From Benincasa hispida (taxonomy: Eukaryota > Streptophyta > Magnoliopsida > Cucurbitales > Cucurbitaceae): a stretch of DNA of 64,000 bases. The stretch's first letter is position 1. Each line of letters starts with the position of its first letter. A program made the position numbers and the translations under genes. The stretch covers positions 30,565,324 through 30,629,323 of the forward strand of contig NC_052349.1 of assembly GCF_009727055.1 (NCBI RefSeq). The letters run 5' to 3'. Below the pieces are notes generated by a model. The model ran no database searches and was not told the origin of the DNA. It worked only from the letters and a program-made list of their open reading frames with translations. This document shows positions 1-64,000 of the stretch, piece after piece.

Positions 1-448
1 ATGTTCCCGCTCACGAACAAGCCAGCCAACCCGATTACGGACTGCCGATGGCACACCGGGTGCCTCTTGCAACCTCCACCCCGTTTTAGGGAAAACGGTT
101 TTAGAAAACGGGTTTGGAGAAAAGGTTTTCGTAAGAAGATTTGGGAGTGTGAATAAAGAAAGAAAGATTGTAGTAGACTAGAAAGCAATAAGCACAACAA
201 CGGCTTTATAGAGTACTACTCCGGGTATGAGGAAATGATGGTTAGTCTTATCCCCATATAGTGCATTCTGAACAAAAAGCCAACTGGCGCCCTTGCATAT
301 GCAAAAGGGCGAGTGGTCACTTACAATGAAAATGTAAAGAAAGCAAGTTAACTAAACTAATACAATACAGGAATGAAAATATGCTAGAAGGGGTTGGATT
401 GGGCATGCGGCCATGGGCAACAGGCCCTGGACAAGCATGACCGTTACA
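1..448 (-). mobile_element. Ty3/gypsy 3' LTR, cut by window edge
   Basis: Read on the minus strand, an LTR begins at 448 with TGTAACGGTCATGC, directly after a purine-rich tract (449-461), and runs down to the window edge, so its far end is not seen. Positions 178-448 recur almost exactly at 1126-1399. This is the layout expected of the 3' LTR of a minus-strand gypsy element whose integrase and chromodomain end lie at 462-1125. The LTR call rests on the polypurine tract, the TG start and the repeat; the true LTR length is unknown. Confidence 0.8.
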
Positions 449-461
449 TTCTCCCCCACTT
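449..461 (-). other. Polypurine tract of gypsy remnant
   Basis: The minus strand reads AAGTGGGGGAGAA immediately before the TGTAACGG LTR start. This is the standard position of the plus-strand DNA primer (PPT) of an LTR retrotransposon, and it follows the stop of the chromodomain frame by a few bases. Confidence 0.8.
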
Positions 462-1125
462 AATTGGTTGACGTCCCCGTCAACCGACCTTGTTCAAAAC
501 CTGCGATGGCCGGAGCTGCATTCTTCAAGTCTTCGGCCCGCTCCCAACTGATCTCTTCGTCGGGGAGATTCTTCCATTTCACTAAGAACTCTGTCAGTTC
601 TCGTCTGGGTCTTCCACTACGGCGCTACGTTTACCCAAGATTTGTGCAACTTCTTTCTCAGCAAAACTCTTCATCGTAACCGATGGGCGCCTTAGCATGT
701 TCCGCTGTCCATCCTCCGGTTCGGGATGATAGGGCTTCAGGAGGTTCACACCGATGACAGGATGAATCTTCATCCATGAGGGTAACTGAACCCTATATGA
801 GGTTCTCCGACCTCTCAATTACCTCCACTGGACCTTCATATTTCCTTACTAGCCGTTGGTCTCTCTGGCCTCGGAACCGAAACTGTCCCGGTCGTAGCTT
901 GATCAGGACCTTGTCCCAGCTTGAAACTCAAGGGCCCTCTGCTTCTTACCAGCCCATTTCTTCACCCTCCTTGATGCTCTTTCTAGGTAGGCTCGAGCTA
1001 TCTCAGGGGTTTTGCTCCACTCTTTAGTGAAGTTATGTGCCTGAGGACTTTTGCCTGCATAAGGGTGGTCCACCAAGTGTGGCCTGAGTGGCCGTCTGTC
1101 GCACACTTCGAGGGCCGCCTTTTCC
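462..1125 (-). pseudogene. Gypsy integrase C-terminus plus chromodomain, truncated
   Basis: Minus-strand frames encode the tail of a chromovirus polyprotein. The upstream frame (to about 903) has RRPLRPHLVDHPYAGKSPQ and a lysine/arginine-rich linker (ASRRVKKWAGKK). The next (818-594) has SYRVQLPSWMKIHPVI and NLLKPYHPEPEDGQRN, the usual end of the integrase C-terminal domain. The final segment down to 462 reads FLVKWKNLPDEEISWE, a chromodomain that would guide integration to particular chromatin. The catalytic integrase core, RT, protease and gag are missing. The frame is split and cannot work. Its upstream edge abuts a second LTR piece at a shared CTAGAAAGC, suggesting a deletion between short homologies. 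Confidence 0.85.
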
Positions 1126-1399
1126 CTAGAAAGCAATAAGCAACAACAACGGCTTTATAGAGTACTACTCCGGGTATGAGGAAATGATGGTTAGTCTTAT
1201 CCCCATATAGTGCATTCTGAACAAAAAGCCAACTGGCGCCCTTGCATATGCAAAAGGGCGAGTGGTCACTTACAATGAAAATGTAAAGAAAGCAAGTTAA
1301 CTAAACTAATGCAATACAGGACATGAAAATATGCTAGAAGGGGGTTGGATTGGGCATGTGGCCATGGGCAACAGGCCCTGGACAAGCATGACCGTTACA
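1126..1399 (-). mobile_element. Second partial LTR copy of the same gypsy element
   Basis: This stretch is nearly identical to 178-448 and has the same TG...start edge (at 1399). It lies upstream of the integrase tail on the minus strand, where a 5' LTR belongs. It stops at CTAGAAAGC (1126), a short sequence shared by both junctions, so the rest of the 5' LTR, the PBS, gag and most of pol are gone. Confidence 0.8.
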
Positions 1400-1522
1400 C
1401 TAGGCATCTATGTCCTCTAGATGGCTACCTTTGGTGAATACATTTAAACTTCTCTGGTCCTCATGGAACACATACATACATGAAAAACTGATTTTTATCC
1501 TACGGTAGCTAGGTATGCCCAC
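1400..1522. other. Unassigned spacer
   Basis: No coding frame or recognisable repeat boundary is visible. The sequence leads directly into the minisatellite that follows and may belong to the same old LTR. Confidence 0.3.
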
Positions 1523-1735
1523 TACCTCTAGTAAGTCCCGTAGGACCCACAATCTCTAGTGAATCCCGAAGGAAAGCACCACCTCTAGTGAATCCCGAGG
1601 GAAACACAACCTCTGATGGATCTCGAAGGAAACCACCACCTCTAGTGAATCCCGAAGGAAACACAACCTCTGGTGAATCCCGAAGGAAACACAACCTCTA
1701 GTGAATCCTGAAGGAAACAACCTCTACTGGGCATC
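1523..1735. repeat. Minisatellite, units of about 27-31 bp
   Basis: About seven diverged copies of a unit like CCTCTAGTGAATCCCGAAGG followed by AAACACAA stand head to tail. The unit varies between AAACAC and AAACCACC endings. A 61-codon minus-strand frame across it, with repeated SGFTRGG, is a by-product of the repeat and not a gene. Confidence 0.85.
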
Positions 1736-2700
1736 TAAGTAACAGTGAGGATACTATCACGATTATAGGATCACAAGTATCATAACATGGTTATATAACA
1801 TACATATATACCTCATAATCATAGTTCTATATCATACATATACATCTCGTCATCATAGTCCCATAACATACATATACATCTCATCATCCTCAGATCAAAT
1901 AGAATCTCATCGAGTAATAATATACCCAACTTATGATAGCATTCGAATATCTCTATGCACATCTAGTCTTTTAAATCCTCATATTAACAGACATTCTTAA
2001 ACATAAAACCATCATCAAATCCTTAATGAATCTATATTGCCTGCCTGATACGTGGGCAGTTCCAGTAGTAAGATTACTTACCTCGATACTAGATTCAGAT
2101 ATCGATCCAAGCGAAAATCTTCAATAATAAATATTTGAATTCAATTCCCCAACGAAGCCTGAGCAACAACCACCCTTAAGATTCCAATTTCCAAAATTTT
2201 CCTTCAATTAGACCCTATTTCCAACTTTTAATCCATTTCTCCCTTAAAATTTTCAATTCACAAAGAATTTAACTAACCCCCTTCCACATTGAAATTAATT
2301 CTTACATTAATTTTAAACTAAATTTGTGTGATATAACCCCTTTCCAAAATGAAATTAATTCTTGACATTAATTTCAAATTAAATCTATGTGACATAAAAA
2401 CTCCAATTTCCATAACTTCCCTCCAATTAAACTATTAAATTGAAACACCCCTTTCTTCCAAAACTTTCCTCCAGTTAAACCATTAAATTGAAACACCCCT
2501 TTTCTTCTAAAATGAAATTAGTTTTGACATTAGAAGTCCAATTTCTATAACTTCCTTCCAATTAAACCATTAAATTGAAACATCTCTTTCTTAGCAATTA
2601 AATCACAATAATTACATTTTGAATTTCCAAAATTCAAAAAAAGCCCTCTAATACTTGAAAATATTGAAACTACATTAAGAACAAAATTTAGGGTGTTACA
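1736..2700 (-). mobile_element. Probable old gypsy LTR remnant
   Basis: At 2691-2700 the minus strand begins TGTAACACCCTAAATTTTG, a very common start of plant gypsy LTRs. Below it lie AT-rich, internally repetitive blocks: a CCATTAAATTGAAACACCCC motif recurs around 2430-2580, and a roughly 33-bp unit around ACATACATATACATCTC occurs three times at 1790-1890. No coding sequence, far LTR edge or target duplication could be fixed, so this is a tentative solo-LTR call. Confidence 0.4.
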
Positions 2701-2701
2701 A

Positions 2702-2890
2702 GAAAGGTCACCCTTCAATTCGAATTAGCAAAAGCATTGTCTCCTTGCATAATATGGATTCCAAACATTCATGATTTGGATGTGAATGAGTCAAATTACT
2801 TACCTCTTGGTCTATTAGTGAACTATCTCTCCAGGGATTGTGAAAGATGTTTCAATAGAAATATTCTTGTTATTGCTTCGACCCATGTGA
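2702..2890 (+). pseudogene. ycf2: ycf2 fragment (plastid origin)
   Basis: The frame from 2702 reads [19 protein letters not shown], then [28 protein letters not shown] and [10 protein letters not shown], the ATPase-like portion of plastid Ycf2. Homology stops abruptly at about 2890, mid-domain, and continues as unrelated sequence. The full protein exceeds 2,000 residues, so only a few percent is present. This is a non-functional nuclear copy. Ycf2 itself is a plastid inverted-repeat protein linked to the inner-envelope protein-import motor. Confidence 0.9.
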
Positions 2891-3601
2891 TTGCTCGAGA
2901 ATTGAGACAGTTAAATTTCACTAAAATAATTACATTAGTACTTACGGATTCTGTCATCTCAGCAAGTCTGACTAAATAACGAGCTAATGAATGTCCTTCT
3001 TTTTGCTACTGAACTTCCTAATCAAATTCATCATAACACTCACAACATCTTGTTGTCATAGAAATGTTGACTAATCTGACGAAGCTTCTCAATTTTTCTT
3101 ACATTGAATCAATCATTTATTTTATATATGCTTGGATATGGAAGTAACTATATGATTTTCCAAGGTAAAAGAGCCCCTAACAATTTGAAACAAAAATAAA
3201 TAGAACATAGTTCCAATAAAGGGAACCCATGGACCATATTCTTCGCCAATCTGAGTTTTATTGATCTAGATTTTGTTTTCTCACATCATTTGACAAAGTC
3301 GAAGCTCCGCTATGCCAAAAGCGAGAGAAATACCATCCATCTCTTTCCTTTTTTTCGCCCCCATGTCACCACACGAGTGGGACACGGGGACGTAAAAAAA
3401 GGGATCCTGATAGAAAAGGATCCCATGATCCTGAACCGATCTTATCTGGGATCACAAATCCCAAGTTTGTCTACGAAGAGCAGATCCACGAACTTGTTCA
3501 GAAATACTGTAGTGAAAGGAAGATAGGAGTTTGTCGCTAGGTATTTGACCAAATAGAATCATCCAATTCCTAGAGAGGAAAGGTTCCTTTTTTTAGGGTA
3601 T

Positions 3602-3673
3602 CGGCGAAAGCACTCTGCTGGGACAACACTGACTCTGAGAAACGAAAGTTAGGGGAGTGAATGAGATTAGATA
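3602..3673 (+). pseudogene. rrn16: Plastid 16S rRNA fragment
   Basis: CGGCGAAAGCACTCTGCTGG followed by ACACTGACTCTGAGAAACGA and AAGTTAGGGGAGTGAATG matches the conserved 16S segment before the 790 loop, with several transitions. Only about 70 bases survive, so it is not a functional rRNA gene. Confidence 0.85.
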
Positions 3674-3765
3674 AAAATTCCAATGGCTTTTACTACTATA
3701 ATAACCTTCCCGACCACGATTTCTTTTTTTTTTTTTTTTTCTTTTGTTCTAGTCACCCCAAAACT

Positions 3766-3864
3766 GATGAGTACATTGAACTATCCATGTGGCTGAGAGC
3801 CCTCACAACTTAGGCACAACGACGAAATTATCAGGGGTGCGCTCTAGCACTGAGCTGATAGCCC
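3766..3864 (-). pseudogene. trnI-GAU: trnI-GAU 5' exon and intron start (plastid)
   Basis: The minus strand from 3864 reads GGGCTATCAGCTCAGTGCTA, then GAGCGCACCCCTGATAA: the acceptor, D-arm and anticodon arm of plastid tRNA-Ile(GAU), about 37 bases. The group II intron start follows (TTTCGTCGTTGTGCC... to CATGGATAGTTCAATG). The 3' exon is absent. It is opposite in strand to the adjacent 16S and 23S pieces, whereas all are co-oriented in the plastid rRNA operon. Confidence 0.88.
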
Positions 3865-4000
3865 ATTTTACAGAGAGAGAAACCTCATCCCTTTCTTTCC
3901 TTTTTTCGCTCCCATGTCGCCACACGGGGACTGAAAATCATCGTGTCACCAATTCAAATCTGGTTCTTGGCACATCATGAATTTGGCAAGGTTCATCTAC

Positions 4001-4066
4001 AGAGGGTGAGTTAGGGCCTAAGACCAGGTCGAAAGGCGTAGTCGATGGACAACAGGTGAATATTCC
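4001..4066 (+). pseudogene. rrn23: Plastid 23S rRNA fragment (internal)
   Basis: AGGGTGAGTTAGGGCCTAAG, then CGAAAGGCGTAGTCGATGGA and CAACAGGTGAATATTCC match a conserved internal block of bacterial-type 23S rRNA. The piece is short and mutated. A mitochondrial 26S source is less likely given the neighbouring plastid pieces. Confidence 0.8.
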
Positions 4067-4360
4067 TTTTCCCATGGATAAAGAAAAACCGTTTCAACCC
4101 TCGTCATGCCTACTATCACTACTTATTTCGGTTTTCATATTTTATCATACTAATTTCTACTCTACCTTCTCGGAGTTCATTCTTCAGAGAACTCCATTTT
4201 AAGCATTTTGCTAGATTCTTTCCAATCTTCTTATTTTATGATCTGACCCACACCCAAGTTCCATAGCTTTGGGTCCACTATCCCGATCATGATCTTCCTA
4301 CCTCCAGAGGGAAATGCATTTTCATACTATTAAGTAAGTGAAATAGATAAAATATAATCT

Positions 4361-4470
4361 GTATTATGCCCCAAGGTTTGGGTTGTTCGCCCATTAAAAC
4401 GGTATGTGAGCTGGGTTTAGAACGTCGTGAGACAGTTTATCCGGTATGGGCGTTAGAGCATTTCATAATA
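4361..4470 (+). pseudogene. rrn23: Plastid 23S rRNA fragment (3' region)
   Basis: CCAAGGTTTGGGTTGTTCGC, then GTATGTGAGCTGGGTTTAGA and ACGTCGTGAGACAGTT match domain VI of 23S rRNA. The segment TATCCGGTATGGGCGTTAGA follows in the plastid-specific form. Roughly ten bases expected between GACAGTT and TATCCGG are deleted. Homology ends at about 4470. Confidence 0.87.
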
Positions 4471-4480
4471 TTTATAGCCT

Positions 4481-7400
4481 CTTTCATCTATAAGCCCGCT
4501 TTGTGGGATCATTTTCTCACTAGAGGTAATTAAAAGAAAAACTATGTCAACACTATGTCTAGTCATCAATATATCCAACCTCTACTAATGTTATATACTG
4601 ACGCCGATGTTGTATATGCTAACGTTAGTGGAGACTGAATATACAAACAACGAACTAAACATAATGTCGATGTAGCATGAAATTAAACTCTAAGTCGTTT
4701 CCCTACATTATTATATTTTTCATTTTTAATGTGACATTTATTCTAAGGTTTTTTGTACTGAAATCATACGACTAATGATATAAATTTAATTATATATGTT
4801 AAACCAAATTTGTTCTTAAAATTTGTGGGTAGAAAGGATATATGAGTTCAAAATCAAAACAAAATTACAACATAAATTACTAAAAGATAATATGCATAAA
4901 TAATAACGAAGGAAGGAAGGAAATATTAATTCTCGTTATTCATATCATCATAATCTTAAAAAATATATCGACCACAAAGCATTTAAGAAAAAAACAAAAT
5001 CAATATATTTATGAAAACGAATATTAAATTCATAAACATATAAACATAACAACAAAATTTAATTAACGAAACATTTCAAAATTAATGAACTTGACATAAG
5101 AATATGAACACGAGAACTAAATTTAACTAAAACTTTCCAAAACTAATGGACTTTACCTCAAAACATGAACATATGTGTATAACAACGTATCCTAAACAAA
5201 TTTGTCCATAAAATGTGAATAAGCCTAACAACTAATAATTGTATTGTTACAGATTTTTTTTTTTTTAAATGGCTATTTATTAACATTTTCACTAAAATTT
5301 TAAAAAACATATATACATGTGCATTAAAATGATTATTATTTAGTCAATTACAATAAAAATGAACTTTAATAGACTAGAATTTAAAATTAAACATCTAAAA
5401 ATACAGAGATTAAAATTAAATTTGGTTATGGAATTGATAAATTTAGCAGTACTTTGTTAAATGAGAAATGAAATTAAGAAAATTAAAAAAGAAAAAAATG
5501 ATGATATTATGATTAGGTAGTGATGTGCAAGGTCATTGGACTCCAGACAAAATCTAGCATGGAATTTAATTTCAGAAAACGAATTTTCTTTTCCTTACAA
5601 TTATTATTAATAAAGCTGGCAGAACTGACTTATTTATTCGATGTCCAATCACTTTATTTATTCGTTTTGCAAAATTACCACGTTCTGAAAATATCCTACA
5701 CTACACTACTACTCTTATTAGTTAGTTATTAGTCACATTATATGACATTCAAACGGTATTAAATATATATATATATAGATAATTAGGTCTTCATGAGTTA
5801 TTTATTGACTTATTCCTCCAATCTAGTTTTGTCCTTCCGAGTTATGCTTATGTGAGAGTATCCGCACCAATGAGATGTTAAATTGGCCATACTTTGATAC
5901 CTAACTTAGTATAGAGAGCATGTAGTTTAGCTATAAACATAAAGGATAACGTTGGAGTTCTCAATTGGGGTTCACTTACTTTTTATCATTTGGGGTTGTT
6001 GCATAGCGCTGTTTATAGTGCTTTCCCTCAAACACTTGTCCATGGTTATGTGTAACGTCGATGATGTCAAGATGATTACATCCCTCGAGGTTGCAAAGCG
6101 CCAGAGCCGAGCTCAACTATGTTATCTTCCAATTAGTATAATTCGTCCGACTAGATCAGTTGGTTAGCCTGGAACGAGGGTCTAAACTTTCTTTTTTGGA
6201 ATACGCATTTTCTCATGCTTCCTCCCAGGTTCCTTAGGCTTTGGACCCTACCTAAGGCAACTCTCAACTGAGTTTATTATTGTTATTAAGATTTCCTTCA
6301 ATAACATTTTTTACTTTTTACCTTTTCAAAATAATAATAGTAGTAGTAGTAATAATAAGAAAAAGAAGAATGTTGTTTAACGTACACAGACTAAATTGTT
6401 ACAAATTGTAAAGTATATGAACTAAATCATTATTTATTAATTATAGGAACTAAAGCATCACGACTTAAAATTTAGGAGCTAAATTGTTACTTTGATAAAA
6501 GTTTAGGAACTATTTTTTTTTATTTAATTTTTTATTTTTAAAGAACAATTCTATAGCTATGTATAATATGATGAAAGAATGAAAGAAATTAAAAGAGATT
6601 GAGAGGGAAAAGAAAATGAAGGTATAAATTATGGGGAATAAGAAAGGACCAAATAGTAGACTGCAAATTCTCCAATATTGTCAATCAAAGTTCCACAGGT
6701 TCAATCATAGTCTCTCTTTGAGGGCATAAATTAGAGAAAAGACTTGGGACACATCCCTTTAATTCCTCACCCAGGAAAACTTCATCACTTTTAGTGATCC
6801 ATTTCTACTCTGTGTTGAGAATTATTAGATGCTAATTTTCTCAAAAATCTAATGAAATAATTCGTAGAATTAGAAAACATAAGAATTTACATGAAAAAAA
6901 TTACAGAAAATTAAAAAAAAAAAAACGGTAATCAATATGAAAAACTTTAAATTTAGAGAAAAAGTACTACCAACAAAAAAGAAGTCCATTGTGTGAAAAT
7001 CTATTACAATCACATAGATAGAATAATTATCTTCCTAATCCCAGTTATAAGAGTACTCTCTCAAAGGTTTTGTATTATTCACACCTTTTTTTTTACTATC
7101 AAACTAGAGAATAGATAAAGGAAATTTAAGTAGAGTTAGGTCACCCAAATTTAGAGTGTTTCTAATTGACAACTTGAAACCAAAATTATGGACTTCTTTT
7201 TATAGTGTTTAGAGTTTATCACTTTCTTGAACCCTTCCGATGTGGCACAATCACTCTCAAAATCCAACATTTATCTATGGAGATTTTTATAATTTTTAGA
7301 TTAAAATACAATTTTGGTTTATATATTTTGAAGTTTGTTCAATTTTAGTCCTTAAACTTTTAATTGTCCAATTTTAATATTTGTACTACTTTTAATGATC

Positions 7401-9179
7401 AATTTCTAATTCAATCTTTAGCTATTGAAATTTATTTGAATGCTAATTCTCCTCCCACTACTATCACATGAATGAATAGAAAATTTATAGAGATTTTTGT
7501 GATAGTAAGGAAGTAAAGAATAAGGAATAAGTAGGAAACACAACTTATTTTCAAACCAAATCTAACTTTTTAATTAATTTTCTTTACAAGTGTTGTCTGT
7601 TTATCCAAGATTAATAATAAAAAAAGAAGAAATCAAATTCAATCTAGTTTCAGACAAGAAATTAAATGCACTTAATTATCACATTCATAGTCTCCTCTCT
7701 TCTTTATAACCTTTTTGGTTTTTCCCCTTTCATTTCTTTTATAAAGGTTCAAAAGGAAACCTCCATTATAAAAAAGATAATACCTTTAGAGCTATCAAAT
7801 CAGTCATTACATACTTGAGTTTCTTTTGACTGTTGTTACAAGGGATTTTGGATCAAATGTTATATTTCCATCGCGAGAAAACAGAAACAATTAAGGTCAC
7901 GCAAAATAAAAAATGGTATAACTTGGGTTGATTCCAATTGGACTATCACTCGAAATGAGCTTCAATTATAAACCAATGTGATTGTGATTGTTGGTGTTTA
8001 TTCATCTAATTTTTCAAAAGCAATATGATTGTGATTGAGCCTGTTTATTTCAAAACATTAATTCAAGGGTGGAAAAAAAATGATAAGTCATTCCTGATTG
8101 ACAACATAGAATACGACTATTTACCCCCATTTCAAACAATTTTTCGACCGTTTTAACCCATTATTCCTTACTTCCTTATGTTCATCTTCCGATTTCCATT
8201 TTCTAGTTTTCATCGATCATTTGTTCCCTCGTCCTCATATAAGTGTAACATATTCAACCTTTTACTTCAATTTTTTACTTCGTATCAATCGATAATCGTC
8301 TTTGATTAACTGTTCATAACACATACAACTAGGGCTTCGAGGAATATATACATCCAAATTCCCAAAGTTGTTCGAAACTGGAACTTGCATGTTTGGTGTT
8401 GTTACTTTTCAAGAAGTACGAAGTCACTATTAATCTGGTTACATTGTTTTATTTAGTATTACATTCTTTCATCGGTGGCCATATATATATATATATTTGC
8501 TTGGTTTGGTGAATGGCGAAACCCGACCCCATTAACTCTCTTTTGTATGATCATCTTCTCCATTGTATTTAACTCTATTTTGTATATTTTTTTCCCTACA
8601 AATGAATGAATATTTTTTTACTTTCATCGTCTGCTATTTTTTGTTTTTTTTGTTAATCAATATTGGGTTTGTGAGATTGCATGTGTATGAATGAACTTGT
8701 AAATCCATATGCATGAGCCTTAATCGGACAACCATGTTATACAATAAACGTTCCTATCAACGGAACATTATAGCGGTGGATCGATAACCATAGCATGAAT
8801 GTGGTTATAATAAAAAAAAAAAAATCAATGTTCAAACCGATAAAACAAAATAGGATCAATAAAAGTATCAGTATCTTAATCACTATCGACTTTACCATAG
8901 TAGCCGGTAGATCGATAAGACGAAGAAAAGGTGTTATAAAATGTTAAAACGATCGAAATTGATATTGATAATTCCATTTGTAAATCGGTATCTTCTTATT
9001 TCAAAGGGAAAATGACGAAAATTGAGAACACAAATATTTGTACCAAATATGTGGGTCCCATTGCATATTTAAACACAATTGAATTGAGGACCTTCCCAAG
9101 CTCAATCAGGTTACAAAATTTCATTACGGATGGTACGGTAGACTTCACTTTTAATTACGATTACGGATAGACATGTAAA
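4481..9179. other. AT-rich gene-free stretch
   Basis: No frame here resembles a known protein; all are short. Simple repeats occur (TA runs near 5763-5777 and 8481-8497). Degenerate AAATTGTTAC/AGGAACTAAA repeats lie around 6380-6520 and TTTTAGTCCTTAAACTTTT-type sequence around 7320-7400, both of dispersed-repeat character. A less AT-rich patch at 5940-6250 contains a 71-codon plus-strand frame (5952-6167) with no recognisable family. I see no RNA gene or promoter. Confidence 0.6.
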
Positions 9180-9758
9180 TAAAAACTAAAGTAATCCTAT
9201 GGGACCCACAAACCGAATTGAGATTGATCTATACCCATTTCCCTAATGTAAACATGGCATGAGTCAAGAAGATGATAATATTTGAGCTAAAAGTGGTAAC
9301 CGAGGATAAAATAGGCCTAGAAGAGGGGTTGCTTGGCCCAAACCAACATGCATGCTCACTCATTATTATGAGGCTTGCCTCGTGCATGCTTCGATCTAAA
9401 GAATCAACTTTGGCCCAAAATATGACTAAGATAAAGTGTTTGACTTCGGTCTCGATCAGGGTCGACCCTAGCAAAAGCCTAGTGCAATTCCGAAACCTAT
9501 GAAGAAGAACCTAAGTCAACTACACCTATAAATACATCATGATAACTACAATGAGAAAATTCATTCCAATACTCAACCTTTCTACTTACTACATAGATAC
9601 ACTTTCTTATTTAAGCATTAGAGTCCATATGGCAAATATCATATCGATGTGCAGATCCTTCCATCTTTGAGGTCACGTTCTTCCTCAAACTACGAATTTA
9701 CCATTGTTACATGAAGGTCATGTGTGTTTTCCTTTATTCGAATTTTGGCATCAACAAT
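9180..9758 (+). mobile_element. Possible LTR remnant
   Basis: The segment has a promoter-like CTATAAATACA at about 9526. A mixed-composition tail follows (GTGCAGATCCTTCCATC, GAGGTCACGTTCTTCC) and ends TTTTGGCATCAACA before AT-rich DNA, resembling the R/U5 end of a plant LTR. No TG start, PBS, PPT, partner LTR or target duplication was found, so the assignment is weak. Confidence 0.28.
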
Positions 9759-9810
9759 TATTATTATTATTTTGAATATTGAAAATAGGTAGATACAACC
9801 TTAAAATAAT

Positions 9811-10110
9811 TAGACCATGTTTAATAATCATTTGGTTTTTACTTTTTGTTTTTTAAAACTTAAATCTATTTATTCTCTCAATGATTACCATATTTTTTAA
9901 GTTAAAGAGTTGAATTTTTAGCTAAATTTCAAAAACAAAAACAAATTTTTAAAAACTATTCTTCTTAACTTCAAAATTTGACTTGATTTTTTAAAACATT
10001 GGTAGAAAATAGAAACAAAATCAAGAGATTCAAAGGTGGGAGGGGTACTTGTACGCTTATTTTTCAAAAACTAGAAAATAAAAGCCAAATTGTTACAAAA
10101 TCGAGCCTGA
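9811..10110. mobile_element. MITE-like non-coding element, copy 1
   Basis: The left part reads CCATGTTTAATAATCATTTG then GTTTTT. The right part ends AAAAGCCAAATTGTTACAAA before ATCGAGCCT, an imperfect inverted complement of the left. The middle is rich in AAAAACAAAAAC and GTTTTTTAAAAC. A second element of the same plan lies at 23840-24127. It has no coding capacity. The terminal inverted repeats are loose and I could not fix a target duplication. Confidence 0.45.
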
Positions 10111-10975
10111 CGATCAATTGAAGGACTGAATGTACATTTTTTTTTATTTTTTTTTTAGTAAAAGTGAGTTTAGATCAGTGATAATTCACATGTATTTTCT
10201 CTTTTGAAATTGAAAGTTTGATTTTCAATCCCCTTAATTATTATGCTAAATATATATACAATCCTTTCAAAAAGTTAAAAAGACCATTTTCTTACTTTCT
10301 ATAGTTTCGTGCATGTTAAAAGGAGTACCATCAAATTATATAGCCGTACAAATTTTTGTGAAACAAAGAATTAGTGATAAGTTGAGAAGACTCTTATAAA
10401 TTGACAGTCTTCAATCATCTATTCTTTAGTTGTTGTAAAAAAAAAAAATAATAACAAAATACAGTTATATTTCTACATACAAAAATGTGCAATTAAATAA
10501 TTGGAAAATGCATATCACCCATTTTTATAGAAAAAAATATGTATTATAATATAGTCAACCATATAGAAAAAGTATATATGTATACATAAGAATAATCTGT
10601 TTTTATATAATATAGTTGATTCTCTTTCACCCACTTATTGTATTGCAACGATGATGAATCGAAATGAGACCAAATGAGATTATTAAATTGTTACATATTT
10701 AAATCAAAATCATATATTAATTATTGTTAATTTCAACGAAAATGGATAAGAACAGAGGGGTGGTAATGCAAGTTGACATTTTTTTTTTTACCAACTTGAA
10801 TATATCTCAATTGATTAAAACATATATTTTCCACCAAGAGGTTAAAAGTTCAATTCTCTCCTACCCAAAATATTGTGTTAAAGGGGAACGGGAGCAAGTA
10901 ACGGAAGCGAGGTAAATGAGCGAGTAATGGGGACGAGGTAAATGAGCGAGAAAATGACAAAATTGAATTGATTTT
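10111..10975. other. AT-rich spacer before MULE copy 1
   Basis: No gene is visible. A 27-bp direct duplication (GACGAGGTAAATGAGCGAG type) occurs at about 10905-10960. GAGCGAG motifs also occur, as complements, beside MULE copy 2, so this may be MULE terminal sequence. Confidence 0.4.
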
Positions 10976-11005
10976 AATGGTCTGTTTTTTGTATTATTTT
11001 GAAAG

Positions 11006-11362
11006 ATGGATGAGAAGCAGTTATTCATTCGACACAGTGGAAAATGGAATGACAGTAAACAATGCTATGAAAGAGGGTGTTTGAATGGCATCATGGTGTC
11101 AAGGGCATTGAGATACGCTGAATTGAGGGATCAAGTTTATGAAATTGCAAGAGTTACTTCTTTAGAGTTCAACATTGTAATGAGAGTTCAGTATAAGTTA
11201 GACTCAGATGGTCTTGTAGTATGTCTAATTGACGACGACGATGTTAAGTGTCTACTTTTTTGGCTAAATTGTAATAGACCTCAAATATTTGTTGGTGCTG
11301 AGAAGATATGCAAAGACAGAAACACATATGAGATTGAGGCAGAACATGAACTTTTGTTTTGA
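11006..11362 (+). pseudogene. MULE transposase amino-terminal segment
   Basis: An open frame of 118 codons begins MDEKQLFIRHSGKWNDSKQC and includes MVSRALRYAELRDQVYEIA, IVMRVQYKLDSDGLVVCLID and FVGAEKICKDRNTYEIE. This is the PB1-like domain commonly found at the start of plant MuDR-type transposases, preceding the DNA-binding domain. The frame stops at 11362, but related sequence continues in other frames to 11824 (SPRGGPSKSN...QPQSSSGMNVEVEQLFFSKNDVN), the acidic/serine linker before the zinc-binding domain. It is a separate open frame only because of decay; a working protein is unlikely. Confidence 0.7.
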
Positions 11363-11824
11363 GTGTGAAATATTTTCATCTATTGTATCTATGGAAAATG
11401 ACGACATCAATCCATGCGATTCACAAACGACATACCAGTAGGCTGGCCAAAAGTGGGTTTGTAATGATGCGTTTGTCGTAGTAGTGAAAAATGATTATCA
11501 TGACACTGATGGAGATTTTGGAAATGCCATTAGGACAAAAAATGTTGTTAATCAGTGTGGGAACGATGTGGCAAGTGCACCGCATCGAACTCCGAGCCAG
11601 CCTACTAATTTGGATACACTGTAAGAAATTCCAATCCTTCGTAATGATTTTTGTCATTGTGTTGGTAAGATGCCGGGAAGGTCTGATACAGTAGCTAAGT
11701 GTGACTCTCCAAGAGGTGGACCATCTAAGAGTAATGTTAGGAGTGACCTGGTCATGCAGCCACAGTCTTCGTCTGGTATGAATGTAGAGGTAGAGCAATT
11801 ATTCTTCTCCAAGAATGATGTGAA

Positions 11825-13656
11825 TGTTGGGATTGGTATCCTGAATCTCTTATATTCTTATAGTTTGTAAACTTGTATAAACAAATTGTTATTATTAAAA
11901 TAAATGTTATTTTATATTTGTATTAACTCAATCCAATAAAATAAGATCATAGGTTATTTATATAGCTCAAACATATATATGGTGACATACAAGTGGATCA
12001 TGTTTAAGTAATAACCTAAATAGAATGTAGTATATGGATAAGGTCGAGTGTCTTATCCTAAGGACACTATGAATAAAACCCATTTTATAATTGTTAAAAT
12101 GATTGTAAAGTGTTGCAAATGATCTAATCCTGATCATTCGTGTGGAAACATGTGGGCGGGAGCATCTTATACAAAGAGTTTGTATAAGACCAGACCACAA
12201 AATGATTAGTCTTTCTTCATAACGTCATTACTTGAAGAACTTACATTTCACTAGGATGATCATAGATGATTTGACCTTAATCCTGAGTGAGTTGTAAACT
12301 CTTATCTACGAGAGCGGTCCTTTGATCTGCATGGGTGAGAGTGATCAAATTCGCCGATTCCATATGCCTACCATTTTAAGGATTCGTCTGAGTGGGGAGT
12401 TGGGAACTCAATTACACAAGATGAAATTCACCAATTTCTATTGTTAGGGTAAGTAGATGAATTGTTCCCTTAAGGGCTGATTCCGAGTCTTGAAAAATGA
12501 GGGCCTTCACCCTCTCATTGGCCAGAGAGGGGTCTAGTTATAGTGGAAATGTGACTAATTATTCATTAGAGAGGCAATGGTACTTAAGAAGTTAGATGTA
12601 ACTATAGAGATAAAACGATGATTTTGACCTAGTTGTACTCACGAGCAATTTGTGAAGGGTCAATGCACCGTTGATTGGTTATATCTAATAGGCACATGAA
12701 TATATCTATAGTGTAAAGAGTGGCGTTGTTGGTCTTTAGTGGAATGATCGACAATTAATGAATGCCGGTTAATTTAATTAAAGAGTTTAATTAATTAATC
12801 CCATATCATTGCAGTTTCTCATCTGTATGTCCATAAAGTCCCTTTGCTAGTTCAATAAGGGTTTAATGAAAATCAATTAATTTTTTATTCTTAAGTTGAG
12901 TTATTTAAATTAATTAAAGAGAATTAATTTTTTGAGATACAATTAAGGAAAATTCTTATAAACAAAAAAATTTCAAAAATATTTACACTTTATAGCAAAA
13001 AGTTCCAAAAATGCTTGGTACTTTTGGAACTTTTTGCTATAAAGTGTAAATATTTGTAAATGTTTTTTTATATTTAAAAAGTCCCCTACAATTAATATAA
13101 TATATGTGGATATATTATATTATAAAGCTTAACTAGAGAGATAAACATTTATTATATGAATGAGATTCATATAAAAATTATATGTTACAATTAATATGAA
13201 TATGATTCATATTAAAACTATAGGTTATATAAGAATATAAACTATAAGTTATATTATATGTAGGCTATATATTGTATATGATATAATATATAGTTGGTTT
13301 TAATGATATTAATTATCATATAAGGCATGCCTATCACTCTTCCTAGATTCTCACCTTAAGGATAGTAGGAAGACTTCATTGGTGGTGTCCAAGAAGTATT
13401 GTATTGCTATGTTCATGGGTTTTTAGAAAATTGGTTGTTCGTGATCTTGCCGAATAGGAAAACGAGAAGAAAAGTTCTTTGAGGGTAAGTCCATCTCATT
13501 TCCCTTTCCTTTCTGTGCATTACGTAGAAAAGCATGCTTAAGGGTGTGTTGTTTATCCTCGTAGTTTTCTATATTCCTCTATTCTAACAAGTTCTTAAAT
13601 GAATTCATTGACAGAAGTGATCACGCACTTCCACTATAAGGATCCGATTCCCTTCA
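11825..13656 (+). mobile_element. Solo copia LTR inside MULE copy 1
   Basis: The LTR starts TGTTGGGATTGGTATCCTGA at 11825 and ends ...GATTCCCTTCA at 13656. It is flanked by GTGAA (11820-11824) and ATGAA (13657-13661), an imperfect 5-bp target duplication. The MULE reading continues across the junction (SKNDV on the left, VVVNTSHYGKF on the right). No internal domain is present, so it is a solo LTR formed by LTR-LTR recombination. It belongs to the dominant LTR family of this window and carries the conserved 10-bp-arm palindrome CTTATACAAA/TTTGTATAAG (12166-12188). Confidence 0.88.
12977..13055. repeat. Perfect 34-bp inverted repeat (hairpin)
   Basis: Left arm 12977-13010 and right arm 13022-13055 are exact reverse complements (34 of 34) around an 11-base loop (ATGCTTGGTAC). 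The arms begin AAATATTTACACTTTATAGC. It lies in the AT-rich 3' half of the solo LTR, and I did not see the same hairpin in the sister LTRs. Confidence 0.97.
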
Positions 13657-13661
13657 ATGAA

Positions 13662-14888
13662 GATGTGGTTGTCAATACTAGCCATTATGGAAAATTTTTA
13701 GATGCATGTTCGAAAACCAAATAAAAAACTATATCTTGTGCAGTGTATCCACGATACATATAATTGGGTAGTTCGTGCAGTGAAGATGGAGGGAGTGTGA
13801 CATATTCAAGATTATGAAAGTTTCACTTGTGCACACATTTCCATTGATGTTTTGAATCATGATCACAACCAGACTAGTGCATTTGTTGTAGGCCAATTAA
13901 TTAAGGAAAAGTTTGGGGTTGGTCGTGCCGAGAAATCGTGCAATATAATTGAGGATATACGATAAGAGTACAGGTTAAGTATAAACTACGATAAAGCGTT
14001 GTGTGCGAGGAAAATTACTTTCTGTCTTGTGATAGGGACTCCTGAGGAATTGTACACTTTGTTGCATGCTTATGGGGAAGTGTTAAAGATAGAATATTTT
14101 GGGACCGTTTTCGAAAATGAGCTTACGATGATTTAAGTATTTTTATCAAGTGATAGTTGTAGATGACACGCATTTGAAGGGTAAGTACAAAGGTATGATG
14201 TTGGTTAATGTTGCTATGGACGACAATAATCAATTGTACCCTCTGGCTTATGCAGTTATAGATAATGAGATTAACCAATCGTGAAAGTGGTTTATGAAGA
14301 ACTTGAAAATTCACTTGGAGACTGTCCCAATTTGGTATTCGTTTTAGATTGTCACCCTACTATAACCCATATTGTTGATGTTGTATTCCCAAACACATTT
14401 GATGGGTTGTATACTTTCCATTAGAGGAATGCCGATACAAATTTCAAAGATGCAGAGGTGAGTAACTTGTTTGATAAAGTGGCTAGCACTTCGAAAGTCT
14501 AAATTTAAAAGATATTAAGACCAAATAATGGACCGCAAAGATGGTAGCCTTAACTGATATCTGGAAGAAGCTGGCATTGAACGATAGAGTTGGTGTTATC
14601 AATATGAGAGCCTATACAATAACATGACTAGCAATGCTGTCGAATGTTTCAATTCACTTACTGTAGAAGGAAGGAAGTTGTCGATTGTTTTTTTGCTTGA
14701 ATTAATTAGAGGGTTTATCCAATATTGGTTCTACGACAACGGAAATATTGGTCAGTTAGTACATCAACACACTCAAATTATGTGGAGACGATAATGTCAT
14801 TTGAGTGTGCAAAAACAAGACGGTCAAAAGTCAGTCCAATTGATTGTTATCGATTCTATGTGAAGGACGATGGGTTAGATGGTATTGT
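13662..14888 (+). pseudogene. MULE transposase remnant
   Basis: With many stops and frameshifts, the plus strand reads the MuDR DNA-binding region (YILCSV, NWVVRAVKMEG). It continues with FVVGQLIKEKFGVGRAEKSC, IEDIR, INYDKALCARK and TPEELYTLLHAYGEVLKIEY. The DDE core region follows (YKGMMLVNVAMDDNNQLYPL, AYAVIDNEI), then a post-core segment (NNMTSNAVECFNSL). Such enzymes cut and paste DNA through a DDE triad. Here the frame is broken repeatedly and the SWIM/zinc-knuckle end is lost to the LTR at 14889. Confidence 0.82.
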
Positions 14889-15867
14889 TGAAGGGCTATG
14901 AGGTCCAATGCAAAAGCGAAATCGTTCCCAAATTTTCAATTTCACATAATTAAAATATAGAGAACATAAATTATGCATAATCACATTTTTTTATAGCATG
15001 CTTTTGAAAGGAAGAAGAAGAGTTTAGATTTATGCTTACCCTTGAAGAACAAATTAATCTTCACGAAAAACCCTTCTTGATCTGATCATGAACACTCCGA
15101 CCTCCAAAAATCCACAACAACCCAAATGGCTACCACCACAAGAGAACCTCCTATATTCTTTTAAGGGATAAGAATAAGTAAGAGTGTGAGCCCTGTTATT
15201 TTTTGGGAGGGGGAGAAAATTTTGAGAGGAAAGGATTTTTACGAAGAAAATTGTGTTGGGAGAAGACACTCTATAATCTTCGGTGAAGAAGATGAATATA
15301 TATATATATTTTAAAAAAATCCCATTTTCATGTTTTTTTAGCAAGGAAAGAAACAACTCCCTCCTAAATTAAATTTTTTAAAAATTCATTTAATAAAAGT
15401 TTAACACACACACACATTAATATCTGTCTCTTATACACATCTAGATGTGTATAAGAGACAGATATAATATATATTAAACTATTTGTTATATCAAATATAA
15501 CACGTAACCTATAGTTTTTATATTATATCAAATACAATATAACCTATAGTTTGAATTTCTCTTAATAATACGTGGTATTTAATATAAATCAAAATTATAT
15601 TAAATTTAGTTATATGAATCCAATTCACATAATTAATATTTGAATCATATTCAAATATTTAATTCCTCTCAAAATAAACTTTATTTTATAATGTATCAAA
15701 TACATTATATTAATTTGAACAATTCAATTCAATCCAAAACTAATTCTCAATAATCCTTGTTGAGCTATAGATGGGATCTTATGGACCTATAGATTGAAAC
15801 TCCTATAGTACTTGAATAATTATTTAAATTTCTTTAATTAAATTATCTAAACTATCCAACATCCATT
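14889..15867 (-). mobile_element. Copia LTR fragment 1 of three
   Basis: Read on the minus strand it ends ...ATAGCCCTTCA at 14889, matching the ...CCTTCA ends of the solo LTRs, and sits inside MULE copy 1. Its 5' part is missing: homology stops at ATCCATT (15867), where the next LTR fragment begins. It contains an artificial adaptor at 15424-15461, so its two parts may not be contiguous in the genome. Confidence 0.72.
15424..15461. other. Nextera mate-pair junction adaptor (artefact)
   Basis: CTGTCTCTTATACACATCT is followed at once by its exact reverse complement. These are two Tn5 mosaic ends back to back, which is the circularisation junction of Illumina Nextera mate-pair libraries. It is synthetic and marks an untrimmed read or false join. 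Confidence 0.98.
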
Positions 15868-17379
15868 TGAAGGAACACTATTAAAGGTTCTTGAGCGGAA
15901 GTGGGGATCGTCCTAATTTTCCAATTTTTACAGAATTTAGATTTTACAGAAAAACATAGAGAAGATCATGCATTTAGTTCAGAAAACTTATAGCATGCTC
16001 ATAAAAGAAAAAACACAGAAAAACAAAATTAGGGTTCAGAACCTATTCCTTTGAAGAATAATTCTTCAATTGAATCCCTCGAACCGACGAACACCACCAC
16101 GAAGGCTACCTCTGTATTCTCTGATGAGAACCCAGGAGTTTGTGGGCTTTAGCTATTTTGATGAGGGAATTAGAGAGAAGAAAATGAGAGGAGAAAGATG
16201 ATAGAAATGTCAGATTTTTCAAACTTTTTGCGTTCTCTGTAAAAGAAAACACCAAATTGAGAATATGAAAATAGTCTGCTCCACCATCACATAGCGGAGA
16301 GAAAGAGGGGGAGGGAGTTACAACTCCCTCCCAAAAAATGATTCTAAATAAATTAAATAATTAATTTATTTAATAAAACATTTAATATATAACTTTATAT
16401 GATAACTACCTTATCATATAATATATGCATTAAACTATATGCTATATCAAATATAACATATAACATATAGTTTCTATATTATATCATATACAATATAACC
16501 TATAGTTTATATTCTCTCACTATTGACATTTAATATAAATCTCATTTATATTAAATTTAATTATATGAATCAAATTCATATAATTAATATTCGAATCACA
16601 TTCAAAAATTTATTTTCTCTCAAATAAATTTTATATTATAATGTACCAAATACATTTTAGTAATTATATCATATATAATTAAAATTAAATTAATTATATC
16701 AAATATAATTAGTTCCTTCAATTAATTTGAACAATTCAAATTAATCCAAAAACTAATTCTCATTTATTCCTGTTGAGCTACAAAGGGGACCTCATGGATC
16801 TGTAGCTTGAAGCTCCAATAGTACGTGAGTAATTAATTAAACTTCTTTAATTAAATTATTCATCATCCATTAACTGACAGATACTCCACTAAAGATCATC
16901 AGCTAGACTCTTTGTATTACAAATATATTTTTGTGTTCATTGGATATAACCAATCATTAGCACGATGACCTTTATAAATTGCTTGTATGTACAATTAGGC
17001 TAAAATTACCGTTTTGCCCCTATAGTTACATCTATCTCCTTAAGTATCACTGATCTCTCTAATGAACAATAAATCATAGTTCAACTATGATCATACCCCT
17101 CTCAGGCCAGGAGAGAGTGTGATGCCACATTGTTCAAGCTCCGGAATCAGCCCTTAAGGAAATAATTTATCTACTTTCCCCGAAGTTGGGGAAGGAGTGA
17201 ATCCCTTATTGTGTAGCTGTGTTCCCAACTCTCCAATCAGACGAATCCCAAAAATGGTAGGCTTATTGAGTCAGCAATCTGGCCATTCTAATCCATACAA
17301 ATCAAAGAACTGCCTTCCTAGGTAGAAGTTCACAACTCACTCAGGATTTAGGTCATGTTACCCATGAAGGATCTCTTAA
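15868..17379 (-). mobile_element. Copia LTR fragment 2 of three
   Basis: The minus-strand 3' end (...GTGTTCCTTCA) is at 15868. The body holds family landmarks: the short GGAGGGAGTTACAACTCCC inverted block near 16312, TATA-rich repeats, and the stretch equivalent to ...CTCAGGATTTAGGTCATG near 17340. It breaks off near 17379 before the LTR start. Its 3' end falls exactly within fragment 1, consistent with nested insertion into the older LTR, although nearby adaptor junctions weaken that. Confidence 0.72.
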
Positions 17380-18437
17380 TGAAGAGTTCCATGAGCGCGT
17401 TCGGATCGCTCCAATTTCACAGTGACCAAAATGTACCATATACATTCAAATGCACAGTTATGCAAACAAACAGTAATTAACGGCATGCTTTGAACAAGAA
17501 ATAATAAGGAAGAGAGTTCTCATACCAGTTGAAGACGGTCTTCAAACTTTGGAACTCAACGTAGCAGAAGACCTCTACCCGATCAACCAGCGGCCAACAG
17601 ATGCGTTGACTACAGCAGCACGAACAACTGCACACACACGAATACCTGTCTCTTATACACATCTAGATGTGTATAAGAGACAGGTTTAGGGGCTGAGCGA
17701 CTATCGTATAGGCTCTCGATTTATTTAATCGATCGTTTATGTTTTCACACCAACGCAACCTTCGATCTTTTTCTTGAACCTTTTCGGAAAAAAAACTCTT
17801 CAAAATGAAACAAATTTCATTTTTATTCATCGGTTACAATAATTGACGTTGTTCCCACTAATGCACGTCCGAGCGAGATTTTGGGTTAATTATCATATAA
17901 TTAACCAATTAAATTATTAATAAATATAATCATATGATATTTTTATCCTATAGTTTGATATCACATATCTACTATAGTAATTTCTCCTCTACTTGATATA
18001 AATCATATTTATATCTAATTTCCTCCAAAATAATGTATCTCATACATTTAGCCAATTGCTCGTAAATACAGTTGGGCCAAATTTTTCATTTTACCCTTGT
18101 GGTTACATTTAACTTCTTAAGTACCATTGATCCCTCTAATGAATAATAAATCATAGTCTAACTATGACCAAAACCCCTCTCAGTCCAAGAGAGGGTGTGG
18201 TGCCACATTGCTCAAGCACCATAATCAACTCTTAAGGGAGAAATCTATCTACTTACCCCGACATTAGGGAAGGAGCGAATTCCATCTTATGTAGCTGTGT
18301 TCCCAGCTCCTCAATCAGAAGAATCTCCAAAATGGCAGGCTTCTTGAGTTGAAGATCTAGCCACTCTCACCCATACAAATCAAAGACCGCCTTCATAGGT
18401 AAGAGTTCAAAACTCACTCAAGATTCAGGTCATGTCA
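17380..18437 (-). mobile_element. Copia LTR fragment 3 of three
   Basis: The minus-strand 3' end (...GGAACTCTTCA) is at 17380. The body shows the same order of landmarks as the other LTRs and stops at ...AGGTCATGTCACCTA (about 18437), where plus-strand copia reverse transcriptase begins. The LTR start is therefore missing. An adaptor junction at 17646-17683 interrupts it, and sequence on either side may have been joined artificially. Confidence 0.7.
17646..17683. other. Second Nextera mate-pair junction adaptor (artefact)
   Basis: This is the same 38-bp structure as at 15424-15461: CTGTCTCTTATACACATCT followed by its reverse complement. Translation of its minus strand gives the peptide MCIRDR, a known signature of this contaminant. 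Confidence 0.98.
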
Positions 18438-19800
18438 CCTATAAAGCCAAACTTGTGGCAAAAGGTTTTACACAAAGGGAAGGGGTTGACTATGAAGAAA
18501 CTTTCTCTCTTGTTGCCGTGATAAAATCAATAAAAATACTTTTATCCATTTATGAATATTATGACTATGAAATACGACAAATGGATATCAAGACAGCTTT
18601 CTTGAATGGCCATATTGATGAAAGTATTTTCATGTCTCAACCAGAAGGGTTCATTGAACAGAGTCAAGAACAAAAAGTTTGTAAGCTTAAAAGATCCATT
18701 TATGGGTTAAAACAAGCTTCTAGATCCTAAAATATAATATTTGACACTCCGCTTAAGTCTTATGGCTTTAAACAAAATGTTGACGAATCTTGTGTATACA
18801 AGAAAACAGTCAACAAAACTGTAGCTTTCTTGATCCTTTATGTTGATGATATCTTGCTCATTAAGAATGAGACAAGTTTCCTTGCTGACGTAAAGAGATG
18901 ATTAGCATCACAATTCTAAATGAAAGATTTGGGAGATGCTTAAAACGTTCTTGGGATCCAAATTTTTCGAAATCGCTAGAATAGAACCTTAGCAGTATCT
19001 CAAGCATCTTATATTGACAAGATGTTGTCAAGATATAATATGCGAGATTCCGAAATGGGTACCTTTTAGACATGGAATTCATTTGTCGAAGGAGCAATGT
19101 CCTAAAATGCCTCAAGAAGTTGAGGAAATGAAAAAAAATTCCATATGCATCAACAGTTGGGAGTCTGATGTATGCTATGTTGTATACACGTCCTGACATA
19201 TGCTTTACAGTTAGAATCGTTAGCAGATTCCGATGTAACCCTTGATACAGTCTTGGACTGCTGTCAAGAACATCCTTAAGTATCTCCGAAGAATGAGGAA
19301 CTATATGCTTGTGTATGGGCCTCAGGATATGATCCTTATAGGATACGCTGATTTTAATTTTCGGACTGATGTAGATTCTAGGAAATCTACTTCAAGATCA
19401 GTTTTCACTCTTAACGGAGGAGCTATAGTGTGGAGAAGCATCAAACAGAGTTGTATAGCTAACTCCATGATGAAAGTAGAATATGTAGCTACATGTGAAT
19501 CAGCTAAAGAAGCAGTGTGACTGTGTAAGTTCCTATCGAATTTGGAAGTGTTTCCAAATATGCATCTGCACATTACCCTGTATTGTGACAACAACAGTAC
19601 AGTTGCCAATTCCAAGGAGTTCACAAACGCGGAAAACACATCGAAAGAAAGTACCATTTCATCAGGGAGATAATACACCAAGGAGACATGATAGTCACAA
19701 AGATAGCCTCAAAAGATAACCTTGTTGATCCGTTTACGAATGCCTTCTCGGCTAAAATGTACAAAGGCCACCTGATCAGTCTAGGACTACGAGCATCATA
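18438..19800 (+). pseudogene. Ty1/copia reverse transcriptase and RNase H, truncated
   Basis: Translation begins within RT at YKAKLVAKGFTQREGVDYEE. It continues through IRQMDIKTAFLNGHIDESIF, KLKRSIYGLKQASRS, a stop, then DESCVYKK and LYVDDILLI, the YVDD active site. RNase H follows (VKNILKYLRRMRNYMLVYG, DVDSRKSTSRSVF, KVEYVATCESAKEAV) and then the polyprotein end (RRKHIERKYHFIREI, DNLVDPFTNAF). Several stops and frameshifts are present. Gag, protease, integrase and the RT start are absent, replaced by a minus-strand LTR. It would copy element RNA to DNA if intact; here it is dead. Confidence 0.92.
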
Positions 19801-19819
19801 ATTTAGGGCAAGTGAGAGA

Positions 19820-20079
19820 ATGTCAATGTGATATTGAGGCCCTAGTTTATTGTATTTTCTCTCAATTTTTCTCAACATTGTAAAACATTATATTTGTATA
19901 TTTGTCATGTCAATGTGAATTGAGGCCCTAGTTTATTGTATTTTCTCTCAATTTTTCTCAACATTGTAAAACATTATATTTGTATATTTGTCATGTCAAT
20001 GTGATATTGAGGCCCTGGTTTATTGTATTTTCTCTCATTTTTTCTCAACATTGTAAAATATTATATTTGTATATTTGTC
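19820..20079 (+). repeat. Triplicated 86-87 bp direct repeat before PPT
   Basis: Three head-to-tail copies (19820-19906, 19907-19992, 19993-20079) begin ATGTCAATGTGATATTGAGG and end TATATTTGTATATTTGTC. They differ by only a few bases (copy 2 lacks one base near its start). They lie between the copia stop codon and the polypurine tract. Confidence 0.95.
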
Positions 20080-20095
20080 TCACTAGAGTATTAGT

Positions 20096-20107
20096 CAAAG
20101 TGGGAGA
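20096..20107 (+). other. Copia polypurine tract
   Basis: CAAAGTGGGAGA precedes the LTR start TATTGGGAATGTCC. This is the usual PPT of this copia family and fixes the 3' LTR boundary. A weaker, related tract (GGGCAAGTGAGAGA) precedes the triplicated repeat at about 19807. Confidence 0.8.
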
Positions 20108-20108
20108 C

Positions 20109-21025
20109 TATTGGGAATGTCCTAAACTCGCAGTTCGTATATATTGTTAATATATTCTATTTATCAATAAAAGTATTATTGAGTATTTTATTCAATAAAT
20201 TGTTGATGATATTGCATTTTGTTATAAAAATCCAATAAATGAATCCATGGCTATAATATGAATACTTTAACTTATATGGCAACATAAAAGAGGATCAACT
20301 TTTAGTATATAGCCAAAATAGTCTATAAGTATATGGATGAGATTGGGCACCTCATCCTGGTGGCACTATTGGATGCGACACATTTTTTATACTGATACAA
20401 ATGATGTGATCCCAAAAATAATTCATGTGGAGACATATGAGTGGGGGCATCCTATGTAATGAGTTTGCATAAGATTAGACCTCGAAATAGTCACTTTTCT
20501 TTATAATGACCGTTTACTATTAAAACTGACTATTTCAAATTCAATGACCTAGGGTAACTCGATCTTAATCTTAAGTTAACTATGAACTCCCGTTTATTCG
20601 GGATTATCCTTTAATCTGCATAGCTGAGAATAGTCCAACAACACTGCTCAACAAGCCTCTCATTTTGGGGATAAGACTGAATAGATAGTTGGGGACATAA
20701 TTCTACAAGATGGAATTCACTCCTACCTGACTTAGGGTTAGCAGATAAGTTGTTCTCTTAAGCGCCGATTCTTGGTCTTAAATAACGGGGCCCCGCCCTC
20801 TCGTGATCAAGAGGGACATGGTTTATAAGTTGGACCATAAACCAATTGTTCAAATGGAGGATCAGTGGGAGCTTAAGGAGCAAGAAGTATTTACAGAAGT
20901 AAAATGGTAATTTTGACCTAGCTGTAAATATAAACGACCTATGAAGGACTAACTTACTAATTATGATTAAAATGGACATAAATATATCTACAGTGAGGAG
21001 AGTGCAACTATTGAGCTATAGTGGT
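20109..21025 (+). mobile_element. Copia 3' LTR, 3' truncated
   Basis: It starts TATTGGGAATGTCCTAAACT just after the PPT and follows the family order (AACTCGCAGTTCGTATAT, ...GGGGGCATCCTATG, ...GTGAGGAGAGTGCAACTAT). Homology is lost near 21025, about half way along compared with the 1.8-2.1 kb full LTRs. Confidence 0.8.
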
Positions 21026-23232
21026 GTATTATGTTAAATTATTCAAAATACCCATAAACTTTGAGATAAGTCTCAATTGTGCCCCTAAAGTTTGAAAAGA
21101 TTGTAACCATTGAACTTCAAAACTATCAATTAATTTATTGAAAAGCATGCATGATATCATTTACAACTCAATTTCAACTATATAGAATGATTAAGGTTTT
21201 TTTTAAATGTTCAATAACAATATGTTTAGCAATCGAACATCTAACCTTTTGATTGAGAGTTTAGATTTTACAATTCATTTCAAATCAAAATATATTATTG
21301 AGATTATATGCAATCTCGTTCACATAATCAATTTTATACATCAATTGTCATATCAATTTGTAATATATAATATTATAAAGGATGTCATGTACACATTTTA
21401 ATTCTTATACATTAGTTTTCTTAACGGTTCCCATTTACCATTTTGATGAAAAAAATCTCTAAAAGTATTATCTTCAATAACAATTTCAAAGTTCAAAGAT
21501 TAATGTGAAATTTTAAAGAAGTATTTAAGGAGTTGGGTGGGATAGAGTGTAGCTATTAATCCCACTCCTTATTTATCTCAAAGAGTTCTTTAAGTCATAT
21601 GTGAGTTCTGAACTTGTAGATTTCTTACGTATTGTGAGTTTCATCATTTACAACTTCACTTTTTGCCCAAAACGTTTTCAAAGTTTAGAAACATAATTAA
21701 AAACATATCTTTGATTTTTTAAACAAAAAAATTTGATACATACCTTAGAGCCATAAAAAATATATTTCAATTTTCTAAAATGGCTCATTCAAAAAATTTG
21801 AATTGAATACAACGTTTTATCTACATATTTAGGAGTGAGTTATAAATTGTTAAAATCACTTCAAAACACAACTTTAATTATTCAAAATAATTATAATGTT
21901 TAATTTTATACTCTTAAATATAATTTTTATATTATCAAATTTAGTTTTAAAAAATAATAAAATAATTTAAACCATTTAAAAAAAACACACTCAAACTTAT
22001 CAACACGAATATACCATATTTGTGTATTTCACAAATTGATTTTAGAAAGTCGAGTAATATGGGATTTCTTTTATATATATAAACAAAATGTCTTGGCCGA
22101 CCCATTTCCAAAAATAAATAAATAAATAAATTATGCCCCAGTGGCTTTTTAGTAAAAGTCCGCATTTTATTCTTTTTTTTTTCCCTAAAAAAAATAAATA
22201 AATAAAAACAAAGGGCACAAACAAAAACGTTTTGGGACACCAAGAAGATAGCGACAATTCCTCCCACGTTTAGAGTGGGAACTGTCGGATTCAATATCCC
22301 ACAAAACTTAACTTGATGCAAAACAACAATCAAACGAAACAAAATGCAAAACAACTTTTTCTATCTAAAAATAAATAAAATCCATAAAATAAAATAAAAT
22401 AATGAAAATAAAAATTTATTCTCTTATTTGATTTTAAATGGACGTCATTTCAACTCTATCAAATCAAAATTCTTGGAACCGATTCCATTTCATTTTATAT
22501 GAATTAATGTGTCGAGATTGATTTTAGGGTAGATTTACCAAATTGCAATAGAAATTGGTATAATCCGAATGAAATTTTATTTATGGATGAATCTAATGGA
22601 TCTGAATCGCAAACATAATTTGATTATTTTTGATAATTATGAATATGTACATTTTACTATTTACCTTATTGTTATCATTACCGTTTGACTCTAACGGTAA
22701 ACATAACGGTAAGTAAAAATAACAATAAATGTGACAAATTTATAATTTTCATATCATTATAATAACAATATATGCAACGATAATGATGGTAACGGAAAAG
22801 TAGTGAGTCTTTTTGTAATTTAACCAGTGCAACTGTTGTTTCGTTGTCAAAGTCAATACAAGAATTAAATAATAGATAAGAAGTCATAAATTTTTAAATA
22901 TTTCACTTGGCCATAATGGTGTATTTATATGGGATTTAATCTGAGATTTATTTAAATTTACTAGTATTCGAAAATAGGATTAGGATATGAGATTTTTCTA
23001 ATCCCAAACTAGATCAAATCTTATCTTTATTTCTAATCTTGGTTAATTTTGTTATGTCCAAATTCACTCTCAACCTCTATAGTTTACCAATGTTGTTTTG
23101 AAAAATCAAGTGAAATTTTAAAAACTAAGACTCCATTTGAAAACTATTAAGATTTCATTTTTGGTTTTTGAAAATCTATTTTTAGTTTTTTTTTTAAAAA
23201 AAAAGATCATACCATGTTTGGTTTTTTATTTT

Positions 23233-23236
<4 letters not shown>

Positions 23237-23267
<31 letters not shown>
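23237..23267. repeat. (AT)n microsatellite
   Basis: About fifteen uninterrupted AT dinucleotides. Similar shorter arrays lie near 35366-35389 and 59219-59242. Confidence 0.95.
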
Positions 23268-23269
<2 letters not shown>

Positions 23270-23839
23270 ATTAATTGTTTTCTGTTTTTTAAACTAAAAT
23301 TAGAAAAGAAAAAAAAAAACATGTTTGATACTTGGGTTTTTTTCAAAAAGAAAAATTAATAATTTTTTGTTAATTTTTTTTGTTTGTTAATATGTTTTTT
23401 TTATAAATATAAAATCAAGTCTTTTTAAGATAATTTTCTATCTAATATACATAATTATAAAAATATATTTTTTGAAAAAAAAAAAACAAAAGACCAAAAT
23501 TAATAACCAAAACATGTATAATTTTTGTGTTTTTTAAAGACTAAAAACTAAAAAATGATTTTCAAAAACCAAAAATAAAAAATCAAATATTATCAAAATG
23601 GACTTAAAAATGTAGTTTTTAAAAACTTGTTTTTGTTTTTTAAATTTGAAAAATACGATTTTTGTACTTTAGCAAGATGCAAATCATTATAAGAAATTTT
23701 GGAAGAAATATGTTTAATTTTTTAAAATAAAAAATGAAATGGTTAACAAAGGGAACCTTAGCAATTAAAATCATTTTGGATGGTGTAAAATTACGTTTAA
23801 AAATGTAAAATAAACACTTAGGGCCCAGACGTCCCTAAG

Positions 23840-24127
23840 ATTTCGTTTGGTAACTAATTGGTTTTTGACTTTTGAAAAAATAAGTTTTTTCTTTCTCGAG
23901 TTTCAATTTTCTTAAGTAAAATAGTTGAATTATTAATCAAATTCTATAAGCAAAACAAGTTCTTAAAAACCATTTTTTCCTCAAAACTTAGCTTTGTTTT
24001 TTTTAATATATTGGTAAAAGTTAGATAACAAAATAAAAATAATTAGAGGTAAAATTGATGATTATATGGTTAATGTTCAAAAATAAAAAACAAAAAAAAA
24101 CTAAACAATAACCAAACATGACCTGAA
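23840..24127. mobile_element. MITE-like non-coding element, copy 2
   Basis: It begins GATTTCGTTTGGTAACTAAT then TGGTTTTTGA and ends AAACTAAACAATAACCAAAC then ATGACCTG, a loose inverted complement of the start. It has the same plan and similar length as the element at 9811-10110. No protein is encoded. Confidence 0.45.
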
Positions 24128-25354
24128 TCAATTTAAATGATTAAAGATGGATTCAAAAGTGTTTTGAACATAATAAAAGGTGATTTTAACTACTTCAAAA
24201 TCATCACAAATATATTTATTAAGGTCAAAAGGCTAAGAAAACGTGAATATGACTTAAAAAAATCAATCGATGGAAAATTCTATTGAATATAAATTAACCT
24301 AATAGACACTGGGATAAAAATATAATTTTCCATATTGTTTTCTCTTTTCAATGAACCACATTTTTGGCAAAAATAAACCGACCTAAGTTAGAGATTTTGG
24401 TTCCTTCACTCCATATATTGAGAAAAAATATATATATAAATTTCCACATTTGTTTTTCTTTCAAAACACCAAAACTAAGTAAACTTATGGAATAAAATAC
24501 AAGTGACTTATGGTGGACGTAAACAGAGGACCACACAGTGGCCATCTTGCAATCATGAGAAAATGTCGATTTCGAGAATCGAGTATCTCCATATTCCGAG
24601 AGGATGTAAATGAGTTTTAAGCCTCGATAGAGGTCTTATCTTTTACAATTGCCCTTTTCAGGGGTCCATGAATACTAAGTATTCATTACCCCGCCTGGAA
24701 CACTCTCCCAAACAACGTAGAACACTTTCCCAAATACCATCTTGAAGGGTGAGAACTGCCTAACTCTAGTTCACCATTAACCAAACCAGGATAAAGGTAT
24801 GTGTAGTTTAACTTCTGAAGCGTTTAATTTTGAAAATAAACAATTTTTAAAAATGTTGGGAGTGTTTGAGAATCATTCCAAATAACTTTTAAAACATTTT
24901 TAAATGAATTTTAAATAATTTTTATTAAAAGAATTTAAATAAAAATAATTTTTTTAAAAAATACTTTGAAATAATTTTTTTGAAAAGTATTTTTTCTCTA
25001 AGCAGTCCATGCAGTAAAACAACTTCTTTTAAACTGTTTTTTTTTTTTTTCTGGTAAGAAACTGCATTTACAACAAGAACATTTTCCAAAAATGCTTTCT
25101 TGAAAACTTCATATCTCAACACAATTTTTTTAAAAGGTTAATGGTGCATTTAGAATACATTTTTAAATTTTTAATTTAAAATATAAGTCATTTTAGAAAA
25201 AATTGAAGAGTTTGACAACTTCTTCGAGCAATTTTTCATATGTATTTTAATCTTTTTTATAAAAAAATATTTAAATAAAAATTAATTTTTTTAAAAGACA
25301 TTTTTTTTATACGTCAATCCAAAAGGCCCAAATTAATATAAACTAAAAAGATAT

Positions 25355-25480
25355 TATCAACGGCAAAAATCTTGAGCAATCAGTTCGTAACAAACGCCGT
25401 CCGATTTATCGCCACCGCCAAATCGAATCATCGCCGTGTAACCTCCTCGTCGAGAATCGAAAATCCAGCCAAACGTATGT
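25355..25480 (+). other. CpG-richer islet, possible old first exon
   Basis: Within very AT-rich DNA, about 120 bases carry many CG dinucleotides (ACAAACGCCGTCCGATTTAT, CGCCACCGCC, TCGTCGAGAATCG) and end CAAACGTATGTAACTT, which could be a splice donor. It looks like a 5' untranslated leader and first exon, but no coding exon can be linked downstream and there is no clear ATG frame. Speculative. Confidence 0.2.
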
Positions 25481-25744
25481 AACTTATTGACAATTTATTT
25501 TCTTTTTTAAAAAAAAATTAAAATTTTCATTTTTATTTACATTTGATATCCACACATAATACCATTTATTTTCAACATTAATTAATTGAAAATTAAAAGT
25601 TTCAAATAACAATATAAAAAAAGAAATGTGTTGATAACCTAAAGTTATCAGTGGTTTCATGATCAATTTCATTTTTATTTTATAGCATATATTTATCTTT
25701 TTATTTTTTTCTCATCCACACATACTAATTATTTTTTGCTATCT

Positions 25745-26690
25745 CGGTAGTTAATGAATATTAATTATTTCAGTCTAAAAAGTTTAGCCAATTAATCGCA
25801 AATCGTTAGAGTTCATGATTTGTAGGTCCATAAGGTCCCTCTACTAGCTCATAAAATATATCATGGAATAATGAATTGGGCAGTTATGAAATGTTTAAAT
25901 TTGGAATTAGGGTTTTGATTTGAAGCATTCAAATTAATTTAGGGTTTGATTAATTATATTCGACATAATTAAAACATTTAATTTTGATTTAAATATTGGT
26001 TTACATAAATAGGATTCATGTATGAATTAGGTATTTGATTAATTTAATATTTGATATTAAATTATTAATTAATTTTTTTTATTTAATTATTTAAATAAAA
26101 AAATTTCAAATTTTGAAAATTAAAATTTCGATTTGTTTTAAATTGTTTAATTTTAGTGAAAATTCAAATTAAATTCAAAATTGAATTTTAAAAATAGAAA
26201 ATTCCACTTTAAGTGGAATTCTCCAACATTTTCTTTCTAATAGGGGTAGTTTTACCCAATTGAAACACCTAGCCCACTTATAATCAGCTGCTTGAGGTGT
26301 TATTAAGCTGAGATTAAAATGCTAGCATGATTAACTTGCTTAAATAGATTTGATTTGATTAGATTGAAGAACTCATGCAAGCTGAAATTTTTTTCCCAAA
26401 AATTCTCTCCAAACCCTTATCTTCTCTCAAACAATTGACCTCAATTATGAGATTCCACATCTCATTCCAAGTTAAAGGATAGTAAAGAAGATCCTTATGG
26501 TGGTCTATTGGTGTTTTGGAGATCAAATTTGTAGAGGAGAAGAAGAATTTTGGTTGTTCATCAAAGGTATTCTAACATGAAGCCCTATTTTCTGCAAAAT
26601 TGTTTTAGCATGCTTTATAAATTCAAATTAAGTGTAATTGTAGTGCTTATTGATTCTAATTTCTTCTGTTACATGCTAGTTTTATCTATC
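25745..26690 (+). mobile_element. Copia LTR fragment (3' half)
   Basis: It shares the family block GAGTTCATGATTTGTAGGTC, ...GGTCCCTCTACTAGCTC with the LTR at 33850-33895. Further on it has AGCATGCTTTATAAATTCAA and TTAAGTGTAATTGTAGTGC, the plus-strand version of the block seen inverted at 35720-35800. Its first half is absent, and it abuts an inverted LTR start. Confidence 0.65.
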
Positions 26691-26860
26691 ATCTACATAC
26701 ATGTTTAAGCTACAGAAGATAACCTTGGATGTTAGTTTATTGGTTTTGTGGGTTAATGCTACTAAATATCAAATAAAATACCTTAGATTTTATTAAATAA
26801 ATAAATCGTTTGTACATTACAATATAAACTACATGACCCACGAGTGAAACATCAACCCAT
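26691..26860 (-). mobile_element. Copia LTR fragment (5' start, inverted)
   Basis: The minus strand reads from about 26860: TGGGTTGATGTTTCACTCGT, then CATGTAGTTTATATTG, then CCACAAAACCAATAAACTAA and CATCCAAGGTTATCTTCTG. This is the opening of the LTR family, on the opposite strand to the preceding fragment, so the two are not parts of one collinear LTR. Confidence 0.65.
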
Positions 26861-26904
26861 TCACTTTTTGTAGTTGACTTTATAACATTGAGTCTCTTGT
26901 ACTT

Positions 26905-27130
26905 GCATACGTAGGATCATTAACTCCGCGCGGCCATGTGTTTGAATGGAAGAAACTAGAAGATTATTCTGAGATTAAGATTCTTCCATTAAAAAGGGTT
27001 ATTAGGGTGGGCAGCCGTGAGGTACAACGAATTCCATCTGCTGTAAAACACCGTCCAACCAAGAAATTCCAATATTGTGGTGGCATAAGGCATAACCGAA
27101 AAACTTGTAATGAACAATTAATTATCTCGA
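26905..27130 (+). pseudogene. MULE transposase C-terminal zinc-knuckle scrap
   Basis: The frame from about 26905 reads YVGSLTPRGHVFEWKKLEDY, then KRVIRVGSREVQRIPSA and KFQYCGGIRHNRKTC. The last is a CX2(H/G)X4HX4C-like knuckle typical of the end of MuDR-type transposases (usually CGRCGQ.GHNRKTC). The same tail is seen at 40024-40221 in MULE copy 2 (LGQISEWKRPLGYEKN, VVQVGRRRVRRIPSRGEH). The rest of the element is missing. Confidence 0.75.
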
Positions 27131-27253
27131 ATCGCAATGTAGTAACAAAAAAAATCAAATACTTAATGAATTGTTATTTAGTTTGAAAAAAGAAATCTAT
27201 GAGTTATGCGAATTGCTAAGTAATTTTGTTTCTAGAACATTCTAAATTAAAGA

Positions 27254-27397
27254 TCTCGATTCTTGATAATGGTGCTTGTTCCCGTTCCTCGATGATGGCA
27301 CTTGATCCCGATCCTAGATTATGGCACTCGATTCCAATCCTTGATGGTGGCGCAAAATCCGAATCTTGGATTATGATGCTCGATGCAGATCCTAGAC
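27254..27397 (+). repeat. 27-bp minisatellite, about five units
   Basis: Diverged 27-bp units such as CCTAGATTATGGCACTCGAT plus TCCAAT follow each other. The unit length is a multiple of three, so a plus-strand frame (27226-27408) repeats a nine-residue pattern (LDPDPRLWH, LDADPRL). No known protein family. Confidence 0.75.
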
Positions 27398-27599
27398 TTG
27401 TTTTTTAATAAAATTGTTTTAGACGTTAAAGTGTTTGCTTCTCTCAGAATTGCATACATTGAGAAAATTTACTACTTCATAATTACATTTATGAACATTA
27501 AATTGTACAATGGACTAGAAAAAGAATTAATCAACCCACAACTGGCATCCATATTAGAACCAAAATCTGCAATCTTTGATTGAACGAATGAGTCTTTGG

Positions 27600-27925
27600 T
27601 CATGGTTCCTGTGACTAAATACTCGAAGAACTTCAAATAGAAGTGAAGGGATCAAATCCCACAGCAGAAGCATTGTGAATGCCTTGCATCCCACAATTCA
27701 ATTTTTACATAAACAAATTAAGTATACTAAAATAGAATACAAACATGTAATATAGCATGCTTTAGGTAAAAAGATTAGAACCATTCTTATCTTTATAGAT
27801 TCCCAAGCTTCATGAACAATCCTCTTTAAGTTCCAACGAATGGCTCCTGCAACGATCTTGATCACGAACGATTTCTTGAACAATCTCGAACACTACCATG
27901 AGAGTAACCAATAAAAGGATAGGTG
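27600..27925 (-). mobile_element. Copia LTR 3'-end fragment
   Basis: Sequence such as ATATAGCATGCTTTAGGTAA and CTTGATCACGAACGATTTC repeats the block found near the 3' end of the adjoining LTR (around 28050-28140) and at 16000-16050. It stops where the next LTR end begins, suggesting an older LTR broken by insertion. Confidence 0.5.
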
Positions 27926-30023
27926 TGAAGGAAATTTGACATGAGGATTTCCATGAGCAGTGAAATGATCGTTCCAAATTTCATTCTTATATGAACACAC
28001 ACAATTACAATCAAGAAATGGAAATATACAAGCTATGCACAAAACGAAATTACAGCATGCTTTACTAAGATCAAGGGAAGAATTACACATACATTTGAAG
28101 ACTCATCTTCAACACCCTTGATCACAAACGCTCGTTCATAGCAAGATGACAATAACGAATGCTCGAATACTTCGATCGCTACACTGTACGATCACAACGA
28201 CAACGAACACAATGATCTCCAAAACCACAAACACAGCGAATGGCCTCCAAATACCTCAAACTATGTCAAGTTGAGTATGACACCACCACAATGGCTACCT
28301 TGGTATTCTCAGTGTGAAAATCCAGAAGTGTGGGCTCTGTGTGGACTTGGTTAGAGGATGAGACTAGAGGAAGAACAATCGTGTAAATGATTGAGTAAGT
28401 CAGAGATGACAAGGTTTATCGTATAGATGACGCCCAATTGTTTAGAAGAAGTTACACGATCGTTTAGCAAAAGTATCGCGATCGTTTAGCTAATCGGCCA
28501 GTTGAGTGACTATCATATAGAAACACTCTACGATCGTCTAGTCTCTCTTCAGCTGTGGTTTAGTAAATCTTATTCACTTGACAGTCATCGTGAGAACTTT
28601 CCGAGAATAGAAACTCTAAAAAATCAACTACTAAGTTTAGGAAAAAAAATTTCCTTTTATCTCACGGTTACCATAAAACCACCAATAACCTCCCACTCAA
28701 TTGGTTATCAGAGAAAAAGAGATAATTAACCAATAATTAATATTATTATAAATATATATGATAACCAATTTACCATAGTATATTCATAACCTATAGTTTT
28801 AATATTTTATCTTATGAAACATATAAACCATAGATCTTTTTTTATTCCATGGTACTTAATGTAAATCTCATTTACATTAATCATCCACTTAATGTATCTC
28901 ATATATCAAACCGATCATATCATATATAATCGAATACTTCTTGTCACGGGATCCACCATATCATATCATATATAACATCAAGAAGTGATCCTCAACTTGA
29001 ATCCATTGAGCTACCAAGGGGACCTTATGAACCTTTAGCTCGAAGCTCCAACGTTATGTGAATAACTAACTAAACTCTTTAGTCACGGGATCCACCATCC
29101 ATTAGCTGCCAAGCACTCACTGAAAACCGACAGCTAAACTCTCCTTACTACAGATATATTATGTATCCATATTAATCAATCAACGGTGCAATAACCCTTC
29201 ACAGATCACTCGTAAGTATAGCTCGGCCAATAACCGTTATGCCCTTGTAGTTACATCTAACTCTTTAAGTACCACTGATTTCTCTAATGAACATAAGTCG
29301 TAGTCCTACTATGACTGAGTCCTCTCTTCCAAAGAGAAGTTGTGGCCACTATGTTCAAGCCTCAGAATTAGCCTTTAATAGCACAATCTATCTCTTACCT
29401 CTGATTCAGGGAAGAAGTGAATTCCATCTTGTGTAACTAAGTTCCCAGCTTCCAGATCAGACAAGTCCTTAAAAAGGTAGGCATGTTGAGTTGGCAATTT
29501 GGCCACTCTCACCCATACTAATCAAAGGACCGCTCTCAAAGGCAGGAGTTCCCAAAACATTCAGAATTGAGGTCATGTTACCTATGGTCGTTTAGGTGAG
29601 ATGTAAGTCTCTAGTGTCAACGACATTATATATAGAGACTAGTCATCTCGTGGTCCGATCTTATACAAACACTTTGTATATAACACTCTCACTCACATAT
29701 CTCCACATGAATGGTTATGATCTACCATTTATAGTAATTCACAACACTTGCAAACCTCTACAAAGTAGGCCGTATCCATAGTATCACCAGGATCAGGTAT
29801 CCCACCTTAATCCTTATACTACAGACCTATTTAGGTTATCACTTAAGGCATGATTCACTTGTATATCTCATATACATGCTTAAGTTTACATATAATAACC
29901 ATGGAGCTTTGTTTATTGGACATGAGTAAAAGTCATATAAAATAACTCTTATTTTATTCATAACAATGTGTATAAATTACAAACTACGAGACTTCAAGAG
30001 AATTAGGATATCAATCTCAACTA
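27926..30023 (-). mobile_element. Copia 3' LTR, near full length
   Basis: On the minus strand it begins at 30023 with TAGTTGAGATTGATATCC, directly after the PPT, and ends ...ATTTCCTTCA at 27926, about 2.1 kb. It follows RNase H of a minus-strand copia remnant. The terminal third has ATCGTTTAG-type motifs (28440-28545) shared with other LTRs here. Confidence 0.82.
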
Positions 30024-30035
30024 TCTCCCACTTGT
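30024..30035 (-). other. Copia polypurine tract
   Basis: The minus strand reads ACAAGTGGGAGA immediately before the LTR start. This is the same tract as at 20096-20107 and 37706-37716. Confidence 0.8.
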
Positions 30036-30119
30036 TCTAATGCCTCGGGAGACTAATGTACAATACGAGAGAAATACATGTACAATATACAATTAATTGA
30101 AGCATAACCCAGTATCATC

Positions 30120-30641
30120 TTCTACTTGCCCTAGACAAGATGCCTCATGTTCTGCAGACTCAGACTCTTCAGGTGATCCTCGAACTCTTTAGCCGTGAGA
30201 GTTTTTGTAAAGGGATCAACAACATTGTGCTCCGACGCGATCTTCATGACTATCACATCATCGTGATGCACAATCTGCCTGATCTAGTGGTATTTTCTCT
30301 CTATATGCTTGCCCTGACGATGACTCCGAGGTTCCTTTAAATTTGCCACAACCCCGCTATTATCACAATAAAGAGTGATTGGAAAATCCATATTTAGAAC
30401 AACTTCTAAATCTGTAAGAAATTTCGTCAGCCAAATAGCCTTCTTAGCTGCTTCACAAGTGGCTACGTATTAGGCTTCCATAGTGGAGTCTGCGATGCAT
30501 CCTTGCTTGATGCTTCGCCACACTACAACCCTTTCATTTATAGTGAACACTGACCTGATGTCGATTTTTTAGAATCTCTATCAGTCTGAAAGTCAGAGTC
30601 TGTATCTCGTATAAGGACCAGATCCTTATCTCCATACTGTT
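30120..30641 (-). pseudogene. Copia RNase H and polyprotein end, truncated
   Basis: Minus-strand translation from about 30640 starts inside RNase H (YGDKDLVLIRDTDSDFQTDR, DSKKSTSGQCSL) and continues, with stops, to the polyprotein tail upstream of the PPT. It is about 170 codons of an original near 1,300. The upstream part of the element is cut off by a plus-strand LTR start at 30642. Confidence 0.82.
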
Positions 30642-30735
30642 GGGGTTGATACCCTGAAATCTTGTGTCCTGTAGTTTGTAAACAGTTTGTACGAATGCTT
30701 GTGTTGTATAATATATGATATTTGTAGGATTGTAT
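30642..30735 (+). mobile_element. Copia LTR start fragment
   Basis: TGTTGGGGTTGATACCCTGA, then AATCTTGTGTCCTGTAGTTT is a good copy of the LTR start (compare 11825 and 34036). After about 95 bases it joins the 3' end of a minus-strand LTR, so only the opening is kept. Confidence 0.75.
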
Positions 30736-32543
30736 CAATAGCAGCGGAAGAACAAGGATCATCTAAGCATTCAAATTCACTAATCTTGGCATAATATAAA
30801 GCATGCTTCTGCAGAAAAATGGATTTCAAGACATACCTCTTGTAGAACTTCTTCAAAGCTTCATCTCTAGCTGCTATCTTCTCCATATCTTGTTGTAGAC
30901 CACCTCAAGATCTTCCCTACTATTCTCTAGGTGCTCTAGATTGAGTTGTGGGCTCAAAACAAGCCTGAATCAAGGGATGAAGGAGAATAGCTCACTGCAG
31001 CAACCTTTGTTGAAGAACCTTTCTTCAAACCGATTTTTCTCTCAAAATTTTGTAGATTTCATGCTCGATTTTCACTCCAATCTTCTCTTTATATTGCAGA
31101 TCGCAAAGAGAAGAGCTGCATGAGTTGCAGCTCATACTTGGAGAAGATAAGGTAAATATATTGCTTCATGAGTGAGCTAGTTCAAAGATGGGTAATAGAA
31201 AAACCATTTTTCCATTAAAGTGTTTTAGTTTTCCAATTTTCCTTTCCCAATTTTATCTAAAAATCAAATTTTGATTTAAAAAATCTATTTGATTTTAAAA
31301 ATGAAAAATCATAAATTAATTATTAAATAAAACTTAATTAATTTAATATTAATTTTAACACATATCCATCTTTATATATTTAAATCATATTTAAATATAA
31401 ATTCTTCTATTTCGTTTAATTCTAATTTGAACGTTTCAAATTAACTTATCATGCTATTCTAGAGCTAGTCCATTACGAGCTAGTAGGGGGACCTCGCAGA
31501 CCTACAGATCATGGGCTCCAACGATTCGAGAATAATTGGCTAAATTCATTAGACCAAATTAATCTCCATTCATTAATTAATGGGTCATTCCACAAAAGCC
31601 AATAGTTGCACTCCCCTCACTGTAGATATATTATTTCCACATGATTTAACCATAATCAGCAATTTGACCCTTCACGTTCGTAATAATGGCTAGGTCAAAT
31701 ATCTATTTTACCCCAAGATTATGTCTTATTTCTCAAGTCCTTACTGATCTTCTAATGAACAACTGGTTTATGATCCAATCACCAAACCAAACTCTCTCAG
31801 CCTAGTGAGAGGGTGGGGCCCCTTGTTCAAGACCTGGATTCAGTATTTAAGAGAACAACGTTTCTCCTATCCCTAAATCGGATAGATGTGAACTCTGTTT
31901 TGCACCCTATGTCCCCAACTATCTATCCGGTCTTACCCCTGAAATGTGAGTCTTATTGAGCCGGCACTGTTGAGCGAACCCTCAACTATGCAAATCTAAG
32001 GGCAATCCCAAGTAAACAGGAGTTCATAGTTAGCTCAGGATTAAGATCGAGTTACCTAGGTCATCTAGGTGAAATAGTCAGTCTTAAACAGTAAACAACG
32101 TTATAAAGTAAGAGTGACGTATTTCATGGTTCAGATCTTATGCAAACTCATTGCATAGGACGCCCCCACTCCTCATGTCATAACATGTACGAATTAGGAT
32201 CACATCGTATGTAGCACTTTACAACTCTTTGTAACAACTACAGAGTAGGCCACATCCAATGGTGTTACCAGAATAAGGTACCCAACCTCATTCATGTACC
32301 ATAGATCATTTTGACTATTTAATCGAATCTGATCCACTCTTATGTCTCCACATAAAGTTCAAGTACTCATTTTGACTATTTACTCGAATCTGATCCACTC
32401 TTATGTCTCCACAATAGTCATGGTTTTAGTTTATTGGATTTAGACTTTCATACAATTTATGAGATCAATAACAAGTATATTGATAATAGAAAATGTTTAT
32501 CATTTTACAAACTGCGAGTTTTTAGGACATAAAACCCAACAAT
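30736..32543 (-). mobile_element. Copia LTR, near full length, inverted
   Basis: The minus strand starts TTGTTGGGTTTTATGTCCTA at about 32543 and passes through all family landmarks to AGCGGAAG/AGCATGCTT near 30736. No coding domain or PPT flanks it, so it is a solo or orphan LTR. A duplicated TTTTGACTATTTACTCGAAT-type stretch lies near 32310-32405. Confidence 0.75.
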
Positions 32544-32559
32544 ATTTACTTCACATCTT

Positions 32560-33340
32560 ATTTTTTTTACTCAATTGCTTGTTTTATTTGCTTTACCACA
32601 AACCAATAAACATCCCTGGTTATTTGTATGTAACTCAAGCACGTATGTGGTGACATACAAGTGGATCATGTCTTGAGTGATAACCAAAATGGTCTGTAGT
32701 ATATGAATATAGAAAGAAAACCTTATCATGGTAATGCTATGGATGCGACCCACTTTGTGGAATAGTCACAAATGTTATGACTTGTCATAGACGGTCTGAT
32801 CTTAATCATTTGTGTTGGGGACATGCGAGCGGGGGCGTCTTATACAAAGAGTTTGTATAAGACTTGACCACGAAGTGTTAACGTCTCGTTATATAAGACC
32901 GTTCATGACAAAGACTTCACTTCACTAGGATAACCATAAGTAACATGACCTCAATCCTAAGTGAGTTGTGAACTCCTGCCATCGAGGGCGATCCTTTGAT
33001 CTGTATGGGTGCGAGTGGCCAGATCGTCGATTCAAACCTACCATTTTGGGGGTTCGTCTGATTTGGGAGTTAGAAACTCAACTACACAAGATGGAATTCA
33101 CTCCTTCCCTGAAGCAGGGGTAAGTAGATAGATAGCTCCCTTAAGGACTGATTCGAGGGCTTGAACGATGTGGTGCCACACACATTCTCTTAACCCGAGA
33201 GGTGTTCACACATAGTTGGACTATGTTGTATTGTTCATTAGAGAAATCAGTGGTACTTAAGGAGTGTGATGTAACAACAGGGGCAAAATAGTAATTTGGC
33301 TCAGTTGTATTTACGAGCATCTGTGAAAGGGCTTACTATG
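32560..33340 (+). mobile_element. Copia LTR fragment (5' part)
   Basis: From CCACAAACCAATAAACATCC (about 32600) it follows the plus-strand family order, including the palindrome CTTATACAAA/TTTGTATAAG (32839-32861), and stops near 33340 at GTGAAAGGGCTTACTATGA. The first 50 or so bases of the LTR are missing. Confidence 0.72.
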
Positions 33341-34035
33341 ACTCCTGTTTATTTCAGATTATCCTTATATTTTCATGTGTAGGGGTTGGCCCAACAACAA
33401 TAGTTCAATACGCCCTCCATTTCAGAGGTGATACCGCGTAGATAGTTGGGGACATAGAGTGCAAGACGGAATTTACTCCGACCCACTTTTAGGGATAGTC
33501 GAGAGGTTGATCCCTTAAGTACTTACTCCAGGTCTTGAAAAAAGGGCCCCACCCTCTCATTGGCCTGAGAGGGACTCGATTTTACGATTGGATCACAAAT
33601 CAATTGTTCATTAGCGGATCAATGAGACTTAAGAAGCAAGATTTAATCTTGGGGGTAAAACAACTTTTGACCCAGCGGTTATTACGAACAACTTGTGAAG
33701 GGTTGACTTACTGATTATGGTTAAATCAAGTGAACAGAAATATATCTAAAGTGAGAAGAGTGCAGCTACTAGGCTTTAGTGGAGTGACCCGTTAGTTAAA
33801 GAATGTTGGTTAATTCGATTTAAAGAGTTTAGCAGTTATTCACGAATCGTTGGAGCTCATGATCTGTAGGTCCATTAGGTCCCTCTACTAGCTCAGAAAT
33901 GGACCAATCCTTAGAAAGCGTGATGAGATATTTTGAAATGTTCAAATTCAAATTAAGGGAATCGATAAATAGATATGATACAATTAAATATTTAATTACT
34001 GAATTAAACGGAATTGAAAAATTGGATAAAATTTA
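33341..34035 (+). mobile_element. Copia LTR fragment (second subfamily)
   Basis: It resumes at an earlier LTR position (ACTCCTGTTTATTTCAGATT) in a version closer to 20590-21010. It therefore repeats part of the LTR already present just upstream, which marks a chimeric join of two related LTRs. It ends in degenerate sequence before the next LTR start at 34036. Confidence 0.65.
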
Positions 34036-35700
34036 TGTTAGGGTTGATGCCTTAAATCTCGTAGGGTCCTATAGTTTGTGATTGTATTATATAAACATTT
34101 TATTTATGTAACACAATATATGATGTTTTATTTCAAAATTAATTGCATTAACCACAAACCAATAAACTAACATCCAAGGTTATCTTGTAGCTTAAACATG
34201 TATGAAGAAACATACAGATAGATCATGTTTAAGTTATAACCTAAATGGTCTGTAGTAGATGGATAATGCTATATACCTTATCCTGGTGACACTACGAGTA
34301 TGTCCTGCTTTGTAAATGTTACAATTATTGTAAAGTGCTAAAAAAGATTTGATCTTGATCATTCGTGTGGAGACATGTTAGCGGGGATATTCTATACAAA
34401 GGGGTTTGTATATCACGAAATGTTTAATCTTATTATATAACGTTCGTAATAGAGACTTACATTTCACCAGGATGACCGTATGTAACATGACCTGAATCCA
34501 TGAGGGTGGTTCTTTGATTTGTATGGGTGAGAGTGGCTAGATCGTTAACTCAATAAGCTTACCATTTTTGGGATTTGTTTGATTGGGGAGCTGGGAAAAT
34601 AGTTACACAAGAAAGAATTCACTCTTTCCCCAAAGTTGGGGCAAGTAGATAAATTGCTCCCTTAAGGACTTATTCCCGGGCTTGAACAATGTGGCGCCAC
34701 ACCATCCCTTGGTCTGAAAGAGGTTTGATCATAGTTGGACTACGATTTATTGTTTATTAGAGAGATCAGTGGTACTTAAGAAGTTAGATATAACTATAGG
34801 GGCAAAACGGTAATTTTGGCCCAGCTGTACTTACGAACAATTTGTGAAGGGTCATTGTATTGTTGATTGGTTATATCCAATGGATACATAAATATATCTG
34901 TAGTGCGAAGAGTGCAACTATCGGTCTTTAGTGGAGTGCCCGCTAGTTGTCAAATGGTGAATAATTTAATTGAAGAGTTTAATTAATTATTCACGTACTT
35001 GTTGAGCTTCAAGCTATAGGTCCATGAGGTCCCCTTTGTAGCACAACGAGATTTAATAAGAATCAATTTTTGGATTAATTAGAATTGTTCAAATTAATTG
35101 AGGGAATTAATTATATATGATATAATAATTAAATTTTAATTATATATGATATAATTAATATAATGTATTTGATACATTATAATATTAACGAGAGAAAATA
35201 ATTATTTGAATATGATTCAAATATTAATTATATGAATTTGATTCATATTGTTAAATTCAATGTAAATGTGATCTATATTAAGTGTCATTGGAGAGAGAAA
35301 TGTTATATGTTATATTTGATAAAACATATAGTTTAATACATATATTATATGATAAAGTGTTTATCATATATATATATATATATATATATGCTAAAATAAA
35401 TAAGTTTTATTAATTTATTTTATTTTATTATTTTTTGAAATAATTAATAGGAGGGAGTTGTAACTCTCTCCCCCCTCCCCCCTCTTTTCTCTCAACATCA
35501 CGTAAGTGGGGAAGTAGTTTTTATTTTCTTCTTCCTGTGTAAAAAAGAAAGATACAAAGAATAAGAGAGAGACAGAGAAAAGTTCTGGTTTTGAGTTTTT
35601 TCAATCCCTGCTCTTTCCATCTCTTCTCTCAATCCCTTCCCTCTCAAAATCCAAAATAGCTAGAGCACCACTCCTCTTGAATCCTCATCCAGAGAATATC
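34036..35700 (+). mobile_element. Copia LTR, nearly complete
   Basis: It starts TGTTAGGGTTGATGCCTTAA and keeps the family order to the GGAGGGAGTTGTAACTCTC block (about 35450) and the pyrimidine-rich segment following it. The final ...CCTTCA end is missing. It meets a minus-strand LTR tail-to-tail near 35710. Confidence 0.78.
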
Positions 35701-35714
35701 AAGATTGCTTTTTG

Positions 35715-37703
35715 AAATAGTGAACTTGCAAGCAACAGAAGCAATCAAAATCAATAAGCACTCTAATTACACTTAATTTGAGTTTCAAAGCATGAAAGAA
35801 AACAACTTTTCAAAGAAGAGGGCTTCAGAACTTATACCTTTGATGAATTCTCTCAAGTCCAAGCTGCTCTTCACGAATTTGACCTTCAAATCAACAGTAG
35901 ACCACCAAGAGTGTCTTCTCTACTATTCTTAGTCTTTGATTTGAGTGATGGAACTCAGAATAAAAGTGAATTGTGAGAGGGGTTGTAGAGGGTTTGAGAA
36001 ATTGAGAGAACTTCTGCAAAAAATCAAAATTTTTCAACATTCCTCACCTCCAATTTGAGAAATTTTTAGCTTTTATGTAACAATTACATGCAAGCACTCA
36101 TACTTCAGCCACTTTGACACTTCAAAGGACAGTCACATGGAGAGCTTAGTGTTCAAAGGTGAATTAATCCACCAAATGCTAAAACAATGTGGATTTCTCC
36201 ACTATGTCAATTTAAATCTCAATTTAAATTGAATTAATTTTCAAAAAATCAATTTGTAAAATTGAATTTGCAATTTAAAAATTAATTTTATTTTTAATTA
36301 ATTAAACAAACTAAATTAATTTCATGATTTAATATCCAATATTAAATTAACCAAACACCTAATTTTTAAGCATGAATCCTATTCATATTATCAATATTTA
36401 AATCAATATTTAAATATTTTAAACTCTCTAATTTCGTTTAATTTCAATAAATTTAAACGTTAATTATATCAAATATAATTATAGAAACCCTAATTTGAAA
36501 TTGAACATTTCAAATTCAAACCTTAATTTTGAACATTTCAAATTAAAACTCTATATTCAATTTGAACACTTCAAATTGAAAACTTAATTTTGATTTTGAA
36601 CATTTCAAAACCACTCAATTCACTTCTCCAAGGTGAACATTTCAAAACCACTCAATTCTATTCTCCAAGGTGTTAATGTTTTATGAGCTAGTAGAGGACC
36701 TTATGGACCTACAGATCATAAGCTCCAACGTTTTGAGATTATTTGGCTAAACTCTTTAGATCGATTTAATCATACTGAGACACATGACTATAGCTCGATA
36801 GTTGCACTCTTCTCACTGTAGATATATTTCTATCCACTTGATTTAACTATAATAAGTAAGTCGACCCTTCACAGATTGTTCGTAATAACGATTGGGTCAA
36901 ATGTTGTTTTACCCCTGAAATTACATATTGTTTCTTGAGTTCCACTGATCCTCTAACGAACAATTGATTTGTGATCCAATTACTAAATCGAATCCCTCTC
37001 GAGTCAATGAAAGGATGAATCCCCTTGTTTAAGATCTGGATTCAGTACGTAAAAGAATGACCTTTCTACTATCCTAAATTGGGTAGTTGTGAATTCCGTA
37101 TTGTACCCTATGTCCCTAGTTATCTACCCGATCTTACCCTATAATGGGAGGCTTATTGAGTCGGCGTTGTTGAGCCGATCCTCATCTATGAAAATATAAG
37201 GATAATCTAGAATAAATAGAAGTACATAGTTAGCTCAGGGTTAAGGTCGAGTTTCCTAGGTCAACGAATTGAAACAGTCATTTTTAAACCGTAAATATCG
37301 TTATAAAAAAAGAGTGACTTATTTCTTGGTCCGATCTTATAAAACTCATTGCACATGACGCCCCTACTTCTCATGTCTTCACATGAACGATTCAGGATCA
37401 CATTGCTTGCACTATCTAGAAAGTGCGCTGCATCCGATAGTGTTACCAGAATAACATACCCAACCTTTTTCATATACTATAGACCGCTTTGGCTATTTAC
37501 TTGAACTCTATCCATCTTTATGTCTCCATAAAAAGTCCAAGTATTCATGTAACAGCCGATCTTAGTTTATTAGATTTAGTCTTTACAAGTGCAATTGACA
37601 TGTTCAGCAACAATTTCATTGAATAAATGTCAATAACATCTTTATTGATAATTAAAAATGTTTAACATTACAAACTGCGAGTTTTAGGACATACAACCCA
37701 AAA
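35715..37703 (-). mobile_element. Copia 3' LTR (minus strand)
   Basis: On the minus strand it starts TTTTTTGGGTTGTATGTCCT after the PPT at 37706 and runs to GCAAGCAACAGAAGCAATC near 35715. It is the 3' LTR of the copia remnant at 37790-38219. Together with 34036-35700 it forms a large imperfect inverted repeat. Confidence 0.8.
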
Positions 37704-37705
37704 AA

Positions 37706-37716
37706 CTCCCACTTGG
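37706..37716 (-). other. Copia polypurine tract
   Basis: The minus strand reads CCAAGTGGGAG just before the LTR start. Same family as the other two tracts. Confidence 0.75.
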
Positions 37717-37789
37717 ACTAAAACTCTAGTGAATAAATATATATTAATATATACAATGTTGAGTAATGAGAGAATAAATATAATAAGCT

Positions 37790-38219
37790 AGGGCATCAGA
37801 TACTCAATATTTCTCCCACTTGCCCTAGTTTTAACTATCTTATAGTCCTAGTCCCACTAGGTGACCCTCGAATATTTTAGCCGGGACGACCTTCGTAAAT
37901 GTATAACCAAGTTGTCTTTTAAGGCTATCTGCATGACGATCACATATCCTTTATGTACAATCTTCCTATTGAGATGGTTTTTGCGATTGATGTGTTTTCT
38001 GCGCTTATGGCTTCTAGCTTCCTTTGAGTTGGCAACTACTCCACTGTTACCACAATACAGGGTGATTGACAGATGCATATTTGGAATTACTTCCAAATCA
38101 GTCAGGAACTTTCTGAGCCATAATGCTTCTTTAGTTGCTTCACATGCAGCGACATACTCAGTTTCCATGGTGGAGTCAACAATACAACTTTGCTTATTTA
38201 GAAAAATTTTCTTATGCAT
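37790..38219 (-). pseudogene. Copia RNase H C-terminus
   Basis: The minus-strand open frame from 38219 reads KQSCIVDSTMETEYVAACEA, then TKEALWLRKFLTDLEVIP, LYCGNSGVVANSKEARSHKR and IALKDNLVIHL. This is the end of RNase H, with its E and D positions, and of the copia polyprotein. Everything upstream (gag to RT) is replaced from about 38220 by sequence leading into MULE copy 2. Confidence 0.88.
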
Positions 38220-38559
38220 GATTATTGATTAATTGTTTAGAGTGGCTGAATTTTGAGGAAATTTTAAAAACAAAATGAATTAAAAAGAGGTTCTTAAGCT
38301 TAAATTGTGAAATTTATTGAGAATGTAGTGATTATGATTGCCTATGAGTTATTCTAAATTTGCATGTTAGATCACCAGTTGTGGAAATAGGATGACATAC
38401 TCCTGAATTAAATTATATTTAAGTCCCTCTTTGAGTCTCCCATAGCATGAGCACTTAGTCACTTTAATTTAGAAACTTTAACTAAAAGTAGTATTGGGTT
38501 GAGTGTATTTGGTTGTTACCTCGAAAGGTCCCACCGGTTAGAGGGTTGGTATGCATGAT

Positions 38560-40260
38560 GGTTTGTAAGATCAGGAGGACTTACTTCAATGGACTGTGAT
38601 CCTTCAGAAGAGTGTGATCCTTTCGTGGTTGATAATGAGAGATCAGCAAGATTGATTTTTATGGATTGTGGTCCTTCAAAAAGTGTGATTCTTTCGTGGT
38701 TGATAATGAGAGATCAGCAGGATTGAATTCTAAAGACTATAGTTCGTTAGAGGTGTGTAGATCTGTAGTTGTTGTTAATGAGAGATCAGCAGGATTGAGT
38801 TCCATGTCTTCATATCGTAGAGGGGAATTGATTATGCCATGTACCTCTTCATCTAAGACAAATGTTGAAGTTGGTCTACTTTTTTTTAGTATGGGTGACT
38901 TAAAAACGAGATTGTCTATTCTATCCATAAACAATAATTTTAAATATAAGGTAAGGAAGTCAACTAAGTCTTTGTTTACTGTCAAATGTATTAAGGATAA
39001 TTGTAAGTAGAACATGCAGTGAAAATTTGAGGGTGTGGCATATTTAAGATCACAAAGTATATACGGTCGCACACATATTCTATTAGAATTTGAAATCATG
39101 ACCATAAACAAGCAACGGTTTCGGTAGGTTGTAAACTAATCAAGGACAAGTTTACAGTCATAGGACGTGTTTATAAACCTCATCACATCATTGAGGATAT
39201 GAGAAAAGAGTATGGCGTAAACATAAATTACGATAAGGCGTGGCATGCAAGGGAAATCGATTATGCTCTTGCTAGGGGTACTCCAAAGATTTGTATTTTG
39301 TTTTACATGCATATGGTGAAGCATTAAAAATGAAGAATCCAGGTACAAGGTTTAAAATCGAACTTGAAAATGATGTGCACTTCAAGTACATGTTTATGGC
39401 ATTTCATGGATTGTGCACATACCACATACCACATAGAAAATAATATTCTTTCCAACTTTAACGATACTACGATTGTTGGGATGTTCAAGGATGCAGCTAG
39501 GGCATTTCGCATGTCAGAGTTCCAATCACACTGGGACCAACTACGTACTTTTTGAAATGGTGCTGTATCGAAATATTTGGAGGATATTGGTCTTAAAAGG
39601 TGGATGTGTGTTTACCAAACAGAACGAAGATATGATAACATGACGTCCAATAGTGCAGAGTGTTTCAATTCATTGAACAAAGAATATCGATAGGAACATG
39701 TTCGAGGCCTCATCTAGTCATGGTTTTATGAATGGAGAAATTATTGGGCATCTCGAACGACGTCACACTCAGACTACTGTGAAAATTGATTAGCAAGTGA
39801 GTGTGACAAAGGCAGATGATATCGAGTTAAGTCGATTGATTGTTATAGGATCCATTTGTGGGACAATCAATTGAACGGTATTGTGAACCTTTATACAAAG
39901 GAATGCACGTGGAAGGAATTTGACTCACTCGGTATCCTATTTTCGCATGCAATTGTGGTTGCCCGAGAACGAAACATCCCCATCTGAGGTCTGCGCAGTC
40001 CATTTTATAGCGTTGACTCCCTCATGGTTACTTATGTAGAGCCCGTAAATCCACTCGGTCAAATATCTGAATGGAAGAGACCTTTGGGATATGAAAAGAA
40101 TCTTGCACCTCCTAAAAGAGTGGTACAGGTCGGACGACGAAGAGTACGAAGAATACCATCAAGAGGAGAACACCATAGACAAATAAAATCTGGTAGGTGT
40201 AGGAACTATGGACATAATTGACAAAAATGCAGTGAACCGCTCATATCCGGTGACCTACTA
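38560..40260 (+). pseudogene. MuDR-type transposase pseudogene
   Basis: An open segment at 38666-39010 contains the acidic repeats and then LLFFSMGDLKTRLSILSINN followed by YKVRKSTKSLFTVKCI, the MuDR DNA-binding domain start. Beyond stops come VGCKLIKDKFTVIGRVY, IEDMRKEYGVNINYDKAW and FMAFHGLCTYH. A gap in the DDE core follows, then AARAFRMSEFQSHWDQL, LKRWMCVYQTERRYDNM, SAECFNSLNKEYR, WKEFDSLGILFSHAI and the zinc-knuckle tail LGQISEWKRPLGYEKN...CRNYGHN (40024-40221). The central DDE part (with YKG...LYPLA in copy 1) is deleted and there are many stops, so it cannot transpose itself. Confidence 0.85.
38586..38801 (+). repeat. In-frame 72-bp triplication in MULE N-terminal region
   Basis: Three successive units share GTTGATAATGAGAGATCAGC then AGGATTGA. 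Units 1 and 2 also share GTGTGATCCTTTCGTGG. The length is a multiple of three and gives repeated VVDNERSAGL-type peptides just before the transposase zinc-binding domain. Confidence 0.85.
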
Positions 40261-40404
40261 AATTAAATCCAAATGATTCAAATCTCGGTCAAGTGTGATT
40301 TTCTATGTGCCACTTGTAATCCTCAATGTACATAGTCGGACTTGTCAATTTCAAATGTATATCTTTTTCTAGTTAATCTATTCAAGAATCATCAATGTAA
40401 TCCT

Positions 40405-40940
40405 CAAGTTTGTAATGTCTTGCTATCAAATACACAACTTTACTCAAGTTTGTCTCACTCTCTCTGGAAATGTTACTCAAGTTGGCATCTCTGGAAATGT
40501 CTCGCTCTCTCTGGATCTCGCTCTTGTTAATCTCTTACAGAACTTTACTCAAGTTTGTCTATTCATGAATCTCTGGAAATGTCTCGCGCTCTTTAGAAAT
40601 GTCTCACTAATCTCGCTATCACTTACACAACTTTACTCTCAAGTTGTCTATTCAGGAATCTCTGGAAATGTCTCACTCTCTTTACATCTCGCTAATCTCA
40701 TTATCATTTACACAACTTCACTCATGTTTGTCTTTTAACTACCTCTGGAAATGTCTCGCTCTCTCTGGATCTCGCTCATGCTAATCTCGCTATCACTTAC
40801 ACAACTTTACTCAAGTTTGTCTATTCAAGAATCTCTGGAAATGTCTCGCCCTCTCTGAAAATGTCTCGCTCTCTTTGGAAATGTCTTGCTAATATCGCTA
40901 AATTTAATCAATTGGTTGTCTATTCATGAACCTTTCTGGA
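40405..40940. repeat. Degenerate tandem repeat array (CTCGCTCTCTCTGG type)
   Basis: Blocks of CTCTGGAAATGTCTCGCTCT and TCACTTACACAACTTTACTC plus AAGTTTGTCTATTCA recur four to five times in changing order, with a period near 100 bp. Two small overlapping frames here (40342-40530, 40415-40738) are products of the repeat. It lies between the two convergent MULE genes. Confidence 0.8.
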
Positions 40941-41149
40941 ATTTAACGAAGTTTGTCTATTCATATTAATCAAATGTTTGTCTATTCATGTTAGTTCTAC
41001 ACTGACAATTCAAATAACATGTTAGTAAAATTACGTTAATAATATACATATATACATGTACTTCAATAATATGGAGTGCTCATCCACAGCTAATATACAG
41101 AAAAGGAACTAATAGTCAATCAACGTAGTCATATTTATAAGTGTAGTAA

Positions 41150-41985
41150 ATGGTTACCGTTATTCCAATTGGCAGGATGGTGAATCCGTTCATACACATT
41201 TCTGGTTGCCTATAGAATTTATCTTTTATGAACTGAAGAAAGATATTTAGGATCAGCATCCAGAATAAGATATACGTTAGGAGAGTGAAGTTCACTATAT
41301 GTACTTGGTAAAAAGTACAAGGATCGTGAACTTACGTCACACTCAACCATGAACTTGGTTCGGTCAACTCCTAGAAAAATGACTTAGACAATAGCCAAAA
41401 TGCATTTTTTCGAACCTCATTGTTCGTATTCTTATCAGCAATCCAATTCATCATTTTTATGAATATAGCACGTGGAACCTCATGCTTCAAGGAGTACTAG
41501 ATCGTTGCTTTGAACCATGTCTAGGTACCCTAGGGAGAGGGTACTTAATATCCGGACAGATCAAAAGAAGTTGAACCTCAATTTCCTTCTGTTTTGTTAT
41601 TTTTTGCTTTGGTTCGACCGAAGGTATGTATTTATCAACAACCTTTCTCTTACGTGTTATTTTTCGACTCTCAACCATAACCTATAGAAATATAACAAAA
41701 TGGTGAACATGTCAAATAAAAAATATAAAGAAAGAGATTTTTTAATCACATAATGATTGTACTTGTGAATCGAGATGTATGGGGTCAAAGTGTTTCTCAG
41801 AAGGTGGAACTTCATACTCCTCAGGCTATACAGATGAATCGAGATGTAAAGTGTCAGGCTGTATAGGTGAGGTAGGTAGAGGGTGGGGTAGAGGACCTAG
41901 GTCGATGTAGGGTAGGTGACCTAGGTAAAGGTGGGGTAGGTGACCTAGGTACAGGTGGGGTAGGTGACTTTCCTAGACTACTCTT
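41150..41985 (-). pseudogene. ULP1-like gene, downstream half
   Basis: The minus strand reads a proline-rich linker made of repeats (SPTPP, 41978-41871), then MVESRKITRKRKVVDKYIPS and VEPKQKITKQKEI (41678 down). Next come VPRAIFIKMMNWIADK, RKNAFWLLSKSFF, ELTEPSSWLSVT and, in another frame, a YRQPEM-type segment. The ELT..WLS string is typical of the region just before the C48 (ULP1) peptidase core in plant transposon ULP1-like proteins. The His-Asp-Cys catalytic core is not visible; the sequence ends in the tandem array at 40940. Stops and frameshifts show decay. Domain assignment is moderately secure, function none. Confidence 0.55.
41871..41978. repeat. Short minisatellite at gypsy insertion site
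   Basis: About four units of a 27-bp sequence (GGGGTAGGTGACCTAGGTAC plus AGGT) lie at 41871-41978. A further unit, TTACCTAGGTACAGGATGG, lies at 53951-53975 on the far side of the gypsy element, so the retrotransposon landed within this array. It encodes a Ser-Pro-Thr-Pro-rich linker on the minus strand. Confidence 0.8.
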
Positions 41986-42431
41986 TTAGGCTAGGAAAGG
42001 ATATGATTGTAGCAATTATCAACCCTTTTATGACACTTACTGCCTATTAACTCTAGTGGAAATAATCTGATACCAACATGTAATCTCAAACATAGCGGTT
42101 GCCTCTATGGCCAAAATAAACATTAACTATTAAAAACAAACATAGCGGTAGTCTCATAAGTCCCGACACCAAAAATCTTAGTCCCTACTTGAACAACTAT
42201 AACATGTGCACAATATTTACAGTAACCACCTAGCTAAAGGGTTACAATAACTCTTGTCTTTGAGTGGCAGAGCACATTCAGAGCTACTTTCTGAGGATTT
42301 GACCGCTACCTGAGGAAAAGAAAAACATTTGAAAAATGGGGTTAGCATGCTAGCCCAGTGAGTGACTTAAGAAAGAGAATTGATTCTCATGCATAAGTCT
42401 CAATAAAGAGATCATACTTAAATATAAACAT

Positions 42432-44073
42432 CGTATGCGTTGATGCTGTAATCATATCAGCAACTATTTATCCAGAAGATTGTATCGCTACCATATCTGC
42501 ATGCTCTGTCATTCCGCTCTTCGAGATCTTTCATTGGCTCTTTTCATTCAATAAAAAATTGCGATTGACTTTGATTCCCTCCCTTTAATCGTACTTTAAT
42601 CTAAGCTATTACTTCAGAGTAAGGCACGAGACGAAAGGAAGGTAAACAGGAGTTAACGGCAGGCGCATTAGAAAGTTGGGGGCAGGCGCGATATGCCTTT
42701 AGATCAGATGCAAGCAAGCTCAGTTCTCAATATGCGCATTAGAGAAGGGGGGGGGGGGGGGAGGGAGTGTGAGGTGGGTTGGCGCGTGGCTTCGGCAGCC
42801 CTGCTCCATTAGGTAGCCACACCGAGGGGGCTAGAAGTTAATGCGCCTTACTTACTATATTTAGAATAGTGGTCGATCCCTGGGAGTTATATTCGTTAAC
42901 AACATCTTATGTTCACGCCGTGGTTCTTTTCAGAACAGCTACTAATACAATGGCTAGTTGAGCAAAGCCAATCTCCTAAAAGGTCCCAGGTCTAGAAGTA
43001 TGGCATATGTTGTAGATTCGCCGACGAGGAAGTAGTCGATTTGCTTGATTACGTCTACTTCTAAGACTAGTACTTTCAATTCCTACATGAATTAATCTGT
43101 CACCATAGCAAAGTAGCTAATCCTAGTAGTTGATGAATGAAGCGGAGCCAGACTACTTTATTTAAGAATTTCTCTTTCACTAAAGCTTGGCTCTAACTTC
43201 TTGAAGGGTTCGCTTTTCCTCTCCTTTCAGTTATAGATAAGCGGGCAATTGAACTACTAGAGAAGCCTACCTAATACCTATAGACTTTCCTTACACTGCT
43301 ACAACTAAACTGGGCCAAGCCCAAAGAGTTCTTCTTAAGGGAAATCACTCTTTCTGACCTCTCCTACAAAATTTGGAAGTGATGGAAAAAAACGTTCACT
43401 TTGCTTTATGAAAGGAAAGAGAAGATTCTCGACTAAAAGAAGAGGTTAGTAGTCGCTATAGATCGAGGTTAACTAATAGGCTTGACCATAGGGAGGGAAG
43501 CCCGTTCGCAGGTGGAGGTTCTTGCTCCAAGACCAAAGACGTGTTTGGAAGAACGGGCGGGCATTTCCATCCATTTCTATAGAGCAAAGGGGAAGCTCGC
43601 AGAGCTTTCTCGACGTTTTAGAAGGGAGCTCTTATAAGGCGAGTGAATAAGGTCCGAAACCCAATATGAAAACATATCCGCTAACCCTCAGGTATTTCTC
43701 GAAAGATCCTTCTAGCTCGCGCAACACTAGGTAGACCTACCAGAATACTTCCTGATTTGAAGGGGCTGGCACAAAGCCCAATTGGAAAACAAAGGGGAGC
43801 GGGTCTGAGGAAAAAAGAACCTTCATTCAAACTCATCGCTGCTGGATTTGTTCTCTCATACGGATCAGTCTAGGGAACGTAATTTCATAGCACATGAAAA
43901 AGCGAAGCTCGAGACCAAAGATCTTCTTTCTAAAGAGATTCGATTCGGAACTATAAAATACATCAAATAGTTCTATTACACCTGTAGAGAAGAATATCTA
44001 TTATATGTTGTAATGCTCCATGTGCCAACTCTCTTACAGTGTTAACAAGGTTCTCTTCCATATACCTGTAAGT
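42432..44073. other. Probable nuclear mitochondrial DNA insert (NUMT)
   Basis: The LTR reads AATATAAACAT up to 42431 and resumes TTTCCAAGCATAAAACATG at about 44075. The other LTR has these parts joined, so 1.64 kb was inserted. The insert is GC-richer and of plant mitochondrial spacer style (GGCTTCGGCAGCCCTGCTCC, AAGGGAGCTCTTATAAGGCG, AACGGGCGGGCATTTCC) and contains a 15-G run at 42747-42761. I recognise no gene in it. The mitochondrial origin is inferred from composition and phrase similarity; a plastid source seems unlikely. Confidence 0.62.
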
Positions 44074-45664
44074 ATTTCCAAGCATAAAACATGTAAAGTT
44101 GTTTTCATTGTAAAACATTAAACTGTTACTTAGTCGAGAATAACCCTGCTGTGGTTAAATCCCAATGTCAACTACTTAGTTAAGAGAGAACTCTTTTGCT
44201 CAATCTCTGACTTAGTCAAGATAGAACCCTTTTACTCAATCTCTGACTTTAAACTACCTACGTGCATGTGATTATAAGTACCGTCATACCTTAGGTACTA
44301 CTGCTCAGATACCTTCTCAGTGTCCCTCAATATCAAGCTGCTCAGATACCTTCTCAATGTCCCTCAGTATCGAGCTTCTCGGATACCTTATCAATGTCTC
44401 TCAGTATCATCGAGCTGCTCGGATACCTTCTCAATGTCCCTCAGTATCGGGCTTAAAGTAATACTAGTCATACTATGACTTTCTCTTTGAAGCATGTAAA
44501 GCAAAACGCATAAAAAACATGTCTTTAAATGCTCTAATGTATGCTTTTTGTATTTAAACACATAAATAGTTTTGCAGTAAACTTTCATTCATGGCATGTG
44601 TTTGAAACATAACTCATAGTTTGCTTGGAAAACTACTTTATAAAACTAGCTACCATGAAAATAATATTTCTTAAAACATGGTTCTTTAAAAACATTGTAA
44701 ATATTTAGCCACTCACAACTTTTAGGATTACCCCTCAAAGGTTGATATGCTTCTAACACTGGTGTCAATCCTATTTACACAAAAACATATATTTAGTTAC
44801 TAGCATTGGTCTCTCTTTTGAGACTAACCCTCAAATAAGCTTTGTGTTTAGGCTTCACCTAGAAGACTTTCATTCAAACGCATACCTTGCTGTAGGTCTA
44901 GTATTTAGAAATTTCCTTGAGAATTTGGCTTTTGCTATGTGTCCAACCACACCTCACAAATGCATCCCACCTATGCAACAAACACTTGCTCTAAGTGTTC
45001 TTTCTGCCGCACATGGTCATCCACAAAGGCTAATATGCATCCAAGACTTCAATGCAAGCCTTCCTCAACCCACACAGTAGGTCCAATGTATAAGAGTGCT
45101 CAGCCCTTAGTCTGTCCGAGCGTCTACTTTGAGCTGCCAACTTATTCAACCCAAGCAGCTGCCTGCGTGTTCAAAAAGTTCCAAAATTAAATTACAGAAT
45201 TAATAACTCAACTTCTAGACCTCATCTCAAGACATTTCCTTCTACAAATTTGTTTCAAATTGCCTCAGGAAGCTTACCTTAAAATTTCAGCTTCAAAATT
45301 TTTGTGTTCGTCCTGGAGCCTTACTTCTTCATCGACGGCCTGAATTCACCCATGAACTGAATCTCTGGTCACTTTTTCCCTTCTCCAGCCTTATTCTCAT
45401 GAGAACTTCTTTTGGCAGCATCATCTCTAAAACTAGACTCTTAGATCTTTCCAACAACACCAAGATCTCTCAATTTGCATGAAGGAATTGTTCAAACTAA
45501 GCTTTTGAATTTCGACCTCCCTTTTTATACTGCTTCCCACCACTTATCATTAAAGCCTAGCATGACACCTTCATCTTAAATGGAATTAAATCCGGTGCTT
45601 AGGACAATTGTTGCCCCTTAATCAGTGGTTAAGACTGATTACTTCATCCATTATCAATGCATGC

Positions 45665-45975
45665 TTCAATCGTTTAGCTCAACGCCCATCGCATAGCTCT
45701 CGTTGTTACTCATCGTGTATCTCTCATTGTCGCTCATCGCATATCTCTCGTTGTCGCTCAACATGTATCTCTCGTTGTCGATCATCGTGTAATGCTGACC
45801 TCATCGTCTACACATCATGTCCATCGTCTAGCGCTCACGTCTATCGTATAGCACCATCGTCTAGTGCATCGCCTAGCGCTTATGCTTATCGTGTAGCTTA
45901 TCGCCTATCGTGTAGTGCTATCATCTATCATGTAGCACTATCGACTAACGCATCGTTTAGTGCTGCATGTAGCTA
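45665..45975. repeat. ATCGTNTAG motif cluster in 3' LTR
   Basis: Dozens of near-copies of ATCGTGTAGC, ATCGTCTAGC, ATCGTTTAGC and TCTCGTTGTCGCTCATCG fill this segment. The matching segment of the 5' LTR is 53290-53535. The array is irregular, not a clean tandem repeat. A 148-codon plus-strand frame (45608-46054, serine/arginine/cysteine-rich) is a by-product. Confidence 0.8.
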
Positions 45976-46390
45976 CACGATCGTCCGCGTGCACAACACT
46001 TCAATGCTCAATGCCCACAGTCGCGCACACTTGATTCTGCCGCATGCATGCTAACCTCAAAAACTTGGTTGCCGCATGCCTTGTCCAACGCATGGCTTTT
46101 CTTCACTCGGCCACATTTGGCTTCCTTAAATACCAAACTAACCTCTCAAATGACTAAGGCCAACGCCCTTGACTCAACTCCAACGTCTAGCATAAGGCAA
46201 CGCATGGGCAAATACTTAGCCAATTTCTAGCTTCACCCAAGAGTCAAGCTTCCAAACTTAAACTTTTCTTCTAACATTTTACCCTTTTCCCTACAATTAA
46301 ACATTAATTCTCACATTAACCTACTTATCATACTGGTCTTAGTAGGGAACATATACAAGTAGAGAAATTAGGGTTCAGAGTTTACATTTA

Positions 46391-46402
46391 CCTCCCCCTT
46401 AA
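46391..46402 (-). other. Gypsy polypurine tract
   Basis: The minus strand reads TTAAGGGGGAGG, then TAAA and the LTR start TGTAAACTC. Its position between integrase end and LTR fits the plus-strand primer. Confidence 0.8.
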
Positions 46403-46439
46403 GAAATTTTCGTCCTCGAAATTCTGTTACAAGTTCGTC

Positions 46440-47780
46440 AATTAAACAACTGCATTTACTTGTTTTTTATTTTCTCTTTAGCTTCTCATGTAGCTTCTTC
46501 AGTGCTATGGTTTCTCCATAGTACCTTTCCCAAGGGTATTGTCTTGTTCCTCAAGACCTGCTCTTTTCTATCAAGAATTTCATCTGGTTCTTCTTCATAT
46601 GACAAATTTTCTTTCAACTGCACTGGTTACTCAGGTAACACATGGGTAGGATCTGGCACATACATTCTTAGCATTGCCACATGAAACACATCATGGATAC
46701 GAGATAACTCTGGAGGTAATTCTAACCTATAAGCCATTGGGCCAACTCGTTCTATTATCTCATAAGGTCCAATGTATCTCGGGCTGAACTTCTCTTTCCT
46801 ACCAAACCTAAGTATTCCTTTCCATGGAGAATACTTAAGAAATACTTTATTGCCAACTTCGAATTCCAATTCTTTTCTTCGCTTTCTGCATAACTTTTTT
46901 GTCTGTCTCGAGATGTTTTAAGATTTTCTCTTATAATCTTAACACTGTCTGATGTCTGCTGAACAAGTTCTGGGCCTAATAGTTTCCTTTCGCCCACTTC
47001 ATTCCAACATACTGGAGTTCTACATGGTCTCCCGTACAAAGCCTCATATAGTGCCATTTTGATACTCGAATGATAACTATTGTTATACGCAAATTCGATC
47101 AACGATAGATGCATATCCCAACTGCCCTTGGACTACAATACACATGCTCTCAGCATGTTCTCTAATGCCTGAATCGTCCACTCAGACCGACCATCCGTCT
47201 GTGGATGAAAAGTTGTACTGAAATATAGCTTGGTACCCATAGCTTTCTACAAGCTAGGCCAGAACTTTGATGTAAACCTAGAATCTCTGTATACTACAAT
47301 CGAAATTGGAGCTCCAAACTGATTTACAATTCTATCAACATACAACTTAGCTAATTGGTCTCGTGTAAAAGTTACCTTAACACATAAAAACTTAGCTGTT
47401 TTTGTTAATCTATCCACGATTACCCATATACCATCATAGCTCGCTGGTGTCCTAGGTAAATCAAACAAGAAATCCATCGTAACATGCTTCCATTTCTACT
47501 CTCATACTAGGAATGGATTAAGCAATCTTGCTGACCTCTATCGTTCAGGCTTAACTTGCTGACACACTAAACATCTGTCAACATACTCTGCTATTTCTCT
47601 TATCATACCAGGCCACCAGTACGACTTCTTTAATGTTCTATACATCTTTGTATTGCCTTGATGCATAACATAAGCTGAACTATGTGGTTCTTCCACAATA
47701 GCCTGCTTAAGTGCTAAGGTATTAGGTACACATATTCTACCTTCCTTCTGTAGCACTCTATCTGCTCTTAATCGATATTC
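46440..47780 (-). pseudogene. Gypsy integrase
   Basis: From upstream on the minus strand, the zinc-binding HHCC part reads HSSAYVMHQGNTKMYRTL and WWPGMIREIAEYVDRCLVCQ (47756-47538). The core has WVIVDRLTKTAKF and VVYRDSRFTSKFW (usually SDRDPRFTS), and then FHPQTDGRSEWTIQALENML bearing the third acidic residue. The C-terminal part is AYNNSYHSSIKMALYEALYG, GPYEIIERVGPMAYRLELPP, and a chromodomain-like end (EEATWE). Integrase would insert the cDNA into chromatin. Stops and frameshifts separate the parts (for example after MLRACVL), and the altered YRDSR site adds to the evidence of inactivity. Confidence 0.92.
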
Positions 47781-47921
47781 CGTTCTTAGACCTTTACTTA
47801 CTTCTTCAGCTAACTTCTGAAGATCAAAATCTCTTAACTATTCACGTAGAATATCATCTACTAATGTAGGACGTACTTGAAACGAAGCTAAAAAACCTTA
47901 TGTCTAATAAATTGATAATGT

Positions 47922-48021
47922 CGCTTTGGCACTATACAACTCATGTATCAGCCACCATATTTCGCTTTAGCACTATACAACTCATATATCAGCGACTCAT
48001 GTATCAGCACTATACAACTCA
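47922..48021. repeat. Triplicated ~26-30 bp motif inside pol
   Basis: GCACTATACAACTCATGTAT then CAG occurs three times with small changes (about 47929, 47970, 48007), between RNase H and integrase. It interrupts the expected pol reading and looks like a local replication-slippage product. Confidence 0.8.
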
Positions 48022-48440
48022 GGTAAAACGAATATAGTGGTTGATGCTCTGATTGATCCGGTCTTTCTACTTAGAGCATCAGCCACCATATTCGTTTTAC
48101 TTGGGTGATAATCAATTGTACAGTCATAATCCTTGATCAACTCGATCCATCTTCTCTGTTTCAAGTTTAGCTCTTTCTGATCAAAGATATACTTTAGACC
48201 CTTGTGATCAATGAATATATGACAATGTTCACCAAACAAGTAATGTCTCCACAACTTTAGAGCCAACACAACTGTTGCTAACTCCAAATCGTGCGCAGGG
48301 TAGTTACATTCATGCTTCTTTAACTGACAGAAAGCATAGGCCACTACTTTTCCTTCCTTCATCAGCACACATCCTAATCCTTGTTGGGATGCATCACAAT
48401 AAATATCAAACTCTTTACCTGGTGTAGGTAAAGTCAGCAC
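47997..48440 (-). pseudogene. Gypsy RNase H
   Basis: A 147-codon open minus-strand segment includes [79 protein letters not shown] and [12 protein letters not shown]. The acidic residues of the RNase H fold are visible (CDAS, DLEL, the usual TDHKSL as IDHKGL, and ADALSRK). It would degrade RNA in the RNA-DNA hybrid. It is part of pol, joined upstream to RT, and is separated from integrase by the triplicated motif. Confidence 0.92.
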
Positions 48441-49386
48441 TGGTGTTGTTATTAACCTCTATTTCAACTCTTGGAAACTATGTTCGCATTCTGGCGACCA
48501 CTTAAACTTTGCATCTTTTCTGGTCAGGTTTGTCAATGGTAGAGCTATCTTAAAAAATCCCTCCACGAATCTCCTGTAGTAACCTGCTAAACCCAGAAAA
48601 CTGCGTACCTCTGTTATAGTCATAGGTCATTCCCATTTAACTATCACTTTTGTATTTTGGAAATCTACACTCACTCTGTCTGCTGAAATTATAAGTTCAA
48701 GAAATACAACTTGATTTAACCAGAAATCACAGTTACTAAACTTGGCATATAACTTCTTTTCTCTTAGAATTTGCAACACTAACTTTAGATGTTCATTGTG
48801 TTTCTCTGCACTACTGAAATATACTAATATATCATCTATGAAAACTATCACAAACTGATCTAGGTAAGGATGAAATATCCTGTCCATCAAGTCCATAAAT
48901 ACCGCAGGAGCATTCGTCAAACCAAACGGCATTACTAGGAACTCATAATGTTTATACATGGTTCTAAAAGCAGTCTTTGGAACATTTGTTTCCTTCACCT
49001 TCAACTGATGGTAACCTGGTCTCAAATCGATCTTAGAGAACACTATGGCTTCCTTTAACTATTTGAAGAGATCATCTATATAAGGCAATGGGTACTTATT
49101 CTTAATTGTCACCTTATTCAGCTGTCTACAGTCTCTACATAATCTGAAAGTACCGCTTTCTTCCTGACAAATAATACCAATGCTCCCCAACGTGACACAC
49201 TTGATCTGATGTACCTCTTATCAACAATTCCTATCACTGAACTTTTAACTCCTTCAATTCTACTGGCACCATTCTGTATGGTGCTTGGGATATAGATGTT
49301 GTACGTGGAACTAACTCAATAGTAAATTCAACTTCCCTGTCAGGTGGTAAACCTGGTAACTCTTCATGGAATACATCTAATAATTT
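48441..49386 (-). pseudogene. Gypsy reverse transcriptase
   Basis: The best-kept frame (49043-48627) has [57 protein letters not shown] and the catalytic FIDDILVY (usual YVDD/FIDDIL form in gypsy). It continues with [20 protein letters not shown] and NCDFW. The upstream frame has [21 protein letters not shown] sequence with stops (49386-49044). The connection to RNase H (48626-48441) is also in a broken frame. The enzyme would copy the element RNA into DNA; this copy is dead. Confidence 0.92.
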
Positions 49387-49854
49387 TTATACCATAAGTA
49401 CATCTTCAGGTTTCAGCTTCCTATTTTGTGAAATCGCCACATAGGCTAAATAAGCTTCACATCCCTTAGTCAGTAGCTTTCTTGCCTTCACTGCTGATAT
49501 TAAACTTCCTGGAAGTATTCTTTGACTTCCTACCAGGGTTATCTCTTTTTCACCTAGCTTCCTAAATACTATCTCTTTCTTAAAACAATCCATAGTGGCA
49601 TAATGTTTACTCAGGAAATCCATGCCTAAGATAACATTAAATTCTAACAACTCCAGTGGAATCAGGTCAACCCATAAGCTTTGATTTCCAATAACTATTT
49701 CACCATTCCTGTAATACTCATGTACAACTAGAGTATCTCCTATAGGTGTAGAAAAAAATAAGTCTTCATTCATACGCTTAAGCACTCTATCTATATGCAA
49801 TGCAAACATGCTAGATATGAATGAGTGTGTAGTACCAGGATCAAATAGCCACAA
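49387..49854 (-). pseudogene. Gypsy aspartic protease
   Basis: A 155-codon minus-strand frame has MWLFDPGTTHSFISSMFALH, IGNQSLWVDLIPLELLEFNV and ILGMDFLSKHYATMDCFKKE, then EAYLAYV. The active-site motif is normally FDSGATHSFIS. Here the D is kept but S/T before G is proline (DPG), which should impair catalysis. The frame is otherwise long. It lies between gag and RT as in all gypsy elements. Confidence 0.9.
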
Positions 49855-49979
49855 GCGGACTGATTACATAAAGTTATCGTACCAGTTACGAAATCTAGAG
49901 ACTATTCCGCTTCCTAGTGTGTCACAGCATATACTCTACCATGTTGTTGCTGCTGTTGGGGTCATCTTGCTAACCATTT

Positions 49980-51110
49980 CTACTTAGCTGCATCGAATCC
50001 CCCACCTTTGGCTCTAGTCGCTCTAGGTTCGTCTACAACCTAGGTAACTACTCTCTGTCCATACTGTGCTTCTCGAACTAGCTATGGACAATCTTTTAGT
50101 GCCCCTCTTGTCCGCACTGGTAGCAAACATTTCTGTCACCATAACATACTTCTACATGACACTTACCACAGTTCGCACACAATGGCTTCTTTCTTATACT
50201 AGCTACTGACTCGCTAGCATGACCTGTTACCAATCTACTACTCGGTCTAGCTGTAGGTCTTGTCCTCTTTCGACTCGAACCCTGTTGGCTCGCGTCTCCA
50301 TGACTCCTCATACCTGATTGTCCAAAGAACGGGGGTCTAAAACTCTTACCTCTTGTCTCTACTGGAGTCCTGTGCTGCTCTGCCCCTGTCTGGAGTTGGT
50401 CTATCCTACCTACACTCCGCTCAACTCTAATAACTATCTCAACTAACTGAGTGAAATCCAACTAATTAGTTGTACAGGTAACGAGAGTACGTATCTTTCT
50501 TCTTAGGCCATTCTCCAATCTTCTACATCTCTCTTTCTCTTCCACAATGATCGGAAGCGCATACTGAGATAACTCTATAAATCTCTACTCGTACTTAGTG
50601 ACCGTCATCGATCCCTGAGTTAGCCTAAGAAACTCATCCCTCTTTGCTTCTAGGGTAGTATTTATCCTCAAATACTTTTCTAAACTCAGGCCAAGACATA
50701 GCTTTTTAACTGTTTCTCCTGGCCTCTATCACTTTCCACCATTTCTCAGCCCCTTTCTGCAGCAAGAACGCCGCTAACTCGACTTTACAGTCCTCAGGGC
50801 ATCTCATAACACTAAAGCATTTCTCAATAAATTCCAACTACACCTAAGCATCTGCAGGATCTGTAGATCCATCAAATGTCGTGGCACCTAAAAATTTCAG
50901 CCTCTTCATGCCTAATTTATTCTTTGGATATGTCTGAATCGATCCTACATTCGCTGCCAATCTCTGGGCGATTCTATCAAATACTCGATCCTCCATCTGG
51001 GACCCACTCTTACCCGTGGGGTACTCGACTCATTTTTAAAAGTCGTCTCTTTCCCTACTGGGTCTCTAACTCTCTTTCCTTTCAGATCTAACTTCAGGGC
51101 CTCTGCTGGT
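49980..51110 (-). pseudogene. Gypsy gag
   Basis: The minus-strand N-terminal part contains RIAQRLAANVGSIQTYPKNK, GATTFDGSTDPADA and CFSVMRCPEDCKVELAAFLL followed by QKGAEKWWKVIEARR, the capsid-type retrotransposon gag. The C-terminal frame (50461-50096) has TGAEQHRTPVETRGKSFRPP, a basic stretch and two knuckle-like motifs (CANCGKCHVEVC and CYQCGQEGH). Several stops interrupt it. Gag would package element RNA in cytoplasmic particles. Confidence 0.88.
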
Positions 51111-51252
51111 CAGGGTCAACATTCCTCTCCTCTGTCTGACTGCATAGCCTGCCACTTTTCCTCAGCATTTTTGCCTAATTACAAAGTACACATCTTAGAG
51201 ACCTACGTATAAGACTTAATCTAATGCATGAACTCTCACTTTCACCTAAAAT

Positions 51253-51270
51253 CTTATGCTCTGATACCAA
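51253..51270 (-). other. Primer binding site (tRNA-Met type)
   Basis: The minus strand reads TTGGTATCAGAGCATAAGA two bases after the LTR end (...GATGTGGCA at 51273). TGGTATCAGAGC is the complement of plant initiator tRNA-Met 3' sequence used by most plant gypsy and copia elements. Confidence 0.9.
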
Positions 51271-51272
51271 CC

Positions 51273-53933
51273 TGCCACATCCTTTCCCATATATTTTCTT
51301 AGCCTAGAAAAGAACATGACTACAGCAGTTATCAACCCTTTTATGACACTTACTGCCTACTAACTCTAGTGGAAATTATCTGATACCAACATGCAATCTT
51401 AAACACAACGGCTGCCTCTATGTCCAAAATAAACATTAATTATTAAACACAAAACATTTAAAGAGATTATATTACAAGTCTCATAAGTCCCGATACCCAA
51501 AAATCTTAGTCCTTACATGAACAACTATAACATGTGTACAATATTTACAGTAACCACTTAGCTGACGGATTACAATAACTCTTGTTTTCTAGTGGCAAAG
51601 TAGATGTAGAGATACCTTCTAAGGATTTGACCGCTACCTGGGGAAAAGAAAATCATTTGAAAAACAGGGTGAGCTTACTAGCTTAGTGAATGACTTAAGA
51701 AGGAAAACTGATTCTCATGCATAAGTCTCAATAAAGAGATCACACAGAAATATAAATCTTTTACTACCTTGTACTAAAATATAAACATTTTCCAAGCATA
51801 AAACATGTAAAGCTATTTTCATCATAAAACATTAAACTTTTACTTAGTCGAGACTAACCCTGCTGTGGTTAAATCCCAACGTTAACTGCTTAGTCAAGAG
51901 AGAATTCTGTTGCTCAATCTTTGACTTAGTCAAGAGAGAACCTTTTTGCTCAATCTCTAACTTTATACTACCTACGTGCATGTGATTATAAGAACCATCA
52001 TACCTTAGTTTCTACTGCTCAGATACCTTCTCAATGTCCCTCCGTATCGAGCTGCTCGGACACCTTCTCAATGTCCCTCAATATCGAGCTTAAAGTAATA
52101 CTAGTCATACTCTGACTTTCTCTTTAAAGCATGAAAAGCAAAACGCATAGAAAACATGTCTTTAAAGGCTCTAACGCATGCTTTGTGTATTTAAACATAT
52201 AAATAGTTTTTCAGTAAACTTTCATTCATGGCATGCATTTGAAACATAACTCATAGTTTGTTTAGAAAAATACTTTATAAAACTAGCTAGCATTAAAATA
52301 AACTTTCTTAAAACATGGTTTCTTTAAAAACATTGTAAATATTTAATCACTCACAACTTTTAAGATTACTTCCCAAAGGTTGATATGCTTCTAACACTGG
52401 TGTCAATCCTGTGGAGACAAAAGCATATATTTAGTTACTAGCATTGGTCTCCTTTTTGAGACTAACCCTCAAATAAGCTTTGCGTTTAGTCTTCACCTAG
52501 AAGACTTTCACTCAAACACATACCTTGCTGTAGGTCTAGTATTTAGAAATTTCCTTCAGACTTTGGCTCTTGCTATGCGTCCAACCGCACCTCACAAACT
52601 CATCCCACTTGTGCAAACAACACTTGCTCTAACTGTTCCTTCTGCCACACATTGTCATCCACAAAGGCTGCTATGCATCCAAGACTTCAACGCATTCCTT
52701 CCTTAGCCCACACAGTAATTCCAACGCATAGAAGTGCTCAGCCCTTAGTCTATTTTGAGCTGTCAACTTACTCAACCCCAGCAGCTGCCTGCTTGTTCAT
52801 AAAATTCTAGATTTAAATTATGAAATTAATAACTCAACTTCTAAAGCTCATCTCAAGAAATTTCTTTCTACAAACATGTTTATAATTGTCTCAGGAAGCC
52901 ATAGAATTTTAGCTTCAAACTCTTCATGGTTAGTTGTGGAGCCTTACTTCTTCATCAATAGCTCGGATTCATCCGTGAACTGAACCTCTAGTCACTTTTT
53001 CCCTTCTCCGGCCTTATTGCGGTGAGAACTTCTTCTGATAGCATCACCTATGAAACTAGACTCTCAGAGCTTTCCAACAACACCAAGATCTCTCAATTTA
53101 AATGGAGGAATTGTTCAAACTGAGTTTTTGAAGTTCAGCCTCCCTTTTTATACTACTTCCCACCGCTTACCATTAAAGCCTTGCATGACACCTTCAGCTT
53201 AAATAGAGTTAAATTCGGTGCTTTGGACAGTTGTTTCCCCTTAATCAGTGGTTAATACTGATTACTTCATCCAATATCAATGCATGCTTCAATCGTTTAG
53301 CTTAGTGCCCATCATATAGCTCTCGTCGTCGCTCATCGTGTATCTCTCGTTGTCACTCATCTTGTAGCACTGACCCCATCGTCTAATGCATTACGCATAT
53401 CGTGTAACGCCATTGTCTAGCACATCGCCTAGTGCTTATGCTTATCGTGTAGCGCCATCGCCTATCGTGTAGCGCTATCATCTATCATGTAGCGCTATCG
53501 TGTAGTGTATCGTTTAGCGCCGCATGTAGCTACACGATCGTCCGCATGTGCACCATTCCAATGCCCAGTGCCCACGTTCGTGCACATCTGATTTCGCCGC
53601 ATGCATGCTAACCTCCAAAACTTGGTTGCTGCATGCCTTGTCTAACGCATGGCTTTTCTTCACTCGGCAATACTTGGCTTCCTTAAATGCTCAACTAACC
53701 TCTCAAATGAGTAAGGTTGACTCAACTCCAACGCCTAGCACAAGGCCAATGCATGGACAAACACTTAGCCAATTTTCTAGCTTCACCCAAGAGTCGAGCT
53801 TCCACACTTAAACTTTTCTTCTAACATTTTACCCTTTTCCCTACAATTAAACAATTCTCACATCAACCTACTCACCATACTGGTCTCAGTAAGGAACATA
53901 AAAAAGTAGAGAAATTAGATTTCAGGATTTACA
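51273..53933 (-). mobile_element. 5' LTR of gypsy element
   Basis: 2,661 bp. On the minus strand it begins TGTAAATCCTGAAATCTAAT at 53933 and ends ...GGATGTGGCA at 51273, giving TG...CA ends. It matches the 3' LTR along its length with many substitutions and small indels, so the insertion is not recent. It lacks the organelle insert. The ATCGTNTAG motif cluster lies at 53290-53535. Both LTRs also hold an internal PBS-like TTGGTATCAGA (minus, near 51370 and 42067). Confidence 0.92.
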
Positions 53934-54600
53934 TAAAGGCTCAATAAGTTACCTAGGTACAGGATGGTGGCATCGCGGCTTGTCTATGGATTGGGGACCT
54001 CTTTACCTCAAACACCGTGAAACCCTTCATAGACTATAATAGAGATAAAATGGTTGATAATTGTGCTTTGATGTCTCTCATGTCCATCTCCAACTTCGAT
54101 ACACGGTCATCGAAGCTCGATATTGAGCTATCAATACTCCGTAGGTACAAATATACAAGAAGATCAACATTGGCTCTCTCCCTACGGCCCAAAACCTTAG
54201 GCTCAGGACGATCCTCATCGGGGACAGAACGCTCCTCCTTAGGCTCAGGACGTACATCACCCACCAACACATCATGAAGCATATCCTTGATGGGGGTGTA
54301 AGCTGACTGGTGGATGTTTATGTCCACATCAGATTCGTCATCCCTCACTCCACCTTACGAATTATCCTGCTCATCACCTTCCCCACCTTCAGAACTATTG
54401 TTTGAACTACTACCACTCTCTGAACTACTAGATCTCCCAGAACTCTCGTTGTCAGAGTGTACTTGTCTTATAGCCCATCAATCAATTGGGGTGTCTCGAA
54501 ACTCCTTCTCAGCATCGGACATGACAAAACCCTCTTTGACTTTTGTCTACATTAAGGATCCAACCCAGTAAGATGGTTAGTGTACATTTAACAATTGAAT
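53934..54600 (-). pseudogene. ULP1-like MULE gene, central coiled/linker segment
   Basis: A 104-codon minus-strand frame (54348-54034) reads MRDDESDVDINIHQSAYTPI, then PEPKEERSVPDEDRPEPKVL, SIDSSISSFDDRVSKLEMDM and RDIKAQLSTILSLL. It is an acidic/proline-rich linker followed by a heptad-like coiled coil, as found between DUF1985 and the ULP1 core in transposon-borne plant proteins. Upstream (54600-54349) is an acidic serine-rich stretch (SDNESSGRSSSSESGSSSN) in a shifted frame. It continues across the gypsy insertion at 41985. Confidence 0.55.
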
Positions 54601-54838
54601 AAACATACCATGGCTATATTTCACTTACATTTTAAGATTAAAAAAATGTCTCTTTCGAGTACTTTGAATGACACCGAGTGGGAGCCTTACCACGATAATA
54701 TACGAGGCACAACTTCCTTGCGGCAACGTTTCCTGCTATCGACGATAGGATCTTGTATGTCCACACCTAAATATAAAATAACTCGTATTTATAACTATGT
54801 TAATGTTAAACCAAAGATAAAGTTAAGTTAAGTAAAAT
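54601..54838 (-). other. Probable intron or spacer of the ULP1-like gene
   Basis: AT-rich sequence without a matching frame lies between the DUF1985 segment and the linker segment. It is probably an intron of the original gene, though splice sites were not confirmed. Confidence 0.3.
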
Positions 54839-55590
54839 CTACCTGAAATGCTTAGGAAATCCATAATATGAGTACTTCACAACATAATTTTTATTTCCCC
54901 TTACCTTCTCCTTGTATAAACGAACCTTATCATTTTTTGTAGTCTTGAGGGCGTCGAGTATCCTCTGCCAAATAATTGTACCCCAATCAAGACTATTGTA
55001 ATAGTCTATGTCTTCAACATCTTCAAAAAGAGTACGATCGACATCACTCTTTTGCTTATTCTTACTCATCATTGCAATCTCTGTGCAATATACTAGGGTG
55101 ATTTTAACAGCTTCATCGTCGTTTTCAAATACCAAATTCATGTATTCTTCTTCTAGTAAATTCAAATGGAATGCATCTGAGGTCAATCGATTACCAAAAT
55201 ATCTCGTTGCAAGTTCTTATGAGGACTTCTCACTCCGTACTACTCGCACAGGGGACCACCACAAATCAGTTATCAATAAAAAATCGTCTTTTGAAAATGT
55301 GATGACCTTTCCTCTGATAAGAAAACTAATTGAGTTTTCTCCCTACTTGTTTACTTCCCTCCATAACATATGGTGGATAAACGGGCTATTGAATATAAGT
55401 TCAATGTCTACAAATCGTCCAAAAACTGTTCTCTTGAATATCTCTAACTGCCTTCTAGTAAGCTTCTCCTTCACAATCTTGTTGGCATTCGCAACGTGGC
55501 CCAGGCTCATTACTTGCTCGGGAAACCTACCAGCTTCACATATTTTCAAAGCTTTCGACATCTTGAATTACTCATGCATTGTATGAACAA
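54839..55590 (-). pseudogene. DUF1985-domain segment of ULP1-like MULE gene
   Basis: From 55561 on the minus strand: MSKALKICEAGRFPEQVMSL, then LTRRQLEIFKRTVFGRFVDI and LIFNSPFIHHMLWREVNK. After a stop come ISFLIRGKVITFSKDDFLLI and TDLW, and after another stop LATRYFGNRLTSDAFHLNLL, VKITLVYCTEIAMM, LDWGTIIWQRILDAL and NYVVKYSYYGFPKHF. This matches the DUF1985 pattern (FG.FvDI...hHmLlrE, then V.F...DF..iTgL, then W...V/IW...L.aL and Y.l.GFP). The role of DUF1985 is unknown. It usually sits upstream of a C48 SUMO-protease-like domain. In-frame stops make it a pseudogene. Confidence 0.75.
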
Positions 55591-55649
55591 TCAATTTATC
55601 CATTAGCAGGTTCGTACTTAAAGAATCACTAACAATACATATTGTTAAG

Positions 55650-55780
55650 GTCTTGCTCGCGCCAATCTCGCTTAACTCGTTTATCTCACTCTTGCCCATC
55701 TTTCTCCTACCAATCTCGCTCCTTTCGCTCATCTCGCTCTTGCCAATCTCGTTTATGTCGCTCTCGCAAAACTAGCTCTC
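55650..55780. repeat. CTCGCTC-rich degenerate repeat
   Basis: CCAATCTCGCT and CTCATCTCGCTCTTGCCAAT recur with spacing of about 20-35 bp. The motif resembles that of 40405-40940 and, as its complement GAGCGAG, the start of MULE copy 1 near 10905-10960. Confidence 0.6.
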
Positions 55781-55995
55781 TACCTTGTCTGGCTCTAATT
55801 ATACCTTCTTCGTCCTCAACCAATGTAGAATACATTGAAACCCAAAATGAAAAACAGATGCGACCGATTAAACCAAGAACTTCACAAACGAAACCAACCT
55901 ATATAGACGGAACTAAGAACTTCACAAATGAAACCAACCTAAATAGACGCAACACTACATGAAAGACAAAAATTAATTTCACTTACTCAAGAACT

Positions 55996-57934
55996 TGAAG
56001 GAACTATAATACAAGAGTACCTATGAGCGGAAGCGGATCTTTCCAAAAGTATTGTGACAAAATTTTCACATTTACATTCAAATAAATAGATATGCATCAA
56101 ACTACTAAATTACCGACATGCTTAGAGATAAATAAACAAGAGAACGAGTAAACTTACCAGTTGAAGACTCTCTTCACTTGAAATCTCGCTCTCTCCACGA
56201 ATGGAAGATTCTGCTCTCACTGGAATGCTAGGCTATTGTTCAGCCACACTTGATCGTCTACCACGAACAACTTCATACGAACAGATGAAGAAGATGGGGA
56301 CGACACCACCACTTGGAACCCTTAGTATTCTTGGAGTGAGAATCCAAAGAGTGGGCTCTATTCAGATTTGGTAGTGGGGAGGAGGAAAAGAGATCGTATA
56401 CAAGGATCAAGCAAGTGGGAGAAGGCAACGTCTATCGTATAGACAAGATGCTTGATTGTTTAGGTGAGAAACACGATCATGTGGGAAAAGGTAAGCGATT
56501 TTTCTATACGATGGTTTAGTAAAGCCCAGGCACTAAGCGATCGTTTAGGAAAAGGCAAGCGATTGTTTAGTAAGTAGTGCGTGCGTGTAAGCATTGTCTA
56601 GCAAAAGTGAGCTATCATATAGGCTCTCAATTCACTAAGCGATAGGCAGTAGACACACCGTGAGCAAAATAAGTGCGTTATTTGCAAAATGAAAACAATT
56701 TTCATTTTATTTTTCAGTTACGAAAATTGAATGGAACTTCCCACTAACACATGATTACGCAGAAAACAGTGGCCAACTATCTCATAATTTTCCAATTAAA
56801 AAATATTAAAGATAATAATATTATATTTGTTAACCTATAGTTTAATATCATATATCAACCATAGTTTTTTCTCCTCATAGTGTTTTCTTTTCCATTAGAT
56901 ATAAATCATATTTATATCCAATTTCCTTCAATTAATGTTATCTCATACATATAACCAAACATATCATATATAATTAATCGGTTCAATTATATAATATATA
57001 ATCGAACTCCCTCTTGTCAATTTGAACATTTCAAACTGACCCAAAAACTGACTCTCAAATTGAATCCAAGCTACCAAGGGGACCTTATGGACCTATGGCT
57101 CGAAGCTCCAACAGTACGTGAATAGTTGACTAAACTCTTTAGCCACAAGATCCACCATTCGTTAACTGCCAGACATTCTACTAAAGACCGACAGCTGAAC
57201 TCTCCTAACCACAGATATATTTCTATGACCATTAGATATTACAAATCATCAGTACGATAACCCTTCACAGATGCTCGTAAGTTCAAGCCCTAGGACCAGC
57301 CCTTAAGGGAGCAATCTATCTACTTACTTCTGCTCCCAAATCAGACGAATCCCTAAAGTGGTAGGTTTGAGTTAGTGAATTGGCCACTCACACCCATGCA
57401 AATCAAATGACCGCCCTCAATGGCAGGAGTTCTCAACTCACTCAGGATTGATGTCATGTTACCTATGGTCATCCTAGTGAAGTGAATTTTCGGTCATGAA
57501 CGGCGTTATATAAAGAAACGTTAACACTTCATGGTCAGGCCTTATACAATTGTATAGGACACCCCCGCTTGCATATCCCCACATGAATAATCAGGATCAG
57601 ACCATTTGTAACAAGTCACAACACTTGTAACTATTCTACAAAGTGGGTTGTATCCGTAGCGTTACTAGGATAAGGTTTTCCTCCTACATCCATATACTAC
57701 AGACTATTTTGGTTATCACTTAAGACATGATTCACTCGTATGTCACCATATACATGCTTAAGTTACATAATGACAACCAAAGGTTTTAGTTTATTGTTTT
57801 GTGGTAAAGCAAATAAAACATCCAATGTGCAAAGTCAAGAAGTGAAAAAAATATCATATATTATACATCACAATCGTTCGTACAAATTGTTTACAAACTA
57901 CAGGACATAAGACTTTAGGGCATCATCCCTAACA
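55996..57934 (-). mobile_element. Solo copia LTR
   Basis: The minus strand starts TGTTAGGGATGATGCCCTAA at 57934 and ends ...ATAGTTCCTTCA at 55996, 1,939 bp. Flanks GAACT (55991-55995) and AAACT (57935-57939) form an imperfect 5-bp target duplication. No internal domain lies on either side, so it is a solo LTR of the same family as 11825-13656. ATCGTTTAG motifs are present at 56440-56640. Confidence 0.85.
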
Positions 57935-59211
57935 AAACTTCGATTACGATAGTAGATGGATGATGGTTTTGTAGAGCGAGATTGAACGACACTACACAAG
58001 AATTTTGAGTGACTAGGACAACCATTGCGTTTGAGTGCACAAGTATCGTATAAACTGGAGGGGCATTTTTGTAATCTCATATCATGATGACGTTAGCAGA
58101 AGGTCAATTGACAACTTTTTATATAATTGGGTCATTTGGTATTATAGGCCAAAATATTAGGTCATCGGCCCAAATTTTCCATTACTTAACTATATTTGAT
58201 ATATATTGACTTTACATGTACATTCACTAATTAATTCTAATTGAGGATAAAAAATGCATTAACAAGAAGAATTTAGTGTGACTCATGTTGGGAGAGAATG
58301 CAATGGTTTTGCTGACATTTTGACATAGAGGACTAGGTTGAATTCCTATTTTGGAGTTTGATTAAAACCCTTCTCATATTTCATATTTCTTTTCCAATAA
58401 TTGAAATAGCTCTTTAAACTTAAATGATGTTGATGTTAAATTTTGATCCGAATTATAGTACTGACCTCTACGCAACAACAACGATGAATTTGTAATTTAG
58501 GGACGAACCTATCCTACAAAATAGAGAAAATATGCACACATAGGTTCTAGATATCAATGTAACAAAAAGGAGATTATAGTGTCTATATGGACTTCCTTTG
58601 ACGCTTCCTTTTCCTATTTATAGAGCTCTTTTGAGCTATCTCTTTTTCTCCAGTGTTCGGAATCCCTTACCTAGCCATTAACCCTTTTCTTGGGATTTTC
58701 TTCACGCTTGACCCAATTTTGGGCCGATTTTTAGGATTTAGCCTTGTAACTTGGGCCTCGCCCATATTGCTTCCCTCCTTCACATTTTACCTCGTCTTGG
58801 CCTCTGGCATTCAAGCTCGTTCTCCGATTTAAGTTTCATTCTTTACATTTTTTTCCTAAGAGTCCAAAATCACCATAACAAATGATAAAACCAATCACGA
58901 GTAAAGGGCAATCCAATTTCACCATAGAAATTTGCATTATTTTAAGGAACCTTTTTGTTGTTAAAGGAAAAACTAAAATTTTGGGGATGGGTGTTAGAAA
59001 TTGGTTCTTTGATTGATTTAAATTTTGCAGGGAAAAGTCTTGTCTCAACAAATTTTTATTCCCTTTAAAAAGAAGGTAGACTTCTGTTTCTCCAATCTCA
59101 TGTATTCTTGACATTAGGTGTCAAAAATTGGTTCTTCCAATAGAATGATTTAATTTTTTTTTGGGTGGAAAGTCTTGTCTCAGGGTACACCTTTCTCTTT
59201 CTTCCATCTCT

Positions 59212-59242
<31 letters not shown>

Positions 59243-60536
59243 GAAGTACAGTTGTTTTACACCAGAAAAGTTGAAGGAAGTGATGGATTTCAAACATTAT
59301 AAAAGAAATCTATATCTTTGGTTTCAAATTGTCCCAATTAAAAATACTTTAAAATTGAGTGTGTTAATTGTAGTTAAATTCCCTTTATGTGTTATCTAGT
59401 TTGAGAGGGGGAAAAGAGTGTTAATAGTATAAAAGTTTTGAGAAAGTGTTTTTGTAATTGGGATCGAGAGAAAGAATTGTTCTCTAAACAATTTTTCACA
59501 ATATAATGGATTTCTTTTTGGTTGGTCGTGGGTTTTCTTTGAGTTGAGAATTTTCCACATGAATTCTTATGTTTCCAGTTTTATTGTTTTCTTTTAATTT
59601 TTCTGTTATTTCTTTGCTTATTCCTACCATTGTAGTGGGAGGTTTTTTCTAACAATTTATATATAGAGAGAGAGCTAAGCATTGATTTAGACATGTGCCT
59701 TCGATTGAGCTAGGCTAGAGATTAAAATACTTTTCGACATGGAAAGAATACATGCTAATTATTGGTATTTTTATTTGTCATGGGTAGATATTCATCAAAC
59801 ATTAATGATTAATGTGCACGTATATTATTGTGATTAATGATTCAGAATCCATTANCCATAACAAATAAAAATACCAATGATCAATAATAACAAGGTTTGA
59901 GAAGCATCTTATGAAAATATTATAATAAAATTTTCTAATATATATAGTACAACGATACATAATAGAACCAAAATTATGGATTACCCTCGTCTAAGAAGTT
60001 GAAATATATTATAATAATGGTTTTTTGTATAATTCAAATAATACTCTTTTATTTATCAATCTTAATTGCAAAGTTGACATACCGAAAGTGAAATGAGAAT
60101 AGAATAGTAGTTTTATATTCAGTCAAAACAAAATTGCATATTAATTGATATGTGACATGAAAATGATAATAATAGAGTGCAAGATAAGACAAAATTGACA
60201 TTTCCTTTTATAGGTCATTTGGAAATATTTTAATTGGCTGTTGGTTTCAATTAGTAAGCAATTCATCCAAATTTTTGTCTAATTTGTTGAATAATTAAAG
60301 TTTAAGAAGTCAAAGAAAATAGGTAGATTTGATTCGGTTGCTATAACCAATTGGTAGAAAAAAAGGCACCATGGAGAAAAGAGGACTACGTGAGATGAAT
60401 ACTTATTTTTACTATATATGTGTGGGAGAATTGAATATTTAATCTTGAAGTCGATAGTACAAGTTTGAGCTATACTTATTTTGACAAGAAAAAAAAACAT
60501 GATGGGTCTTTCAAGAATCTTGCTATCACTACAAGA
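57935..60536. other. Gene-free stretch
   Basis: No known coding sequence. 58500-58850 contains a minus-strand CTATAAATAGGAAAAGG promoter-like box in less AT-rich sequence and may be an old LTR; no edges found. An (AT)n array is at 59219-59242. A single undetermined base is at 59855 within an inverted repeat. Short frames (58836-59114 minus, 59175-59399 plus) match nothing I recognise. Confidence 0.55.
59757..59891. repeat. Inverted repeat around an undetermined base
   Basis: Left arm ATTATTGGTATTTTTATTTG plus TCATGG (59757-59782) is complementary, with a few mismatches, to the right arm beginning NCCATAACAAATAAAAATAC (59855-59891). The loop is about 70 bases and itself contains repeated ATTAATGATT. 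It could be a small foldback or MITE. Confidence 0.7.
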
Positions 60537-60950
60537 AATTTGACTTTACATTTCGGTTGGAAAATATAAACATGGATGTACAATGTCGGTTGCACAAAAA
60601 AAAAAAAAGCGGATCTTTAATGTCAGTTTTAAACTGACATTATAGGTATATTTTAATAAAACTACAATGTCGGTTTAAAACCGACATTGTAGATAAACCC
60701 TGTTAAAACCTTCCCTTTTTTCAAAATAAAATGAAATAAAAAAAGTTTAAAACACCAAATTTCATTCCCTCCTTCCCCTCATTTTCATCTCTCTATTTCT
60801 TAACCATTTGCAGGAACCTCAACCGATAACCTCCATCGCCTCTGTCGTCGTCTAGCCACCACCATCCACACCATTGATCAGGAAGATCCAGCCACTAACG
60901 TCTTCTTCAGGTCACTTTTGGATAGCCAAATCTGCGCATGCATCCCAGTC
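60537..60950 (+). mobile_element. CACTA (En/Spm-type) transposon terminus
   Basis: CACTACAAGAAATTTGACTT at 60537 is the classic terminal inverted repeat start of plant CACTA elements. Palindromic subterminal repeats follow: AATGTCAGTTTTAAACTGAC plus ATT (60619-60641), and an almost perfect one at 60662-60692 (15-bp arms CTACAATGTCGGTTT). Such repeats bind the TnpA-type protein. Beyond 60720 is a CT-rich leader, then CG-rich sequence of unknown origin. The other end and the transposase are not in the window. It is probably truncated by the copia element that follows. Confidence 0.82.
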
Positions 60951-60974
60951 TCGCGTTTGCCCAGCCTATTAGGG

Positions 60975-61760
60975 ACAAAGAAAGAGCAGCCCACGTCAGC
61001 AACACAAATGGCACAGCTAACCTACCTGGAAGGATAGTCAGCAGGTGATGTGGCCCTATCCCAGCCAACCGGAGGCCCTATTTCTGATGGATTTTCAAGT
61101 GGAAGTGCTGGGAGTTCGAGCGCGACAATAGTTGCAGAGGTTAATCCTCAGTTTGAAGCCTAGATGGCAGTTGATCAATTGCTTCTTGGATGGCTGTACA
61201 ATTCTATGACCCTTGAAGTAGTTGTCCAAGTCATGGGATGTGAGAGCGCTTGGATGCTGTGGGAAAGTATTAACAAACTCTTCGGTGTTCAATCACGTGC
61301 TGAAGAAGATTATCTCAGGCAAGTGAATCCACTCGAAAAGGAAATTTAAAAATGGAGGAATATTTGAGAACCATGAAAAATAATGCTAATAATTTAGAAC
61401 AAGCTGGTAGTCCAGTTTCGACTAGGGCTTTGGTGTCACAGGTACTCCTAGGATTGGATGAGGAATACAATGCTGTGGTTGCCACGATTCAAAGTAAAGC
61501 GGAAGTGTCTTGGTTAGATATGCAGTCAGAATTACTTCTTTTTTAGAAACGGTTAGATTACCAAGCGGTGCAAAAAGTGTCAACTGGTTTTAGTCACAAT
61601 GCCTCAGTTAACCTTACCAACACAAGAAGCTCTCCCTTCAATCCAAACTCAAGGCCTCGGGGAAACAACAACAACAATAACAATTTTAGTGGAAATCAGA
61701 GAGGAAATAGAGGTAACAGGGGCCGAGGCAGGGGAAGAGGCAATAAACCAACTTGCTAAG
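60975..61760 (+). pseudogene. Copia gag (second lineage)
   Basis: After NPQFEA and a stop, the frame reads MAVDQLLLGWLYNSMTLEVV, QVMGCESAWMLWESINKLFG and VQSRAEEDYLRQ. With a frameshift come MEEYLRTMKNNANNLEQAGS, LVSQVLLGLDEEYNAVVATI and EVSWLDMQSELL. This is the UBN2-type gag of copia elements. A Asn/Arg/Gly-rich tail follows (NRGNRGRGRGRGNKPTC), and a degraded CCHC knuckle (C-stop-VCG...LGH). Gag would form the particle and bind RNA. Stops and one frameshift inactivate it. No 5' LTR or PBS is visible upstream, where CACTA sequence lies. Confidence 0.88.
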
Positions 61761-61933
61761 TGTGTGGTTGACTTGGCCACACAGTTTACTATTTCTATGG
61801 TCAGTTTAACAAAGAGCTTGCACCACCAAACTTTTCTCAGAACAGGGGAGGTCATGTCAATCAACAACAAAACAAAGGGCCTTCTCAACAAAATCAATCT
61901 GCCCTTGTGACCTAACATACTTCTCAACCGTAC

Positions 61934-62360
61934 ATGGCAGGCCCTAAAATTCTTACTGATCCGAGCTGGTATGCAGATAGTGGTGCATCAAGCCATGTGA
62001 CAGTAGACTACATCAACCTTGGGAACCTAAATGAATATGGAGGTAAGGAGTCAGTTGTAGTTGCAAATGGTGATAGTCTTAAGATTTCTCATATAGGTGA
62101 TACATCTATTGTGAATGAACATGTTAAGCTGAATTTGAAAGATGTCTTATATGTACCTAACATTACCAAAAACCTTGTGAGTGTGTCCAAGCTTACAAGG
62201 ATAACAATATACTTATTGAGTTTCATAATGGTTTCTGTCTCATCAAGGACAAAGACACGGGGCTAATCATGCTGAAGGGGCAGCTAAGAGGTGGTCTGTA
62301 CTAACTTGAGGATGTTAAAGTCTATTCAAGAGGGAGTTCCACTGAAGAGTCTGATCAGAA
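61934..62360 (+). pseudogene. Copia protease
   Basis: MAGPKILTDPSWYADSGASS then HVTVDYINL contains the copia active site WYADSGAS(S)HVT. It continues VVVANGDSLKISHIGDTSI, VKLNLKDVLYVPNITKNLVS and VSKLT, all standard for this domain. After 62266 the frame shifts (TNDNNILIEFHNGFCLIKDK-like sequence, GLIMLKGQLRGGLY in another frame). It would cleave the polyprotein. The active site is intact but the surrounding frame is not. Confidence 0.92.
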
Positions 62361-62367
62361 GAATATA

Positions 62368-63320
62368 ATGCACATAAATAATCACCTACCTGTTTTGAAT
62401 GTATCTAGTTTGAGCCAGTGCCCTAGAATGAAAGTGTCTAAGAATGTATGGCACAAACGGCTTGGTCATCCTACCTTGAAAACACTAGAACTTGTCATTA
62501 ATCAATGTAACCTTCCAACTATTATTAATGATAAAGTTCAATTTTGTGACTACTGTCAGTATGGAAAATCTCATGCACTTGCCTTTCCAAATTCTGAGTC
62601 AAGATCTAATAACATGTTTGATTTAGTTCACACTGATCTATGGGGGCCTGTACCTCTCTTGTTATCTAAAGGGTATCGTTACTATGTTATATTTGTTGAT
62701 GACTACAGTAGGTACACTTGGATTTACCTTTTGCGACTGAAAAGTGACACTGTGGTAGCCTATCAACATTTCACTTCCATGATTAAACAACAGTATAATG
62801 GGACAGTCAAAACACTTCAATCAGATAATGGGAGAGAATTTGTTAAAGTGCATCAGCTCTGTGGAAAAGAGGGGACTATTTCACGTTTCTCGTGCCCTTA
62901 TACATCGACACAAAATGGTAAGGCTGAAATGAAAACAAGAATATTGTTGAGAAGGGACTTACCATGCTGGCTCAAGCATCTATCCTTCTTACTTATTGGT
63001 GGGAGGCTTTTGCATATGTTATCTATCTTATAAATGGTATGCCGACCCCAACTCTACTAGGTAAGTCCCCTGTTGAGATATTGACTGGTAAAAGACTAGT
63101 GTTTGAATATCTGAAATTTTTTGGATGTGCTTGCTTTCTCGGTTTAAGACAGTATAATAGTCACAAACTGAACTATCGCACGAATAAGTGTGTTTACTTT
63201 GGACCTAGTCCTAAGCATAAAGGATACAAATGTCTGACCATGGCGGGAAAATTTTTTATCTCTCGGCATGTAGTATTTAATGAAGATAATTTTCCATTTC
63301 AGCATACTTTCATAGGTACA
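62368..63320 (+). pseudogene. Copia GAG-pre-integrase and integrase
   Basis: A long open segment (62368-63033) has the zinc-binding pre-integrase (VWHKRLGHPTLKTLELVI, FCDYCQYGKSHALAF) followed by the catalytic core. The core reads LVHTDLWGPVPLLLSKGYRY, YVIFVDDYSRYTWIYLLRLK, LQSDNGREF and TSTQNGKAEMK, so the D-D-E residues are all present. The last motif departs from the usual PQQNGVAERKHRH. A frameshift near 62960 leads into MLAQASILLTYWWEAFAYVI, PVEILTGKRLVFEYLKFFGC, CVYFGPSPKHKGYKC and FISRHVVFNEDNFPF, the integrase C-terminal part. Confidence 0.93.
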
Positions 63321-64000
63321 ACGACAGCTTCAACACAACCAACAGCCCCTGTCTCTTGGCTGCCTACTGCTACTGCCTTACCCCATCCTGTCCCACCTTC
63401 TCCTCGCTTGTGTCTTAGTAACCCTGCTGCTACATACAATCCATCTCCCTCACCAGACACAAATAGCTCAGTTTCTGATCCTCCTGTAAATACTCCTTTT
63501 ATAATCACTCCTACACCCACCCCTCTGCCCTCAAACCAGAACCAAATGCCCCTCAATCAGCCAGTTGATCAAATACTACACCTTACACCTCCTCAGCCCC
63601 CTGCTGTACCGAATGCAACTAATTAACCACCTCTCCATACAAATGAATCCTCACTCGACACTACTCCTCCACCACTTCCCTTCCATCTTCCCACACATCC
63701 TATGATAACCAGGGGAAAGGCTGGAATTTTCAAGCCTTAGATACTGAACACTCAGCCAAAGAAAGATTGGTCCATGACCGAGCCTACACGGGTGAATGAT
63801 TCACTTACCACACCACAATGGAGATATGCAATGGATGAAGAGTATGCGGCTTTCATGAAAAATGGTACATGGAACCTTGTTCCTTATTCTCCCTCCTTGA
63901 ATGTTATAGGTGCCAAGTGGGTTTTCAAAATTAAAAAACATCCTGATGGCATGATTCTACAAGGCACGATTGGTTGCAAAAGGTTTTCATCAGACTCCAG
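63321..64000 (+). pseudogene. Copia linker and start of reverse transcriptase, cut by window end
   Basis: A proline/threonine-rich linker runs to 63626 and, after a stop, on to MITRGKAGIFKP. RT follows from about 63740: EPTRVNDSLTTPQWRYAMDE, EYAAFMKNGTWNLVPYSPSL and NVIGAKWVFKIKKHPDG. A frameshift near 63955 restores the usual KARLVAKGFHQTP in another frame at the window edge. The rest of RT, RNase H and the 3' LTR lie outside. Orientation and lineage differ from the copia remnants at 18-38 kb. Confidence 0.9.

What the first reader, a model, noticed from the sequence alone, without database searches (positions are those of the whole stretch)
15424..15461. Untrimmed Nextera mate-pair junction adaptor inside the assembly
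The 38 bases are two Tn5 mosaic ends back to back (19 bases and their exact reverse complement), which is the synthetic circularisation junction of Nextera mate-pair libraries. In such reads, sequence on either side comes from opposite ends of a multi-kilobase fragment, so left and right may be falsely joined. It lies within an LTR, where repeat collapse would help it survive.
Basis: partly seen in the sequence, partly recalled or inferred. Interest (0 to 1): 0.8.

Follow-up and report, generated by a model that had tools for sequence, protein, structure and literature searches.

The report
Sequencing adaptor left in plant genome
A 38-base piece of synthetic laboratory DNA was left inside a plant genome assembly (probably wax gourd), where it occurs about ten thousand times; at the sites that could be measured it stands in for a short stretch of real sequence or splits a short doubled one, so it is an artefact to correct and not biology.

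Summary
Confirmed and an artefact. Positions 15424-15461 are the 19-base Tn5 mosaic end joined to its reverse complement, the Nextera mate-pair junction adaptor. The genome holding the window (912,946,352 bases, probably wax gourd B227) has 9,991 exact copies; the reversed control has 0. The same 38 bases sit in unrelated bacterial drafts. Flanking bases show a Tn5-like preference.

The second half of the reading, ends of a multi-kilobase fragment falsely joined, is not supported here. In other copies of the repeat both flanks lie in the same order and strand, a median of 324 bases apart at site 2 (28 of 29 loci) and 25 at site 1 (13 of 29). Two further sites replace about 103 and 146 bases. 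Thirteen of 30 examined sites instead double 10-215 bases (control 0 of 56). I infer that the self-complementary adaptor served as a false overlap that closed short gaps. One examined site shows no sign of a local join, and 12 of 30 are unresolved.

The parts
15424..15461 (.). site 1: 38-base junction adaptor (mosaic end plus its reverse complement)
   Evidence: exact, self-complementary
17646..17683 (.). site 2: second identical junction adaptor
   Evidence: exact
15150..15423 (+). left flank of site 1, repeated sequence
   Evidence: 54 first-look candidates in the genome; 13 of 29 other loci place both flanks by the criterion used
15462..15761 (+). right flank of site 1, repeated sequence
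   Evidence: 85% copy from 16416 on; collinear with the left flank in 13 of 29 loci, median 25 native bases between
17380..17645 (+). left flank of site 2, high-copy repeat
   Evidence: 4,676 first-look candidates, best copies 88-92%
17684..17983 (+). right flank of site 2
   Evidence: follows the left flank after a median of 324 native bases in 28 of 29 loci
18443..18727 (+). piece of a Copia-type reverse transcriptase next to site 2
   Evidence: Pfam RVT_2, E 5.5e-32; that RVT_2 is the Copia type is recalled

Best explanation
The 38 bases are an untrimmed Nextera-type mate-pair junction adaptor built into the assembly (as well shown as sequence alone allows). Because the 38-mer is its own reverse complement (shown), a read running rightward into it and one running leftward into it share a perfect 38-base overlap whatever their genomic source. 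I infer that assembly or patching software took this for a real overlap and joined the two edges of a short unsolved gap. The outcome is a join without N in which native bases are missing (about 25 and 324 at the two window sites, as judged from other repeat copies) or, at other sites, a short stretch is doubled around the adaptor (shown). Which program made the joins is not known.
For: Exact self-complementary 38-mer, twice in the window; 9,991 copies in the genome, reversed control 0; same 38-mer in at least 120 stretches of bacterial genomes of unrelated genera; Tn5-like preference in 65 distinct flanks. Flanks collinear at short distance: site 2 in 28 of 29 loci, median 324 (288-375); site 1 in 13 of 29, median 25 (-20 to 108). 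Two other sites: 102-104 bases in 36 of 38 right-flank copies and a median of 146 in 32 of 34 left-flank copies, 28 of the 32 at 144-147. Doubling of 10-215 bases at 13 of 30 sites, control 0 of 56. Positive gaps cannot come from one intact junction in unique sequence, and a 10-base doubling (L197) is too short to be one circularised fragment. Adaptors cluster: 9 of 49 neighbouring spacings under 400 bases, expected 0.16. The presumed source project used five mate-pair libraries, ALLPATHS-LG and PBJelly (PMC6856369, passages).
Against: At C1:9706 the listed matches of the left and of the right flank never lie together (40 of 1,093 candidates scored), so not every join need be local. 12 of 30 examined sites are unresolved. 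In LTR repeats a fragment running from one LTR to another could imitate a short gap, and a natural deletion in this copy cannot be excluded. 16 of 29 loci for site 1 gave no measurement, among them L163 (right match starts only at base 58) and L173 (flanks on opposite strands). The source paper names mate-pair libraries, not Nextera. No raw reads were available.
Confidence: 0.8

Rival explanations
1. One reading: one intact mate-pair junction was assembled as read, so the left and right sides come from opposite ends of a 2-8 kb fragment.
For: Adaptor identity. At C1:9706 the listed matches of the two flanks never co-locate. The doubled flanks at 13 of 30 sites have the order that a short circularised fragment would give.
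Against: Both window sites and two others are collinear at short positive distance in other repeat copies. No right-flank copy in the 9.5 kb upstream for 4 of 4 sites, nor a good one for the two window sites. Doubled stretches are 10-215 bases, far below 2-8 kb.
Confidence: 0.15
2. The same 38-mer was ligated as a ring adaptor to sheared DNA rather than added by transposase.
For: Exactly this use and sequence are in print (PMC7357533, passages).
Against: Flanks show a Tn5-like preference: position 1 G in 32 of 65, position 4 C or T in 50, position 6 A or G in 53. Not all positions fit the recalled pattern: position 3 shows no T excess (18 of 65), position 9 has more G (25) than C (18), and positions 11, 13 and 14 deviate too.
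Confidence: 0.06
3. A real genomic sequence: a Tn5-like insertion or a part of the LTR family.
For: Thousands of copies, and all five sites whose flanks were searched lie in repeated sequence.
Against: Absent between the flanks in all 41 LTR copies where both flanks were placed (28 for site 2, 13 for site 1). Identical in unrelated bacteria. The nine bases on the two sides differ at both sites, so no target duplication. The mosaic end is an engineered hybrid of the Tn5 ends (recalled).
Confidence: 0.01

Closest known systems
Nextera (Long) Mate Pair junction adaptor, as trimmed by NextClip and NxTrim
   Same: Two 19-base adaptors back to back, one the reverse complement of the other (PMC3928519, passages; NxTrim use in PMC6298255, passages).
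   Different: Here it survives inside finished-looking sequence, with short missing or doubled stretches instead of a multi-kilobase jump at the measured sites.
The same adaptor left in bacterial draft assemblies
   Different: The plant genome alone holds 9,991 copies. In the bacterial loci the overlap test was less clean, 31 of 145 sites against 20 of 246 control places.
Ligated ring adaptor of the same sequence (PMC7357533)
   Same: Identical 38 bases (passages).
   Different: Shearing and ligation would not give the Tn5-like preference seen in the flanks.

Membership tests
Nextera-type mate-pair junction adaptor | 19-base mosaic end joined to its exact reverse complement | tested here: met
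   description in PMC3928519 (passages)
Nextera-type mate-pair junction adaptor | not tied to one organism or locus | tested here: met
   at least 120 stretches in bacterial genomes and 7 in viral contigs; 0 of 20,395 E. coli complete-genome records, 0 of 50,697 phage records, 5 of 72,556 plasmid records
Nextera-type mate-pair junction adaptor | fragment ends made by Tn5 (target preference) | tested here: met
   65 distinct flanks: positions 1, 4 and 6 as recalled for Tn5 (p 2e-9, 2.4e-4, 2.6e-6); positions 3 and 9 fit poorly
Nextera-type mate-pair junction adaptor | such a library was used in the project | tested here: inconclusive
   five mate-pair libraries (2 and 8 kb) are named; 'Nextera' and 'adapter' occur 0 times in the main text (PMC6856369); supplements not read; that the genome is B227 is itself inferred
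Intact single-molecule mate-pair junction (multi-kilobase chimera) | right flank lies upstream of the left by the insert size | tested here: not met
   not found for the two window sites or 4 of 4 others; collinear at short distance at both window sites
Natural Tn5/IS50 end or insertion | natural outer or inner end, and a 9-base target duplication | tested here: not met
   end 12-mers of the recalled outer and inner ends not in the window; the nine bases on the two sides differ at both sites
Component of the LTR family | present at the same place in other copies | tested here: not met
   0 of 28 (site 2) and 0 of 13 (site 1) copies with both flanks placed

The most novel reading that the evidence does not exclude
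The self-complementary junction adaptor acted as a universal false overlap that closed thousands of short gaps across a published crop reference. The joins carry no N, so later long-read gap filling would not have seen them, and each hides missing sequence (medians of 25 to 324 bases at the four measured sites) or doubled sequence (10 to 215 bases). Published contiguity would then rest partly on the adaptor.
Probability: 0.7. Interest if true: 0.4.

Novelty: not a real feature. Interest (0 to 1): 0.3.

Why it matters
It is not biology, but it matters to users of the assembly. About 380 kb of synthetic sequence (9,991 copies of 38 bases) is spread through the genome, and at the measured sites native sequence is missing or doubled around it. 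One reading frame of the adaptor is open and encodes VSYTHLDVYKRQ: in a search with a 52-residue frame through site 1, all 120 listed proteins (of 182 with E up to 10, among 280 candidates) contain those 12 residues, so the string marks adaptor-born protein predictions. If the genome is B227, for which 26,315 contigs are reported (PMC9905507, passages), breaking at the adaptor would add up to 9,991 breaks.

Tried and rejected
Natural Tn5 ends and other library adaptors: end 12-mers were looked for in the window and only the mosaic end was found. Hairpin read-back: the flanks mirror each other by at most 3 bases at the 154 bacterial and viral sites; site 1 has 4 bases (read). Exact 30-mers of a flank recur within the locus at 54 of 133 usable bacterial and viral sites (one of them, L090, is a run that matches at every offset, probably N). 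The overlap test on bacterial loci was not clean (31 of 145 sites, 20 of 246 control places) and I do not lean on it; the control used overlaps up to 500 bases, the sites up to 1,500. A MAFFT alignment of site 2 with the copy near 56 kb was poor and was replaced by separate flank matches. A whole-genome search for a TruSeq adaptor and the flank search for L196 did not complete. Not found in print in the held library: the peptide (0 papers) and B227 with Nextera (0 papers); the 38-mer itself is in 1 paper, as a method. The search listings were not read beyond the papers cited.

Sampling and dropped rows. The 30 sites are in 26 loci: the first listed places of contig C1 up to 4.24 Mb (24 loci) and the two window sites; this is not a random sample. 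My notebook says 56 listed places; the right number is 50. For site 2, 29 of the 39 other matches were examined; one of the 28 measurements (L155) rests on a 46-base left match. For site 1, 29 other loci were examined and 13 met the criterion (left match to base 240 or beyond, right match from base 10 or before, 100 bases or longer). Of the 32 paired copies, two values (-27 and -10) come from partial left matches.

Full report
What was checked. Positions 15424-15461 are exactly the 19-base mosaic end followed by its reverse complement, and the 38-mer equals its own reverse complement. Chance expectation in the window is nil.

Scale. The window is C1:30565324-30629323 of a genome of 912,946,352 bases in 1,791 contigs, which holds 9,991 exact copies of the 38-mer and none of the reversed pattern. 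The single 19-mer occurs 10,766 and 10,764 times on the two strands, so 775 and 773 halves lack an exact partner. The total length agrees with the 912.95 Mb given for wax gourd (Benincasa hispida) B227 (PMC9905507, passages). I infer that this is B227. The contig number does not follow exactly from the published figures (2,197 scaffolds, 397 of them anchored to 12 groups; PMC6856369, passages), which would give 1,812.

Synthetic origin. It was not found in 20,395 E. coli complete-genome records or 50,697 phage records, and in 5 of 72,556 plasmid records. NextClip describes 19 bp adaptors joined by circularisation and looks for 34 of the 38 bases of the pair (PMC3928519, passages). The same 38 bases are also used as a ligated ring adaptor on sheared DNA (PMC7357533, passages). 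In 65 distinct flanks from this genome, position 1 is G in 32, position 4 is C or T in 50 and position 6 is A or G in 53. This fits the Tn5 target pattern as I recall it, though positions 3 and 9 fit poorly and positions 11, 13 and 14 deviate as well. I take tagmentation as the likelier source.

Where the flanks belong. For site 2 the left flank has many copies (4,676 first-look candidates, 40 scored), and 29 other loci were examined. In 28 of 29 the right flank follows on the same strand and in the same order, with a median of 324 native bases between (288-375). In 25 of these 28 the left match reaches within 3 bases of the adaptor's edge. For site 1, 13 of 29 loci gave a measurement, median 25 (-20 to 108). 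None of these 41 copies carries the 38-mer between the flanks. Two further sites were measured from listed matches: C1:586297, 102-104 bases in 36 of 38 right-flank copies, with one more copy at 66 bases; and C1:3202427, median 146 in 32 of 34 left-flank copies, 28 of the 32 at 144-147.

Overlaps. In 26 loci with 30 sites, the two window sites included, 13 sites double 10-215 bases on the two sides of the adaptor, against 0 of 56 control places. Three of the 13 belong to one array with four adaptors at a period of 167 bases, C1:2861251-2861789. Of the 30 sites, 13 show overlaps, 4 have measured gaps (both window sites, C1:586297, C1:3202427), 12 are unresolved, and at C1:9706 the listed matches of the two flanks never lie together. 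For four sites (three of them unresolved, one C1:3202427) the first 100 bases of the right flank were not found in the 9.5 kb upstream. For the window sites the upstream part of the window gave nothing for site 2 and two weak inverted matches for site 1.

Mechanism. Reading across one intact junction leads from the end of a fragment to its start, so the right flank should lie upstream of the left by the insert size. Positive gaps of about 25 to 324 bases cannot arise that way in unique sequence, and a doubling of 10 bases (L197) is too short to be one circularised fragment. I infer that two different molecules were joined on the self-complementary 38-mer. Adaptors cluster: 9 of 49 neighbouring spacings are below 400 bases where 0.16 are expected. 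The B227 project made contigs with ALLPATHS-LG, scaffolds with mate pairs and filled gaps with PBJelly (PMC6856369, passages). A join of this kind leaves no N and would escape gap filling (inferred). All five sites whose flanks were searched lie in repeated sequence, but the genome is reported as 75.5% repeats, so an enrichment in repeats is not shown.

Limits. No reads and no second assembly were at hand. In repeats, a fragment between two LTRs could imitate a short gap, and a natural deletion at site 2 cannot be excluded. Gaps can be measured only where other copies exist. The sites examined are the first ones listed on one contig and not a random sample.

Consequences. One frame of the adaptor is open and encodes VSYTHLDVYKRQ. 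A search with a 52-residue frame through site 1 gave 182 proteins with E up to 10 among 280 candidates; all 120 listed contain the whole string. Of these 120, 118 are single-member clusters, and 119 come from contigs under 5 kb; the exception is a hypothetical protein of an Enterococcus.

Noticed in passing
G000:C1:2861251-2861789 (L202:1000-1538): Four adaptors in a row at a period of 167 bases (129 native plus 38), as if the assembly had gone round one loop several times.
   Followed up: partly
window 15409-15423 and 17631-17645: Both window adaptors follow a similar left edge, CACACACA, two differing bases, AATA and one more base. Unexplained; may be chance.
   Followed up: no
L217:349-386 and L218:343-380 (other copies of the repeat around C1:3202427): Diverged copies of one repeat (83% and 86%) carry an adaptor of their own; in L217 it abuts the right flank at exactly the same base as at C1:3202427, in L218 within about five bases. 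This may be a Tn5 cutting hot spot.
   Followed up: partly
genome-wide in G000: 775 and 773 single 19-mers on the two strands have no exact partner, so halves or damaged adaptors remain beside the 9,991 pairs.
   Followed up: no
L032 and L108, L122, L127: The 38-mer also sits in records titled as chromosomes (CP051244.1, CP017948.1 'complete sequence', NZ_CP051236.1).
   Followed up: no
window 19833-20091: Tandem repeat of about 86 bases, three copies, two of them identical.
   Followed up: no
window 59855: A single N, the only one in the window; it may mark a minimal gap left by scaffolding.
   Followed up: no
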